From an uncultured Microbacterium sp. (lineage in GTDB: Bacteria; Actinomycetota; Actinomycetes; Actinomycetales; Microbacteriaceae), in assembly GCA_913774845.1 (NCBI GenBank), contig CAJYJO010000004.1:1-61713 (forward strand): a stretch of 61,713 nt of DNA, given 5' to 3'. A model generated the notes under the pieces. It was not told where the DNA came from, made no database searches, and saw nothing but the letters and a program-made list of their open reading frames with translations. Positions 1-61,713 of this stretch are shown piece by piece (position 1 is the first letter of the stretch; every line of letters begins with the position of its first letter). A program made the translations under genes and the position numbers.

Positions 1-11
1 GAGGATGAGCC

Positions 12-584
12 GTGGGCCTCAGCCGCAAGAGCAAGAAGGAACTGCGCAAGCTCCAGAAGCACGCCGCCAAGGTGTGGGAGTCGCAGCAGGTGCTGCTGGG
101 CGAGAGCGGGAAGGTCGCTCGCGAAGCCGGCCACCAGCTCGGTCGCTTCAGCCGCGAAGACCTCGTCCCCGCCGTGCAGGACGGCTACAGCAAGTACGCC
201 GCGCCGTACGTCGACAAGAGCGTGAAGGCCAGCAACCGCTTCCTCAGCCACAAGGTCGTCCCCGCAGCCGGGGCCGTGGTCGGCGGAGCGTTGTCGGTGT
301 GGGATGCCGCGGGCGACACCCGTGACCGCCTCGCGAAGGGCAAGGGTTTCGAGCTCGACACGCACAAGTACGCGAAGCGCGCCGAGAAGTACGGCAAGCA
401 GGCCACCAAGCGCCTCGGCAAGAAGCTCCCCTCGCAGCACGACGGCATCGGCGCCGGTGGCGTCATCGCTATCATCCTGGGCGTCGTGGCCGCGGCCGGA
501 GTCGCCTACGCCGCGTGGCAGACGCTGCGTGCCGACGACGAGCTGTGGGTGGCCGACGACCCGCTGCGCGCGCCCGACGCGTGA
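12..584 (+). CDS. Small basic membrane protein of unknown function
   Basis: The protein has 190 residues and I do not recognise a family. The N-terminal 30 residues are rich in Lys and Arg, the middle is helical and charged, and one hydrophobic segment near residues 145-170 (IAIILGVVAAAGVAYAAW) is a likely membrane anchor followed by a short acidic tail. I start it at the GTG at 12 because a GAGGAT element sits just upstream. The stop overlaps the GTG of the next gene by four bases (GTGA), so the two are probably co-translated. The window edge is very close, so an upstream start cannot be excluded. Confidence 0.7.
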   Translation: MGLSRKSKKELRKLQKHAAKVWESQQVLLGESGKVAREAGHQLGRFSREDLVPAVQDGYSKYAAPYVDKSVKASNRFLSHKVVPAAGAVVGGALSVWDAAGDTRDRLAKGKGFELDTHKYAKRAEKYGKQATKRLGKKLPSQHDGIGAGGVIAIILGVVAAAGVAYAAWQTLRADDELWVADDPLRAPDA

Positions 585-1054
585 GCGATCCCACCAGCAG
601 AGTTCGAGAGGCCGCGCGCGAGCGCGGCCTCTCCGTCGATGTGCGGGAAAGACCGGCGGCGTCGAGCCTCGACGAAGCAGCCGAGCTGCTCGGCATCCCC
701 CCGGCATCCATCGTCAAGACACTCGTGGTGAAGCGATCCGATGACACCTACCTCTTCGCGCTGGTGCCGGGCGATCGCGCGATCTCGTGGCCGAAGCTGC
801 GGGCCGTGGTCGGGGTGAACAAGCTGCGACTGCCCGAGCCCGAGCTCGCCTTGGCCGCGACCGGCTACGAGCGCGGCACGATCGTCCCCATCGGAAGCAC
901 CACGGACTGGCCGGTCTACGCCGACGAACGCATCGTCGGCACCCGTATCGCGATGGGAGCCGGCGCGCACGACTACAGCCTCTTCGTCGAGGCCGATGAC
1001 CTCATCCGCGTCTACGGCGCGACCGTGGCCGACATCACCACCGACCGCGCCTGA
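581..1054 (+). CDS. YbaK/EbsC-family aminoacyl-tRNA deacylase
   Basis: The 157-residue protein matches the YbaK/ProX fold, which in characterised members removes misacylated amino acids from tRNA (for example Cys or Ala from tRNA-Pro) in the cytoplasm. Supporting stretches are SLDEAAELLGIPPASIVKTLVV near residues 29-50, including the conserved lysine of this family, the LVPGDRAIS segment, and the GTIVPIGS segment that precedes the C-terminal strand. The start is the GTG at 581, which overlaps the stop of the preceding gene. A longer frame from 515 lies inside the upstream gene and is unlikely. The substrate cannot be told from sequence. Confidence 0.88.
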   Translation: MSDPTSRVREAARERGLSVDVRERPAASSLDEAAELLGIPPASIVKTLVVKRSDDTYLFALVPGDRAISWPKLRAVVGVNKLRLPEPELALAATGYERGTIVPIGSTTDWPVYADERIVGTRIAMGAGAHDYSLFVEADDLIRVYGATVADITTDRA

Positions 1055-1059
1055 CGCCC

Positions 1060-1491
1060 TCACCCGCTGCGCAGACCCGCCATCCGGAACGCGATGTCGA
1101 CCAGCTGAACCCGCCGTATCCGGCGGGTGGCGGCCAGGGCGAACCACTCCGCCCGGTCGGTCGACCCGTCGATCTCGTTGCGCAGTCGTCCGCCGACCAC
1201 CTTCGCGCGGTACACGATGCGCAGAGCGTGCAGCGGACCCGAGGAGTCGTCGGCCAACCGAGCCTGCGCCGGGATGACGCGCGAATGGATGCCGAGCAGC
1301 TCGCCCACCGTGACCCGGAACCCGGTCTCCTCCCGGACCTCGCGCCGCACGGCGTCGGCGGGATCCTCGCCCGGCTCGAGTCCGCCGCCGGGTAGCGTCC
1401 ACGCCGCACGGCGACCGTCGATCCAGTGCGCGAGCAGCACGCGGTCGTCGGCGTCGGTGATGACGGCGTACGCGGCGACCCGCATGTCCAT
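1060..1491 (-). CDS. NUDIX hydrolase
   Basis: This 143-residue protein is a minimal NUDIX domain. The Nudix box GX5EX7REUXEEXGU is complete at residues 36-58 (GGLEPGEDP...REVREETGF) and supplies the metal-binding glutamates. Such enzymes hydrolyse nucleoside diphosphates linked to another moiety; the substrate here is unknown. It converges with the deacylase gene, the two stops being only a few bases apart, and diverges from the acyltransferase gene across a gap of about 70 bases. The ATG at 1491 gives a domain of usual length. Confidence 0.92.
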   Translation of the reverse strand: MDMRVAAYAVITDADDRVLLAHWIDGRRAAWTLPGGGLEPGEDPADAVRREVREETGFRVTVGELLGIHSRVIPAQARLADDSSGPLHALRIVYRAKVVGGRLRNEIDGSTDRAEWFALAATRRIRRVQLVDIAFRMAGLRSG

Positions 1492-1562
1492 GACCAGACT
1501 CTAGCGACAGATTCACCCGCGTCGACCCCGCGATGACGCGTCGATGTTGCGACGATGGGGGA

Positions 1563-2825
1563 ATGAGTCACCGCGACACCGTCTCGCCCGCTGCCCTGTC
1601 GCAGCGCGACCTCACGCTCGATCTCGCCCGCGTGACGGCGGTGGTGTTCGTCGTCATCGTCCATCTGCTGCAGGTCGGCGTCGGCTACGGACCCGACGGC
1701 GCGATCGTGACCAGCCGGCCCGCCGAGGAGCAGCCGTGGTTCGACGCGGCCACGTGGGTGGGCCAGATCATGCCGTTGTTCTTCGTCGTGGGAGGGTTCG
1801 CATCGGCCGCGGGGTGGGCATCGTGGACGGCTCGCGGCGGTGACGCCGGCGGATTCGTGCGGTCGCGCATCCTCCGTCTGGCCCAGCCCGCCCTGGCGCT
1901 CTTCGTCTTCGTCGCCGTCCTCCTCCTGGCCGCCTCGGCTCTCGGCCTGCCGGCGTCGCTCGTCGACGCGGCCGCGGTGGGGGTGGGGATGCCGCTGTGG
2001 TTCCTCGCCGCATACGTGCTCTGCCAGGCGGTCGTCCCGCTCGCCGCTCGCGCTCATGCCACGGCTCCGCGTCGGACGCTCGTCGTCCTCCTGGGTGCGG
2101 TCGTCGTCGTGGACGCACTCCGGTTCTCGACGGGGGTCGATCAGCTCGGGTACCTGAACCTGCTGTTCGTCTGGCCACTCGTCCAGCAGCTGGGGTTCTG
2201 GTACCGCGACGGGTGGTTCGATCGCCGGCCGGCCGCGGTTCTCGCACTGATCTCGGCGCTGAGCTATCTCGCCCTGTGGGGCATCGTGACGTGGGGCCCG
2301 TACTCGCCGAACATGCTCGCGAACCTGAACCCGCCGACCCTCCCCCTGGTGCTCCTGGGTGTCGCCCAGGCCAGTCTGCTGCGGCTGGCCAAGCCCGTTC
2401 TGACCGCGTTGATGCGCACGCGCATCGCCCAGGGGATCGTCTTCGTCATCGGCTCGCGCCTCATGACGGTCTACCTGTGGCACCTGCCGGTGATCCTGCT
2501 GCTGTCGGGTGTCGCTCTGCTCATCCCCGGCGGGGCACCGGCACCCGCGAGTCCCGCGTGGTGGGCAACCCGCCCGGTGCTGCTCGTCGCGGTCCTGGCG
2601 GTGCTGTGGCTCGTTTCCCTCCTGCTCGTCAGATTCGAGCGGCTCGGCGGCCTCGGCTCGGTCCCCTCGAGGGCGGTCATCGCCGTCGCCTGGATCTGCG
2701 TCTTCGCGCCCACCTTCGCCGTGACCATCGCCGGCCTCGACACGGTCCTCGCCGTCAGCGGCGCGGTGCTTCTGGGCGCGTGCGTCGTGCTCCTGCGGCG
2801 GGGACGGAGATCGACCGCCCGATGA
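1563..2825 (+). CDS. Acyltransferase-3 family multi-pass membrane protein
   Basis: The protein has 420 residues and about ten hydrophobic segments spread over its length. The N-terminus reads RDLTLDLARVTAVVFVVIVH, the pattern of acyltransferase family 3 (Asp-Leu-x-Arg followed by a helix ending in His), whose members O-acylate sugars, peptidoglycan or lipids at the membrane. The ATG at 1563 is chosen over an upstream ATG at 1533 because the family motif begins about 16 residues after it. The gene ends next to a strong bidirectional hairpin before the tRNA pair. The acceptor substrate is unknown. Confidence 0.87.
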   Translation: MSHRDTVSPAALSQRDLTLDLARVTAVVFVVIVHLLQVGVGYGPDGAIVTSRPAEEQPWFDAATWVGQIMPLFFVVGGFASAAGWASWTARGGDAGGFVRSRILRLAQPALALFVFVAVLLLAASALGLPASLVDAAAVGVGMPLWFLAAYVLCQAVVPLAARAHATAPRRTLVVLLGAVVVVDALRFSTGVDQLGYLNLLFVWPLVQQLGFWYRDGWFDRRPAAVLALISALSYLALWGIVTWGPYSPNMLANLNPPTLPLVLLGVAQASLLRLAKPVLTALMRTRIAQGIVFVIGSRLMTVYLWHLPVILLLSGVALLIPGGAPAPASPAWWATRPVLLVAVLAVLWLVSLLLVRFERLGGLGSVPSRAVIAVAWICVFAPTFAVTIAGLDTVLAVSGAVLLGACVVLLRRGRRSTAR

Positions 2826-2830
2826 ACGCG

Positions 2831-2856
2831 AAAAGCCGGCCCGTGGGCCGGCTTTT
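2831..2856. terminator. Bidirectional rho-independent terminator
   Basis: The stem AAAAGCCGGCCC pairs with GGGCCGGCTTTT over twelve bases with a two-base loop, so each strand ends in a T run. It lies six bases after the acyltransferase stop and just beyond the 3' end of tRNA-Ala on the opposite strand, so it can end transcription from both sides. Confidence 0.85.
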
Positions 2857-2869
2857 CGTCTTCGTGATG

Positions 2870-2942
2870 TGGAGCCTAGGAGATTCGAACTCCTGACATC
2901 CTGCTTGCAAAGCAGGCGCTCTACCAGCTGAGCTAAGGCCCC
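2870..2942 (-). tRNA. tRNA-Ala (anticodon TGC)
   Basis: On the minus strand the 73-base sequence folds as a cloverleaf. The acceptor is GGGGCCT with AGGCTCC and discriminator A, and it contains the G3:U70 wobble pair that identifies alanine tRNAs. The anticodon loop is CTTTGCAAG with TGC, and the T loop is GTTCGAATC. No CCA is encoded. It follows tRNA-Ile by 13 bases, the usual actinobacterial arrangement downstream of gyrA. Confidence 0.97.
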
Positions 2943-2955
2943 GCGAGGGAAGGGG

Positions 2956-3029
2956 TGGGGCTACCAGGACTTGAACCTGGGACCTCTTCATTATCAGTGA
3001 AGCGCTCTAACCGCCTGAGCTATAGCCCC
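2956..3029 (-). tRNA. tRNA-Ile (anticodon GAT)
   Basis: The 74-base minus-strand sequence begins GGGGCTATAGCTCAG and ends TAGCCCCA. The acceptor stem has seven base pairs, the anticodon loop reads ACTGATAAT with GAT, and the T arm has GTTCAAGTC. It is the first of the Ile-Ala pair and lies about 65 bases after the end of the DUF3566 gene on the same strand. Confidence 0.97.
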
Positions 3030-3094
3030 GTCTCGCTGACGTGATGTCAACCTCGAAGACTTTACCGGACTCGCGAGGTTTTGACGAATCGGCG

Positions 3095-3492
3095 TCAGTT
3101 GGAGGTGAAACCGACGAGCAGACCGCCGGTCACCTTCACGGCGAGGTTGTAGATGCCGGCCATCACCGCACCGAGCACCGTCACCACGACGAGGTTGAGG
3201 ATCGCCACGATGGCCGCGAACGCCATGACCTGCGGGAGACCGATGTACTGCGACAGGGTCGCCCCGCCGTCGGTGAAGCTGGTGAAGAACTCGTCGAGCT
3301 TCGTCATCAGCGTGGCGCTGACGACGAGGTAGATGAGGAAGTAGGACACCACGGTGACGATGGCCATGGCCACCGCCGCCAGGAACGACAGCTTCACGGC
3401 CGACCAGAAGTCGATGTAGACCAGGCGCAACCGCACCTGCTTGGCAGGGGTCTTGTGAGTCGACTTCTTGGCGAGCTTGTCGGCTACCGTGC

Positions 3493-3496
<4 letters not shown>
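3095..3496 (-). CDS. DUF3566 membrane protein
   Basis: The 133-residue protein has a basic N-terminus and two clear membrane helices, about residues 37-62 ([20 protein letters not shown]) and 88-118 ([20 protein letters not shown]). This layout and its place directly after gyrA and before tRNA-Ile/tRNA-Ala are typical of the actinobacterial DUF3566 family. Its ATG overlaps the gyrA stop (ATGA), which suggests translational coupling with gyrA. The molecular role is not known. Confidence 0.92.
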
Positions 3497-6123
<2,627 letters not shown>

Positions 6124-6156
6124 GTCTTCTCAGTTCCGTGAATGCGTCGTGCGAGA

Positions 6157-8190
<2,034 letters not shown>

Positions 8191-8310
8191 GGGTACGCGC
8201 GCTCCAGAATCGGTTCGTCGGAACTGCCATCCTATCGCGCGAGGCTCCTCGAAATGCCGTGTGCGGCTCTACACGGGGATAAATCGTGTCGAGCCGGGAT
8301 CGACCATGGC

Positions 8311-8799
8311 CTAACCGTAGGTATCGCGCGGACCGCGGCCTGGAACGGCTCTGGGCCCCCATTTCCATGAGGGGACGTCGGGGCCCACGAAGCGGATCGC
8401 CTCGACCCCCGCCTCGGGGAAGCGCCGGACGATCTCCGAGAGGATGTGCGCGCGCATCAGCTGCAGCTGCTTGGCCCACGCCGTCGAGTCCGCCTGGACC
8501 GTGAGGGTTCCGGCATCCAGAGCCACCGGCCGGGTGTGCGCGGCGGTGTCCGCCCCGGCCACCTCGTCCCAGGTGCGGACCAGGTCTTCGCGGGAGAGCT
8601 GCGGCTCCCAGCCCGCCGAACGGGTGAGCGACGACAGCACGTCGCCGAGGCCGCGTGGATCGCGCCCCGGGGAGAACGGCGCGTTCTCGCCGTCGTCGCT
8701 GCGTCGGCGGCGCTTCTTCTTGCGGTAGGGCGAGGGCTCGAGTCCGCGCAGCCGCAGATACGTCGCCATCGTCTCGGGCAGCTCGGCGTCGTCAGCCAT
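8311..8799 (-). CDS. DUF721/DciA-family protein
   Basis: The 162-residue protein has a basic, disordered N-terminal part (KKKRRRRSDD) and a C-terminal DUF721 domain with LVRTWDEVAG, TLTVQADSTAWAKQLQLM and a basic end. DUF721 members include DciA, which loads or regulates the replicative helicase in bacteria lacking DnaC. Its position between recF and gyrB is the usual one in Actinobacteria. The start overlaps the end of recF by eight bases, so it is likely translated with recF. A helicase-loading role is inferred from the family. Confidence 0.9.
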   Translation of the reverse strand: MADDAELPETMATYLRLRGLEPSPYRKKKRRRRSDDGENAPFSPGRDPRGLGDVLSSLTRSAGWEPQLSREDLVRTWDEVAGADTAAHTRPVALDAGTLTVQADSTAWAKQLQLMRAHILSEIVRRFPEAGVEAIRFVGPDVPSWKWGPRAVPGRGPRDTYG

Positions 8800-9943
8800 C
8801 GACGGCGTCCTTGATCTGGCCGGCCTCCACGCGCACGACGTGCGCCCGCAGCCCGTCGGGTACGTCTTCTTCGACCGCGGAGGTCACGATGACCTGTTCG
8901 TAACCGGCGGCGAGTTCGGCCAGTCGCACGCGTCGACCGGCGTCGAGCTCGGCGAACACGTCGTCGAGGATGAGCACGGGGTCGCCCAGCCGCGACTCGG
9001 CCCGCAACAGCTCGGCCGAGGCGAGGCGGAGCGCGAGTGCCACCGACCACGATTCGCCGTGCGAGGCGTAGCCTTTCACCGGCAGACCGCGCACGCGCAG
9101 CACGAGGTCGTCGCGGTGCGGACCGACGAGCGTGAGCCCGCGCTCGAGCTCGGCCGAGCGACGAGCGGCCAGGGCGGTGCGGAACTGCTCCGCAAGGGGC
9201 CCCGAGGCCCCGTCGTCCACGTCGTCGCCCTCTTCGGGGTCGCCGCCGCCGAGCGACAGCGCCCAGGACAGGCGGGGCTCGTGGTCGGCGCCCGCGATCG
9301 CGGCATAGGCGCGTGCCACGGGCTCGGAGAGATCGGATGCCAGGGCCAGCCGGGCCTCGATGACCTCGGTGCCGAGGGTGACGAGCTTGTCGTCCCAGAC
9401 GTCGAGGGTGCTGAGAGCATCGCCTCGGACCCCGCGGGCGCGGGCCGACTTGAGCAGAGCGCTGCGCTGGCGCAGCACGCGGTCGTAGTCGGCGAGGACC
9501 GCCGCCATGCGCGGGGTGCGCTGGACGATCAGCTGATCGGCGAAGCGCCGCCGCGACGACGGGTCGCCCCGCACGATCTGCAGGTCTTCCGGTGCGAACA
9601 GCACCACCTGTGCGTAGCGCGGGAGCTCCGAGGTCCGGACGTTGACGCCGTTGACGCGGGCCTTGTTCGCGCCCTGCCGGTTGAGCTGCAGCTCGAGCAG
9701 CACGCTGCGTTCACCGTGCGCGAGCCGAGCGCGCACGATCGCGGCATCCATTCCGTCGCGCACCATCGGTGCATCGTTGGAGACGCGGTGCGAGCCGAGG
9801 GTGGCGAGGTAGGCGACGGCCTCGACGAGGTTGGTCTTGCCTTGGCCGTTGCGGCCGACGAACACGTTGGCCCCGGCGGAGAGCGTGACGTCGGCGCCCG
9901 CGTAATTGCGGAAGTCCTTCAGTCCGAGCTGCTCCACGATCAC
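8792..9943 (-). CDS. recF: DNA replication and repair protein RecF
   Basis: RecF is an SMC-like ATPase that acts with RecO and RecR to load RecA on gapped DNA. The 383-residue protein starts MIVEQLGLKDFRNY, has Walker A GRNGQGKT at residues 30-37, the family stretch LFAPEDLQIVRGDPSSRRRF, and a C-terminal DPVLILDDVFAELD Walker B region. The length fits the family. It sits 48 bases after dnaN on the same strand and overlaps the DciA-like gene. Confidence 0.97.
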   Translation of the reverse strand: MIVEQLGLKDFRNYAGADVTLSAGANVFVGRNGQGKTNLVEAVAYLATLGSHRVSNDAPMVRDGMDAAIVRARLAHGERSVLLELQLNRQGANKARVNGVNVRTSELPRYAQVVLFAPEDLQIVRGDPSSRRRFADQLIVQRTPRMAAVLADYDRVLRQRSALLKSARARGVRGDALSTLDVWDDKLVTLGTEVIEARLALASDLSEPVARAYAAIAGADHEPRLSWALSLGGGDPEEGDDVDDGASGPLAEQFRTALAARRSAELERGLTLVGPHRDDLVLRVRGLPVKGYASHGESWSVALALRLASAELLRAESRLGDPVLILDDVFAELDAGRRVRLAELAAGYEQVIVTSAVEEDVPDGLRAHVVRVEAGQIKDAVDG

Positions 9944-9991
9944 CGAGTCAGACTACCCGCCGGGTCGGACATCGCCGCCGGTGGGGCCCGC

Positions 9992-11143
9992 TCAGCGCAG
10001 CAGCAGGTTGGGCTGCAGGAGGTACTTGAACGAGCCTTCGCCGCCCTTGTCGACCGAGGTCTGCGGCGTCACCAGCACGGGGCTGAGCTTGTTCGCGTTG
10101 TCGCTCGAGGTGAACGTGATGCGCGTGAACTCGCTGCGGACCGCTCCGAGGGACTCGAGCAGGTACTGCGGGTTGAGCCCGAGGGTGACCTCGTCGCCGA
10201 CCAGCGTCGCATCGACCGACTCGGTCGCGCGAGCCTGCTCGGTACCCGACGCATCCATCGACACGCCCTCGGGACCGAAGCTGAAGCGCAGCGGCGCCGA
10301 CCGGTCGAGCACCAGGGCGACGCGACGGACGGCCTCGGCCAGCTCGGCGGTGTTGACCACGCTGTGGTGCTCGGTCTGCGCGGGGAACAGTCGGCGCACG
10401 GGCGGGAAGTTGCCCTTGATCAGCAGCGACGTGACGGTCTTGTTGCCCGACGAGAACGCGATGATCTCGCGATCGCCCGAGCCCGAGAAGGCGATCGAGA
10501 TGTCGCCGCCGTGCGCGAAGGTCTTGCCGACCTCCTGCAGGGTTCGCGCCGGAACCAGAGCGGAGGTGGGCTCATCGGATGCCGCCGCGCCGCCGTCCCA
10601 GGGGATCTCGCGGAGCGCGACGCGGTAGCGGTCGGTGGCGACCAGGCTCAGCTGCGTGCCGGTGACCTCGAGCTGCACGCCCGTGAGGACCGGGGTGACG
10701 TCGTCGCGGGACGCGGCGAAGGCGACTTGCGCGATCGCCGTGGCGAACTCGTCGGCCGGGACGAGGCCGGACTCACCGGTGACCTCGGGGATGGCCGGGT
10801 ACTCCTGCACCGGCATGGACGCGAGCGTGAACCGCGCGGAACCGCAAGTGAGCAGGATGCCGCCGTCGTCATCGACGGCGATCTGGATGGGAGCGTTCGG
10901 CAGGCGGCTGGCGATGTCGCTGAGGAGGCGGCCGTGGACGAGGATCGTGCCGGGCTCGTCGACCGTCGCCTCGATCGTCGTGCGGGCGGATGCCTCGTAG
11001 TCGAAGGCTGCGAGGGTGAGTCCCTGTTCGCCGGCCTCGATGAGCACACCGGCCAGGATCGGCTGCGGGTTGCGCTGAGGCAGGAGCTTGACCACGAACG
11101 AGACGGCTTCGCTGAACACATCGCGATTGACGTGGAACTTCAC
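9992..11143 (-). CDS. dnaN: DNA polymerase III beta sliding clamp
   Basis: The 383-residue protein is the ring-shaped clamp that tethers replicative polymerase. It begins MKFHVNRDVFSEAVSFVVKL and has the three-domain beta-clamp pattern with LLSDIASRLPNAPIQI, VATDRYRVALREI and the C-terminal YLLQPNLLLR, close to the usual YLLMPVRL ending. Start and length are standard. Upstream lies the dnaA-dnaN part of oriC; downstream is recF. Confidence 0.98.
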   Translation of the reverse strand: MKFHVNRDVFSEAVSFVVKLLPQRNPQPILAGVLIEAGEQGLTLAAFDYEASARTTIEATVDEPGTILVHGRLLSDIASRLPNAPIQIAVDDDGGILLTCGSARFTLASMPVQEYPAIPEVTGESGLVPADEFATAIAQVAFAASRDDVTPVLTGVQLEVTGTQLSLVATDRYRVALREIPWDGGAAASDEPTSALVPARTLQEVGKTFAHGGDISIAFSGSGDREIIAFSSGNKTVTSLLIKGNFPPVRRLFPAQTEHHSVVNTAELAEAVRRVALVLDRSAPLRFSFGPEGVSMDASGTEQARATESVDATLVGDEVTLGLNPQYLLESLGAVRSEFTRITFTSSDNANKLSPVLVTPQTSVDKGGEGSFKYLLQPNLLLR

Positions 11144-11288
11144 GGACGCTCCCTTGACGGCGGGTATGGCTTACCCATGCTAGTGCCCACTCCCCCGCGG
11201 CTCCGCCGAGCCCCGGCCGCACGGCGAGGTCATCGAATCTCTCTTAACAACGGGAAATGGTCTTCATCTTGTTAACCGCTGTGGAGAG

Positions 11289-11297
11289 TGTGGATAA
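11289..11297 (-). promoter_or_regulatory. DnaA box (perfect)
   Basis: TGTGGATAA on the plus strand is the perfect nine-base DnaA box TTATCCACA read on the minus strand, inside oriC. Confidence 0.85.
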
Positions 11298-11456
11298 CTG
11301 CCGGGATGCGTGTTAACAACAGGGATCGCGGTCGCTGTTAACTGTGGACGCGTTGCGGACAAGCTGGGTTGTTAACAGCGCCGACCGGTGGCCGCGGTGA
11401 CCGCTCCTCCACAGACTTAACGCGTCCGTGCACAGGTCATCCGCAGCAATGTGGAG

Positions 11457-11465
11457 TTATCCACA
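11457..11465 (+). promoter_or_regulatory. DnaA box (perfect)
   Basis: TTATCCACA is the consensus DnaA box. It is followed two bases later by a second, one-mismatch box, giving a tandem pair with 11-base spacing, close to one helical turn. Confidence 0.88.
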
Positions 11466-11467
11466 GG

Positions 11468-11476
11468 TTTTCCACA
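11468..11476 (+). promoter_or_regulatory. DnaA box (one mismatch)
   Basis: TTTTCCACA differs from the consensus at one base and is the downstream partner of the perfect box that ends at 11465. Confidence 0.75.
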
Positions 11477-11542
11477 CTGTGAAGAACCTCATCGAAAAGT
11501 GGTCGTCAGCGGCCGCAGAGCGCTGTTCGACGCCCGAAAACA

Positions 11543-11582
11543 CGAAGGGGGTTCGCTCACGGATGTGAACGAACCCCCTTCG
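11543..11582 (-). terminator. dnaA terminator
   Basis: A 13-base-pair perfect stem (CGAAGGGGGTTCG with its complement), continued by four more pairs after one mismatch and closed by GGAT, lies 12 bases past the dnaA stop. On the dnaA strand it is followed by TGTTTTC. It should stop dnaA transcription before it enters the dnaN-side origin segment. Confidence 0.8.
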
Positions 11583-11593
11583 GAGAACGGCTT

Positions 11594-13015
11594 TCAGCGC
11601 ATGCGTCCGAGCTGGCTGGTGATCTCCGACACCTGGTTGAAGATCGAGCGCCGCTCCTTCATGAGGTCGCTGATCTTCTTGTACGCGTACATGACGGTGG
11701 TGTGGTCGCGATTGCCGAACAGCTGGCCGATCTTGGGCAGCGACAGGCTGGTGCGCTCCCGGCAGAGGTACATCGCGATCTGTCGAGCAGTGGCCACAGC
11801 CTGCGAGCGACTGGAGCCGTAGAGGTCGTCGACCGACAGCTTGAAGTACTGGGCGGTCGCCGTGATGATGTCGGTCGGTGAGATGACGTTCGCGTCGTCC
11901 TGATCGATGATGTCGCGCAGAACGGTCTGGGCGAGCGACATGTCGAGCGTCGAGCGGTTGAGACTCGCGAACGCGGAGACGCGGATGAGCGCGCCCTCGA
12001 GCTCACGGATGTTGGACGACACCACCGTGGCGATGTACTCGAGCACATCGTCGGGGATGAGGAGGCGTTCGCTCTGCGCCTTCTTGCGGAGGATCGCGAT
12101 GCGCGTCTCGAGGTCGGGCGCCTGGACGTCGGTGATGAGTCCCCACTCGAACCGGCTGCGCATGCGGTCTTCGAAACCGGTCAGCTGCTTCGGCGGCAGG
12201 TCGCTCGTGATCACGACCTGCTTGTCGTGGTCGTGCAGCGTGTTGAAGGTGTGGAAGAACGCTTCCTGCGTCTCGGCCCGGCCCTGGAGGAACTGGATGT
12301 CGTCGATCAACAGGATGTCGACGTCGCGGTACCGCGCCTGGAAGGCGGAGCCCCGATTGTTCGCGATCGAGTTGATGAAGTCGTTCGTGAACTCCTCGCT
12401 CGAGACGTACCGCACCCGGATGCCGGCGTACATGCTCGCGGCGTAGTCGCCGATCGCGTGGAGGAGGTGCGTCTTGCCGAGACCCGAGTCGCCGTAGATG
12501 AACAGCGGGTTGTAGGCCTTGGCGGGTGCTTCGGCCACCGCGACGGCCGCCGCGTGCGCGAAGCGGTTGGACTGGCCGATGACGAAGTTGTCGAAGGTGT
12601 ACTTCGGGTTGAGTCGTGTGTCGTTGCGCGAAGCGGGGACGATCGGTTCGGGCTCGGCCTCGACGGTGCTCGAGGGGACCGAGACGCCGGCCGCCGGCGT
12701 GCGCTCCACTCGCGGAGCGGGGGGGCGGTGCGATTCGACCACGTCGGGGTTGACCACGACGCGGAACGTCGCGACCTCGGGGTCGGAGCCCTGCACCTGG
12801 GAGAGGGCCTCGAGGATGGGCGCGCGCATGCGCTTGTTGAACTGCGCGGCGGTGAGGTCGTTCGGCACGTCGAGATAGAGCGTCCCGCCCATCACGCCCT
12901 GAGGAACAGCCAGGTTGAGGAAGCCGTGGAGCTGCGGAGTGACGCGGTCGTCGGTGAGAAGATGGTCCAGCACACTCGACCAGACGGGGACATCCGGTAC
13001 TTCGTGCAGAGACAT
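11594..13015 (-). CDS. dnaA: Chromosomal replication initiator DnaA
   Basis: DnaA binds DnaA boxes in oriC, forms an ATP-dependent filament and opens the origin. The 473-residue protein has domain I at 1-85, a Pro/Val-rich linker at 95-130, the AAA+ domain with Walker A GDSGLGKT at 175-182 and Walker [10 protein letters not shown], and the C-terminal DNA-binding motif [14 protein letters not shown]. The ATG at 13015 is preceded by a strong GGAGGGG ribosome site; longer upstream frames have no family similarity and run into the rpmH promoter side. DnaA boxes at 13068 and 13154 lie in its upstream region and suggest autoregulation. Confidence 0.98.
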
Positions 13016-13309
13016 ATCCCCTCCGGGACCTAGACGCGACGGGTGATCGACGTGTCGCGTCGAACCTGTGGATAACTTCCGGGGCCACGCTAGTTCGCGG
13101 CTCTCGCGGAGCAAAATCCACTGTAGGACCCGGCCGCGTGTCTTTGCCACGCTTGTGGACAACACCTGGGGATAATGGGCGGTCGCGTCCTCGGTTTGAG
13201 TTAACGCCGCGCACGACGTAGCCTTAGTCGGTTGACTTATGCCTATACGGCAGTCCCGACCCCGTCCCCGGCAGAAGAGCATCGGGCGACACCACCTCCG
13301 GAGTGACCC
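13016..13309. other. Origin segment between dnaA and rpmH
   Basis: This divergent intergenic region carries the promoters of dnaA (left) and rpmH (right) plus a perfect reverse DnaA box TGTGGATAA at 13068-13076, a TGTGGACAA variant at 13154-13162, and one further GTTAAC at 13200-13205. It probably acts as the second half of a split origin or as the DnaA autoregulatory region. Confidence 0.7.
13196..13224 (+). promoter_or_regulatory. Probable promoter of the rpmH operon
   Basis: TTGAGT (13196-13201) and TAGCCT (13219-13224) are spaced by 17 bases and resemble housekeeping -35 and -10 elements. They lie 86 bases upstream of the rpmH start. A GTTAAC hexamer overlaps the -35 side. Confidence 0.5.
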
Positions 13310-13447
13310 ATGAGCAAGCGCACCTTCCAGCCCAACAACCGTCGTCGTGCCAAGAAGCACGGCTTCCGTGCCCGCATGCGCACCCGTGCCGGCCGCGGCA
13401 TCCTCGCCGCGCGTCGCGCCAAGGGCCGCACCGAGCTCTCGGCCTGA
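13310..13447 (+). CDS. rpmH: 50S ribosomal protein L34
   Basis: The 45-residue, strongly basic protein [19 protein letters not shown]... is a standard L34, with the [19 protein letters not shown] core. The ATG at 13310 follows a CCGGAG element. It is the first gene of the conserved rpmH-rnpA-yidD-yidC-jag-rsmG operon and diverges from dnaA. Confidence 0.98.
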
Positions 13448-13455
13448 CCCACCAG

Positions 13456-13794
13456 GTGCTCGCGAAGCCGAACCGACTCACCCGCGGATCGGACTACAAA
13501 GCCACAGTCCGACGGGGCTCTCGCTGTGCCGGAGCGCACACCGTGACCTACGTCGGATCGTCGGCCGAGACCGATTCTCCGCGCTTCGGCTTCATCGTGA
13601 GCCGCCAGGTCGGCTCCGCGGTCATCCGCAACACCATTCGCCGCCGCCTCAAGGCGGTGTGCGCCGAGGCGCTCCCGTCCATCCGCGGGGGCGCCTCGAT
13701 CGTCATCCGCGCACTTCCCTCGGCCGCGACCGTCGACTACGCGACGCTCCGAGCCGACGTCGTGCGGTGTCTCGAACGAAAAGCCTCGGCATGA
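13456..13794 (+). CDS. rnpA: Ribonuclease P protein component
   Basis: The protein subunit of RNase P helps the RNA subunit remove 5' leaders from pre-tRNA. The 112-residue protein has the typical start LAKPNRLTRGSDYK, the strand RFGFIVSRQVGSAVIRN and the basic RNTIRRRLK helix that contacts RNA. The GTG at 13456 is chosen because family similarity starts immediately; it lies nine bases after the rpmH stop. The stop overlaps yidD (ATGA). Confidence 0.95.
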   Translation: MLAKPNRLTRGSDYKATVRRGSRCAGAHTVTYVGSSAETDSPRFGFIVSRQVGSAVIRNTIRRRLKAVCAEALPSIRGGASIVIRALPSAATVDYATLRADVVRCLERKASA

Positions 13795-14147
13795 GCACCT
13801 CCACACTTCCCGCGTCGGCGACGGGCACCGCCCGTCTCACGGTCGACGGAGTTTTGGCATCCGTCCCCCTGCTCCCCCGCAACGCCGGGCTCGCGCTGTT
13901 GCACGCCTACCGGGCGACGATCTCGCACGTCTACGGCGACGTGTGCAAGTACTACCCGTCCTGCTCCGCCTATTCGGTGGGCGCCGTGCAGCAGCATGGA
14001 CTCGTGAAGGGCGTCGCGTTCACCGCCGCCCGTCTCGCACGCTGCCATCCCTGGGCTCAGGGTGGCATCGACGACGTCCGTCCTCATCGGGCCTTCCGCC
14101 ACGAACTCACTCGGCACGGATTCGTCGTGCCCTCCCGAAAGGACTGA
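13791..14147 (+). CDS. yidD: YidD membrane protein insertion efficiency factor
   Basis: The 118-residue protein contains the family core: a helix with LALLHAYRATIS, then the cysteine pair region CKYYPSCSAYSVGAVQQHGLV, and RLARCHPWAQGGIDDV. YidD proteins sit at the inner face of the membrane and aid YidC. An N-terminal extension of about 25 residues precedes the core. ATGA overlap with rnpA and a two-base gap before yidC indicate tight coupling. Confidence 0.95.
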   Translation: MSTSTLPASATGTARLTVDGVLASVPLLPRNAGLALLHAYRATISHVYGDVCKYYPSCSAYSVGAVQQHGLVKGVAFTAARLARCHPWAQGGIDDVRPHRAFRHELTRHGFVVPSRKD

Positions 14148-14149
14148 TC

Positions 14150-15208
14150 GTGCAATTCGATCTCATTGGGACCATCCTCTGGCCGCTGAAATGGATGGTC
14201 GAGCTCGTGCTGGTGGGATGGCACGCGCTCTTCACCGCGCTGGGCATGGCCCCGGCAGCCGGTCTGACCTGGGTGCTGTCGATCGTCGGTCTCGTGCTCA
14301 TCGTGCGCGCCGCGCTGATCCCGCTCTTCGTGAAGCAGATCAAGAGCCAGCGCAAGATGATGGAGATCGCTCCGGAACTGCGCAAGGTCCAGGAGAAGTA
14401 CAAGGGCAAGCGCGACCAGCTGTCCCGCGAGGCCATGAGCCGCGAGACGATGGCGCTGTACAAGAAGCACGGCACCACCCCGGTGTCGAGCTGCCTGCCT
14501 CTCCTGGTTCAGATGCCCATCTTCTTCGCACTCTTCAGCGTGCTGAACGACGTGTCGAAGCACGCCAACAGCAACCAGGGTGGCGTGGGCCTGCTCACCC
14601 CCGAGCTCACGCGCGAGTTCTACGACGCGCGCCTGTTCGACGTGGCATCCATGCACGTCAACCTCGTCACCGCGTGGGGTCAGGCCGACGGCCAGGTGAC
14701 CGTCGCGATCCTGTTGACGCTCGTCGTGCTGATGATCGGCTCGCAGTTCTTCACCCAGCTGCAGATCATCTCGAAGAACCTGTCGCCCGAGGCCAAGACC
14801 GGTCAGGCGTACCAGATGCAGAAGATCATGCTCTACATCCTGCCGCTGGCCTTCATCTTCTCGGGAGTCTTCTTCCCGCTCGGTGTCGTCATCTACTGGT
14901 TCGTCAGCAACCTGTGGACGATGGTGCAGCAGTTCGTCGTCATCCGGGAGATGCCGACGCCCGGTTCCGACGCCGCCAAGGCGCGTGAGGAGCGCCTCGC
15001 GCGCAAGGGCAAGGCCATCGACTCGTCGGGCAAGGTCGTGCCGGTCGAGAAGTACCAGGCCGAGCAGCAGCGTCTCCTGGAAGAGGCGGAGCGTGCCCGC
15101 GCCGCGGCCCCGAAGCGTCAGCAGCCGGTGGGTAAGCAGCGTGCCAAGAAGCAGTCCACGAAGAACAGCGGAGCCGCGGGAAACCCCGGGTCCTCTCCCG
15201 CCTCCTGA
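14150..15208 (+). CDS. yidC: Membrane protein insertase YidC
   Basis: YidC inserts and folds inner-membrane proteins. The 352-residue protein has a membrane segment at the N-terminus (WMVELVLVGWHALFTALG), the hydrophilic KQIKSQRKMMEIAPELRKVQEKYKGK loop split across segments, and four further membrane helices including FFALFSVL and VFFPLGVVIYWFVSNLW. The C-terminal tail is Lys/Gln/Arg rich. The GTG at 14150 lies two bases after yidD. Actinobacterial members lack the large periplasmic domain of Gram-negative YidC, as here. Confidence 0.96.
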   Translation: MQFDLIGTILWPLKWMVELVLVGWHALFTALGMAPAAGLTWVLSIVGLVLIVRAALIPLFVKQIKSQRKMMEIAPELRKVQEKYKGKRDQLSREAMSRETMALYKKHGTTPVSSCLPLLVQMPIFFALFSVLNDVSKHANSNQGGVGLLTPELTREFYDARLFDVASMHVNLVTAWGQADGQVTVAILLTLVVLMIGSQFFTQLQIISKNLSPEAKTGQAYQMQKIMLYILPLAFIFSGVFFPLGVVIYWFVSNLWTMVQQFVVIREMPTPGSDAAKAREERLARKGKAIDSSGKVVPVEKYQAEQQRLLEEAERARAAAPKRQQPVGKQRAKKQSTKNSGAAGNPGSSPAS

Positions 15209-15224
15209 CCCTGGGAAGATCACG

Positions 15225-15728
15225 ATGACGACGTCCGATCAGATCGCCGCCGAACCGACCGCCGCGACCGACGAGCAGCTCGAGCAGGAAGGCGACATCG
15301 CCGCCGACTACCTCGAGGGTCTGCTCGACATCGCCGACATCGATGGCGACCTCGCCCTCGACGTGCGCGCCGGCCGCGCGTACGTCTCGGTCGAAGCCGA
15401 TGACGCCGGTTCTCTGTCGGCCCTGTCTCACCCCGACACCGTGCAGGCTCTCCAGGAGCTGACGCGGCTGGCGGTGCAGAACTCGACGGGACGGTTCTCG
15501 CGCCTCATCCTCGACATCGGCGGCTCGCGCGACGCTCGCCAGCGGCAGCTGGAGACCCTCGTCGACCGGGCGATCTCCCGGCTCGAAGAGGGCGCGTCGC
15601 AGGCCTCGCTCCCGGCGATGTCGAGCTACGAGCGCAAGCTCGTGCACGACATCGCCGCTGATCGCGGGTACTCCTCCGAGTCGTTCGGCGAGGGCGCCGA
15701 CCGTCACACGGTCCTTCGACGCGGCTGA
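15225..15728 (+). CDS. jag: Jag-type KH/R3H RNA-binding protein
   Basis: The 167-residue protein has an acidic start, a KH-like region (LEGLLDIADIDGDLALDVR onward) and a C-terminal R3H domain (ERKLVHDIAADRGYSSES) with the Arg-x3-His signature. Jag/KhpB proteins are cytosolic RNA binders that sit beside yidC in Firmicutes and Actinobacteria. The ATG at 15225 has GGGAAG upstream. It lies 16 bases after yidC and eight before rsmG. Confidence 0.93.
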   Translation: MTTSDQIAAEPTAATDEQLEQEGDIAADYLEGLLDIADIDGDLALDVRAGRAYVSVEADDAGSLSALSHPDTVQALQELTRLAVQNSTGRFSRLILDIGGSRDARQRQLETLVDRAISRLEEGASQASLPAMSSYERKLVHDIAADRGYSSESFGEGADRHTVLRRG

Positions 15729-15736
15729 GACCCATC

Positions 15737-16366
15737 GTGCCGCAGCACCTCGAAGCGGAGCCGCTCGCCGCAGCCGATCTCTTCGGTGATCGTCTCGAGC
15801 TGGCACGACGTTTTACGGCGAACCTGGCCGCGCACGGCGAGGAGCGCGGACTGATCGGTCCGCTGGAGCTCCCGCGACTGTGGACCAGGCATATCCTCAA
15901 CAGCGCGATCGCTGCGCCGTTCTTCACGGGGCGTGCGGTCGACGTGGGATCGGGAGCGGGTCTTCCCGGACTCGTGCTCGCCATTGCTCGTCCCGACGTC
16001 GACTGGACCCTGATCGAGCCGATGGAGCGACGCACGCAGTGGCTCTCGGAGCAGGTCGAAGAGCTCGAACTCGACAACGTCACCGTCGCTCGTATGCGCG
16101 GGGAGGAGTGGCCGCACGGGCGTGTGTTCGACGTGGCTACGGCGCGCGCGGTGAGTGCTCTGCGCACACTGCTGCCGTTCACCGCTCCCCTGGTCCGCCC
16201 GGGCGGGAAACTGGTTTTCCTCAAGGGAGCCAACGTGGCGGCCGAGATCGACGCGGCATCGAAGCAGGTGCGAAAGTACGGGCTGCAGGACGTGTCGGTG
16301 GAGGTCGTCGGCGAGGGACTGCTGGAGGAACCGACGCGCGTGTTCCTCGCTACGGTCTCTCGCTGA
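15737..16366 (+). CDS. rsmG: 16S rRNA (guanine527-N7) methyltransferase RsmG
   Basis: RsmG (GidB) methylates G527 of 16S rRNA using S-adenosylmethionine. The 209-residue protein shows the SAM-binding motif AVDVGSGAGLPGLVLAIARP, the conserved RHILNS segment before it, and TARAVSALRTLLPFTAPLVRPGG. The start is the GTG at 15737; the upstream ribosome site is weak (GAGA). It ends the rpmH operon, immediately before the long gene-free parS region. Confidence 0.95.
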   Translation: MPQHLEAEPLAAADLFGDRLELARRFTANLAAHGEERGLIGPLELPRLWTRHILNSAIAAPFFTGRAVDVGSGAGLPGLVLAIARPDVDWTLIEPMERRTQWLSEQVEELELDNVTVARMRGEEWPHGRVFDVATARAVSALRTLLPFTAPLVRPGGKLVFLKGANVAAEIDAASKQVRKYGLQDVSVEVVGEGLLEEPTRVFLATVSR

Positions 16367-17276
16367 TTATCATATGTATAAATGTGGCGTAGCTCACCTC
16401 TGGGACGGCCGAGAATGAACGGTCGGCACCTCGGCGCGTGGACACACGACATCCCGTGCCGCACGGGTTTTCTCGGTAGCGAGGATGCCGACTGCTCGAC
16501 ATGAGGCACGGTGTGGCGTCGATGCTGAGCAGCCCGACTCTGTAGCGACGGGGTTCTTGTTGCGGTCCAAGATCCCGCGGGTCCTCAAGAGGGCGCGTTT
16601 CATCGTTCGCAGGACCTTCTCATTGAGTGGCGCTTGCGCCGGTGGTGAGCGCGAGCTGTCGCTCGGGGTTCTGAACTCGGTGCCCGTAAGAGAAGCTCAG
16701 CACCGCGGCGTCCCTGTCGTGGGTTTGTGGCCAATGGGCATCCCCCATTCTCGGCTTTGTGGCCTTCTCGGGCTGGTCGCCGCAGGCGCTGGGTAGGCCG
16801 GCACTGGTTTCGTGCTCATGCGTGCAGGACCCCCGGATGGCCCCGTCGTACGTGCGGCCCTGCTGCGGAAGACGTCGCGCCCGCCCGGCTGGTCCCGCGG
16901 GGTTGGTTCTCTGCTCGGTGCCCGCGGCTCATCGTGCCCTATCGCGCTATCCGCTGCTCCCCCCTTGTCTTGCCTTATGCGGGTGGAAGTCGAGCGGGTC
17001 ATCCTCGACTGTGACGGGAAGTCGATTCTTGAATTCCTCCGCGATCCGCCTTCCCATCTCTGAACGTCCGTGACGTGTATGAGACGCGGTGGTTCGATCG
17101 CCCCCTCGGACACATTCCCACGACCCCGCGTGCGGGGAGACTGCTGTGTGCTCGATCTGGGCTTCACGGCGGCGGACAGGTTCGACTAGTCGCCCTGTGA
17201 CGGGTGGTGCAAGCTCTCTCTGGAGTGAGCTTCACAAGCCGGGAGCTGCCGACCGCATTGTGCGTACCGGCGGAGT

Positions 17277-17292
17277 TGTTTCACGTGAAACA
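17277..17292. other. parS site 1 (perfect)
   Basis: TGTTTCACGTGAAACA is the exact 16-base palindromic parS consensus, the ParB binding site. Confidence 0.95.
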
Positions 17293-17461
17293 CCCGCTGG
17301 CTGGACGGGCTGGAGGGGCGTGATGATCGCGGCGACGGCGCGTGTGCAGCTCCACGTGTGTCGAGCGCTTCTTTGCGAGCGCGAGGGGATACGTCCGTTC
17401 CCGGCCATCAGGGGTGCGGAGCAGGAACAGATGCGCCGCTCTCGCTGCGCGCTGCGTTTGC

Positions 17462-17477
17462 TGTTTCACGTGAAACA
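17462..17477. other. parS site 2 (perfect)
   Basis: TGTTTCACGTGAAACA, an exact match to the consensus, 185 bases after site 1. Confidence 0.95.
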
Positions 17478-18288
17478 TCGCCGCCCAAGCGATGAAGGGG
17501 CCCGAGGCGGGGGGTCCCCTGTACCGTCGCTGGCGCGTCGGTCACGAGACGGGGTTGCGATGATCTGCGGCCGACGTGATGAGAAACGAGCGGCGTGCGG
17601 CGGCAAGGCTTTCGGATTCCCCGCCAGCTTTGATGACTATGCCTGCGGACAAGGAAGGCGAGCCTCCTTCCGCTTCATCTCCATCGGTCGCCACGCCAAA
17701 GCTACGGATCCTCCTGTCTTTGGCTGATCGACGGGTCGTAGACCCGTCGATACGCCTGCCGTGATGGGCGGTTCCGCGCGCGATCACCGGGAAGGTGGAG
17801 GATGAGGGTGAGCACTCCGGTGACGTGAGCGCTGCGTCCCTTCAGTACGGCCTCCCGAAGCTTTCCGGTCCCAATGCCAGCCACTCCCCCGGGTGTCGCG
17901 AGAACCCCCCATGGCCTACGCGCCATGACACCTCGCTGCGACGAGGTCGTCCGCCTCGGCCACTGGCGCGGGACACGTCGTGAATGCGGGAACGGCTGGG
18001 CCGCGTCGCACCGGGCTACTCCTAAGAGTGATCGGTCGTTTCGGACCCATCTTTCTGTTGCCCTGGCCTCTGGGACGTGAGAGTTCAACGGGATGGCATA
18101 CAGTCCTACAAGTTTGGACCTGGTGCTGATTAACGCTCCATGACGTGAGTGCGAGCGATGAGCGAGAATCCGACAGTCGACCGCGGGCAGGTGGGACGGG
18201 CAGAGCCGCAGTCGACGAAGTGCGCCGGGGGCGACGGCTCTGCAGCCTCCGAGACGGGTTCGCGTATGTAGAGCATGCGGCACGCTGG

Positions 18289-18304
18289 GGTTTCACGTGA
18301 AACA
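18289..18304. other. parS site 3 (one mismatch)
   Basis: GGTTTCACGTGAAACA differs from consensus only at the outermost base. Confidence 0.9.
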
Positions 18305-18721
18305 TCGATGCCCTCAACACAGGGCAGATCCTGTTCATGTGCGACAACACGAGTGCGGTCTGGCAGGAGACTTCCCACCTCGCTGACCTGACCTCAGCGC
18401 GGCTGCTCAGACCGCATCATTGCTCCAAGACGGGCGGTAAGGACTCGGTGGAGGGCGTGGCACGCACACGAAGGTTCGAGAAATCCGTAGACAGAACGGG
18501 CGATCCAGGATTGCAGGCATCGACACGAGACCTCCGCGTTATCACACCTTGTGCGCGGTGTGGACTCATGTCCACACGGCTCAGGCGCACGGCGTAGAAC
18601 GCGGGTACTCCCCTTCGATAGGGATGGCGCACTGACCGCCGGATTCGATCTATGACGCATCCTCGGCGCCCAGCATTGTCAGACTCCCGTCGCATGTGTC
18701 CGCGACCTCTCGCGTCTGAAG

Positions 18722-18737
18722 GGTTTCACGTGAAACC
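18722..18737. other. parS site 4 (two symmetric mismatches)
   Basis: GGTTTCACGTGAAACC keeps the 14-base palindromic core and changes both outer bases symmetrically, so the site is still a perfect palindrome. Confidence 0.85.
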
Positions 18738-18861
18738 TCGCGCAACTCGTCCGATCGAACACTCATGCCGCGCGCTTCATTGGAGCGGTTCTCGCACTGT
18801 TCGTAGATCCGGTTTCGAAGGTGCACGTCGTTGCGTGGTTGGATACCGTCGGGCCAGCAGT

Positions 18862-18877
18862 GGTTTCACGTGAAACA
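18862..18877. other. parS site 5 (one mismatch)
   Basis: GGTTTCACGTGAAACA, the same variant as site 3, 140 bases after site 4. Confidence 0.9.
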
Positions 18878-18996
18878 TGTCGTGCCTCGGGGAGTGTCTG
18901 GATGTCCATCGCTGTCGTTCGATCTCCGTGATGGTACTGAGACCTCCCAGGTCGAGTTGAGACGTCTGGAGGTCAGATCGGTCTATCGGTGCTGCA

Positions 18997-19012
18997 TGTC
19001 TCACGTGAAACG
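18997..19012. other. parS site 6 (two mismatches)
   Basis: TGTCTCACGTGAAACG has the CACGTGAAAC half intact but a substitution in the TTT run and at the last base. It is probably a weaker site. Confidence 0.75.
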
Positions 19013-19121
19013 GTTGACTACACACTCGACGCGCCCGCAGTCACAACCGGTGCGCTGCTCCGAACCCGCAAGTGATGTCGGAGCACCCGGGTAGACTGGG
19101 GGCGTTCGCGACGGTGGAAGG

Positions 19122-19137
19122 TGTTTCACGTGAAACA
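19122..19137. other. parS site 7 (perfect, over the parA start)
   Basis: TGTTTCACGTGAAACA overlaps the parA start codon region, so ParB bound here would lie over the parA ribosome site and first codons. Confidence 0.95.
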
Positions 19138-20050
19138 GTCTGGTGAGGCGGCCGCGTCGTCTTCTTTCGACGACTCCCCCATCGCCCGAGAGATCGCGGA
19201 TCTGTCTGCGCGACGGCGTGCCCTCGAGGCTGCGAAGGTCGAGCTGTCGGGACGCACGCGCGTCTTCACGGTGTCGAACCAGAAGGGCGGCGTCGGCAAG
19301 ACGACGACCGCCGTCAACATCGCAGCCGCTCTCGTCTCCGTCGGCGCGCGCGTCCTCGTGATCGATCTCGATCCGCAGGGCAACGCGTCCACCGCGCTCG
19401 GGGTGGCGCACAATGCCGAGACGCCCAGCGTCTACGACGTGCTGATCGATGAGTTCCCGCTCGCGGACATCGTCCAGGAGAGCCCGGAGTCACCGAATCT
19501 GCTGTGCGCGCCCAGCACGATCCACCTTGCGGGTGCGGAGATCGAGCTCGTCTCTCAGGTAGCTCGTGAGCACCGCTTGCGCGGCGCGTTGCGTGACTAC
19601 CTGGCCGCTGCTGACACAACGCATCTCGACTTCGTCATCATCGACTGCCCACCTTCTCTGGGTCTGCTGACCATCAACGCCTTCACCGCGGCCGACGAGG
19701 TGATGATCCCGATTCAGTGTGAGTACTACGCCCTCGAGGGTCTGAGCCAACTGCTCGGCAGTGTGCAGATGATCCAGAAGCATCTGAACCCCGGGCTGCA
19801 TGTGTCGACGATCCTCCTCACCATGTACGACGGCCGTACTCGGCTCGCGCAGCAGGTCGCGGACGAGGTCCGCTCGCACTTCACGCACGAGGTGCTGCGC
19901 ACGGTGATCCCGCGGTCGGTCCGTGTCTCCGAGGCGCCGAGCTTCGGCCAGACGGTCATCGCGTACGATGGCCAGTCAGCGGGCGCCATCGCTTACCGCG
20001 AAGCCGCGGTCGAAATCGTTGCACGCGACACCACGAAGAAGGGCTCCTGA
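19130..20050 (+). CDS. parA: Chromosome partitioning ATPase ParA
   Basis: ParA is the Walker-type ATPase that drives origin segregation with ParB-parS. The 306-residue protein has the deviant Walker A KGGVGKTT at residues 52-59, then LVIDLDPQGNAST and IIDCPPSLGLLT. An N-terminal helix precedes the ATPase domain. I choose the GTG at 19130 because a GGAAGG site at 19116-19121 is eight bases upstream; a start at 19121 (reading MFHVKQ) would touch that site and is less likely but possible. parS site 7 covers this start. parB follows with a one-base overlap. Confidence 0.96.
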   Translation: MKQSGEAAASSSFDDSPIAREIADLSARRRALEAAKVELSGRTRVFTVSNQKGGVGKTTTAVNIAAALVSVGARVLVIDLDPQGNASTALGVAHNAETPSVYDVLIDEFPLADIVQESPESPNLLCAPSTIHLAGAEIELVSQVAREHRLRGALRDYLAAADTTHLDFVIIDCPPSLGLLTINAFTAADEVMIPIQCEYYALEGLSQLLGSVQMIQKHLNPGLHVSTILLTMYDGRTRLAQQVADEVRSHFTHEVLRTVIPRSVRVSEAPSFGQTVIAYDGQSAGAIAYREAAVEIVARDTTKKGS

Positions 20051-21021
20051 TGGCTAAAAGGACTGGATTGGGCCGCGGGATCGGCGCCCTCATCCCCACC
20101 GCAGAACCGTCGGAGTCTCGGCCGGTCGACGTCTTCTTCCCGGGCGGCTCGACGGCGCAGAAGACAGAGGCGTCGCCCGAGGTCGACACTGCCGTCGTCG
20201 ACGACCAGCTCGTGTCGGTGCCCGGAGCACGGTTGATCCAGATCGACCCCAAGACCATCGTCCCCAACCCGCGACAGCCGCGTACGCACTTCGACGCCGA
20301 CGATCTCGCCGAGCTCGTCCACTCGGTGCGCGAGTTCGGTGTTCTGCAACCTGTCGTCGTCCGCGATAAGGGCGACGGCACGTACGAGCTCATCATGGGA
20401 GAACGACGCACCCGCGCCTCGCGCGAGGCGGGTCTCGACTCCATCCCGGCGGTCGTTCGCGAGACCGAAGACGAGTACCTGCTGCGTGACGCACTGCTCG
20501 AGAACCTGCACCGCTCTCAGCTGAATCCGCTCGAGGAGGCCTCGGCCTACCAGCAGCTGCTCGAGGACTTCGGGATCACGCAGGAGGAGCTCGCAACGCG
20601 TATCGGGCGATCCCGGCCGCAGATCAGCAACACCATCCGACTGTTGAAGCTCCCGGTACCGGTGCAGCAGCGTGTGGCCGCGGGCGTGTTGAGCGCGGGG
20701 CACGCGCGGGCGATCCTGTCGCTCGACGACCCGAAGGAGATGCAGAGGCTCGCTGACAAGATCGTCAACGAAGATCTGTCGGTGCGCGCCGCCGAAGCGG
20801 CGGCCAAGATGCCCGGCGTCGCGCCGGTTCGGCAGAAACCGCGCGCCGGCAGTCAGCGTTCCGGGCTCGACGAGGTCGCGGAGCGCCTCGGAGATCGCTT
20901 CGACACCAAGGTGCGGGTGTCTCTCACGGCACGAAAAGGCCAGATCAGCATAGATTTCGCGACTGTGCAGGACCTCAATCGCATCCTCGCCGTCTTGGGT
21001 GAAGAGGGTTACACCGGCTGA
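20050..21021 (+). CDS. parB: ParB centromere-binding protein
   Basis: ParB binds parS and spreads as a CTP-dependent clamp. The 323-residue protein starts MAKRTGLGRGIGALIP, has the N-terminal domain with PRTHFDADDLAELVHSVREFG and IMGERRTRAS (CTP-binding GERR type motif), the helix-turn-helix ELATRIGRSRPQISNTIRLL, and a C-terminal dimerisation domain. The ATG at 20050 shares its A with the parA stop. The rich field of parS sites upstream is its likely target. Confidence 0.97.
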   Translation: MAKRTGLGRGIGALIPTAEPSESRPVDVFFPGGSTAQKTEASPEVDTAVVDDQLVSVPGARLIQIDPKTIVPNPRQPRTHFDADDLAELVHSVREFGVLQPVVVRDKGDGTYELIMGERRTRASREAGLDSIPAVVRETEDEYLLRDALLENLHRSQLNPLEEASAYQQLLEDFGITQEELATRIGRSRPQISNTIRLLKLPVPVQQRVAAGVLSAGHARAILSLDDPKEMQRLADKIVNEDLSVRAAEAAAKMPGVAPVRQKPRAGSQRSGLDEVAERLGDRFDTKVRVSLTARKGQISIDFATVQDLNRILAVLGEEGYTG

Positions 21022-21090
21022 CCCCGGGTCCATCTCGCGGACAGCGAACCGTTCAGCGCCCTCGGTGTCGGTGGGTCGACGTACGCTGGA

Positions 21091-21441
21091 ATGGTGACAG
21101 CGAACGATGACAGCCCGCGCCGTCGCGCCAGCCTCGAGCTCCTGCGCGCCGAGGCGTCCGATGAGTTGGCCGTGCTGATCCACGAGCGCCTGCGAGGCGG
21201 TGAAGACCCGTGGGACTTCATGGAAGATCTCCCCTCCGTCGACGAGCTCGTCGTGCTCACGCTGCGCGCCGAGAACATCTCCGAGAACGGCGGCGTCCGC
21301 CCGAATCGTTCCCGTAACTACCGCGTCCTCCGGCAGATCGCTCTCGACTATCCCCCGCTGACGCGGGCCGTGTGGCGCATCCTCGGCGAGGAAGAGCCGC
21401 ACCGCCGCTGGGACGCCTCCGTTCGCCTCGACGCCTCCTGA
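21091..21441 (+). CDS. Small conserved acidic protein, unknown function
   Basis: The 116-residue protein (MVTANDDSPRRRASLELLRAEAS...) has no motif I can name. It is helical, acidic in the middle (GGEDPWDFMEDLPSVDELV) and ends with a Trp-containing RAVWRILGEEEPHRRWD segment. Codon use is typical of the neighbours, so it is a real gene. It follows parB by 69 bases on the same strand and converges with trxA. A GTG one codon later is an alternative start. Confidence 0.75.
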   Translation: MVTANDDSPRRRASLELLRAEASDELAVLIHERLRGGEDPWDFMEDLPSVDELVVLTLRAENISENGGVRPNRSRNYRVLRQIALDYPPLTRAVWRILGEEEPHRRWDASVRLDAS

Positions 21442-21555
21442 TCGCTCGGAGCCCCTTTCAGGCTCTCCGCAGGCCGCTGAGAGCGGCGCAGCGTGAGCGC
21501 TGAGGTCATGGCAGCCTGTCCTCTGGCATCCGGATTCGACGGACTTCCGTGAACG

Positions 21556-21593
21556 CACGAAGGCCCCGACGCCGGAGCGTCAGGGCCTTCGTG
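21556..21593. terminator. Bidirectional terminator between the 21.1-kb gene and trxA
   Basis: CACGAAGGCCC pairs with GGGCCTTCGTG, followed after one mismatch by a five-base-pair inner stem and a CGGA loop. It lies between convergent genes, ten bases before the trxA stop. Confidence 0.8.
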
Positions 21594-21603
21594 GGAGCGG
21601 ATG

Positions 21604-21927
21604 TCAGCCGAGGAACGCGGCGAGATCCTGCTCGAGCGCGTACTTGGGCTTCGCGCCGATGATGGTCGTCTTGACCTCGCCGCCCTGGAACACCTTCATG
21701 GCGGGGATGGAGGTGATCTGGTACTTCATCGCGAGGTCGGGGTTCTCGTCGACGTTGAGCTTGAGAACGGTGATCTTGTCGGCGTTCTCGCTCTGGATCT
21801 CGTCGAGGACGGGCGCGACCATGCGACACGGTCCGCACCACTCGGCCCAGAAGTCCACGAGAACGGGTCCGTCGGCCTGCAGGACGTCCTGCTCGAACGT
21901 TGCGGAGGTCGTCGCCTTGGCAGTCAT
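21604..21927 (-). CDS. trxA: Thioredoxin
   Basis: The 107-residue cytosolic disulfide reductase has the active site WCGPC at residues 30-34 (FWAEWCGPCRMVAP), the cis-proline segment ITSIPAMKVF, and a normal length. A TAAGGAGAAAT site precedes the ATG. It lies 63 bases downstream of trxB on the same strand, so substrate and reductase are likely co-expressed. Confidence 0.97.
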   Translation of the reverse strand: MTAKATTSATFEQDVLQADGPVLVDFWAEWCGPCRMVAPVLDEIQSENADKITVLKLNVDENPDLAMKYQITSIPAMKVFQGGEVKTTIIGAKPKYALEQDLAAFLG

Positions 21928-21990
21928 TGCTATTTCTCCTTAGATAAGAGCGTCAGATGATGAAAACGCCGGTGAACCCGGTTTTGTTCC

Positions 21991-22977
21991 TCAGACGACC
22001 GCGGCGTCGGGGAGTCCCTCGATGGGGCTCTCGGCGACGGCGGGCTCGCCGGCCTCGCCGCGGGCGGCGAGGAAGTGCTCCACGTCGAGGGCGGCGACGG
22101 TTCCACTGCCCGCGGCCGTGATGGCCTGGCGGTAGGTGGGGTCGATGACGTCGCCGGCGGCGAAGACACCCTCCACCGAGGTGCGCGACGAGCGGCCGTC
22201 CACCCAGATGGTGCCCTGGTCGGTCAGCTGCAGCTTGTCGTGGACGAGGTGCGTGCGAGGGTCGTTGCCGATCGCGACGAACAGACCGTCCAGCGGCAGC
22301 TCACGCGTCGAGTCGTCGACCGTGGAGCGCAGGCGCACACCGTTGACGGCCTCGTCTCCGAGGATCTCGTCGACGGCGCTGTTCCAGATGAACTCGATCT
22401 TCGGGTTCGCGAACGCGCGCTCCTGCATGATCTTCGACGCGCGGAGCGAGTCCTTGCGGTGGATGATGTAGACCTTCGACGCGAACTTGGTGAGGAAGTT
22501 CGCCTCTTCCATCGCGGAGTCGCCGCCGCCGACAACGGCGATCGTGCGGTCGCGGAAGAAGAAGCCGTCGCACGTCGCGCACCATGAGACACCGCGGCCG
22601 GACAGGCGCTCTTCGCCCTCGAGGCCGAGCTTGCGGTAGGCGGAACCGGTCGCGTAGATGACCGAGACGGCCTCCTCGACCTTGCCGCTCCCGAGCGTGA
22701 CCTTCTTGACGGGACCGTCGAGCTCGAGCGAGACGACGTCGTCGTAGAGCACCTGGGCGCCGAAACGCTCGGCCTGCGCCTGCATCTTGGCCATGAGGTC
22801 GGGCCCCTGGATGCCGTCGGGGAACCCGGGGAAGTTCTCGACCTCGGTCGTGTTCATGAGGTCGCCGCCGGCTTCGACGGAGCTCGCGACGACGAGGGGC
22901 TCGAGGTTGGCCCGGGCGGCGTAAATGGCGGCCGTATAGCCGGCCGGGCCCGATCCGATGATGATGACGTGACGCAC
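21991..22977 (-). CDS. trxB: Thioredoxin-disulfide reductase
   Basis: The enzyme transfers electrons from NADPH through FAD to thioredoxin. The 328-residue protein has the FAD motif GSGPAG at 8-13, redox-active CATC at 133-136, NADPH motif GGGDSA at 150-155, and GVFAAGDVIDPTYRQ near the end. The GTG at 22977 is chosen because it has a GGAAGG site seven bases upstream and places the FAD motif at the usual distance. murJ lies 74 bases upstream and trxA downstream. Confidence 0.97.
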   Translation of the reverse strand: MRHVIIIGSGPAGYTAAIYAARANLEPLVVASSVEAGGDLMNTTEVENFPGFPDGIQGPDLMAKMQAQAERFGAQVLYDDVVSLELDGPVKKVTLGSGKVEEAVSVIYATGSAYRKLGLEGEERLSGRGVSWCATCDGFFFRDRTIAVVGGGDSAMEEANFLTKFASKVYIIHRKDSLRASKIMQERAFANPKIEFIWNSAVDEILGDEAVNGVRLRSTVDDSTRELPLDGLFVAIGNDPRTHLVHDKLQLTDQGTIWVDGRSSRTSVEGVFAAGDVIDPTYRQAITAAGSGTVAALDVEHFLAARGEAGEPAVAESPIEGLPDAAVV

Positions 22978-23051
22978 GGTTGCGCCTTCCTCTCGTTGAT
23001 TCCGTCGGATGAAACCCATGGTAGCCGCGGGGTATTCCACGGCCCCCGGGG

Positions 23052-24674
23052 CTAGCGCTTGGGGAGGAACCGCCGACCGAGCGCGAGCGCGGGGGCGAGT
23101 TCGGGGGTGCGGAAGACGGCCAGGATGCCGATGTACACGGCCAGGACGACGAGTCCCACGAGACCCGCCCCCAGCGCTCCCGTGTAGATGGTGTCCGACA
23201 CCCATCCGGTAGGCCCCCCGCACAGCAGCAGCACTCCCCCGCCGGCGGCCGCGGCGGGAATCGCCGCACCGATGAAGCGCAGGAGAGGTGGCATCCATTC
23301 GCCGACTCCGATCCCCCCGAGTCGGCGGTGCAGGATGATCGTGGCGAGGATCACCTGGACGACGCTCGACAGTGCTTGGCCGAGAGCGACGGTCGCCGCC
23401 AGCTGGGACAGGGGCACAAGCCCTGCGGTCACGGCCCAACCGGCAGCGACGGCGCTGAGAGCGACCAGGCAGCCCTGAACGAGTGTGAACACGAACGGTG
23501 TGCGGGTGTCGTTGTAGGCGTAGAACGTGCGCTGGATGACGAACAGCACCGCCAACGGCAGCAGGCACACGAGGAAGCACAGCAGCACGGGAGCAGCGGC
23601 GAGGGCCTCTGCGGAGCTGTTGGTGAAGATGCGCGTGGCGGGAACGGAGGCCGTCGCCAGAGCGGCCGTCGCAACCACGATGAAAAGGCCCAGCACTCGG
23701 ATGCTGCGGACGATGTCGCTCTTGACGTCGCTGTCGCGTCCGGCAGCGGCGTGTTCGCTGAGCTGGGTGAAGTAGGGCGTACCGATGGAAAGCACGATGA
23801 TCGAGTACGGAAGCATGAAGACGAGCCACGCATTCTGAGACGCCAGAATGGCCGGGCCCGAGCCGGAGGCCCCCGAGAGGACGCGCGTCTGAACGATGCC
23901 GGCGAGCTGACCCACGATGACCATCAGGAAGGTCCAGCCGGCGAGGCGTCCGATGTGGCGCAGACCGACGCCACGCCAACCGAAGTCGGGTCGCAGCTGC
24001 AGTCCCGCACGGCGCCAGAACACCAGCAGTACGACTGTCTGGAGCACGATGCCGCCGGTGGCGACCCCGCCGAGCAGTCCGATCATCGTGGGCGTCCACT
24101 GCACCACGTCGGGGCTGGGGCCCCCGAAGAGCAGGAGGAAGATGCCGAACCCGGCGATCGAGACGAGATTGTTGACGATAGGGGCCCACGTGTACGGGCC
24201 GAATACCCTTCGCGCATTCAGAATCTCGCCGAGGAGGGCGTAGAGGCCGTAGAAGAAGATCTGCGGCAGGCACCAGTACGCGAAGGCCGTGGCGAGGGCG
24301 ATCTGGTCGGGCTCGACCTTCGACGGGTCGATGTAGACCGTGACGATCACGGGCGCCGCCACCATGGCGATCGCGGTCGCCGCGAGCAGGATTACCGTTC
24401 CGAGAGTGAAGAGCTTCGACACGAACGCCCGACCGCCGTCGGCGTGGGCCGCAGCCTTGACGATCTGCGGCACGATGACCGCCGTCAGCACACCCGTCGA
24501 GATGACGGTATAGATGTTGTTCGGCAGCTGGTTGGCCAGTCCGAAGGCGTCGCCCGCGGCGCTGCCGACCGAGCCGACGATCGCGACGAGTACGACGATG
24601 CGTAAGAGGCCGCTGACGCGCGACACGATGGTCCCCGCTCCGATGAGCACGCTGGCCCGTCCGATGCTGCTCAC
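23052..24674 (-). CDS. murJ: Lipid II flippase MurJ
   Basis: MurJ moves lipid II across the membrane for peptidoglycan synthesis. The 540-residue protein has about fourteen membrane segments and family stretches SSIGRASVLIGAGTIVSRVSG at the start, LANQLPNNIYTVISTG, and LPYSIIVLSIGTPYFTQLS. The GTG at 24674 overlaps the stop of the DUF6049-type gene (GTGA), which fixes the start. Downstream is trxB. The pairing with a secreted DUF6049 protein is conserved in Actinobacteria. Confidence 0.94.
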   Translation of the reverse strand: MSSIGRASVLIGAGTIVSRVSGLLRIVVLVAIVGSVGSAAGDAFGLANQLPNNIYTVISTGVLTAVIVPQIVKAAAHADGGRAFVSKLFTLGTVILLAATAIAMVAAPVIVTVYIDPSKVEPDQIALATAFAYWCLPQIFFYGLYALLGEILNARRVFGPYTWAPIVNNLVSIAGFGIFLLLFGGPSPDVVQWTPTMIGLLGGVATGGIVLQTVVLLVFWRRAGLQLRPDFGWRGVGLRHIGRLAGWTFLMVIVGQLAGIVQTRVLSGASGSGPAILASQNAWLVFMLPYSIIVLSIGTPYFTQLSEHAAAGRDSDVKSDIVRSIRVLGLFIVVATAALATASVPATRIFTNSSAEALAAAPVLLCFLVCLLPLAVLFVIQRTFYAYNDTRTPFVFTLVQGCLVALSAVAAGWAVTAGLVPLSQLAATVALGQALSSVVQVILATIILHRRLGGIGVGEWMPPLLRFIGAAIPAAAAGGGVLLLCGGPTGWVSDTIYTGALGAGLVGLVVLAVYIGILAVFRTPELAPALALGRRFLPKR

Positions 24675-26902
24675 GGGCGCGTCTCCTGCTCGTCGTCCAC
24701 GGGTTCGGTCGTGTCGTCGGCGTCCTCCGACGTACTGCGCCCGTCGGCATCCGGGTCCTTGACCCCGATGCCGTCGGTGGGGGTGTCGGCATCCGGATCC
24801 GGAGCCGCGGCCTCCTCGGCGCGGACCCGGCGGCGACGGGCGACCGTGCGCACGACGCCGAGCGAGAGGAACGCCACGACCAGGGCGATGATCACGACGA
24901 GACCGATGTTCTCCCACTCCGCGCGCACCTCGACGTCGACGGATTGAGGGGACCCGATCGGCACGCCGGTCGGGCTGTACAGCTGGAAGTCGACGCTCAC
25001 CTCGCCGTTGGCGATGCGGGCTTCCACCGGCACCTCCATGCGCGTGTTCGCCGAGGCCTGGGCGTCGACGGTCGTGCGCTCCTGCACGCGCAGTCGCGCG
25101 TCGTTCGTGCGGACCGCCAGCACCACGGTGACCGGCCACGGCAGGTCGTTGCGCACCCACGGGCGCAGGGGTGCGCTGGAGCTGACGAGCCGGAAGTCGG
25201 ACGACAGGATGCCGACGGAGTCCAGGGTGGTCCGCGTCGCGGCGCGATGGTCGGCGACGGCCTGGCGGGCGGCATCCCCCGTCCACGAGGCGCTCATGAC
25301 CTGGAGCACCTCCGCGCGCTCGCGTCCGGTGAGCAGCTCGGGCTGGTCGAGGATCGTGGCGAAGCTGTCGATGGTCTGCTCGTCGCCCAGCAGGTCGTTG
25401 ACGTCAGCCACCCGTGCGTCGTCGACCGACGGAGCATCGAGCGAGACCTCGGATGCCGGAAGTGCAGCGATCGTGCGCAGGGTGGTGCTCGTGAAGCCCG
25501 GGGCCCCGGCGAGAAGACCCAGGGTGGCCCGCAGGCTCACGCGCGAACGGTCGGTGCCGCGGTCGAGGACCGCCAGCAGGGGCTGGTCGCCGGCGGTGGA
25601 TCGGGCGATTGCGAGGTATCCCTGAGCGGCGGCGAGGGAGGCACCCCGTCGCGTCGCGTCGTTCTGTCCGGCGGCGGTGGCGAGGGCGCGGGAGACCTCC
25701 GCGTCGTAGACCAGGGTGGAGACCCCGCCCGAAGCGGCAGCGGCTTGACGGCCGCCCCCGGAGACGCTCGTCGAGGCGACGAGGACGTGCGTCGGGTCGT
25801 CGCCCGTGCCGAGGGCTCCGAGGGCCGCGACCGTCTCGGCACCGGCCGAGCCGGTCACGGGCCAGTACACGTTCGGCGCGGCGGTGCCGATGTCGAGCAG
25901 CGTCGTCAGCGACGGGTAGGTCGGCTGGCCGGGGGTCGACGACGCGGAGGGATCCGGCGTCGACACGGCCGAGACGGCCGGTGCGGGCTGGGTGAAGTCG
26001 GTGGCCGACATGTAGTTCTGCAGCGACGTCGGGGCCAGCGGCACGGACAGGCCCGCCCGCAGCTGCGCGGCGATGTCGGCGTCGCCGAACTGCAGGGCGA
26101 AACGGTCGTTCGGCAGCGCGAGCAGGCGCTGCAGCCACGCCACGGCGGTGGGCGGGGCGGCCGAGCCGAGCACGCGGATCGCGGCGGGGATCGCCGGGTC
26201 TACGGCGAGGGTGGCGGCTGTGCCGTCGACCGAGTCGAGCTGCGCCGACAGGGCGCCGTCGACGGCCGTCAGCTCGGCGAGCTCGTTGGCCGTGAGCAAG
26301 CCCCGTGTCATCGGCGCGGCGGTGATCGGGACGACCACGGCGACCGGCGTCTGCGACCCGCCGTCGGCCGGGACGACGACGACGCTCGGCGTCGACAGGC
26401 CCGCCTCGGGAGCGGTCACGAGCACGGGGTAGACCCCCGCGCCGCGGCCCGAGAGCGCCGGGTCGGTGGGCGGGACGCTCAGCGTCGTCGTGGCCTGAGC
26501 GCCGGAGGCGGCGGCATCCACTGTTCCCGTCGCGATCTGCTGCACGGTGACGCCCGTGGGATCGCCGCTCAGCCAGCGCTCGAGACTCGCGTCGTCGCCC
26601 AGGGGGGAGGCTCCGATCGACAGGGCCACCGGGGTGGAGGACTGGGCGGTGGAACCCGCGGTGAGCGAGACCACGACCGACAGAGGCTCGCCCGCACGCA
26701 GGACGCCGTTCGCCGCAGGAGCGGCCGCGAGGACCGCGGGAGAGGCGGTGGGTGAGGGCGTGGGGGTCGTCGCGGCGACGGCGGCGGACGCGGGGAGCGC
26801 GACGCCCAGGGCGAGGGCCCCCGCGGCGAGGGTCGCCAGCAGCCGGCGCGTCAGCGAGCGCCGTGGCACGGGTGGGCCCGAAGGCGGGGAGGTCACGGTC
26901 AT
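24671..26902 (-). CDS. DUF6049-type secreted, membrane-anchored protein
   Basis: The 743-residue protein has a signal peptide (RRLLATLAAGALALGVALPASA, split about residues 18-40), a large extracellular Ala/Thr/Ser-rich body, one membrane helix near residues 665-690 (GLVVIIALVVAFLSLGVV) and a cytoplasmic tail of Arg then Asp/Glu repeats. This architecture next to murJ matches the actinobacterial DUF6049 family. The function is unknown; coupling to murJ by a four-base overlap suggests a cell-envelope role. Confidence 0.85.
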   Translation of the reverse strand: MTVTSPPSGPPVPRRSLTRRLLATLAAGALALGVALPASAAVAATTPTPSPTASPAVLAAAPAANGVLRAGEPLSVVVSLTAGSTAQSSTPVALSIGASPLGDDASLERWLSGDPTGVTVQQIATGTVDAAASGAQATTTLSVPPTDPALSGRGAGVYPVLVTAPEAGLSTPSVVVVPADGGSQTPVAVVVPITAAPMTRGLLTANELAELTAVDGALSAQLDSVDGTAATLAVDPAIPAAIRVLGSAAPPTAVAWLQRLLALPNDRFALQFGDADIAAQLRAGLSVPLAPTSLQNYMSATDFTQPAPAVSAVSTPDPSASSTPGQPTYPSLTTLLDIGTAAPNVYWPVTGSAGAETVAALGALGTGDDPTHVLVASTSVSGGGRQAAAASGGVSTLVYDAEVSRALATAAGQNDATRRGASLAAAQGYLAIARSTAGDQPLLAVLDRGTDRSRVSLRATLGLLAGAPGFTSTTLRTIAALPASEVSLDAPSVDDARVADVNDLLGDEQTIDSFATILDQPELLTGRERAEVLQVMSASWTGDAARQAVADHRAATRTTLDSVGILSSDFRLVSSSAPLRPWVRNDLPWPVTVVLAVRTNDARLRVQERTTVDAQASANTRMEVPVEARIANGEVSVDFQLYSPTGVPIGSPQSVDVEVRAEWENIGLVVIIALVVAFLSLGVVRTVARRRRVRAEEAAAPDPDADTPTDGIGVKDPDADGRSTSEDADDTTEPVDDEQETRP

Positions 26903-27002
26903 ACGGTCGTGGGTGGGACGAGGGGGCCTCGCATCGCGACGAGTCTAGGCCCGCGTCCCTTCGAGCCCCCCGATAGCCTCGCGCAACCGGTTGAATGGAC
27001 CG

Positions 27003-28517
27003 GTGCTCCCCGAACCCGATCCCGCTCTCGCCCAGGCGCTCGCCGAAGACCTCCGCTCCGCCGGCTACGCGAGCGCCGCCTTGCGGCACGCGTGGGGCGA
27101 GCAGGCCGACGACGCCGTCGCGCGCGGGCTGCGCCGCCCCGCGGAACGCGCCCTGGCGGGCCGTGACGACGCCCTCGCGATCCTCGGTCGCCTGTGGGTG
27201 CTGGGCCTGGCGGTCCCGGATGCCGCTGCCGCCGCCGCCCTGCCCCGTGCGGGGGTCGACGGTGCCGTCGCCCTCGGCCTCGCCACCGCCGCCGACGGGC
27301 TCGTGCACCCCGCGGTGCTCGTGCGTCCCCAAGCGTTCTCGGACGATCGCGGCGACGTGGAGTGGTGGATCGCGAGCGACCTCGACGAGGCGGCCCTGGG
27401 AGGCCCGCTGCCCGAGGACCACGTGCTGGGCGTCGGCGGGGCGTCCCAAACGCTCGCCCGGCTGCAGCTGACGCGTCGTGCCGCGACGGCACTCGATCTC
27501 GGGACCGGCTGCGGCATCCAGGCTCTCCGACTGCGTCGGCTCGTCGACCGGGTCGTGGCGACCGACATTTCGGAACGCGCGCTGCGGTTCACGCGCCTGA
27601 ACGCGCTGCTCAACGGTGTGGACGGCATCGAGACCCGGCTCGGTTCGCTGTTCGAGCCCATCGAGGGCGAGACGTTCGATCGGGTGGCATCCAATCCCCC
27701 GTTCGTCATCACCCCGCGCGTCGAGGGCGTCCCGGCGTACGAATACCGCGACGGCGGGATGGAGGGTGACGCGCTCGTCGCGTCCGTGATCGGCGGGGTC
27801 GGTGCGCACCTCGCGCCCGGCGGCGTCGCGCAGTCGCTCGGCAACTGGGAGTACCGCGAGGGCGAGTCGGGGCTCGACCGCGTGCGCGCCTGGGTCGGAA
27901 ACGGACTCGATGCCTGGGTCGTCGAGCGGGAAGTGCTCGATCCCCTCGCCTACGCCGAGCTGTGGGTGCGCGACGGCGGAACGCTCCCGGGCACCCCGGC
28001 CTACGCACGGCTCATCGACGCGTGGCTCGACGATTTCGCCCGGCGCGGGGTCACCGGCGTCGGGTTCGGGTACGTGCTCGTGCGCAAGCCGCTGGCCGGC
28101 GGGCCCACCCTCGCGTGCTACGAACGCGTCGCGGGCGGCGGGGAGTCCGCGTTCGGCCCGCACCTGGCGGCGTGTCTCGCGGCCCACGACCGCGCCGCGC
28201 TGCTCGACGACGACGACCTCGCCGACAGCGTGCTGGTTGTGTCCGGCGACGTCACCGAGGCCCGGCACCACCGCCCCGGCGAGGGCGACCCTTCCGTCAT
28301 CGAGCTGCGCCAGGGCGGTGGCTTCGCCCGCACGATCGAGGTCGATCCCGCGCTCGCCGCCCTCGTGGGCGCGTGCGACGGCGACCTGGCGACCGGCCGA
28401 CTCATCGACGCGATCGCGCAGCTCATGGAAGTGGATGCCGCGCACCTCCGCGCCGACCTCCTCCCACGAGTGCGCGAGCTGCTGGCGACCGGAATCCTCC
28501 GCTTCGCCGACGCGTGA
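27003..28517 (+). CDS. SAM-dependent methyltransferase, DUF7059 type
   Basis: The 504-residue protein has an N-terminal helical domain (about 1-140), a class I methyltransferase domain with ATALDLGTGCGIQALRL near residue 160, and the NPPF motif in RVASNPPFVITPR typical of enzymes that methylate nitrogen in glutamine or adenine. A C-terminal extension of about 170 residues follows. I use the GTG at 27003; a TTG at 26991 is possible, and neither has a good ribosome site. The substrate is unknown. It diverges from the DUF6049-type gene. Confidence 0.83.
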   Translation: MLPEPDPALAQALAEDLRSAGYASAALRHAWGEQADDAVARGLRRPAERALAGRDDALAILGRLWVLGLAVPDAAAAAALPRAGVDGAVALGLATAADGLVHPAVLVRPQAFSDDRGDVEWWIASDLDEAALGGPLPEDHVLGVGGASQTLARLQLTRRAATALDLGTGCGIQALRLRRLVDRVVATDISERALRFTRLNALLNGVDGIETRLGSLFEPIEGETFDRVASNPPFVITPRVEGVPAYEYRDGGMEGDALVASVIGGVGAHLAPGGVAQSLGNWEYREGESGLDRVRAWVGNGLDAWVVEREVLDPLAYAELWVRDGGTLPGTPAYARLIDAWLDDFARRGVTGVGFGYVLVRKPLAGGPTLACYERVAGGGESAFGPHLAACLAAHDRAALLDDDDLADSVLVVSGDVTEARHHRPGEGDPSVIELRQGGGFARTIEVDPALAALVGACDGDLATGRLIDAIAQLMEVDAAHLRADLLPRVRELLATGILRFADA

Positions 28518-28661
28518 GGGGGCGGGGCTTTCCGCGGCGTCGAGTGCTCGGAACACACGCATGCCGCGCGCGCGAGACGGCGTGTCCTGGACACGCCTCG
28601 GGGTGGGGCAGGACGTGTGGATGCCGGGGGAACGTCAGCGGCCCCGGATAGGCTCGAAGAC

Positions 28662-30089
28662 ATGCTGAACATGGCCGAGGGTCTCGCGCGCCTCGAGAAG
28701 CTCGCGGCGCATCCGGTCGTCGCCGCCGTCGCGCGGGCCTTCGCCGACGCGGGTCGCGATCTCGCGATCGTCGGCGGTCCCGTCCGTGACGCGCTGCTGG
28801 GCCGGGTCACCCACGACTTCGACTTCACCACCGATGCGCGACCCGACGAGATCCTGGCGCTGGTGAAGCCGATCTCGTCGGTGCAGTGGGACGTGGGGCG
28901 CGCCTTCGGCACGATCGGCGCCCGCGTGAAGGGCGAGCAGGTCGAGATCACCACGTTCCGCGCCGACAGCTACGACGGCGTCACGCGCAAGCCCACCGTC
29001 GAGTTCGGCGACACCCTCGAGGCCGACCTCAGTCGCCGCGACTTCACCGTCAACGCGATGGCCCTCCGGGTTCCCGCCCGCACCCTCGTCGACCCCACCG
29101 GTGGCGTGGAGGACCTGATCGCCGGGCGCCTGCGCACCCCCATCGACCCGGCCGTGAGCTTCGGCGACGACCCGCTGCGCATGCTGCGCGCGGCCCGTTT
29201 CGCCTCCCAGCTCGAGTTCACCGTCGACCAGACGACGCTCGACGCCATCACCGAGCTGCGGGAGTCGCTCGCGATCGTCAGCCCCGAGCGGGTCCAGGCC
29301 GAGCTCGTGCGGCTGCTCCAGACCGACGACCCCGTCCGCGGCATCCGCGTTCTCGTCGAGACGGGGCTGTGCGAGCAGTTCCTCCCCGAAGTGCCCGCCC
29401 TGCGCCTCGAGGTCGACGAGCACCACCACCACAAAGACGTGTACGAGCACTCGCTCACCGTGCTCCGCCAGGCGATCGAGCTCGAGCACCAGCGGCATCC
29501 CGGTGACGCTCCCGACGTGCCCCTGCGGCTGGCGGCGCTGCTGCACGACATCGGCAAGCCCGCCACCCGGCGTCTCGAGCCGGGCGGCGGGGTGACGTTC
29601 CACCACCACGACGTCAAGGGCGCCCGCATGGCGCGCAAGCGCCTGCAGGCGCTGCGCTTCGACGCCGCGACGACCACGGTGGTGTCGCGCCTCGTCGAGC
29701 TGCACCTGCGGTTCTTCGGCTACGCCGAGGGGGCGTGGACGGATGCCGCGGTCCGCCGCTACGTGCGCGACGCCGGCGACGAGCTCGAACGCCTGCACAT
29801 CCTCACGCGGGCCGACGTGACCACGCGCAACAAGCGCAAGGCCCAGCGCCTCGCATCCGCGTACGACGACATCGAGACCCGCATCGCGACCCTGCGCGAG
29901 CAGGAGGAGATCGACGCGATCCGCCCCGAGCTCGACGGCAACCGCATCCAGGAGGTGCTGGGGCTGAAGCCCGGCCGCGAGGTCGGCGAGGCGTATCGCT
30001 TCCTGCTCGACCTGCGTCTCGACGAGGGCGTGCTCGGCGAGGACGAGGCCGAGAAGCGCTTGCGCGAGTGGTGGGCCGCGCGGGGCTGA
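28662..30089 (+). CDS. CCA tRNA nucleotidyltransferase with HD domain
   Basis: The enzyme adds or repairs the 3' CCA of tRNA. The 475-residue protein has the class II signature GGPVRDALLG at 38-47 with the catalytic HDFDF at 51-55, the RRDFTVNAMAL segment, and a C-terminal HD domain with HHHHKDVYEHSL and LLHDIGKP (His295-Asp296). The ATG at 28662 is preferred to a longer frame because the family begins there. Neither of the tRNAs in the window encodes CCA, consistent with the need for this enzyme. Confidence 0.94.
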   Translation: MLNMAEGLARLEKLAAHPVVAAVARAFADAGRDLAIVGGPVRDALLGRVTHDFDFTTDARPDEILALVKPISSVQWDVGRAFGTIGARVKGEQVEITTFRADSYDGVTRKPTVEFGDTLEADLSRRDFTVNAMALRVPARTLVDPTGGVEDLIAGRLRTPIDPAVSFGDDPLRMLRAARFASQLEFTVDQTTLDAITELRESLAIVSPERVQAELVRLLQTDDPVRGIRVLVETGLCEQFLPEVPALRLEVDEHHHHKDVYEHSLTVLRQAIELEHQRHPGDAPDVPLRLAALLHDIGKPATRRLEPGGGVTFHHHDVKGARMARKRLQALRFDAATTTVVSRLVELHLRFFGYAEGAWTDAAVRRYVRDAGDELERLHILTRADVTTRNKRKAQRLASAYDDIETRIATLREQEEIDAIRPELDGNRIQEVLGLKPGREVGEAYRFLLDLRLDEGVLGEDEAEKRLREWWAARG

Positions 30090-30174
30090 TCCGTCGCCGA
30101 CGGCGTATCGGAATGCCGAAACGGGCTTCCTCGGACGTGGGAGCGATTTCACACATTGCTCTATACGCGACCGA

Positions 30175-30189
30175 TTGTGAGCGCTAACG
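30175..30189. promoter_or_regulatory. LacI-like operator candidate
   Basis: TTGTGAGCGCTAACG closely resembles LacI/GalR-type operators (TGTGAGCGCTAACA class), with the central GCGC palindrome. It lies about 150 bases upstream of the secreted metalloprotease gene. No LacI-family regulator is encoded in the window. Confidence 0.4.
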
Positions 30190-30337
30190 TGACAGATGTG
30201 GTGCATTCACGGCGCCATTTCGCAAATATCTGTCGTCAGCGCGGACGATTCAGCCAACGAAACGCGACCGAAACCAACGCGTTCTAGCGTCCGGAGGGCC
30301 ATTCGGCGTCCCGCTGTCCGTTCGCATTGGAGCCCTT

Positions 30338-33300
30338 GTGACCCCTTCCGCCCCTCGCCCACATCGGCGATTCGTCGCGGCAACCGCAGCCGCGCTGGTC
30401 GCGGCCCTGGCAGCCGCGCTCCTGTCCGCGACACCGGCTTCGGCGCGTGCCGATGAACCGGTCTGGACTCCCGTCGAAACGACGGGGACGCAGACCGAAC
30501 TCGGCCTGAAGGCCGACGCGTCGGTCGCCGCCTTCGACGTCGACCTGGATTCCGTGCTCAGCGGGTCGACCGGGCTCCGCACCATGGCGCGATCGGTCGT
30601 GCCCGCGACGCAACATGTGAAGCTTCCCGACCCCACCGGCGCATTCGTGGACTTCGACGTGCAGCCGATCAGTGTCATGGAGGACGACCTCGCGGCACGG
30701 CATCCGGAGCTCAAGACCTACGCCGGTCACGCGACCTCCGATCCCACGACGTCGATCCGCCTGAGCATCACTCCGCTCGGCGTCTCCGCGTCGGTGCGCA
30801 GCGGCGACAACCGCTCGGTGCCGTGGTACATCGACCCCATCCCCTCGGACGCGGGCAGCGCCAAGCCGCAGCACATCTCGTACGGACGCGATGCCGCCCG
30901 CGAGGGCAAGGGCGAGGCGCAGTTCCTCGAACCGCGGGAGGAGGCGCCGGTGCCCGACGAGGCTCCCGGCGATGCTCCGAAGGCGACGCGGCAGGTCATC
31001 CGTCTCGCGCTCGCGAGCGACCCCGCATTCGCGCAGTTCTACGGGACCGAGAACGTGCTGGCCGCCAAGGTCGTGATGGTCAACCGTGTCGCGCAGATCT
31101 ACAACGACGACGTGGGTGTGCAGCTGAAGCTCGTCGACGGCACCGAGCAGCTGAACTTCGACAGCGACGCGGCCGCATACGATCCGGGCGGTGCCTGCGG
31201 GGATGACGCCTGTTACTGGCGTGACGCGATGCGTGAGTGCAGTGATGGGCTGCTGTCGGCGAACGCCGGCGTCCTGCAGCGCATCCTCGGCGACGGCGCG
31301 TACGACGTCGGTCACATCTCCCTCGGATCGGGCGACGGGGGCATGGCCTACTGGAACGTCGTGGGCAAGGACTACTGGAAGGGAGGCGGCTGCACCGGCC
31401 TCTCGGCTCCGGTCGGCGACATCTTCGCGACCGACTACCTGGCGCACGAGATCGGGCACCAGTTCGGCGGCACGCACACCATGAACGCCTGCTACAACTC
31501 GCAGGGCGACTCGGCCATGGAGCCCGGCTCGTCCTCGACGATCATGGGCTACGCGGGGCTGTGCGGAGAGAACGACCTGCAGTCGAACTCCGACCCGTAC
31601 TTCTCGGCCTTCACCATCGACCAGATGCACTATTGGACGGGGCTGGCCGGTGAGCACGTGGCATCCACGAACACCATTCCGGTGGTGACCGCTCCCGAGA
31701 GCCGGACGATTCCCATCCGCACGCCCTTCGCCCTGACCGCTTCGGGCAGCGACGCCGACGGCGACGCGCTCACCTACGTGTGGGAGCAGGCGAACCTCGG
31801 CGACTTCGGGCGCGCACTCCGCGACCCGAACAAGGTCGACGGACCGCTGTTCCGTGTCTTCTCGAAGGCGGTGGACCTCACGTACGAGCAGGCCCACTCC
31901 TACTATTCGGGCGCGCAGAACGCGGCCGGCCCCGTGCCCACGCGGGTGTTCCCCGACATGGACCAGATCCTGAGCGGGGCGACGAACGCGCACACGGGCC
32001 TGTGCGACATGTCCGACTCGGCGCAGGTGCGGGACTGCTACTCCGAGTTCCTGCCGACCGCGGCGTACGAGGGCAACGGCAATGGCGGGTTCGACTTCCG
32101 GGTCACCGCGCGGGACCAGCGCGTCGACGGAGGCGGTGTGGCCATGGCCGCCGTTCACCTCGGCATCGACCGGGAGGCCGGTCCGTTCGAGGTCACGAGC
32201 CAGGCGGATGCCGGGCAGTCGGTGATCGGCGGACGGAGCACCGAGATCACCTGGGCGGTCAACGGCACCGACGCCCCGGAGCTCGCTCCCGAGGTGCGCA
32301 TCATGCTGTCGACCGACGGCGGGAAGTCCTTCGACCGCGTCCTGGCGGAGCGGACCGCGAACGACGGCGCGGAGAGCGTGACGTTCCCGAGCGTCTCGAC
32401 CAAGAACGCCCGCATCAAGATCGAGGCGGTCGACAACTACTTCTTCGCCGTCAACCGCGCCGACTTCACGATCGTCGACACCGTGATGACGTCGATCGAG
32501 CCGCAGGCGGTGCGGACCATCCCCGGCGCCCCGGTCGACCTTCCGACGACGGTCGTCCCGGTCTACTCCGACGGAGCCCGCACGCCGGTCCCGGTGACCT
32601 GGGACGCCTCCGGCGTGGACTGGGCGGAGGCCGGCAGCTACCGCGTGATCGGGACCGGCGTCGATGACTACGGCAACGCGTTCTCGGACGCGGTGCTCAC
32701 CGTCGAGATCGGCGACTTCAGCCGCACCGATCCGGTTTCGGCGACGGTGCCGACGGGCCAGCCGGTGTCGTCGCTCGCGGGTCTGCTGCCCGCCACCGTG
32801 CCGGCCCAGATCGGCGACGGCGAGGCGCGGTTCGACACGGCGGTGACGTGGGACACGACCACGGTGACGCAGGCGGATCTGGATGCCGCCGGCTCGATCC
32901 GCATCGACGGAACGGCCGACTCGACCATCGCCGGGAATCCGGGCCTCCCGGCGGTGCTCACGGTGTTCGTGACGGAGGGCGACGCGGTCAACGTCGCACC
33001 GAACAGCGAGACCCGGACGGCTTCGTACACCGAGCCCGGTTACTCGATCGACCGGACGGTGAACGGCGACCTGCGCGACAAGGCCTGGTCGGACTGGCGC
33101 GGGGGCGGCTCGAACCCGACCGACACGTTGACCTACACGTGGTCGTCGTCCCAGCTACTCGACACGGTCGTGGTGACGGGCTTCCGCGACGGGGGCGACC
33201 ACTCACTGCCCGCCGAAGTGAGCGTGTCGTACACCGATGATCGGTCGGGCGAGCGCGTGACGACGACGCCGGTGCCCGTGGACACGGGTGGCGACCTCCC

Positions 33301-34213
33301 GCAGGCCACGGTCGACCTCAGGGTCGACGGGCACCCGGCCTGGACCTCGTCCATCGACGTCGAGCTGACCGTGAAGGAGAACTCCTACCTGACGATCTCG
33401 GAGGTGGAGGCGCTGTCTCGGACGGCGAGCCGCGCATCATCCGCCTCCCTCGGACGTCTGAACATGGACGGGGTGCCGCTCGCGGGCTTCGACCCGGCGA
33501 CCACGCACTACGAGACCACCGTGGATGGTTCCCGGTGGCCGACTGTGTCGGCTGTGGCATCCGACACCGAGGCGACCGTCTCGGTGGGCGCCGTCGATCC
33601 GGCCACGGGGCGGGTGGCGATCGAGGTCACCGCCGCCGACGGGAAGACGACCCGGACCTACGAGCTGATCGTCAGCCGTCGTGCGACCTTCACGAACGAA
33701 CCGCGGCTCATCGTCGAGGTCGGCGAGGTGCGGCTCGCGGCCGCGGTCGACCCGGCCGATGCGGAACTTCGCGTGGTCTGGCTGCGCGACGGTGTGGCTC
33801 AGCCCCGCACCGGCACGGCCTACGCACTCGGGTCGGCGGACGCCGGGACGTCGCTCTCGGCCCGCGTCACCGCGGAACGCACGGGCTTCCTCTCGGGTGA
33901 GGCGATGTCGGAGACCGTGAAGATCCACGCCTACGAGGTGCCGGATGACAGTGGCGGTGGCGGGAGTGCGCCCACCCCGACGGATGGCTCGACGGATGGC
34001 CCGACGGCAACGCCGACCCCGGCAACGGTGGCCTCGGCCGCTGCTGCCGCGGCTCCGGCGCGATCGGCGCCCGCTCGCCTCAGTGCGACCGGCACCCCCG
34101 ACACCTCGAACGTGATCGGTGTCGCGGCCCTGCTCCTCGCACTGGGAACGGCGGCTCTGGTGGCCGTTCGTATCCGCCGCCGGCACGAATCGGCGACCTC
34201 GTCCCACGACTGA
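30338..34213 (+). CDS. Secreted reprolysin-like zinc metalloprotease with LSATG anchor
   Basis: The 1291-residue exported protein has a signal peptide (about 1-42, ending TPASARA), a propeptide-like region, and an M12-type catalytic domain with HEIGHQFGGTH at 370-380 and a Met-turn SSTIMGYAG shortly after. C-terminal to it are beta-sandwich modules: one Ig-like module with VTWDASGVDW, a discoidin-like segment, and a cadherin-like module. The end is LSATGT, a hydrophobic helix and RIRRRH, the form of a class E-like sortase signal. The GTG at 30338 has GGAG upstream. The M1-type protease gene follows 18 bases later, so the two may form an operon. Confidence 0.87.
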   Translation: MTPSAPRPHRRFVAATAAALVAALAAALLSATPASARADEPVWTPVETTGTQTELGLKADASVAAFDVDLDSVLSGSTGLRTMARSVVPATQHVKLPDPTGAFVDFDVQPISVMEDDLAARHPELKTYAGHATSDPTTSIRLSITPLGVSASVRSGDNRSVPWYIDPIPSDAGSAKPQHISYGRDAAREGKGEAQFLEPREEAPVPDEAPGDAPKATRQVIRLALASDPAFAQFYGTENVLAAKVVMVNRVAQIYNDDVGVQLKLVDGTEQLNFDSDAAAYDPGGACGDDACYWRDAMRECSDGLLSANAGVLQRILGDGAYDVGHISLGSGDGGMAYWNVVGKDYWKGGGCTGLSAPVGDIFATDYLAHEIGHQFGGTHTMNACYNSQGDSAMEPGSSSTIMGYAGLCGENDLQSNSDPYFSAFTIDQMHYWTGLAGEHVASTNTIPVVTAPESRTIPIRTPFALTASGSDADGDALTYVWEQANLGDFGRALRDPNKVDGPLFRVFSKAVDLTYEQAHSYYSGAQNAAGPVPTRVFPDMDQILSGATNAHTGLCDMSDSAQVRDCYSEFLPTAAYEGNGNGGFDFRVTARDQRVDGGGVAMAAVHLGIDREAGPFEVTSQADAGQSVIGGRSTEITWAVNGTDAPELAPEVRIMLSTDGGKSFDRVLAERTANDGAESVTFPSVSTKNARIKIEAVDNYFFAVNRADFTIVDTVMTSIEPQAVRTIPGAPVDLPTTVVPVYSDGARTPVPVTWDASGVDWAEAGSYRVIGTGVDDYGNAFSDAVLTVEIGDFSRTDPVSATVPTGQPVSSLAGLLPATVPAQIGDGEARFDTAVTWDTTTVTQADLDAAGSIRIDGTADSTIAGNPGLPAVLTVFVTEGDAVNVAPNSETRTASYTEPGYSIDRTVNGDLRDKAWSDWRGGGSNPTDTLTYTWSSSQLLDTVVVTGFRDGGDHSLPAEVSVSYTDDRSGERVTTTPVPVDTGGDLPQATVDLRVDGHPAWTSSIDVELTVKENSYLTISEVEALSRTASRASSASLGRLNMDGVPLAGFDPATTHYETTVDGSRWPTVSAVASDTEATVSVGAVDPATGRVAIEVTAADGKTTRTYELIVSRRATFTNEPRLIVEVGEVRLAAAVDPADAELRVVWLRDGVAQPRTGTAYALGSADAGTSLSARVTAERTGFLSGEAMSETVKIHAYEVPDDSGGGGSAPTPTDGSTDGPTATPTPATVASAAAAAAPARSAPARLSATGTPDTSNVIGVAALLLALGTAALVAVRIRRRHESATSSHD

Positions 34214-34231
34214 CCCCGAAAGGACAGGACC

Positions 34232-36127
34232 ATGATGCACCCCGTTCGATCCGCTTCCCGGGGACGGGGGGCAGCCGCAGCAGCGGCGGCTCTGATCGCC
34301 GCGGGTATCACCCTCCCGAGTCCGGCGGTCGCCGATGTCGAGCTCCCGCCGCCGGCGGCGGACATCTTCCCGAACGTCGGTACCGCGGACTTCGACGTCC
34401 AGCACTACGACGTCCAGATGGACTACCGCACGAACGCCGACATCTCGGCCGTGACGACCATCACGGCCGTCGCGGCGAAACCGCTCGACACGATCCGTCT
34501 CGACCTCGAGGGGCTCACCGTCGATGCGGTCACCGTCGACGGGAAGGATGCCGCCTTCACCCGTGAAGACGACGACGCGACCACGCTGCACAAGCTCGTC
34601 GTGGCTGCTCCCGAGACGGTCGACGGAGAGTTCACGGTCGTGGTGAGCTATCACGGCGCTCCTGTCCGGCACGAGGATCCGGACGGGTCGACCGAGGGGT
34701 GGATGCCGACGGCCACGGGCGTGGCCGCGCTGGGGCAGCCGGTCGGCACCATGACCTGGCTGCCGAGCAACAACACGGTGGGCGACAAGGCGACGTACGA
34801 CATCGACGTGACCGCTCCGACCCAGACCGACGGCCAGGACGTCTCGGTCGCCAGCAGTGGCAACCTCGTCGGACAGAAGGCCGTCGACGCGGACCGCACC
34901 CGCTGGTCGTGGGACATCGCGACACCATTGTCGACATCGATGCTGGTGCTCTCCGTCGGGCAGTTCGACGTCCTCGAGTCGGACATCACTCTCGCCAGCG
35001 GACGGACTCTGAAGGAATGGTCGTTCGTGGCGAAGAGCGCGTCGGCCGACGACCGAAAGGACATCGACTCCCTGCGGGGCCGTATCCCGCTCATGCTCGA
35101 CTGGCTCGAGAGCAAGCTCGGACCCTACCCGGGCGAGAGCACCGGCATCATCTGGGATCACGCCGACGTGGGGTACGCCCTCGAGACGCAGGACCGACCG
35201 TTCTTCGACGGCTGGATCAACGAGAGCACTCTGCTGCATGAGTTCTCGCACATGTGGTTCGGCAACTCGGTGAGCCCGAAGACGTGGTCGGAGATCTGGC
35301 TCAGCGAGGGGGCGGCGACCTTCTTCGAGCGCTATTACGCCTCCGACGTGCTGAAAGACGGCAGCGATCCCCTCGACGTCGCCGAGGACGGCATCAAGAC
35401 CGAGGAGCCCCAGATGTGGAAAACGCCCTCGGTGGGGTGGACGGACCCCGTGGATCTGTACGGATGGCAGAGCTACACCCGCGGGTCGTACGTCTACAGC
35501 GCCCTGATGAACGCCCTCGGACCGGAGGGATTCGACGACGTCGTGAAGGCCTGGGCCACGACGTACCGGACGTCGTCGGTGGTGACGGCCGACTTCATCC
35601 GGCTCGCGAGCGAAGTCTCGGGCCGTGATCTCAGCCGGACGCTCGACCAGTGGATCGTCGGGGACACCGTGCCCTGGGTGCCGGAGAGCATCCTCCGCAT
35701 CCTCGCGTCGAACCCGGTGCAGACGACCGCAGGGACGGCTCCGACGCTGCCGACGACGGTGACTCCCGTGTACGCGTCGGGTCTGTCGCAACCGGCCACG
35801 GTGACGTGGGACACGGCCTCGGCGGATTGGACCGAGCCGGGAACGGTCACGCTCACCGGATCCGGCGCCGACTTCTTCGGGGCGCCGTTCACCACGGCAT
35901 CCGTGGAGGTCGTGATCGCCGCAGCACCGGCGCCCACGGCGACGATCTCGCCGACGGCGGCCCCCGCGCCGTCCAGCAGCGCCGGGGTGCCGGTCTCCGC
36001 GACCCCGTCGCAGCTCGGAGCGACGGGCTCGGAGCTCCCCCTGCCGGGAATCGTCGCCGCGTTCGCCCTGCTCGCCGGTGGAGGCATCGCGCTCGCCGCA
36101 TCGCGGCGCCGACGTCGAGCTGACTGA
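34232..36127 (+). CDS. Secreted M1-type metallopeptidase with LGATG anchor
   Basis: The 631-residue protein has a signal peptide (about 1-34), an M1 beta-domain start, and a gluzincin active site HEFSH at 336-340 with the third ligand Glu359 exactly 18 residues after the second His. The exopeptidase motif GAMEN is absent; the corresponding stretch reads GYALETQ. After the catalytic domain comes an Ig-like module (VTWDTASADW) related to one in the preceding protease, then a Pro/Ala/Thr stretch, LGATG, a membrane helix and SRRRRRAD. It may be a cell-wall-bound peptidase; exo or endo activity cannot be assigned. Confidence 0.87.
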   Translation: MMHPVRSASRGRGAAAAAAALIAAGITLPSPAVADVELPPPAADIFPNVGTADFDVQHYDVQMDYRTNADISAVTTITAVAAKPLDTIRLDLEGLTVDAVTVDGKDAAFTREDDDATTLHKLVVAAPETVDGEFTVVVSYHGAPVRHEDPDGSTEGWMPTATGVAALGQPVGTMTWLPSNNTVGDKATYDIDVTAPTQTDGQDVSVASSGNLVGQKAVDADRTRWSWDIATPLSTSMLVLSVGQFDVLESDITLASGRTLKEWSFVAKSASADDRKDIDSLRGRIPLMLDWLESKLGPYPGESTGIIWDHADVGYALETQDRPFFDGWINESTLLHEFSHMWFGNSVSPKTWSEIWLSEGAATFFERYYASDVLKDGSDPLDVAEDGIKTEEPQMWKTPSVGWTDPVDLYGWQSYTRGSYVYSALMNALGPEGFDDVVKAWATTYRTSSVVTADFIRLASEVSGRDLSRTLDQWIVGDTVPWVPESILRILASNPVQTTAGTAPTLPTTVTPVYASGLSQPATVTWDTASADWTEPGTVTLTGSGADFFGAPFTTASVEVVIAAAPAPTATISPTAAPAPSSSAGVPVSATPSQLGATGSELPLPGIVAAFALLAGGGIALAASRRRRRAD

Positions 36128-36136
36128 ACGATGGTG

Positions 36137-36173
36137 GAAGGGGCGGTCCGTGGCATCCACGGGCCGCCCCTTC
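36137..36173. terminator. Bidirectional terminator
   Basis: A 17-base-pair stem with one G-T pair and a three-base loop (GAAGGGGCGG...CCGCCCCTTC) lies between the convergent M1 peptidase and Lrp/AsnC genes. Its loop contains the abundant GGCATCC word. Confidence 0.82.
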
Positions 36174-36185
36174 TCGCGTTCGACC

Positions 36186-36611
36186 TCAGGACATGAGTCG
36201 ATCGAGCACGATCGAGGTGCGCGTGCGCTCGATGCGGTTGGAGCTGCGGAGCGTCTCGACGATGTTTCCGAGCGCTTCGTTGTCAGCGGCGCGCAGGATG
36301 ACGACGGCGTCGGCCGCCCCGGCGACCGACACCGCGGTCACGACCCCGTGGAGACCGGCGAGAAGCGAGCGCAGCTCCGTTGTGCTGACGTTGCCTCGAC
36401 AGAAGATCTCGACGACGGCTTCGGTGCCGTCGAATGTCGCCGGGTCTCGCCGCGCGATCGTGAAACTGGGAATGACTCCCGACGCGAGCATGGCCTCCAC
36501 CCGGCGCTTCGCGAGAGACGTCGAGCGTCCGATCCGTCGTGCGATCTCGGAGAACGGCATGCGCGCATCGGTCGAGAGCAGGTCAAGGATCGCTTCATCC
36601 ACGCTGTCCAC
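36186..36611 (-). CDS. Lrp/AsnC-family transcriptional regulator
   Basis: The 141-residue protein has the N-terminal helix-turn-helix (DEAILDLLSTDARMPFSEIARRIGRS, in parts) and a C-terminal RAM-type ligand domain (AVVEIFCRGNVSTTELRSLLAG). Lrp/AsnC regulators sense amino acids or related metabolites. I choose the GTG at 36611, which has no ribosome site but a TACTGT hexamer a few bases upstream, as expected of a leaderless transcript. A longer frame from 36704 would overlap the upstream gene by 35 bases. Confidence 0.85.
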   Translation of the reverse strand: MDSVDEAILDLLSTDARMPFSEIARRIGRSTSLAKRRVEAMLASGVIPSFTIARRDPATFDGTEAVVEIFCRGNVSTTELRSLLAGLHGVVTAVSVAGAADAVVILRAADNEALGNIVETLRSSNRIERTRTSIVLDRLMS

Positions 36612-36669
36612 GGCTGTGACAGTAGACGGGCGACGTTTCGTTTCCGTGGCGGAGAGGTGCCGATCTCGC

Positions 36670-37776
36670 TCACGGCGCCGACGCATCGGGCAGATGCTCC
36701 GCATCCGCCAGGGGCGTGGGCGTGGGGACCGGCGTGGTGTCCGCTTCCGTAGCGGATCGAACGACGTCCGCGGGGAGCGGTTGCACGCGCGAGAACGGGA
36801 ACTCCGTCGGTCCCGCGTTCGCGATGTCGTCGGGCGTCATCCACGACCCCGCCGGCAGTTCTCGCAGCGGGAAGATGTTCCAGGCGCCGTTGCCACCCGG
36901 GACCGGGTAGGGAACGGGCACCGGACCACCGCCGCCGTAGAAGTAGCCGTCGATGGTCTGCGGCCCGCTGTCGGCTCCGACCGTGGTGAGCGGGGCGCCG
37001 TTCTGGTCGAACAGCTGCACGACGGGGATGGGGTTGCCCTCGACGTCGAACGCGAAGATGTTGCGCACTCGCTGGCCGTCGACCGAGAGGCCCGAAATCT
37101 GGTAGGGCTCGGGCACCGCGTTGGCGCGCTCGATGGCGAGGCTCAGCCCCTGCGCGAACAGACCCGCGAGGATCGGGAGGGCGAACACCGCGCCGACCGT
37201 CAGGACCGAGCGCAGAACCCGAACGCCTTTCCCCGGGAGCCAGCGCCCGCGGCCCCACTGCACGCTCAGGGTGAGGGCCGCGAGCAGGATCGCCCACGCG
37301 ACCGGATTGCCTCCCAGGGCGAGGATGGCGCCGAGCAGGCCGCCCGAGACGCTCGACGGCACGACGATCCAGACGAAGAGGTAGAGGCAGACGTACCAGG
37401 TGGCGCCGCGAACCAGCCACCAGACCGGACGCAGCGCTCCGAAAAGGTCCAGGAGCCATGCGCCGACCGGGTTCTTCCGGATGACCTCACCGACCTCGCG
37501 CCACCCGTCCTTCACCTGCTCGAGAAGCGGCTCCCGCTTCGGGGCGGTGCGAGGTGCGCCACGCTCGGGGAGACCCGCGGCCGAGCGGAGTTCGGCGGCG
37601 TAGGTCGCGGCATCCGGGATCTCGAAGTGCTCGCCGGCCTCCGCGGCCTGATCCGACAGGTCGGCCTCGAGACCGTCGAGCAGGTCGTCGACCTCGTCGG
37701 CGGGCAGATCGTCGAGGTGCGTGCGGACGGCGGCGGCGAAGGCGCGGATGTCGTCGCGGACGGGCGTGGTGATCAT
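36670..37776 (-). CDS. Membrane protein with HAAS-like N-terminus, coupled to PadR
   Basis: The 368-residue protein starts with a helical acidic region (FAAAVRTHLDDLPADEVDDL) of the kind found in HAAS/DUF1700 proteins, then four hydrophobic segments between about residues 115 and 225, and a Pro/Gly-rich extracellular part with no recognised domain. Its ATG overlaps the PadR stop (ATGA). HAAS-like proteins are usually controlled by the adjacent PadR regulator. The function is unknown. Confidence 0.8.
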   Translation of the reverse strand: MITTPVRDDIRAFAAAVRTHLDDLPADEVDDLLDGLEADLSDQAAEAGEHFEIPDAATYAAELRSAAGLPERGAPRTAPKREPLLEQVKDGWREVGEVIRKNPVGAWLLDLFGALRPVWWLVRGATWYVCLYLFVWIVVPSSVSGGLLGAILALGGNPVAWAILLAALTLSVQWGRGRWLPGKGVRVLRSVLTVGAVFALPILAGLFAQGLSLAIERANAVPEPYQISGLSVDGQRVRNIFAFDVEGNPIPVVQLFDQNGAPLTTVGADSGPQTIDGYFYGGGGPVPVPYPVPGGNGAWNIFPLRELPAGSWMTPDDIANAGPTEFPFSRVQPLPADVVRSATEADTTPVPTPTPLADAEHLPDASAP

Positions 37777-38132
37777 CGTGCGTCTCCGATCGTGCGCAGC
37801 TGGGGAGCGGGGGTCGTGTCGTCGAGGAGTCCGGTCATGGCCGAGGAGAAGTGCGCCCAGCTGGCGCGCTGGGCATCGAGGAGCTCGCGCCCCTGCGAGT
37901 TGATCGCGTAGTACTTGCGGTGCGGACCGCCCTCGCTCGGGACGACGTAGCTCGACAGCGCCCCCGCGGAGTACAGCCGCCGGAGCGTCCCGTACACCGA
38001 CGCATCGCCCACCTCGCCGAGCCCCGCCTCGCGCAGACGCCGCACGATGTCGTACCCGTACCCGTCGTCGTGCTGCACGACCGCGAGTACCGCGGCATCC
38101 AGCACCCCTTTCAGTAGCTGCGTCGTATCCAC
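37773..38132 (-). CDS. PadR-family transcriptional regulator
   Basis: The 119-residue protein has the PadR winged helix: LLKGVLDAAVLAVV, YGYDIVRRLREAGLGEVGDAS, VYGTLRRLYSAGAL, and HRKYYAINSQGRELL. The GTG at 38132 follows an AAGGGGG element and starts right at the family domain. It overlaps the membrane-protein gene downstream, so it probably represses its own operon in response to an unknown signal. Confidence 0.9.
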   Translation of the reverse strand: MDTTQLLKGVLDAAVLAVVQHDDGYGYDIVRRLREAGLGEVGDASVYGTLRRLYSAGALSSYVVPSEGGPHRKYYAINSQGRELLDAQRASWAHFSSAMTGLLDDTTPAPQLRTIGDAR

Positions 38133-38223
38133 GCGGCCCCCTTCGCTTGTCTGCCTCGGACAGTACCACGCAGTGCGCGGTAGTGTGGAGTGCAGATCCC
38201 GCGCGTCGGCGGGTCGGGGTGGC

Positions 38224-38298
38224 CCCGGGTTCGGGGCGTGTTCTTCCGTTCGGGCGGAAGACCCGCGCCCCGAACGCCGAATCACGCCCCGAACCGGG
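38224..38298. repeat. Nested imperfect inverted repeat
   Basis: The arms CCCGGGTTCGGGGCGTG and CACGCCCCGAACCGGG pair over about 16 bases with one bulge, and a smaller hairpin (TCTTCCG...CGGAAGA) sits inside, together with a further copy of CGCCCCGAACGCCG. It lies upstream of the PadR gene and downstream of the alcohol dehydrogenase terminator. Confidence 0.55.
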
Positions 38299-38313
38299 CG
38301 TGCGAACGCCGAA

Positions 38314-38344
38314 GGGGTGGCATCCAGGATCCGGATGCCACCCC
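38314..38344 (-). terminator. Terminator of the alcohol dehydrogenase gene
   Basis: A perfect 12-base-pair stem (GGGGTGGCATCC with GGATGCCACCCC) and seven-base loop lie 14 bases past the stop. Both arms contain the over-represented GGATGCC heptamer. There is no T run, so it may need help to terminate. Confidence 0.6.
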
Positions 38345-38357
38345 CTCGGTGCCGCGT

Positions 38358-39392
38358 TTACGGAACGACGACCGCGCGACCGCGCACCTCGCCGTGGTGC
38401 AGACGCTGGTAGGCCTCGACGGCGGTGTCGAAGCCGTACCGCTCGACGTGGACGCCGACGGCGCCGCTGCGCGCGAGGTCGAGCACCTCGATGAGCTCGC
38501 CGCGCGTGCCCCAGTAGGGCGCGCGAACGGCCGCACCCATGGGAGTCGAGAAGAAGCCGGCGGGCAGGATGCCGCCCCCGATGCCGACGATGTGGATGAA
38601 GCTGTCGAGCGCCGCCACCTGCCGGGCCAGGTCGATCGTGGGTTGCACGCCGACGAAGTCGAACACGGCCGTGGCGCCGAGGCCGTTCGTCAGCTCGCGG
38701 ATGCGCTCGGCGGCGTGCTCGTCCGAGGTCACCGTGTGGTGGGCGCCGACCTCGCGGGCGAGGGCGAGCTTGTCCTCGCCGAGGTCGACCGCGATGACGG
38801 TGGCCTGCGTGATCGCGCGGAGGATCTGCACGCCCACGTGTCCGAGTCCGCCGACGCCGATCACCACGGCGGTGGCGCCGGGGTACAGCTTCTCCTTCGC
38901 CGACACGATCGCGTGATACGGGGTGAGGCCCGCGTCGGTCAGCGACACGGTCTCGACGGGGTCGAGGTCGCCGAGCGGCACGAGGTGACGGGGGTCGTCG
39001 ACGATGACGTACTCGGCCATCGCGCCGGGGGCACCGAGTCCGGGCGGGGTGATGCCGAGCTCGGCGGCGTAGGGGCAGTAGTTCTCGGCGCCCTGCGCGC
39101 ACGCGTGGCAGCGGCCGCAGCCCCACGGTCCGTAGATCGCGTAGGCCTCCCCGACGTTCACTCCCTCGACGCCTTCGCCGAGCTCATCGACGATGCCGGC
39201 GCCCTCGTGGCCGAGCGTCAGGGGGAGTCCGTAGGTGTACTGCTCCTCCGGAAGGTCCATCACGAACCAGTCGGAGTGGCACAGGCCGGCGGCCGTGACC
39301 TTGAGCCGGATCTGCCCCGGACCGGGGTGGGGCTCCTCGATCTCGACGACCTCGGGGCCCTTGCCGATCTCGCGGTACTGCACTGCCTTCAT
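38358..39392 (-). CDS. Zinc-dependent alcohol dehydrogenase
   Basis: The 344-residue medium-chain dehydrogenase oxidises alcohols with NAD. It has catalytic zinc ligands Cys38 (GLCHSDW) and His62-Glu63 (LGHEGAG), a structural zinc loop CGRCHACAQGAENYC, and nucleotide motif GVGGLGHVGV. Length is typical. An AAGGAA site precedes the ATG at 39392. It diverges from a GAF-domain regulator, and an aldehyde dehydrogenase lies 2.6 kb away, so it may catalyse the first step of short-chain alcohol oxidation. Confidence 0.94.
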   Translation of the reverse strand: MKAVQYREIGKGPEVVEIEEPHPGPGQIRLKVTAAGLCHSDWFVMDLPEEQYTYGLPLTLGHEGAGIVDELGEGVEGVNVGEAYAIYGPWGCGRCHACAQGAENYCPYAAELGITPPGLGAPGAMAEYVIVDDPRHLVPLGDLDPVETVSLTDAGLTPYHAIVSAKEKLYPGATAVVIGVGGLGHVGVQILRAITQATVIAVDLGEDKLALAREVGAHHTVTSDEHAAERIRELTNGLGATAVFDFVGVQPTIDLARQVAALDSFIHIVGIGGGILPAGFFSTPMGAAVRAPYWGTRGELIEVLDLARSGAVGVHVERYGFDTAVEAYQRLHHGEVRGRAVVVP

Positions 39393-39740
39393 GGCGTTCC
39401 TTTCTCTGGAGCGACGGGGGGATGCCTCCACCGTGCGCCTGCCGTCGACGCGTGTCGAGGGGGTCGACGGCGTTTTCCACCGTTGGGAATCGCTCTCATT
39501 AATCCGTGTGAATGGATATCCGGATGCCGGTATCGACACGCCGATGGCACCTTCGGCCGCCGGTCGTCGCGGGGCGTGCGAGGTGGCCCCGGGGTGTTCT
39601 GCGTGGCCCCGGGGCCACGGATCGAGCACCCGAACCCGTCGCGCGACGCCGGGCGTCTGGCATCCGGCCGTGAACCCTCCCGTCCGCGCGTGCGCGCACC
39701 TACACTGAGACCCACCTCCGTCACCGTCGATGGGAGTTCC
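39393..39740. promoter_or_regulatory. Divergent control region between dehydrogenase and GAF regulator
   Basis: The 348-base gap holds two direct copies of GTGGCCCCGGGG at 39583-39594 and 39603-39614, exactly 20 bases apart, the second completed to the perfect palindrome GTGGCCCCGGGGCCAC (39603-39618). Nearer the dehydrogenase is a nine-base inverted repeat GCCGTCGAC/GTCGACGGC (39441-39471) and an A/T-richer patch around 39496. These may be operators; I cannot place promoters with confidence. Confidence 0.5.
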
Positions 39741-41027
39741 GTGTCCTCTGCCTGGTCGCGACCGGCCGTGTCCCCCGAGACCTCGGGGCTGCTGATCGCG
39801 CGCGCACACGAGGAGCTCCTCGCCGGGAACGACGACCGGCGCCTCGACGACGTGCGGCCGCTGGTGAAGGAATCGTGGCGGAGGTCGTTGGCATCCCTCG
39901 TCGGTCCGGAGGGCCTGCCGTCGCTCGACCTCGCCAGCGACGAGCTCGAGGCGTACCGGCGCGCCCACCCCCTCGCGAGCGTGATGGACATGGTCCGCGC
40001 GCTGCTGCTGCCCGGGACGGCCGAGGAGTCCGGCGTCCTCGTCGCCGTCGGGGACGCCGCGGGCCGCCTGCTGTGGGTCGAGGGTGATCGGCACATCCGC
40101 GCGTTGACCGGCGACATGGGCTTCGTCGCGGGAGCGAACTGGGCGGAGGATGCCGTGGGCACGTCGGCCCCCGGAACGGCCCTGAGGCTCGACCGCTCGG
40201 TGCAGATCCGCGGCGCGGAGCACTTCAACCGCCTCGTGCAGCCCTGGTCGTGCACCGCGGCGCCCGTCCACGACCCCGAGACGCGGCGCCTGCTCGGGGT
40301 GATCGACGTCACGGGAGGGCCCGAGGCCGTGACGCCCCAGGCCCAGTTGCTGGTGGATGCCACGGCTCGGGCGATCGAGAGCGAGATCCTCGTGGCGCGG
40401 CTGCGCGCGCAGCAGGCTCCTCCCCCGCGCCGATCCGCGCCCGCGCGGGCTCTGCTGCGCATCCTGGGCCGCGACCGCGCCCTGTTGGAGGTGGGAGGTG
40501 CGTCCGTCGAGCTCAGCGCGCGGCATGCCGAGATCCTGCTGTTGCTGGCGGTCCACCGTGAGGGGCTGTCGGCCGAGGCGTTGAGCGAAGCGGTGTACGG
40601 CCACGCGGCCGTCGACACGCTGCGGCCCGAGATGGTGCGCCTGCGCCGCGCGCTCGTCCCCGTCGCTCCGCGGCTGGTTCCGGCATCCCGTCCCTACCGC
40701 CTGCCCGAGGGGCTCGAGACCGACGCCCAGCACGTGCTGTCGCTGCTCGACCGCGGGGCTCACCGAGTCGCACTCGCCGCCTACGCGGGTCCCGTGCTGC
40801 CCGAGTCGGACGCGCCGGGCGTCGCCGAGGTGCGCGAGTCGGTGAGATCGGCGCTGCGCGAGGCGCTCATCGGCGAGGCCGGCGTCGACGTGCTGCTGGC
40901 CTATGCCGAGACGGCGGAGGGACGCGACGACGAAGAGGTCCTCCGGCTGTGCCTGGGCATGCTGCCCGCGCGGTCTCCCAAGCGCGCCGGGCTCGTCGCG
41001 CGGGTGGAGCGGCTCGAGCGCGAGTGA
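39741..41027 (+). CDS. GAF-domain transcriptional regulator
   Basis: The 428-residue protein has a GAF-type N-terminal half similar to AcoR-like regulators (VKESWRRSLAS, WAEDAVGTSAPGTAL, HFNRLVQPWSCTAAPVHD, LLGVIDVTGG) but lacks the AAA+ sigma-54 domain. The C-terminal part (LSARHAEILLLLAVHREGLSAEALSE) looks like a winged-helix module. The GTG at 39741 has GGGAG upstream. Lying between the alcohol and aldehyde dehydrogenase genes, it probably controls both in response to an alcohol or carbonyl compound. Confidence 0.82.
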   Translation: MSSAWSRPAVSPETSGLLIARAHEELLAGNDDRRLDDVRPLVKESWRRSLASLVGPEGLPSLDLASDELEAYRRAHPLASVMDMVRALLLPGTAEESGVLVAVGDAAGRLLWVEGDRHIRALTGDMGFVAGANWAEDAVGTSAPGTALRLDRSVQIRGAEHFNRLVQPWSCTAAPVHDPETRRLLGVIDVTGGPEAVTPQAQLLVDATARAIESEILVARLRAQQAPPPRRSAPARALLRILGRDRALLEVGGASVELSARHAEILLLLAVHREGLSAEALSEAVYGHAAVDTLRPEMVRLRRALVPVAPRLVPASRPYRLPEGLETDAQHVLSLLDRGAHRVALAAYAGPVLPESDAPGVAEVRESVRSALREALIGEAGVDVLLAYAETAEGRDDEEVLRLCLGMLPARSPKRAGLVARVERLERE

Positions 41028-41189
41028 AGCGTTTCGCACGCCGGTTCCGTGCCGGGCTGCGTATTCCCGAGTCGGCATGTCCCATCTCGTGCAGATTTCG
41101 CGTCGGTGTTTCGCACGAAGTGGGGCACCCGACGAGGCGATGACGCCGCGGGGGTGCCCGATGTCGGAGGCCCTCGTTACGCTGAACAT

Positions 41190-41714
41190 ATGGACGAAAA
41201 CGCGCTCGACATCTTCTCGGCAGCACGCGCCCGTCGCGACGTGGGGCGTATCCGCGAGGCCCTTGCCGAGGTCAAGGCCGGCGACGTCGCGCGCGTCATC
41301 GTCCGCTCGCCGCGGTACGGCCTGTACGCGCTCGAGGGCACCGTGCGCATCGGCGTGGGCGGGCAGCCGCTCGTGGGCGACGTCATCCTCGCCACGAGCG
41401 CCGAGATCCAGCGCATCGACCTCGGCATCGAGGCCCCGCACCCCGCGCTCGAAGCCGAGGTGGTCGACCCCTCGACGCTCCCGCACGGTACGCCCGTGCG
41501 CGTCACGTTCCTCACGCCGACCCACCAGACCTTTGCGCTCACCGGGCCGATCACGGCGGGCAATGACCGCTTCCTCCTCGTCGGCAGCTGGATCGTCGCC
41601 GACGACCGCACCATCGCTCCGCGCGTGCAGAGCATCGAGCGCCTCGACGACGTCGACCTGCACGAGGTCAACGTCCCGCCGCTGCGGTCGGTGCTGGCCG
41701 ACGCCGACGCGTAG
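41190..41714 (+). CDS. Hypothetical protein
   Basis: The 174-residue protein is not recognised. After a helical start (DIFSAARARRDVGRIREALAE) it is rich in short beta strands (ARVIVRSPRYGLYALEGTV, LVGDVILATS, VRVTFLTPTHQTFALTGPI). No signal peptide, membrane helix or metal motif is seen. Codon use matches the neighbours. The ATG at 41190 is preceded by a TACGCTGAACAT stretch and no clear ribosome site, so it could be leaderless. Confidence 0.7.
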   Translation: MDENALDIFSAARARRDVGRIREALAEVKAGDVARVIVRSPRYGLYALEGTVRIGVGGQPLVGDVILATSAEIQRIDLGIEAPHPALEAEVVDPSTLPHGTPVRVTFLTPTHQTFALTGPITAGNDRFLLVGSWIVADDRTIAPRVQSIERLDDVDLHEVNVPPLRSVLADADA

Positions 41715-41780
41715 ACCCACCACGACCCATGCCACGGCCTCGGGGTCGTGGCATCCGTCGTTCCTGCGCAAGGTGGGGTT

Positions 41781-41904
41781 CGCGAGATCACGTGACGTCG
41801 GAGGCTTCGGGGGCCGCGTTCCGCCCTCCCGCGCCGAGGTCGCGTCGCGTCGCCGGGGGCACGTGCTGTGGCGTGTGTTCTCGGCGAAAGCACGTGATCT
41901 CGCG
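41781..41904. promoter_or_regulatory. Inverted CACGTG-containing repeats upstream of aldehyde dehydrogenase
   Basis: CGCGAGATCACGTG (41781-41794) and its exact inverse CACGTGATCTCGCG (41891-41904) frame about 96 bases with a third CACGTG near 41859. Downstream at 41940 and 41950 are two TGCAAC words ten bases apart. All lie in the 314-base gap before the aldehyde dehydrogenase and are candidates for regulator binding or looping. Confidence 0.5.
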
Positions 41905-42028
41905 CGCACCCCGACCCTCCGGCGGGCGCCCACCCCCGGTGCAACCCGATGCAACGTCCCCCGGCGTACCGTCGGCGCATCGCCGCCGAAGCCGACGCGG
42001 CGACTCATGACCGTCGAAGGAGACACGC

Positions 42029-43579
<1,551 letters not shown>

Positions 43580-43617
43580 TCGGCGGAGCCGGGGCCGCGG
43601 CGGGTGGCCCTGGGTCC

Positions 43618-43646
43618 GTGGCCCCCGGGTTCGCCCCGGGGGCCAC
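43618..43646 (+). terminator. Terminator of the aldehyde dehydrogenase gene
   Basis: A perfect 12-base-pair stem GTGGCCCCCGGG/CCCGGGGGCCAC with a five-base loop is followed by TCCCCTTTTCG. It lies 38 bases after the stop. Confidence 0.78.
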
Positions 43647-43671
43647 TCCCCTTTTCGTCGCTGTCGCTCCG

Positions 43672-43760
43672 GGCCCGTTGCGGCTGGCGCGGTGACCGGC
43701 GGCGTTCCTGCAGCTGCCGCGCTGACCGTCGGCCCTCCTGCGACTGCCGCGCTGACCCTC
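43672..43760. repeat. Three tandem imperfect 30-base repeats
   Basis: Three head-to-tail units of 29-30 bases share the pattern GGC-TCCTGC--CTGCCGCGCTGACC-TC. Units two and three (43701-43730, 43731-43760) differ at only a few positions; the first is more diverged. They lie just upstream of the DUF779 promoter area. Confidence 0.7.
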
Positions 43761-43830
43761 GTCCCACTTATGGCCGGTCACCGGCCGCGACACCGACACA
43801 TTTTGGGACATGAACCGAAAGGAGTGGGAC

Positions 43831-44226
43831 ATGACGACCCAGCTCTCCCGTGTGGATGTGACGGATGCCGCAGCTGCGCTGCTGCGCGACCTCACGGCCA
43901 GGCACGGCCCCCTGATGTTCCACCAGTCCGGCGGGTGCTGCGACGGCAGTTCGCCGATGTGCTACCCGGTGGGGATGTTCCTTATCGGGCCGAGCGACGT
44001 CCGCCTCGGGACGATCGAGGTGGGGTTGGACGACCCCATCGAGGTCTACATGTCGGAGTCGCAGTTCGAGTATTGGAAGTTCACGCATCTCACGATCGAC
44101 GTCGTCCCCGGCCGCGGAGCGGGTTTCTCGGTCGAGGGGCCGACCGGCATGCGATTCCTCATCCGTTCCCGGATGCTGACCGAGGAGGAAGCGGTGGCCT
44201 TCGGGATCGGTGCGATGCCCGGCTGA
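43831..44226 (+). CDS. DUF779 domain protein
   Basis: The 131-residue protein carries the DUF779 core FHQSGGCCDGSSPMCYP, a cysteine-rich turn that may bind metal, and SQFEYWKFTHLTIDVVPG. DUF779 genes are widely found next to aldehyde dehydrogenases, as here. I choose the ATG at 43831 because AAAGGAG lies at the right distance; the ATG at 43810 would place that site inside the gene. The biochemical role is unknown. Confidence 0.88.
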   Translation: MTTQLSRVDVTDAAAALLRDLTARHGPLMFHQSGGCCDGSSPMCYPVGMFLIGPSDVRLGTIEVGLDDPIEVYMSESQFEYWKFTHLTIDVVPGRGAGFSVEGPTGMRFLIRSRMLTEEEAVAFGIGAMPG

Positions 44227-44289
44227 GGCGGTGCCGCCGCCTGTGGACAACCTCGCGGACGTCTCCGGCGATCCCGCTAGCTTCTCCGC

Positions 44290-44538
44290 ATGCGAGACAC
44301 CGACGCACTGCGGGGCGCAGGACACGACATCGACGGAACGATCTGCGCCGCGGCGGCGCCCCGACCGGCGGATCGGTCCAGCCTTCGCACGGCCGTGAGC
44401 GACCTGAGGGTGGCCATGACGTGCGGCGTGGCGCCGAGCCCGCGCGTCGTCGAAACCGTGCCGCGGGTCACGGGTGTCCCCCGTGACCTGGACGACGACT
44501 CCGACGCCGCCGGCAAAGCCCCCGGGAAGCTGTTCTGA
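44290..44538 (+). CDS. Possible small leaderless gene
   Basis: The 82-residue frame (MRDTDALRGAGHDIDG...) shows no family similarity. It starts six bases after TAGCTT, the TANNNT -10 arrangement common for leaderless actinobacterial genes, and has no ribosome site. It fills most of the gap between the DUF779 and methyltransferase genes and converges with the latter. It may be real or chance. Confidence 0.35.
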   Translation: MRDTDALRGAGHDIDGTICAAAAPRPADRSSLRTAVSDLRVAMTCGVAPSPRVVETVPRVTGVPRDLDDDSDAAGKAPGKLF

Positions 44539-44548
44539 GCGCAGGGCC

Positions 44549-45379
44549 TCAGGCCGGCTTCGATGCGCGGATCGTGTAGCTGAGCGGCACCACCGACGGC
44601 TGCTCGGTGAGGGCGTACTCGCCGTTCGGTCGCTCGGTCATCCGGCCCGGCAGGGCTTCCCAGGGCACGCTGTCGTGCTCGACGAGCGCGTCGAGACGCA
44701 GGCCATGCTCGAGCAGGGCGGTGACGATCTCGCCGAGACCGTGGTTCCACTCGTAGGTGCGGGTGGACGTCAGCGGGGCCGACACCTCGACGTAGGTGCT
44801 GTCGTCATCCCACTCCAGGGGTTCGGCCTGCTCGAAGTAGGGGAACTCCAACGCAAGGCCGGGCTTCTCCTCGTTCATCGCCCACAGGATGGGGTGCCCC
44901 TCGCGGATGTGCAGGGTGCCACCCGGGGCGAGCAGCTCCGCGACGACCCCCGCCCATTGCGTGATCGACGGAAGCCAGCACAGCGCGCCGATACCGGTGT
45001 AGACGAGATCGAACTCCCCGCGCGGCAGGGCGTCGGCGGCATCCCGGACGTCCGCCTGCACGAAGTCGACGTCGGCACCCGCCTCGGCGGCGAGCCGACG
45101 CGCCTCGGCGACGGCGTTCTCGGAGAAGTCGAGGCCCGTCACGCGGGCGCCGAGTCGGGCGAGCGAGAGGGTGTCGGTGCCGATGTGGCACTGCAGGTGC
45201 ACGGCGCGTCTGCCGGCGATGTCGCCGAGCAGCGGGAGGTCGAAGCGCACGACGTCCGACAGCGCGGCCGGATCGCCGACGTAGCGTTGCACCCCGTAGC
45301 CCGAACCGTCGCGGGCGGCGTGCAGGGTGGCGCGCTCGTCCCAGTTGGCGCGGTTGGCGTCGATGTAGTCGGAGGTCAT
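44549..45379 (-). CDS. Class I SAM-dependent methyltransferase
   Basis: The 276-residue protein has a variant SAM motif AVHLQCHIGTDTLSLARLGA, an acidic strand VTGLDFSENAVAEAR and the post-motif FDLVYTGIGALCWLP. This form is seen in small-molecule methyltransferases. I choose the ATG at 45379 because AAAGGG is six bases upstream of it; an ATG two codons earlier sits on that site. It diverges from the ATP-grasp gene. The substrate is unknown. Confidence 0.86.
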   Translation of the reverse strand: MTSDYIDANRANWDERATLHAARDGSGYGVQRYVGDPAALSDVVRFDLPLLGDIAGRRAVHLQCHIGTDTLSLARLGARVTGLDFSENAVAEARRLAAEAGADVDFVQADVRDAADALPRGEFDLVYTGIGALCWLPSITQWAGVVAELLAPGGTLHIREGHPILWAMNEEKPGLALEFPYFEQAEPLEWDDDSTYVEVSAPLTSTRTYEWNHGLGEIVTALLEHGLRLDALVEHDSVPWEALPGRMTERPNGEYALTEQPSVVPLSYTIRASKPA

Positions 45380-45480
45380 TGGCATCCCTTTCCGGTTCCG
45401 AGCCTAGAGATGACGCGCCCCGGTGTCGTCCCGTGACGATCGAGGGATGCCATGTCGGAGGGGCGCGTTAGCCTGGCGTC

Positions 45481-46422
45481 GTGTCCGGCAAGGTCTATGT
45501 CATCCACGAGAACCCCCAGTGGATCCCGCCGTTCGCGGCGGCTTTCGAGGCGGAGGGCGTCCCGTTCGAGGAGTGGCTCCTCACCGACGGGTCGATCGAC
45601 CTGGCCGTCGAGCCGCCCGAGGGGGTGTTCTGGTCGCGACTGAGCGCATCGGCGCACACGCGCGATCACGCCCACAGCAAGGAGTTCGGCCGCGCCGTGC
45701 TGCGCTGGCTGTCGTCGTGGGGGCGCACGGTCATCAACGGCGCCGATGTGCTCGAGCTCGAGGTCAGCAAGGTCGCGCAGCACGCGGCGCTCCGTCATGC
45801 CGGCATCGACGTGCCGCGCACGGTCGCGGTGTTCGGCACCGACGACCTCGTCGAGACGGCCCGCGACTTCGGCGCCCCGTTCATCAGCAAGCACAACCAG
45901 GGCGGGAAAGGCCTCGGTGTACGCCGGTGGGACTCGATCGACGAGTTCACCGCCTGGGTCTCCGGACCGGCGTTCGAGCCCTCCCCCGACGGCATCACCC
46001 TCATCCAGGAGCTCCTGACCGCCCGGGATCCGTTCATCACCCGCGCGGAGTTCGTGGGCGGGGAGTTCGTCTACGCCGTTCGTGTCGACACCAGCGCCGG
46101 CAGCTTCGAGCTGTGCCCCGCCGAAGCGTGCGCCGTCCCCGGCGCCGACGGCGTCGAGCCCGAGCCCCTCTTCCGTCGTCGCGAAGACGTCGACCCGGCG
46201 CTGATCGACCGCTTCCTCGCGTTCCTCGCCGCCGAGGGCGTCGGCATCGCCGGCATCGAGTTCATCGAGACGCGCGACGGTCGTACCGTCACCTACGACG
46301 TCAACACGAACACGAACTACAACCCCGACGTCGAGGCCGAAGCCCCCCGCTCCGGACCGCGCGAGATCGCTCGCTGGCTCGGATCGCTGCTGCCGCGTGA
46401 CCTGGTCGGCCTCCGTGGCTGA
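45481..46422 (+). CDS. ATP-grasp (RimK-like) ligase
   Basis: The 313-residue protein has an ATP-grasp fold: LELEVSKVAQHAALRHAGIDVPRT, the ATP-contacting FISKHNQGGKGLGVRRW stretch, and the metal-binding strand TYDVNTNTNYN near the end. Such enzymes join a carboxylate to an amine or thiol through an acyl phosphate. The stop overlaps the start of the MetY-like gene by eight bases, so the two are likely co-translated. The substrate is not known; a sulfur-containing product is an inference from context. Confidence 0.85.
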   Translation: MSGKVYVIHENPQWIPPFAAAFEAEGVPFEEWLLTDGSIDLAVEPPEGVFWSRLSASAHTRDHAHSKEFGRAVLRWLSSWGRTVINGADVLELEVSKVAQHAALRHAGIDVPRTVAVFGTDDLVETARDFGAPFISKHNQGGKGLGVRRWDSIDEFTAWVSGPAFEPSPDGITLIQELLTARDPFITRAEFVGGEFVYAVRVDTSAGSFELCPAEACAVPGADGVEPEPLFRRREDVDPALIDRFLAFLAAEGVGIAGIEFIETRDGRTVTYDVNTNTNYNPDVEAEAPRSGPREIARWLGSLLPRDLVGLRG

Positions 46423-47728
46423 GCCCGCCGCACCCCACAGCGAGTGGGCGGGCTTCGGTTTCGCCACCCGTCAGGTGCACGCCGGTGAAGAAGAAGACCT
46501 GACGCACGGCTCGCGCATCACGCCGGTGCACCTGTCTGCGGCGTACCGCTTCGCCTCCTTCCAGGAGGCGACCGACCGCTTCGCGGGTGCCGACCTCGGC
46601 CACCTCTACTCGCGCAACGCCAACCCCACCAACCAGGTCGCCGAGCGTCGTCTCGCCTCTCTCGAGGGCGGCGCAGGAGCGCTCGTGGTCGGTTCGGGGC
46701 AAGCCGCGATCACCGCGGCGCTGCTGGGGCTCGCCGGGAACGGCGAGCACATCGTGTCGACCGCCAGCATCTACAGCGGCACCCGCGTGCTCTTCGACCG
46801 CACTTTCGCACGCATGGGCGTGACGGTCGAATACGTGTGGAATCCGCTCGACGAGGCCGAGTGGGACGCCCTCATCCGGCCCGAGACCAAGGCGATCTTC
46901 ACCGAAACTCTGCCGAACCCGAAGAACGACGTCGTCGACATCGACGCGGTCGCGCGGGTCGCCCGACGCCACGGCATCCCCCTCGTCGTCGACAACACGA
47001 TCGCGACCCCGTTCCTCATCCGTCCGATCGAGCACGGCGCCGATATCGTGGTGCACTCGGCGACCAAGTTCCTCTCCGGACACGGCGCCAACCTCGCCGG
47101 GGCGGTCGTCGACGGCGGCACCTTCGACTGGGTCGGCAGTTCGCGCCGGTACCCCGGCATCACCGAGACCCCGATCGCGGGACACCCGTCGATCGTCGAC
47201 GCCTTCGGGTCGCGGGCCTTCGAGCTGTACCTGCGCTTCGGTATCGCGAATGACACCGGTCCCGCTCTGTCCCCGCTCAACGGCTTCCTGCTGCAGCAGG
47301 GCATGGAGACCCTGTCCGTACGCATGCGGCAGCACCTCGCCAGCGCCCGCGACATCGCGGTGTGGCTCGAGCAGCACGACGCCGTCGAGAGCGTCGACTA
47401 TGCGGGGCTCCCGTCGCACCCGCAGCATGACCTCGCCGTCCGCGACTACGGCGGCCTTTCGGGGTCGGTGTTCTCGTTCACGGTGCGCGGCGGCCGCGAC
47501 GCCGCCGAGCGCTTCTTCGACGCGCTGCGCCTGTTCAGCCGCATGACCAACATCGGCGACACCCGCTCGATGGCCCTGCATCCCGCCACGACCACGCACC
47601 TCGGCTTCACGCAGGAGACGCGCGACCGTCTGGGCATCGGCGACGGTCTCGTGCGCCTGTCGATCGGCCTCGAGGATGCCGACGACCTGATCGCCGATCT
47701 CGATCAGGCGCTTCGCGCCGCGATGTAG
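46415..47728 (+). CDS. O-acetylhomoserine sulfhydrylase-like PLP enzyme
   Basis: The 437-residue protein belongs to the Cys/Met metabolism PLP family (MetY, MetB, methionine gamma-lyase). It has the PLP lysine Lys218 in SATKFLSGHG, YSRNANPTNQVAERRLASLEGG, and the C-terminal THLGFTQETRDRLGIGDGLVRLSIGLE. Length fits MetY. The GTG at 46415 overlaps the ATP-grasp gene. It probably makes homocysteine or cleaves a sulfur amino acid; the exact reaction needs assay. Confidence 0.9.
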   Translation: MAEPAAPHSEWAGFGFATRQVHAGEEEDLTHGSRITPVHLSAAYRFASFQEATDRFAGADLGHLYSRNANPTNQVAERRLASLEGGAGALVVGSGQAAITAALLGLAGNGEHIVSTASIYSGTRVLFDRTFARMGVTVEYVWNPLDEAEWDALIRPETKAIFTETLPNPKNDVVDIDAVARVARRHGIPLVVDNTIATPFLIRPIEHGADIVVHSATKFLSGHGANLAGAVVDGGTFDWVGSSRRYPGITETPIAGHPSIVDAFGSRAFELYLRFGIANDTGPALSPLNGFLLQQGMETLSVRMRQHLASARDIAVWLEQHDAVESVDYAGLPSHPQHDLAVRDYGGLSGSVFSFTVRGGRDAAERFFDALRLFSRMTNIGDTRSMALHPATTTHLGFTQETRDRLGIGDGLVRLSIGLEDADDLIADLDQALRAAM

Positions 47729-47798
47729 CCCTGCATCGCTGACTCCCTCGGCTGGTCGAAGGACAGGCGCCCGGCGGTCTGCGCGTGCACGATGAGAG

Positions 47799-47823
47799 GA
47801 CCCTGAGCCTGTCGAAGGGTCCG
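47799..47823. repeat. Dispersed-type hairpin repeat CCCTGAGCCTGTCGAAGGG
   Basis: GGACCCT and AGGGTCC frame GAGCCTGTCGA. The core word resembles extragenic repeats I recall from many high-GC actinobacterial genomes. It lies between convergent genes and may act as a weak terminator. Related fragments (GGTCGAAGGACAGG, GGGCTCAGCC) lie on either side. Confidence 0.55.
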
Positions 47824-47890
47824 GGCGTGCTGCCGGCGTCGGTGACGTCGACGGGCTCAGCCACCTCGCGTCGACGAAGAGACGGAGGGC

Positions 47891-48952
47891 TCAACCGTCG
47901 CGCTGAGCCTCCAGACGCCGCACGCGCGGGATGACCTCGGCGGCAAAGCGCTGCATCTCGGGCAGGTGCGGCGAGAACTGCAGCAGCAGGGTCGACACAC
48001 CGACGTTCGCGAAGGCGACGATGCGCTCGGCGACCTGGTCGGGCGTGCCGACGAGATTGGGGCGCAGGCCGCGGTTCGACACCGAGTACTCCTTCAGGTC
48101 GACCTGGGTGTCGAGCTTCGACTTGCTCACGAAGTCCTGGTACGAGCCGTACGCCGCTCCCCCGCGCACGTCGGTGATGCGATCGATCTCGGCCTGCGCC
48201 TCGTCCTCGGTGTCGCGCACGATCGCATAAGCGGCCATACCGAATGCCTCGAAAGGCGTCGCTCCGGCCTCCGACCGGCGGCGGCGCATGTCGGAGACCT
48301 TCGCGTCGAGTTCCTCCAGGGTGCCGCCGTGCGTGAGGTACGCGTCGGCGAAGCGCGTGATCGCGGTGCGTCCGGCCTCGCTCTCGCCGCCGGCATAGAG
48401 GCGCGGCTGCACACGGGGCTTCGGCTCGGTGTACGTGCCCTCGGTGCGGTAGTACTCGCCCTCGTAGGCAAAGGGTGTCTCGCTCCACAGGCCGCGCAGC
48501 ACCTCGACCCACTCGATCGTGCGGGCATAGCGGTCGTCGTGCGCGCTGAAGAGCCCCTCGTACTGCTTGGCCTCCTCGGCCCACCACGCTGAGACGACGT
48601 TGAGGGTGAAGCGCCCGCCGCTGATCTCGTCGATGGTCGCCGCCTGCTTCGCGGTGTGGAAGGGGTTGTGGAAGCCCGGTCGCACGGCGGTCATGAGCTC
48701 GAGGGATGACGTGACCGCGGCGAGGCCGGCTGTCACCGCCCACGCATCGAGTGACGGTGCCTCCACGCCCTTGATGTCGTTGAGGTTGAGCTCCGGGATG
48801 AGCGTGAGATCGAACCCGCCCTCCTCGGCGGCCCGCGCGATCTCGGCGATGTGGGCGAACGACACGGGCGTCTGCTCGTCGTCGACGTTGCGCAGCCACC
48901 CGCCGAAGATCGGGGTCCAGTAGCCGAAGCGCACGCGCTGGGGAGAACTCAT
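47891..48952 (-). CDS. LLM-class flavin-dependent monooxygenase
   Basis: The 353-residue protein belongs to the bacterial luciferase/SsuD family, which uses reduced FMN and oxygen. Family stretches are VRFGYWTPIFGGWL at the start, LELMTAVRPGFHNPFHTAKQAATIDEISGGRFTLNVVSAWW, and RLYAGGESEAGR. The closest functional group by sight is the sulfonate/sulfone oxidisers. It is convergent with the MetY-like gene and divergent from the sfnG-like gene. Substrate is inferred. Confidence 0.9.
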   Translation of the reverse strand: MSSPQRVRFGYWTPIFGGWLRNVDDEQTPVSFAHIAEIARAAEEGGFDLTLIPELNLNDIKGVEAPSLDAWAVTAGLAAVTSSLELMTAVRPGFHNPFHTAKQAATIDEISGGRFTLNVVSAWWAEEAKQYEGLFSAHDDRYARTIEWVEVLRGLWSETPFAYEGEYYRTEGTYTEPKPRVQPRLYAGGESEAGRTAITRFADAYLTHGGTLEELDAKVSDMRRRRSEAGATPFEAFGMAAYAIVRDTEDEAQAEIDRITDVRGGAAYGSYQDFVSKSKLDTQVDLKEYSVSNRGLRPNLVGTPDQVAERIVAFANVGVSTLLLQFSPHLPEMQRFAAEVIPRVRRLEAQRDG

Positions 48953-49075
48953 GCCTCCATCCTCATGGCTGTCGCGCGGGAGGGCGTCACGGAGAGAAAC
49001 GTCCCGTCATATGTCGTTGACCCTCGCGGCGAGCGGTGTCAGGGTGGCCGGGTTCCGACCCCCGAGGAGAACCCC

Positions 49076-50209
49076 ATGACCGAGACCACCCCCACCCACG
49101 ATCCGCTGAAGTTCGCCTACTGGGTGCCCAACGTCAGCGGGGGGCTCGTCATCAGCTCGGTCGAGCAGCGCACCGACTGGGGCTACGACTACAACGTGAA
49201 GCTCGCCCGGACGGCCGAGCGCGTGGGTTTCGAGTACGCCCTGAGCCAGGTGCGGTACGCCTCGAGCTACGGCGCGGCGCAGCAGCACGAGTCGACCTCG
49301 ATCAGCCTCGCCCTGCTGCTGGCCACCGAGAAGCTCAAGGTCATCTCGGCGATCCACCCCGGGATCTGGCATCCGGCGGTCCTCGCGAAGTTCATCAACA
49401 CCGCCGACCAGTTCTCGCACGGCCGGGCGGCCGTGAACGTCGTCAGCGGCTGGTTCAAGGACGAGTACACCGACCTCGGCCTCGAGTGGCTCGAGCACGA
49501 CGAACGGTACGAGCGCGCCGCGGAGTTCATCCAGGTGCTGCGGGGGCTGTGGACGCAGGAGAAGTTCTCGTTCCACGGCAAGTACTACGACATCACCGAC
49601 TTCACGCTCCGCCCGTTCCCGTACGAGGTGCCCGGGCGCGCACATCCCGACATCTTCCAGGGCGGCAACTCCACCGCCGCGCGCTTCAACGGCGGCGCCT
49701 ACTCGGACTGGTACTTCTCGAACGGCAAGGACTTCGACGGCTTCACGGAGCAGTACGACGACGTCACGCGCATCGCGACCGAGCACGGTCGTCGCACGCG
49801 ATTCGGCCTGAACGGCTTCGTCCTCCAGCGCGACAGCCGCGCCGAGGCCGAACAGCAGCTGCGCGAGATCATCGCCGGAGCCGACAGCGGCGCGGTCGAG
49901 GGGTTCCGCAAGAGCGTCCAGGAGGCGGGCAACGCCACGGCCGACAAGAAGGGCATGTGGGCCGACTCCTCGTTCGAGGACCTCGTGCAGTACAACGACG
50001 GCTTCCGCACGCAGCTGTTCGGCGACGCGCAGCAGATCGCCGAGCGCATCATCGAGTACAAGAAGCGCGGCGTCGACCTGTTCCTGCTCGGCTTCCTGCA
50101 CTTCCAGGAGGAGCTGGAGCGCTTCGGTGAGACGGTGATTCCGATCGTCCGCGAGCTCGAGGCCGATCTCGCGCGGACGGGCGACCCGATCGAGGTCGCG
50201 ACGCGCTGA
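49076..50209 (+). CDS. sfnG: SfnG-like dimethylsulfone monooxygenase
   Basis: The 377-residue LLM-family protein starts with KFAYWVPNVSGGLVISSVEQRTDW, very like SfnG, which oxidises dimethylsulfone to methanesulfinate with reduced FMN. Other family parts are IHPGIWHPAVLAKFINTADQ, NVVSGWFKDEYTDLG, and IFQGGNSTAARF. The ATG at 49076 has GAGGAGA upstream. The context (second LLM enzyme, MetY-like enzyme) supports organosulfur use. A remnant of a third LLM gene follows 76 bases later. Confidence 0.88.
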   Translation: MTETTPTHDPLKFAYWVPNVSGGLVISSVEQRTDWGYDYNVKLARTAERVGFEYALSQVRYASSYGAAQQHESTSISLALLLATEKLKVISAIHPGIWHPAVLAKFINTADQFSHGRAAVNVVSGWFKDEYTDLGLEWLEHDERYERAAEFIQVLRGLWTQEKFSFHGKYYDITDFTLRPFPYEVPGRAHPDIFQGGNSTAARFNGGAYSDWYFSNGKDFDGFTEQYDDVTRIATEHGRRTRFGLNGFVLQRDSRAEAEQQLREIIAGADSGAVEGFRKSVQEAGNATADKKGMWADSSFEDLVQYNDGFRTQLFGDAQQIAERIIEYKKRGVDLFLLGFLHFQEELERFGETVIPIVRELEADLARTGDPIEVATR

Positions 50210-50285
50210 CGACGGCCGCGAGCCCGCGAATCCGTCCTAGCTTGGGGGGCATTCCACGACCGGCATAGGACGGTGAGGCTTCGAC

Positions 50286-50628
50286 ATGAGTGGCGCACGA
50301 CTCGGTTTCTTCACGAGGCTCCTGGATGCCGGCACCGACGGGGAGCGATACCACCGGGCGCTCGCGCAGGTACGCGCCGGCGAGCGGCACGGCTTCGCGT
50401 CGCTCTGGGCGGCCCAACACCACTTCGACCGCGACGAGGTGGGCTGCCGTCGCCCTTCGCGTTCCTGGCGGCAGCGGCGGTGCAGACCGAGCGGATCGCC
50501 CCCGGCACCGGGATCGTGACCCTGCCCCTCGATGGCGACCGAGGTCGCGCCGCGCGTGGGTCTGCGCACGGGCACCGAGGCGGCGGAGGAGCTGCGGGCC
50601 CTGGGTTCGCCGCCACTCCCCCGCTGAC
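50286..50628 (+). pseudogene. Remnant of a third LLM-class monooxygenase
   Basis: The first frame reads GERYHRALAQVRAGERHG and WAAQHHFDRDE, typical of luciferase-like enzymes, then loses the family at about 50440. Shifting one base restores GLPSPFAFLAAAAVQTERIA and TGIVTLPLD, so a single base was lost in a G run. From 50532 the original frame gives TEVAPRVGLRTGTEAAEE and a stop, which looks like a C-terminus. The central part of about 200 residues or more is missing. So the gene carries a frameshift and an internal deletion. Confidence 0.8.
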
Positions 50629-50690
50629 GTCTTCACCCCGCCCCGTCGAGCACCGTGCGCGAGCGTGCTCGGGCAGCAGGCGCACAGGGA

Positions 50691-50724
50691 TGCGGGTGGA
50701 CGCCCGGAGCGACGCCCACCCGCA
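50691..50724 (-). terminator. Probable terminator of the SDR operon
   Basis: TGCGGGTGG-CG and its complement form a 12-base stem with one mismatch and a ten-base loop, beginning a few bases after the end of the first SDR gene on the minus strand. No T run follows. Confidence 0.5.
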
Positions 50725-50727
50725 CGG

Positions 50728-51531
50728 TCAATCGAAGACGCGAGGTCCGCGGATCACGGCGTCGGCGCCGCCGTCGATGAACACGACCTGACCCGTGATG
50801 TGGGCGTTGGGGGCGTCCGAGAGCCAGGCCAGCACCTCGGCGATCGCCTCGGGTCGAGCCGGTCCGGCCAGCGGCATCGGCACGACCTGCATGAGCGCGT
50901 CGCGTCCTTCGGCCGTGGCGAGCAGAGGCTCGGTCATGGGCGTCAGGATGATGCCGGGTCCCACCGCGTTGAGCGGGATTCCGGATGCCGCCCACTCGGG
51001 CGTCACCGCCCGTTCGCGCACCCACTCCGCGATCGCGCGTTTCGTCGACGGGTAGATGAGATCGCCCTGGTTCTCACCGACGAGCTCGTCGGCGCGGGCG
51101 ACCGCGGCATCCTCGTCGCCCGCGCGGAGCAGATCGACGAGTTCGGCGTCGTTCTGCTGAAGGGCCGAGAACGAGGCCACCACGACGGCGCGCGGTGCGG
51201 GCGAGTTCCGCAGGAGCGGAAGGAGCTCCTCGAGAGTCGCGATCGCGCCGAAGTAGTTGACCCGCACCGTGAGAGACGTGGGCAGGGCCACGCCCGCGAC
51301 GGCGATGACGGCGTCGACGGTGTCGCCGACCGCCCCGCGAACCGCGTCGGCGACGGACCGGCGGCCCTCCCCGGTCGACAGGTCGGCATCGATGTCACTG
51401 CCGCGCAGGTCGATCCCGATCACGCGATGCCCGCGCGAGCGCAGGAGGGCGGCGGTGGCCGCGCCGATTCCGGATCCTGCCCCGGTGACGACGTAGCAGC
51501 GGGGCGTCGTGCCCTCCGATGCCGCCGTCAC
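50728..51531 (-). CDS. Short-chain dehydrogenase (atypical)
   Basis: The 267-residue protein has the SDR cofactor motif VTGAGSGIGAATAAL near residue 15, IDADLST for the adenine pocket, and a YPSTKRAIAEW active-site helix (Tyr-x3-Lys). It has a longer insertion between the NAG-like strand (VIAVAGVALP) and the Tyr. The C-terminal IDGGADAVIRGP is typical. Its GTG overlaps the stop of the upstream SDR gene (GTGA), so the two are one operon. It resembles hydroxysteroid dehydrogenase-like SDRs. Substrate unknown. Confidence 0.88.
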   Translation of the reverse strand: MTAASEGTTPRCYVVTGAGSGIGAATAALLRSRGHRVIGIDLRGSDIDADLSTGEGRRSVADAVRGAVGDTVDAVIAVAGVALPTSLTVRVNYFGAIATLEELLPLLRNSPAPRAVVVASFSALQQNDAELVDLLRAGDEDAAVARADELVGENQGDLIYPSTKRAIAEWVRERAVTPEWAASGIPLNAVGPGIILTPMTEPLLATAEGRDALMQVVPMPLAGPARPEAIAEVLAWLSDAPNAHITGQVVFIDGGADAVIRGPRVFD

Positions 51532-52442
51532 GGGACGAGCGCGAACTCGGCGACCATCGACTCGGGGACCGCGTAGCCCTCGAGGTCGCGGATACGGTCG
51601 ATGTGGGCGGCGACGTCGTCGGCGGTGGCGACCGGCTCGTCGTGAGCGACGTGCCACCCGGGTGCGACGCCCATGAAGACGCGGGCGTAGCGTCCCCGCG
51701 CGATCGAGTACAGCTCGCGGGTCGCGGTGTTCTGTTCGCTGGCGAGGTATGCGACCATCGCGGTGATCATCTCGGGCTCGCCGTGTGCGGGAGTAGTCGG
51801 CATTCCGACGAACTGCTCCGCATTCATGTCGGCCTGCATGCGACTGTTCGCGGCGGGGAGGATCGTGTTGACCAGGATGCCGTGCGGCTTTCCTTCGAGG
51901 GCGACGACATTCGCGAGGCCGAAGACGGCCCCCTTGGCGGCGGCGTAGTTCGCCTGCTGAATGGAGCCGAAGAGTCCGGCCGCCGAGGACGTGAAGACGA
52001 TGCGGCCGTAGCCGTTGTCCCGCATGACCTCGAACGCCGGTTGAGTGACGTGGAACGCGCCCTTGACGTGCACGGCGAGCAGCGACTCGACGGACTCGGG
52101 CGAGAGGTCCGTGAAAGGAGCGTTTCGGATGTTGCCGGCGTTGTTGACGAGGATGTCGACGCGGCCGAAGGCGTCGAGCGCGGTCTCGACGATTCCTCTT
52201 CCCCCCTCGGGCGTGGCAACCGAGTCGTAGTTCGCGACGGCCTCACCGCCGGCGGCCTGGATCTCGGCGACCACGTCGTCGGCCATCGCGGTGCCGCCGT
52301 TCGCGCCGGAGATGTCTCCGCCGAGGTCGTTGATGACCACCTTGGCCCCTCGTCGAGCGAGTTCGAGCGCGTGGGCTTTCCCCAGTCCTCCGCCGGCACC
52401 GGTGACGATGGCCACTCTGCCTGCGAATGAAATTTCGGACAT
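51528..52442 (-). CDS. Short-chain dehydrogenase, multifunctional-enzyme type
   Basis: The 304-residue protein has AIVTGAGGGLGKAHALELARRG, DILVNNAGNIRNAPF and YAAAKGAVFGLANVVALEG. The Gly-Gly-Leu-Gly-Lys form and C-terminal extension recall the 3-hydroxyacyl-CoA dehydrogenase parts of peroxisomal-type enzymes. An AAAGGAGAAC site precedes the ATG. It is divergent from a TetR regulator with a palindrome between them. Confidence 0.9.
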   Translation of the reverse strand: MSEISFAGRVAIVTGAGGGLGKAHALELARRGAKVVINDLGGDISGANGGTAMADDVVAEIQAAGGEAVANYDSVATPEGGRGIVETALDAFGRVDILVNNAGNIRNAPFTDLSPESVESLLAVHVKGAFHVTQPAFEVMRDNGYGRIVFTSSAAGLFGSIQQANYAAAKGAVFGLANVVALEGKPHGILVNTILPAANSRMQADMNAEQFVGMPTTPAHGEPEMITAMVAYLASEQNTATRELYSIARGRYARVFMGVAPGWHVAHDEPVATADDVAAHIDRIRDLEGYAVPESMVAEFALVP

Positions 52443-52475
52443 GTTGTTCTCCTTTGAAGCTGAGCGATGCGCTGT

Positions 52476-52492
52476 GTGGCACAGTCTGCCAC
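52476..52492. promoter_or_regulatory. Palindromic operator candidate for the TetR regulator
   Basis: GTGGCA-CAGTC-TGCCAC is a 17-base inverted repeat with six-base arms in the middle of the 91-base divergent gap between the SDR operon and tetR gene. Such placement fits autoregulation. Confidence 0.55.
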
Positions 52493-52533
52493 TACGCATA
52501 TGTGTGTCACTAGAGAGGCGGCATACTTGGCCC

Positions 52534-53133
52534 ATGTCCGAAAGCCGTCTTCCGCCCGCACCGACGCTGCGTGAGCGGCGCCGCATCGAGACGATGGCCC
52601 TCATCGAGGCCGCTGCGGCAGACCTCTTCGAGGCGCAGGGCTACGAGCAGACGACCGTGGAGCAGATCGCCGACCGAGCGGGGATCTCGATGCGCACGTT
52701 CTACCGGCACTGCCCGAGCAAGGACGGCACGCTGGTGGGCGAACTGGCCGATGGTCCCGCGACGTTCATCCGACACCTCGCCGCTCATCTGCCGGGGCCG
52801 CTGCTCGCGGCCGTGGTCGAGGGGTTCGCGGAGTCGACCGCCGTGGAGCCCGAGATGCGCCGCAGACTGACCCGCATCATCGTGCAGACGCCGGCGTTGC
52901 GCGCGTCGTGGCTCGCCGCCGGGCGTCAGGCACAGGACGACCTCGTCGAGTTGTTCCGGCGCGAGCGTCCCGAGCTGGGGCCCCTCGCCGTGCGTGGGTT
53001 GGCCGCGGCGACGATCGCGTCCTTGACGATGGCCGTCGAGTCCTGGGCGCTCGGCGAGTCCCCCACGGCCCGGGAGGCGGCCGTCGAGGCCCTGGGTGCG
53101 ATCGCACCGGCGCTCGCGGGGCCCTTGCCCTGA
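52534..53133 (+). CDS. TetR-family transcriptional regulator
   Basis: The 199-residue protein has the N-terminal TetR helix-turn-helix (ALIEAAAADLFEAQGYEQTTVEQIADRAGIS and RTFYRHCPSKDGTL, in parts) and a helical ligand-binding C-terminal domain. The ATG at 52534 has no ribosome site but a TACTTG element close by, so it may be leaderless. It probably represses the divergent SDR operon. A GGGAGCGCTCCC palindrome lies 10 bases after its stop. Confidence 0.9.
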   Translation: MSESRLPPAPTLRERRRIETMALIEAAAADLFEAQGYEQTTVEQIADRAGISMRTFYRHCPSKDGTLVGELADGPATFIRHLAAHLPGPLLAAVVEGFAESTAVEPEMRRRLTRIIVQTPALRASWLAAGRQAQDDLVELFRRERPELGPLAVRGLAAATIASLTMAVESWALGESPTAREAAVEALGAIAPALAGPLP

Positions 53134-53318
53134 ATTGCCCTCGGGAGCGCTCCCGCCAGGAACATGTCCGAACCCGAAGTACGCACACCGGAAGATATTC
53201 GAGGTTTCGTTATCGTAAAAAAGACGGGCAAAGAGTTGGTGTGCGGGCTGCTGAAGACCAAGATGTCCGAAGGACCGCGGCATCTGTCGCGATTGACACT
53301 TCACAGCAGAGGTAATTC

Positions 53319-54950
53319 ATGACACTGCACATCAGTGGGCGCGGCCGTCTCGGCCTCGTCATCGGCGCCTTCGGCGCCTCGGCCCTCGTTCTGGCAGGGT
53401 GCACGACCACCACCGGAGGCGGCGCCTCGGACGGCGGCTCGTCCGACCCCCTCGTCGTCGGCACCACCGACAAGATCACCTCGATCGACCCGGCCGGCTC
53501 GTACGACAACGGATCGTTCGCCGTCATGACGCAGGTCTACCCCTTCCTCTTGAACAGCCAGTACGGCACGTCAGAGGTCACCCCCGACATCGCCGAGTCG
53601 GCCGAGTTCACCTCGCCGACCGAGTACACGGTGAAGCTCAAGTCGGGCCTGAAGTTCGCGAACGGCCACGACCTGACGTCGTCCGACGTGAAGTTCTCGT
53701 TCGACCGCCAGGTCGCGATCAACGACCCGAACGGCCCCGCATCGCTGCTGGGCAACCTCGACAGCGTCGCCGCGCCCGACGACACGACGGTCGTGTTCAC
53801 CCTGAAGAACGGCAACGATCAGGTCTGGCCCCAGATCCTCTCGAGCCCCGCCGCGCCGATCGTCGACGAAGAGGTCTTCTCGGCCACCGCGGTCACCTCC
53901 GACGACGCCATCGTCGAGGGCAAGGCCTTCGCCGGTCAGTACACGATCGACTCGTATAAGCCGAACGAGCTCATCTCGTACAAGCCGTACGCCGACTACA
54001 TGGGGTCGCTCCCCAAGGCGGCCAACGGCGGCATCTCGACCAAGTACTACGCCGACTCGTCGAACCTCAAGCTCGACGTGCAGTCGGGCGCGATCGACGT
54101 CGCCTACCGCAGCCTGAGCGCGACCGACGTCGCCGACCTGCAGAACGACGACGCGGTCAAGGTCGTGGACGGCCCCGGTGGAGAGATCCGCTACATCGTC
54201 TTCAACTTCGACACCATGCCCTACGGCACGAAGACCGCCGAAGCCGACGCCGCCAAGTCGCTCGCGATCCGTCAGGCCGCGGCCGACCTCGTCGACCGCC
54301 AGGCCATCGCGACCGACGTCTACAAGGACACCTACTCCCCGCTGTACTCGTACGTGCCGCAGGGTCTCGCGGGTGCCAACGAGGCGCTGAAGGACATGTA
54401 CGGCGACGGCAGCGGCAAGCCCGACGCCGCCAAGGCCAAGGCGACCCTCGAGGCGGCCGGTCTGTCGACCCCCGTCACGCTGAACCTGCAGTACAACGGC
54501 GACCACTACGGCCCCTCGTCGGGTGACGAGTACGCCGCGGTCAAGGCGCAGCTCGAGGAGGACGGCCTGTTCACGGTCAACCTCGCGCAGACCGAGTGGG
54601 TGCAGTACCAGAAGGACCGCAAGGCCGACGCGTACCCCGCGTACCAGCTCGGCTGGTTCCCCGACTACTCGGATGCCGACAACTACCTCACCCCGTTCTT
54701 CACGCAGGACAACTTCCTGCTGAACCACTACGACAACGCCGAGGTGCAGAAGCTGCTCGTCGACCAGGCGACGCAGACCGACAAGACCACGCGCGAGTCG
54801 GAGATCGGCGAGATCCAGAACAAGGTGGCCGCCGACCTCTCGACGCTGCCGCTGCTCCAGGGCAAGCAGGTCGCCATCGTGGGCTCGAGCGTCGAGGGCG
54901 CCGTCCTCGACGGGTCGTTCAAGTTCCGCTACGCACCGCTGCACAAGTAA
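53319..54950 (+). CDS. ABC transporter substrate-binding lipoprotein (family 5)
   Basis: The 543-residue protein has a lipoprotein signal with LVLAGC and lipidated Cys28, then the oligopeptide/nickel-binding fold (SIDPAGSYDNGSFAVMTQVYP, YTVKLKSGLKFANGHDLTSSDVKFSFDR in parts, QLGWFPDYSDADNYLTPFF). It captures peptides or similar solutes outside the membrane for the permeases downstream. AGAGGT precedes the ATG. A long hairpin follows before the first permease, probably protecting this transcript. Confidence 0.95.
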   Translation: MTLHISGRGRLGLVIGAFGASALVLAGCTTTTGGGASDGGSSDPLVVGTTDKITSIDPAGSYDNGSFAVMTQVYPFLLNSQYGTSEVTPDIAESAEFTSPTEYTVKLKSGLKFANGHDLTSSDVKFSFDRQVAINDPNGPASLLGNLDSVAAPDDTTVVFTLKNGNDQVWPQILSSPAAPIVDEEVFSATAVTSDDAIVEGKAFAGQYTIDSYKPNELISYKPYADYMGSLPKAANGGISTKYYADSSNLKLDVQSGAIDVAYRSLSATDVADLQNDDAVKVVDGPGGEIRYIVFNFDTMPYGTKTAEADAAKSLAIRQAAADLVDRQAIATDVYKDTYSPLYSYVPQGLAGANEALKDMYGDGSGKPDAAKAKATLEAAGLSTPVTLNLQYNGDHYGPSSGDEYAAVKAQLEEDGLFTVNLAQTEWVQYQKDRKADAYPAYQLGWFPDYSDADNYLTPFFTQDNFLLNHYDNAEVQKLLVDQATQTDKTTRESEIGEIQNKVAADLSTLPLLQGKQVAIVGSSVEGAVLDGSFKFRYAPLHK

Positions 54951-54959
54951 GACCGAATC

Positions 54960-55042
54960 GGCGCCTCGCGCGATTCCGCTCACCCGACGACCGGGGGTCA
55001 CGTACCCTCGGTCGTCGGGTGAGAGCGGAGCGATGAGGCGCC
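54960..55042 (+). terminator. Long intercistronic hairpin, partial terminator or mRNA stabiliser
   Basis: GGCGCCTC/GAGGCGCC, CCGCT/AGCGG and an inner stem CACCCGACGACCG/CGGTCGTCGGGTG form a nearly continuous 83-base hairpin between the substrate-binding and permease genes. There is no T run. Confidence 0.7.
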
Positions 55043-55070
55043 GTTCCCCCGTTGAGTGAGGTCTCTCCCT

Positions 55071-56144
55071 ATGGTCACCGCCGTCGACGCCGCCGACATC
55101 GCCAAACCCGTCTCTCCCAAGGGCGGTGGACTGTGGCGTTACATCCTGGTCCGTCTGCTCCTGATCATCCCGACGGTGTTCATCCTCGTCACCGTGGTGT
55201 TCGTGCTCATGCGCATCACCGGTGACCCGATCACCGCCGCTCTCGGCGGCCGCCTTCCCCCCGATCAGTTGGCCGCGCGCATCGCGCAGGCCGGGTACGA
55301 CCGGCCGCTGTTCGTCCAGTACGTCGAGTACGTCGGAGGCATCCTCCGCGGCGACTTCGGCACGACGCTCACCGACAACCGTCCGGTCATCGAGATCCTG
55401 CTGCAGTACGGCTCCGCCACCCTCGAGCTCGCGATCTACGCGCTCTTCGTCGCTCTGCTCATCGGCATCCCCTTCGGCCTGATCGCCGCGTACAAGCGCG
55501 ACCGCTGGCCCGATGCGACCCTGCGCATCGGGGCGATCCTCGGGTACGCGACCCCCATCTTCTTCGTCGGCCTGCTGCTCAAGCTCGTCTTCTCGGTGTG
55601 GCTGAGCGTCCTGCCGGTCGCCGGTCGCGCGAGCACCCGCACCGAGCTGAAGTTCGCCTCGATCGAGAACCCCACCGGTATCTACCTTCTCGACGCGATC
55701 CGTCTCGGTGACGGGGCGGCCGCGGGAGACGTCCTGGTGCACGCGATCCTGCCCGGGGTGGCCCTCGGCATCCTGACGGCGGGGATCTTCCTCCGTCTGG
55801 TCCGCACCAACGTCATCGGCACGCTCGGCGCGCAATACGTCACCTCGGCGCGCTCGCGCGGTGTGGGGGAGTACCGCCTGGTCACCAAGCACGCCTACCG
55901 CCCCGCGCTCATCCCCATCATCACGGTGATCGGTCTGCAGATCGCCCTGCTGCTCTCGGGCGCCGTGCTGACCGAGACCACCTTCGAGTGGAAGGGACTC
56001 GGCTTCATGCTCAGCGAGTACCTCAAGGCCCGCGACTTCGTGGCGGTGCAGGGCATCGTCGTGATCATCGCCGTGCTGGTCGCCTTCACCAACTTCCTCG
56101 TCGACGTCATCGCGGCGATCATCGATCCGCGAGTGAGGTACTGA
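55071..56144 (+). CDS. ABC transporter permease (DppB-like)
   Basis: The 357-residue protein has six membrane helices, starting ILVRLLLIIPTVFILVTVVF, and the permease signature region with VRTNVIGTLGAQYVTSARSRGV before helix five. It forms half of the import channel. The ATG at 55071 is preferred over one at 55056; a GTG at the next codon is also possible. The second permease starts two bases after its stop. Confidence 0.94.
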   Translation: MVTAVDAADIAKPVSPKGGGLWRYILVRLLLIIPTVFILVTVVFVLMRITGDPITAALGGRLPPDQLAARIAQAGYDRPLFVQYVEYVGGILRGDFGTTLTDNRPVIEILLQYGSATLELAIYALFVALLIGIPFGLIAAYKRDRWPDATLRIGAILGYATPIFFVGLLLKLVFSVWLSVLPVAGRASTRTELKFASIENPTGIYLLDAIRLGDGAAAGDVLVHAILPGVALGILTAGIFLRLVRTNVIGTLGAQYVTSARSRGVGEYRLVTKHAYRPALIPIITVIGLQIALLLSGAVLTETTFEWKGLGFMLSEYLKARDFVAVQGIVVIIAVLVAFTNFLVDVIAAIIDPRVRY

Positions 56145-56145
56145 G

Positions 56146-57228
56146 ATGTCGGATGCCATGACCCCCGCCCTCTCCGACGACAGCGTGACGGCGCGCAAGG
56201 TGCCGCTTCGCGACCGCCTGCCGGTGATCTCGCACCTGCGACGCAGCGTCGGCCTGCAGCGCACCATGCTCGTGCTCGGCCTCGTGATCACCGCGGTGTT
56301 CCTGTTGACGGCTCTGTTCGCCCCTCTTCTCGCGCCCTACGGATTCGCGCAGCAAGAGGCCGACGGCGTCAAGTTCGGAACGCAGCAGGCGCCCAGCGCG
56401 ATGAACCTGCTCGGCACCACCGTGGGCGGCTACGACGTGCTGTCGCGCGTGATCTGGGGAGCGCAGACCGCGCTGCTCGTGATCCTCTGCGCGATCGCGT
56501 TCTCGATCTTCCTGGGCATCTTCCTGGGGCTGGTCGGCGGGTACTTCGGCGGCTGGCTCGACCGGATCCTCGTGGTGCTGTGCGACGCGATCTACGCCTT
56601 CCCGTCGCTGCTGCTCGCGATCGTGATGTCGATCGCGATCACCCGTGGCCAGTCCACGCTGTGGGGCGGCATCCTCGCCACCGCGATCTCGATCACCGTG
56701 GTGTTCGTGCCGCAGTACTTCCGCGTCATCCGCGCCGAGGTGGTGCGGGTGAAGGCTGAGCCCTTCGTCGAGTCGGCGCGCGTGATCGGGGTGCCCACCG
56801 CGCGCATTCTGTTGCGTCACGTGCTGCGCAACTCGACGCGCTCGCTCCCGGTCGTGGTCACGCTGAACGCCTCCGAGGCGCTGCTGACCTTGGCGGGCCT
56901 CGGCTTCCTCGGTTTCGGCATCGAGGCCACCGCCGCCGCCGAGTGGGGCTACGACCTCAACCGCTCGGTGAGCGACGTCACCAGTGGCATCTGGTGGACG
57001 GCGATCCCGCCGGGCGTCGCGATCGTGCTGGCGGTGCTCGGCATCACCCTCGTCGGCGAGAGCCTCAACGACCTGAGCGACCCGCGGCTGCGCACGCGCC
57101 GCCGTGCGGGTCGCGCGCCCGCTCCCGTCACCGCGGTCGATCCGTCGACGTCTCCGGCGGAGGCCTCGGCCACCGCGTCCTCCGCCGGGTCCCCGGCATC
57201 CGCCCCCTCCGACGGGAGCCCCTCATGA
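56146..57228 (+). CDS. ABC transporter permease (DppC-like)
   Basis: The 360-residue protein has about six membrane helices, beginning [21 protein letters not shown], and the EAA-type region [23 protein letters not shown]. The C-terminal tail is Pro/Ser/Ala rich. It pairs with the first permease. Its stop overlaps the ATPase gene (ATGA). Confidence 0.94.
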
Positions 57229-58916
57229 CCGGCACCGCTGAATCCGTCGCCCGGATCGACGACCTGCGCGTCACCTTCGCCACCGACGGCGAGCCGGTCG
57301 CGGCCATTAAGGGCATCTCGCTCGAGGCCCACGCCGGCGAGGTGCTCGCGATCGTCGGCGAGTCGGGCTCGGGCAAGACCGTCACCGCCAACACCCTGCT
57401 GGGTCTGCTGCCCGAGACGGCGACGCTGTCCGGCGCGGTCATCGTGCGCGGGCGCGACGGCGACCAGACGGACATCGTGCACGCCACCCGCGCCCAACTG
57501 CGCGAGATGCGCGGGCGCGACGCGGCGATGGTGTTCCAGGAGCCGTCGACCGCCCTCAACCCCGTGTACACGGTGGGGTGGCAGATCGCCGAGGGTCTGC
57601 GCGCGCACGAGAAGCTGTCGCGGGCCGAGGCGAAGACCAAGGCGGTCGACATCCTGCGCCGCGTCGGCATCCCCGACCCCGAGAAGCGCGTCGACGACTA
57701 CCCGCACCAGTTCTCAGGTGGGCAGAAGCAGCGCGTGGTCATCGCGATGGCCCTCGTGCTGAACGCGGGCCTGATCATCGCCGACGAGCCGACCACGGCG
57801 CTCGACGTCACGGTGCAGGCCGAGATCCTCGACCTGCTGCGCACCTGCCGCGACGAGTTCGGGGCCACGATCGTGCTCATCACGCACAACATGGGCGTCG
57901 TCGCCGACCTCGCCGATCGCGTGATCGTGATGTATCGCGGCGACATCGTCGAGCAGGCGCCCGTGCGCGAGCTGTTCGCGGCGCCTCGTGAGGAGTACAC
58001 ACGCGAACTGTTGGCGGCCGTGCCGCACGTGGGTCGGGGCAAGAGCTCGCGGCAGTCGCTCGCCGATGCGGCACCGACCTCGCCTCCGGCGGGAAGCCTC
58101 GTCGTGGCCGACAAGGTCGAGATCGGGTACCCGGGCCGTTTCGGTTCGCCCGGCGTCGTCGCCGTCAAGGGCGTGGACTTCTGGATCGGACCGGGCGAAG
58201 TGCTCGGCCTGGTGGGGGAGTCCGGCTCGGGCAAGACCACGATCGGTCGCGCGATGGTCGGACTCACCTCGGTCGTCGGCGGGTCGCTGAAGGTGCTCGG
58301 CACCGAGATGAACGGCGCCAAGCCTCGCACCCTGGCCAAGACGCGCCCCGACATCGGGTTCGTCTTCCAGGATCCCGCGACGAGCTTCAACCCGCTGTTG
58401 ACGATCGCGGAGTGCATCGCCGAGCCGCTCGTGGTCCATCGCCGTGTCTCGGGAGCCGGCGCCGCTCGCCAGCGCGTGAACGAGCTGCTGGATGCCGTGC
58501 AGCTGCCGACCGCGTTCGGTGATCGCTACCCGCACGAGCTGTCGGGCGGTCAGCGCCAGCGCGCCTCGCTGGCTCGCGCCCTCGCCCTCGACCCGAAGCT
58601 GCTCATCGCCGACGAGCCCACTTCGGCGCTCGACGTGTCGGTGCAGGCGCGCGTGCTGCAGTTGTTCGCGCAGCTGCAGGCCGAGTTCGGCTTCGCGTGC
58701 CTGTTCATCAGCCACGACCTCGCCGTCGTCGACGAGGTGGCCGACCGCGTGGTCGTGCTGCAGCAGGGCGTGATCCGCGAGCAGGGCACGACCGTGCAGG
58801 TGCTCACCGAGCCGCGCGACGATTACACCAAGCGCCTGCTCGTGTCGCTGCCCGTGCCCGACCCCGTCGAGCAGGAGAACCGCCGCGATCTGTGGCGCGC
58901 GACCCGCGGGGTCTGA
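57225..58916 (+). CDS. Fused double ABC ATPase (DppD-DppF-like)
   Basis: The 563-residue protein contains two complete ATPase domains. The first has Walker [13 protein letters not shown], signature FSGGQKQRV and Walker [14 protein letters not shown]; the second has [21 protein letters not shown] and [13 protein letters not shown]. It replaces the usual two-gene dppD/dppF pair and energises the importer. The ATG at 57225 overlaps the upstream stop. Confidence 0.96.
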
Positions 58917-58926
58917 CGCCGCTTTT

Positions 58927-58957
58927 CGGGCCCTCACGCGCGCAGCGTGGGGGCCCG
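58927..58957 (+). terminator. Terminator of the ABC transporter operon
   Basis: CGGGCCCTCACGC pairs with GCGTGGGGGCCCG over 13 bases (one G-T pair) with a five-base loop, 11 bases after the ATPase stop, followed by ATTCGTTTCC. Confidence 0.72.
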
Positions 58958-59139
58958 ATTCGTTTCCGCGTGCGAGAGGCGTGAGCCCCGGGGTCACCGT
59001 CCGAAGCGCCCCGGCCGTCGCGTGGGGTCCGTGATGCGCAATGTCAGTGATTCGCGGACTGTCGGTGCGGTTCGCGGGATGCCGACTGAGGTTGTGCGGA
59101 TCGCGGAGGTTGTGCCGCGCGGCCCCGAGCCTCTCCCGC

Positions 59140-60228
59140 TCACCGCATGAAGAACGAGAAGACGCACCACGCGCCGAACGCCGCGAGGACGACGAAGGTC
59201 CACATCGGAAAGCCCCGCTTGAGTCGCCGCCCCTCGCGGGCCACGCCGGCGGGCGGTGGCCCGAGCGGGGCCGCGGGCGAGCCCGGGATCCCGGATGCCG
59301 ACGCACCCGCCGTGGGGGCGGTCGTCAGGCGGTCGTCGCGCCACCGTGCCCACTGCGCGAGCTTGTCGTCGATCGCGGCGACGGTGCCGAAGAGCCACTG
59401 CCAGGTCGCCGGGTCGAGGGTCGACAGGTCGCGCTTGGCGTAGAGGAACAGCCAGTCGTCGACGATCTCGACGTCGAGGGCCGCGGCGTTGTCGACGAAG
59501 CGGGCCATCACGTCGGGGGTGAAGAGGTACAGCGCATCGCGCTCGTATCCCGTGGGGCAGTAGAGCGCGAAGTACCGGTCGAAATCGCCCTCGAGGCTCA
59601 GGCGCTGGTCGGCGCCGAAATGGACCGGCAGGTTCGAGCCGCCGAACAGACCGTTGTTGCCCACGGCATCCAGGACGATGTGCGGCAGTGGAGTGTCGAG
59701 ACGCAGAGCGACGTAGCCCCACTTGTGCGTCGCCTTGTTCTTCCCCGACCCCGTCTCGTAGCGGTAGTTGGCGACCTCGACGAACCGCGGCGCCGGTCGG
59801 CGCATGAGGTCGTGCGTCTGCCGGTCGCGCCCGAGGCGGAAGATCATGCCGGGCCGGTCGGGGTCGTCGTACCCCGGATGCCACTGCATCCCGTTCGCGC
59901 GAGCGAAGCCGTCCAGCCGGTAGCGTCGGGCGGCCGCTCCCCCGAAGCCGCGGACGATCGCGACGATGATGAGCACGATGGCGGCGAGGAAGACGAACGA
60001 GACGAGCAGGCCGACCGGGCTCACGCCGTCGCCGGCGAAGACCGACGCGGCGAGTCCCGCGATCACGGGGACCGCGACGATGACGCCGGCGACCCCCACG
60101 ATGACCAGCGTGAGGATCGTGAGCGCCCCCGTCGCGATCGTGCCCTCGTTGCGCAGGCGGGCGGTGAACGCCCGGACGTCGCGACGGTCGATCGCCTCGG
60201 TGAGCGGGCTGGTGTCGAGTTCGGTCAT
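59140..60228 (-). CDS. Membrane protein of unknown function, paralogue A
   Basis: The 362-residue protein has three membrane segments: two near residues 35-65 and 72-93 and one at the C-terminus (WTFVVLAAFGAWCVFSFF). Between them is a large soluble domain with FVEVANYRYETG, HKWGYVALRLDTPLPHIVLDAVGN and YERDALYLFTPDVMARFVDNAA. It is clearly related to the next gene. No known family is recognised. The last membrane helix follows an Ala/Pro linker, suggesting both ends sit in the membrane. Confidence 0.8.
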   Translation of the reverse strand: MTELDTSPLTEAIDRRDVRAFTARLRNEGTIATGALTILTLVIVGVAGVIVAVPVIAGLAASVFAGDGVSPVGLLVSFVFLAAIVLIIVAIVRGFGGAAARRYRLDGFARANGMQWHPGYDDPDRPGMIFRLGRDRQTHDLMRRPAPRFVEVANYRYETGSGKNKATHKWGYVALRLDTPLPHIVLDAVGNNGLFGGSNLPVHFGADQRLSLEGDFDRYFALYCPTGYERDALYLFTPDVMARFVDNAAALDVEIVDDWLFLYAKRDLSTLDPATWQWLFGTVAAIDDKLAQWARWRDDRLTTAPTAGASASGIPGSPAAPLGPPPAGVAREGRRLKRGFPMWTFVVLAAFGAWCVFSFFMR

Positions 60229-60292
60229 GTCGCATCGCCTCCCTCGACGACCGTAGCGACGACGTCGGACATCGCGCCGCGAGAGCCCCCGG

Positions 60293-61510
60293 TCATCGCA
60301 CGAACGACAGCGCGATGAGCGGACCGAGCGTGACGACCAGCCCCCCGACGAACAGGATGCCGAGCGCGATCCCGAGGATCAGCCACGGGCTCGTGCGGCG
60401 CAGACGTCGTCCGGGAGCGGCCACCCCGACCGGCGGCTGCGGCCACGCGACCGCCGCGGGCGCACCGGTCGGCGCGAGGCCGCCCGAGGTCACGGGAGCA
60501 CCGGTCGGCGCGGGAACGCCCGAGGGCGCGGGCCCGGCGACCGCAGCCTCGACCGACAGCCGGTCGTCGCGCCACCTCCCCCACTGCTCGAGCTTGTCGA
60601 GCAGCGCCGCGATCACCGAGAACACCCACGCCCATCGGGCTGGATCGGTCGTCGACAGCTCCTGCGGGGCGACGAGGAACATCCACTCGTCGACGATCTC
60701 GACCTCGAGCACCGCGGCGTTGTCGATGAAACGGGCCATGACGTCGGGCGTGAAGAGGTAGAGCGCATCTCGCTCGTAGCCCTCGGGGCAGTACAGCCGG
60801 AAGTACCGGTCGAAGTCGCCCTCGAGGCTGAGGTGCTGCCCGCGTTCCCACGAGCCGAGCCGCACGCCGTTGCCCACGGCGTCGAGCACGATGTGGGGGA
60901 GCGGCACGTCGAGCCGCACGGCGATGTACCCCCATCGCGAGGTCGTCGTGGTCTTGCCGTTGCTCACCGTGTACGAGTGGTTGCCCACCTCGACGAAACG
61001 AGGAAGGGGCGCGCGCAGCATGTCGTAGGCCGTGCGCGCGTCGCCGATGTGGAAGATCGCCCCCGGGAGGGCCGGATCCGGCAGCGCCGGCACGTACTCC
61101 ATGCCCACGTCTCGAGCGAAGCCGGCGAGGCGCCAGCGACGGTCCTCCTGCGTGCGCTGCGCTCGCCGCATCAGGAGCGGGATCGAGACGACGGCCCCGA
61201 TCAGCAGGACGGCGGGGATCGCGAACAGGATGCCGACGACGACGGCGCCCTCGCGCAGCACCGACGCGAACACCACGAGCAGGACGAGGGCCACGACGCC
61301 GAACCCTCCGAGCAGGATGCAGAACGCGACCATGACGACCACCGTCGCCGCGGTGTTCACCGGCGGCAGTCGCCCCTCCGCCCGAAGCCGCTGCGTGAAC
61401 GCGCGCGCCGCGGCGCGGTCCTCCGGCACGAGAAGAGCGCGTGCGTCGAACGGTCGTATCCCTGGCATCCGGCCCCCCGCCGTCGTACGGTCGGCTTCCA
61501 CGTTATCCAT
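60293..61510 (-). CDS. Membrane protein of unknown function, paralogue B
   Basis: The 405-residue protein shares the same layout as its neighbour: two N-terminal membrane helices (VVVMVAFCILLGGFGVVALV and VVVGILFAIPAVLLIGAVV), a soluble domain with WGYIAVRLDVPLPHIVLDAVGNG and YERDALYLFTPDVMARFIDNAA, a Gly/Pro/Ala linker with repeats of PTGAP, and a C-terminal helix. The two genes are a tandem duplication with about 64 bases between them. It diverges from rpsF. Function unknown. Confidence 0.8.
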   Translation of the reverse strand: MDNVEADRTTAGGRMPGIRPFDARALLVPEDRAAARAFTQRLRAEGRLPPVNTAATVVVMVAFCILLGGFGVVALVLLVVFASVLREGAVVVGILFAIPAVLLIGAVVSIPLLMRRAQRTQEDRRWRLAGFARDVGMEYVPALPDPALPGAIFHIGDARTAYDMLRAPLPRFVEVGNHSYTVSNGKTTTTSRWGYIAVRLDVPLPHIVLDAVGNGVRLGSWERGQHLSLEGDFDRYFRLYCPEGYERDALYLFTPDVMARFIDNAAVLEVEIVDEWMFLVAPQELSTTDPARWAWVFSVIAALLDKLEQWGRWRDDRLSVEAAVAGPAPSGVPAPTGAPVTSGGLAPTGAPAAVAWPQPPVGVAAPGRRLRRTSPWLILGIALGILFVGGLVVTLGPLIALSFVR

Positions 61511-61658
61511 CGCGGATTCCGTGAGGCTACGGCATCCGTTAGACTACGAAGGTTGTCCGGCGACGCCCATGCGCGTGTAAGCCCGAGACGACGTGCAACA
61601 CACCCTCCTGCTGCCGGGAAATGCCCGTCAGCCGTTCTAGTCCGAAGGAGGTGGGTTA

Positions 61659-61713
61659 GTGACGCACCAGTACGAACTCATGGTCATCTTCGATCCCGAG
61701 GTCGACGAGCGCC
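61659..61713 (+). CDS. rpsF: 30S ribosomal protein S6 (partial, 5' end)
   Basis: The visible 18 residues, TQ-type start then YELMVIFDPEVDER, match the N-terminus of S6. The GTG at 61659 is preceded by AAGGAGGT with good spacing. The gene runs off the window. rpsF usually opens an operon with ssb and rpsR near the origin in this group. A TAGACT word at 61540-61545 could be its -10 element. Confidence 0.9.
   Translation, partial: MTHQYELMVIFDPEVDER

Follow-up and report, generated by a model that had tools for sequence, protein, structure and literature searches.

Why should a bacterial chromosome keep nearly three kilobases without a recognisable gene just upstream of parA, and what do the parS sites in such a stretch have in common with each other and with those of related species? 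The question is raised by the window, i.e. the whole stretch of 61,713 nucleotides analysed here, which belongs to an uncultured Microbacterium sp. (assembly GCA_913774845.1, contig CAJYJO010000004.1, forward strand). An earlier note on this DNA had pointed to seven parS-like sites of graded quality and had proposed that a dense field with strong outer and weaker inner sites could set how ParB clamps load and where condensation begins. The property that matters could be the order of strong and weak sites, their number, the length of the stretch or the DNA between the sites.

Seven parS sites in a gene-free stretch beside parAB

A search of the window with TGTTTCACGTGAAACA, allowing up to three mismatches, gives seven matches in 61.7 kb where 0.06 are expected by chance, and 0 of 100 shuffles reach this number. 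The seven sites are indeed where the earlier note had placed them, between 17277 and 19137, and their quality is as it had been described: the sites at 17277, 17462 and 19122 are exact, and the four inner ones carry one or two changes, three of the four differing solely at the outermost bases.

17277..17292, no strand assigned: parS site 1, 0 mismatches, exact consensus
17462..17477, no strand assigned: parS site 2, 0 mismatches, exact consensus
18289..18304, no strand assigned: parS site 3, 1 mismatch, G at position 1
18722..18737, no strand assigned: parS site 4, 2 mismatches, at positions 1 and 16 only
18862..18877, no strand assigned: parS site 5, 1 mismatch, G at position 1
18997..19012, no strand assigned: parS site 6, 2 mismatches, a core T to C at position 4 (TGTCTC...) and one outermost base
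19122..19137, no strand assigned: parS site 7, exact consensus, inside parA codons 1-6

Site 7 encodes the start of parA (GTG TTT CAC GTG AAA CAG, from reading frame and translation), and sites 1-6 are all contained in 2.75 kb of DNA in which no gene is recognisable. Their spacing is irregular (CV 0.83, p 0.63). A scan of the whole draft genome (55 contigs, 3.37 Mb), which the earlier note had proposed, found only two further places within three mismatches (C10 and C14), each with three mismatches and with changes inside the core; there are no equal clusters elsewhere. The gene order of the region is recF and dnaN (minus), dnaA (minus), then rnpA, yidD, yidC, jag, rsmG, the field, parA and parB (plus).

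11144..11593, no strand assigned: dnaN-dnaA intergenic region, presumed oriC (dnaN 9992-11143, dnaA 11594-13360; lower GC, 0.58-0.60)
15222..15728, plus strand: jag, a conserved neighbour (R3H domain, Jag_EloR)
15737..16366, plus strand: rsmG (gidB), the upstream border of the field (Pfam GidB, E 1.4e-43)
16367..19120, 2,754 bp, no strand assigned: gene-free parS field between rsmG and parA, with no periodicity and no Pfam or Rfam match
19121..20050, plus strand: parA (ParA family matches, translation)
20050..21021, plus strand: parB (TIGR00180 ParB, E 1.1e-58, translation)

The translated ParB carries a GERRTR motif, which we take to be the CTP-site motif, and its closest relatives among named records are from Microbacterium, several of them M. 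testaceum, with 87-90% identity. A full-length copy of SMC is present in the genome. Several sequence features of a chromosomal ParABS centromere are found together in the window: palindromic sites, adjoining parA and parB genes, and a position about 6-8 kb from the dnaA/dnaN boundary, where oriC itself is presumed. The sequence supports the identification of the seven sites as parS, and a ParB-loading field would be the natural reading because the sites are clustered, adjoin parAB, lie near dnaA/dnaN and have no good copies elsewhere. To this extent the dense loading field of the earlier note stands; the role that it gave to the strong-to-weak order does not, as discussed below.

Every test applied to the field indicates non-coding DNA. 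Its 3-base periodicity has a mean of 0.10 and a maximum of 0.17, versus 0.39 in parAB. Three overlapping non-periodic runs extend over 16291-19290, the longest of 2,130 bp, and the next longest such run elsewhere in the window is 720 bp. One could suspect that the spacer is occupied by a gene or RNA not yet recognised, as it has two ORFs of 212 aa and 193 aa at a GC content of 63%. However, the longest stop-free stretch of 214 aa compares with a shuffle median of 224, codon periodicity is absent, and almost nothing of this DNA is conserved in relatives. None of the seven ORFs of at least 100 aa in or touching the field has a Pfam match at E 0.1, an Rfam search of the field gives no match, and tblastx of the spacer returns scattered short matches only, with no consistent frame. 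A gene or RNA in this spacer is scarcely credible, and was rejected on the lack of Pfam and Rfam matches and of periodicity.

Spacer length and parS number in the genus

For comparison, 119 genomes of the genus were sampled, of which 118, the window's own included, have ParB. Loci were taken from 111 of the 117 relatives, parB lying less than 4 kb from a contig start in the other six. With the window this makes 112 loci, from which three without full rsmG were dropped, leaving 109 with rsmG and parA in order. From 80 further named loci, seven without rsmG in reach and 24 duplicates were dropped and 49 were added, giving a total of 158.

In the 109 loci the rsmG-parA spacer has a median length of 2.05 kb and ranges from -26 to 11,391 bp; that of the window is the 74th from the shortest. 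The number of parS sites (at most two mismatches, in the spacer or at the parA start) has a median of 7 and a range of 0-17, and it rises with spacer length (Spearman 0.86). In total, 729 parS sites were counted in this way versus 0 in one shuffle of all spacers. A further 102 sites with at most two mismatches lie outside the spacers, in the flanks (899 kb fetched), and many of these are close to the start of rsmG. Sites are densest, at about 19 per kb, in spacers shorter than 300 bp, a class that holds 26 of 156 Microbacterium loci; at 4-10 kb the density is down to 1.8 per kb. At the extremes, L081 has two sites and a spacer of about 90 bp, and L108/L166 have 20 sites, counted with at most three mismatches, in 7.8 kb. 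Spacing between sites is more regular than random (mean CV 0.58 versus 0.79), with 30 of 119 loci below p 0.05, and genome size explains little of the spacer length (rho 0.36, 108 genomes).

Long spacers are largely non-coding in the genus also. The 90 spacers of at least 700 bp have a periodicity of 0.107, compared with 0.081 in shuffles and 0.385 in parAB. In seven of them the longest ORF is above the 95% shuffle rank, which means that a minority of spacers hold gene-like parts. A stretch of about 1.16 kb among the parS sites of the L168 and L115 spacers is 84% identical between the two and has codon-like periodicity in part of each; it is probably a gene that entered the field. A steady strand bias without recognised genes was also observed, with a mean GC skew of 0.062, positive in 115 of 120 spacers longer than 1 kb, and a negative AT skew in 99 of them. 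Finally, words like CGTATCGAGA occur in 21 loci versus 0.4 expected, the spacers of about 10-20 loci being involved, and probably represent a dispersed palindromic repeat; enriched TATCGA-type words resemble dispersed repeats in some loci.

Quality and order of the sites

Is the succession of strong outer and weak inner sites a design? In the window it is literally there, and a parS with two substitutions binds about 10-fold more weakly according to the data cited from PMC3778016. Strong outer and weak inner sites could in principle decide where ParB loading begins or which way it proceeds. In the window alone, the perfect sites have ranks 1, 2 and 7, and random placement gives a perfect site at both ends in 5 of 35 arrangements. 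The genus allows a better test. With all sites included, a gradient is apparent (p = 1.5e-7), owing to the parA-start site, which also codes for protein; this parS is present in 116 of the 158 Microbacterium loci and exact in 79. In the 103 loci with at least five sites when the parA-start site is not counted, outer minus inner mismatches amount to -0.06 (Wilcoxon p = 0.40), and the outer-inner gradient was rejected on this result. Moreover, the order of strong and weak sites varies between relatives, and the changes are mostly at the least conserved positions. We thus consider it very unlikely that the order of sites has the role proposed by the earlier note.

Site quality itself was described from 953 sites (at most three mismatches, outside the parA start) in the 158 loci. 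The inner 14-mer is perfect in 791 of them. At the ends, 39% have a base other than T at position 1, mainly C, and 43% a base other than A at position 16, mainly G. The mismatches of the window fall mainly on these outermost, least conserved bases. The G that its sites 3 and 5 have at position 1 is a rarer variant in the genus (41 of the 953 sites), and the C at position 4 of its site 6 occurs in nine. No helical phasing of parS spacings was found in the genus loci (vector 0.03), nor, in the genus spacers, a second conserved motif beside parS outside positions -1 to 18. In the same set, 51 sites have G at position 12 and about half as many, 23, have C at its palindromic partner, position 5. 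This could mean that parS variants have a preferred orientation relative to parA, with the reservation that repeats may inflate the figure.

Turnover of the DNA between parS sites

In long spacers, the DNA between the sites, here called filler, changes rapidly from one species to another. In the clade of the window (28 loci, spacers of 2.2-6.3 kb) the alignable share of the spacer between species has a median of 0.0 and a maximum of 0.34, with parA 78-96% identical. In ten pairs whose spacers measure about 4-8 kb, homology covers 0-36% of the spacer, versus 83-100% of flanks of 5-16 kb. Short spacers behave differently, with 93-100% covered in three pairs with spacers of 0.7-1.4 kb. One pair of 1.9-2.4 kb has 28%. 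The extreme case is L070/L203, where the two loci are homologous up to the stop codon of rsmG and again from 48 bp upstream of parA, and the aligned spacers are at the shuffled level. Identity at fourfold sites in this pair is 0.80-0.90 in yidC, parA, parB and trxA, but 0.65 in jag and 0.52 in rsmG; with 0.90 in parA and 0.52 in rsmG, the two sides of the spacer may differ in history (recombination).

The sites can stay in place while the filler goes. In L066/L197, the best of 517 pairs with equal site number, all eight parS are collinear and their spacing correlates at r 0.994, while filler segments 1-7 are 0.41-0.60 identical versus 0.38-0.52 in shuffles. The first segment, which includes a gene-like part, is 0.73 identical, and fourfold-site identity is 0.75-0.88 in yidC, jag, rsmG, parA and parB. 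A second collinear pair, L071/L072, has a spacing r of 0.964 and 1% filler homology. The first 0.8-1.6 kb after rsmG is homologous within each of the pairs L066/L197 and L189/L191, and the periodicity is coding-like over roughly the initial 0.6 kb.

As a control, 200 kb from each of two relatives, the genomes G123 and G081, were analysed. Outside the field, their longest non-coding-like runs are 740 and 640 bp; the same rule gives about 1.9 kb inside the spacer of L115, which also has a gene-like part, and 2.7 kb in that of L114. For 22 such runs of G123 with homologous flanks in G081, 84% of the length is covered (length-weighted, single runs 22-100%) with about 89% identity where covered, while the spacers of this pair (4,974 and 5,644 bp) are covered to 8%; the periodicity rule is crude, so some runs may hold coding parts, and about half of the sampled G123 DNA is homologous.

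Tandem repeats, heritability and occurrence beyond the genus

A spacing rule requiring at least three evenly spaced units selects 21 of the 158 loci as possible repeats. True tandem repeats with one parS per unit are found in 13 of the 158; the rest of the unit is 0.69-0.95 identical and the parS core 0.89-1.00. In L166, for instance, ten units of about 290 bp have a parS core identity of 0.93 and an identity of 0.69 in the rest. The eight further evenly spaced loci, the window included, have a rest of unit that is 0.41-0.60 identical, which is no evidence of repeats. For the window in particular, the unit identity is 0.41 and TRF finds no tandem repeat over the parS sites; two of the 13 repeat loci (L186 and L187) nevertheless belong to its clade.

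On a FastTree tree of jag, rsmG, ParA and ParB from 156 loci, the log of spacer length follows that of the nearest relative (Spearman 0.83), and at least 11 switches between spacers shorter than 300 bp and spacers of at least 1 kb are needed (144 loci). In 76 pairs with parA at least 86% identical and less than 20% filler homology, the mean |ln ratio| of length is 0.21, versus 0.79 for random pairs of the genus; these pairs come from 40 related loci and are not independent.

Beyond the genus, 40 loci of the order were fetched from 56 genomes with ParB, two of them from another genus of the same family. Their median spacer is 366 bp, and 13 reach 1 kb, 11 of which have a periodicity of at most 0.17. 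These long spacers come from six families, the window's own included, so a long field is not unique to Microbacterium, and most of the order is without it. In the other genus of the family, spacers of 2.8-3.5 kb contain only three core-matching sites. In three loci of one family (L293, L296 and L298; code f8) ParB is present and no parS with at most one core mismatch occurs in the fetched 11 kb; for L298, the whole genome (G041) contains no such parS either.

What could the field be?

The reading that we prefer, with a probability of roughly 0.55, is that 16367-19137 is the ParB loading field (centromere) of the chromosome, grown by duplication and kept for the number of its parS sites and its span, not for its sequence. 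ParB-CTP clamps would load at each parS and slide over DNA that is poor in promoters and bound proteins. On such roadblock-poor DNA the clamps would concentrate, condense the region, engage ParA and help to load SMC. The field would grow by tandem duplication of parS-bearing units, whose copies would then decay while parS is retained. Since copies decay and parS stays, selection would act on the number of sites and the gene-free span and not on the filler sequence or the strong-to-weak order. Both the clamp function and the selection on span are inferred by us from sequence comparisons. In vitro, sliding ParB is stopped by bound proteins, and observing condensation took five to seven sites in one assay, as the cited part of PMC8299390 describes; from the viewpoint of avoiding SMC collisions, scattered parS seem counterproductive (PMC8357415, in the part cited). 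About seven sites in gene-free DNA are consistent with a loading strip that has few roadblocks, but many relatives do with a small number of sites and next to no spacer. As 26 of the 156 loci are below 300 bp and a single parS suffices for wild-type-like growth in C. glutamicum (PMC7083940, part cited), a long field is not required. Other observations count against a loading field as well. The sites of the window are irregularly spaced and show no remnant of repeats, 102 parS of relatives lie outside the spacer, the spacers of L115 and L168 are not gene-free, and the other genus of the family combines its long spacers with only three core-matching sites. The loci compared are also related to one another and not independent. 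The alike spacing of intervals of 129, 91 and 164 bp could reflect rare indels alone.

Alternatively, the spacer could be passive junk, i.e. a neutral stretch grown by chance through duplication and dead insertions, in which deletions tend to remove parS or damage essential neighbours, so that the sites matter and the length does not. This is the most serious rival, possible but less probable in our judgement. It would explain that the filler has no conserved motif tied to parS (flank information away from the site averages 0.005 bits), that tandem units decay and that gene-like segments occur in the spacers of L115, L168, L066 and L197. It accounts less well for non-coding-like runs in spacers that are longer than those found elsewhere in the control genomes, for the similar spacer length of relatives that share little filler, and for the long non-coding fields in other families of the order. 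A further idea, rather unlikely but compatible with the loading field, is that the spacer is a hypermutable or recombination-prone zone. Here mutation or gene conversion would be increased by the coat of ParB on the DNA or by repeats close to the origin, and filler would be lost faster than neutral DNA. The genes of L070/L203 remain alignable where filler homology is absent, as this idea would have it. However, low fourfold-site identity of rsmG is seen in short-gap pairs too (0.67, 0.64 and 0.52), so a mutation-rate gradient towards the spacer is not supported; codon preference may hold fourfold sites back, and short spacers remain alignable. Fourfold sites are no clean neutral clock here, and hypermutation is therefore not claimed.

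Extending the loading-field reading from the window to its relatives is more tentative, and we would put it at somewhat less than an even chance. Microbacterium and some other actinobacteria would have a regional centromere, largely gene-free and up to about 11 kb long. Selection would maintain how many parS sites it has, their order and approximate spacing, and the total span, while repeat expansion and very fast decay would renew the filler. The size of this centromere would be evolvable, with at least 11 changes within one genus between less than 300 bp and at least 1 kb.

Relation to known systems and significance

As a parS cluster the field of the window is ordinary, since dense parS arrays are already known. 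The statement of the earlier note that many bacteria scatter parS over a wider area is too strong: most cluster within 5-40 kb (PMC8357415, in the part cited). Myxococcus xanthus also has a dense array upstream of parA, with 22 sites in 3 kb at about 4 kb upstream (PMC3899335, PMC3778016); it is denser than that of the window, and the parts of these two papers used here report no gene-free filler, interspecies turnover or genus-wide scaling. In the actinobacterium Corynebacterium glutamicum, nine of ten 16-bp sites (parS 1-10) are intergenic, but they are spread over 35 kb and located 73 kb from oriC, as far as the cited part of PMC7083940 goes. Caulobacter crescentus has seven putative graded sites (parS 1-7) located some 8 kb from ori, and its five strongest fall within 5 kb; the sites are situated within essential or high-fitness-cost genes and not in a gene-free field (PMC5815017, part cited). 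Mycobacterium shares the gidB-parA-parB order, and M. bovis BCG has parS near the gidB start and inside parA; however, there are two sites, and in M. smegmatis gidB and parA overlap, leaving no room between them (PMC2346475, part cited). This mycobacterial layout is plausibly a minimal form and probably the starting layout.

The satellite (regional) centromeres of eukaryotes consist of tandem units that each carry one protein-binding box, with fast-changing filler and conserved function. The likeness to the parS field is an analogy only, with no shared proteins and no epigenetic definition. Among the titles and abstract starts of the open-licence literature, we found no description of parS fields in Microbacterium or of a gene-free rsmG-parA field. 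The field is new as a variant because of three traits: it has no genes, its size differs from species to species, and the DNA between its sites is renewed.

The growth and turnover of a bacterial centromere may be open to study in this genus. A single genus offers 158 natural versions, with repeats at various stages of decay, which makes the question testable with close relatives. It also provides a natural test of the sliding-clamp model, namely whether ParB fields need roadblock-free DNA.
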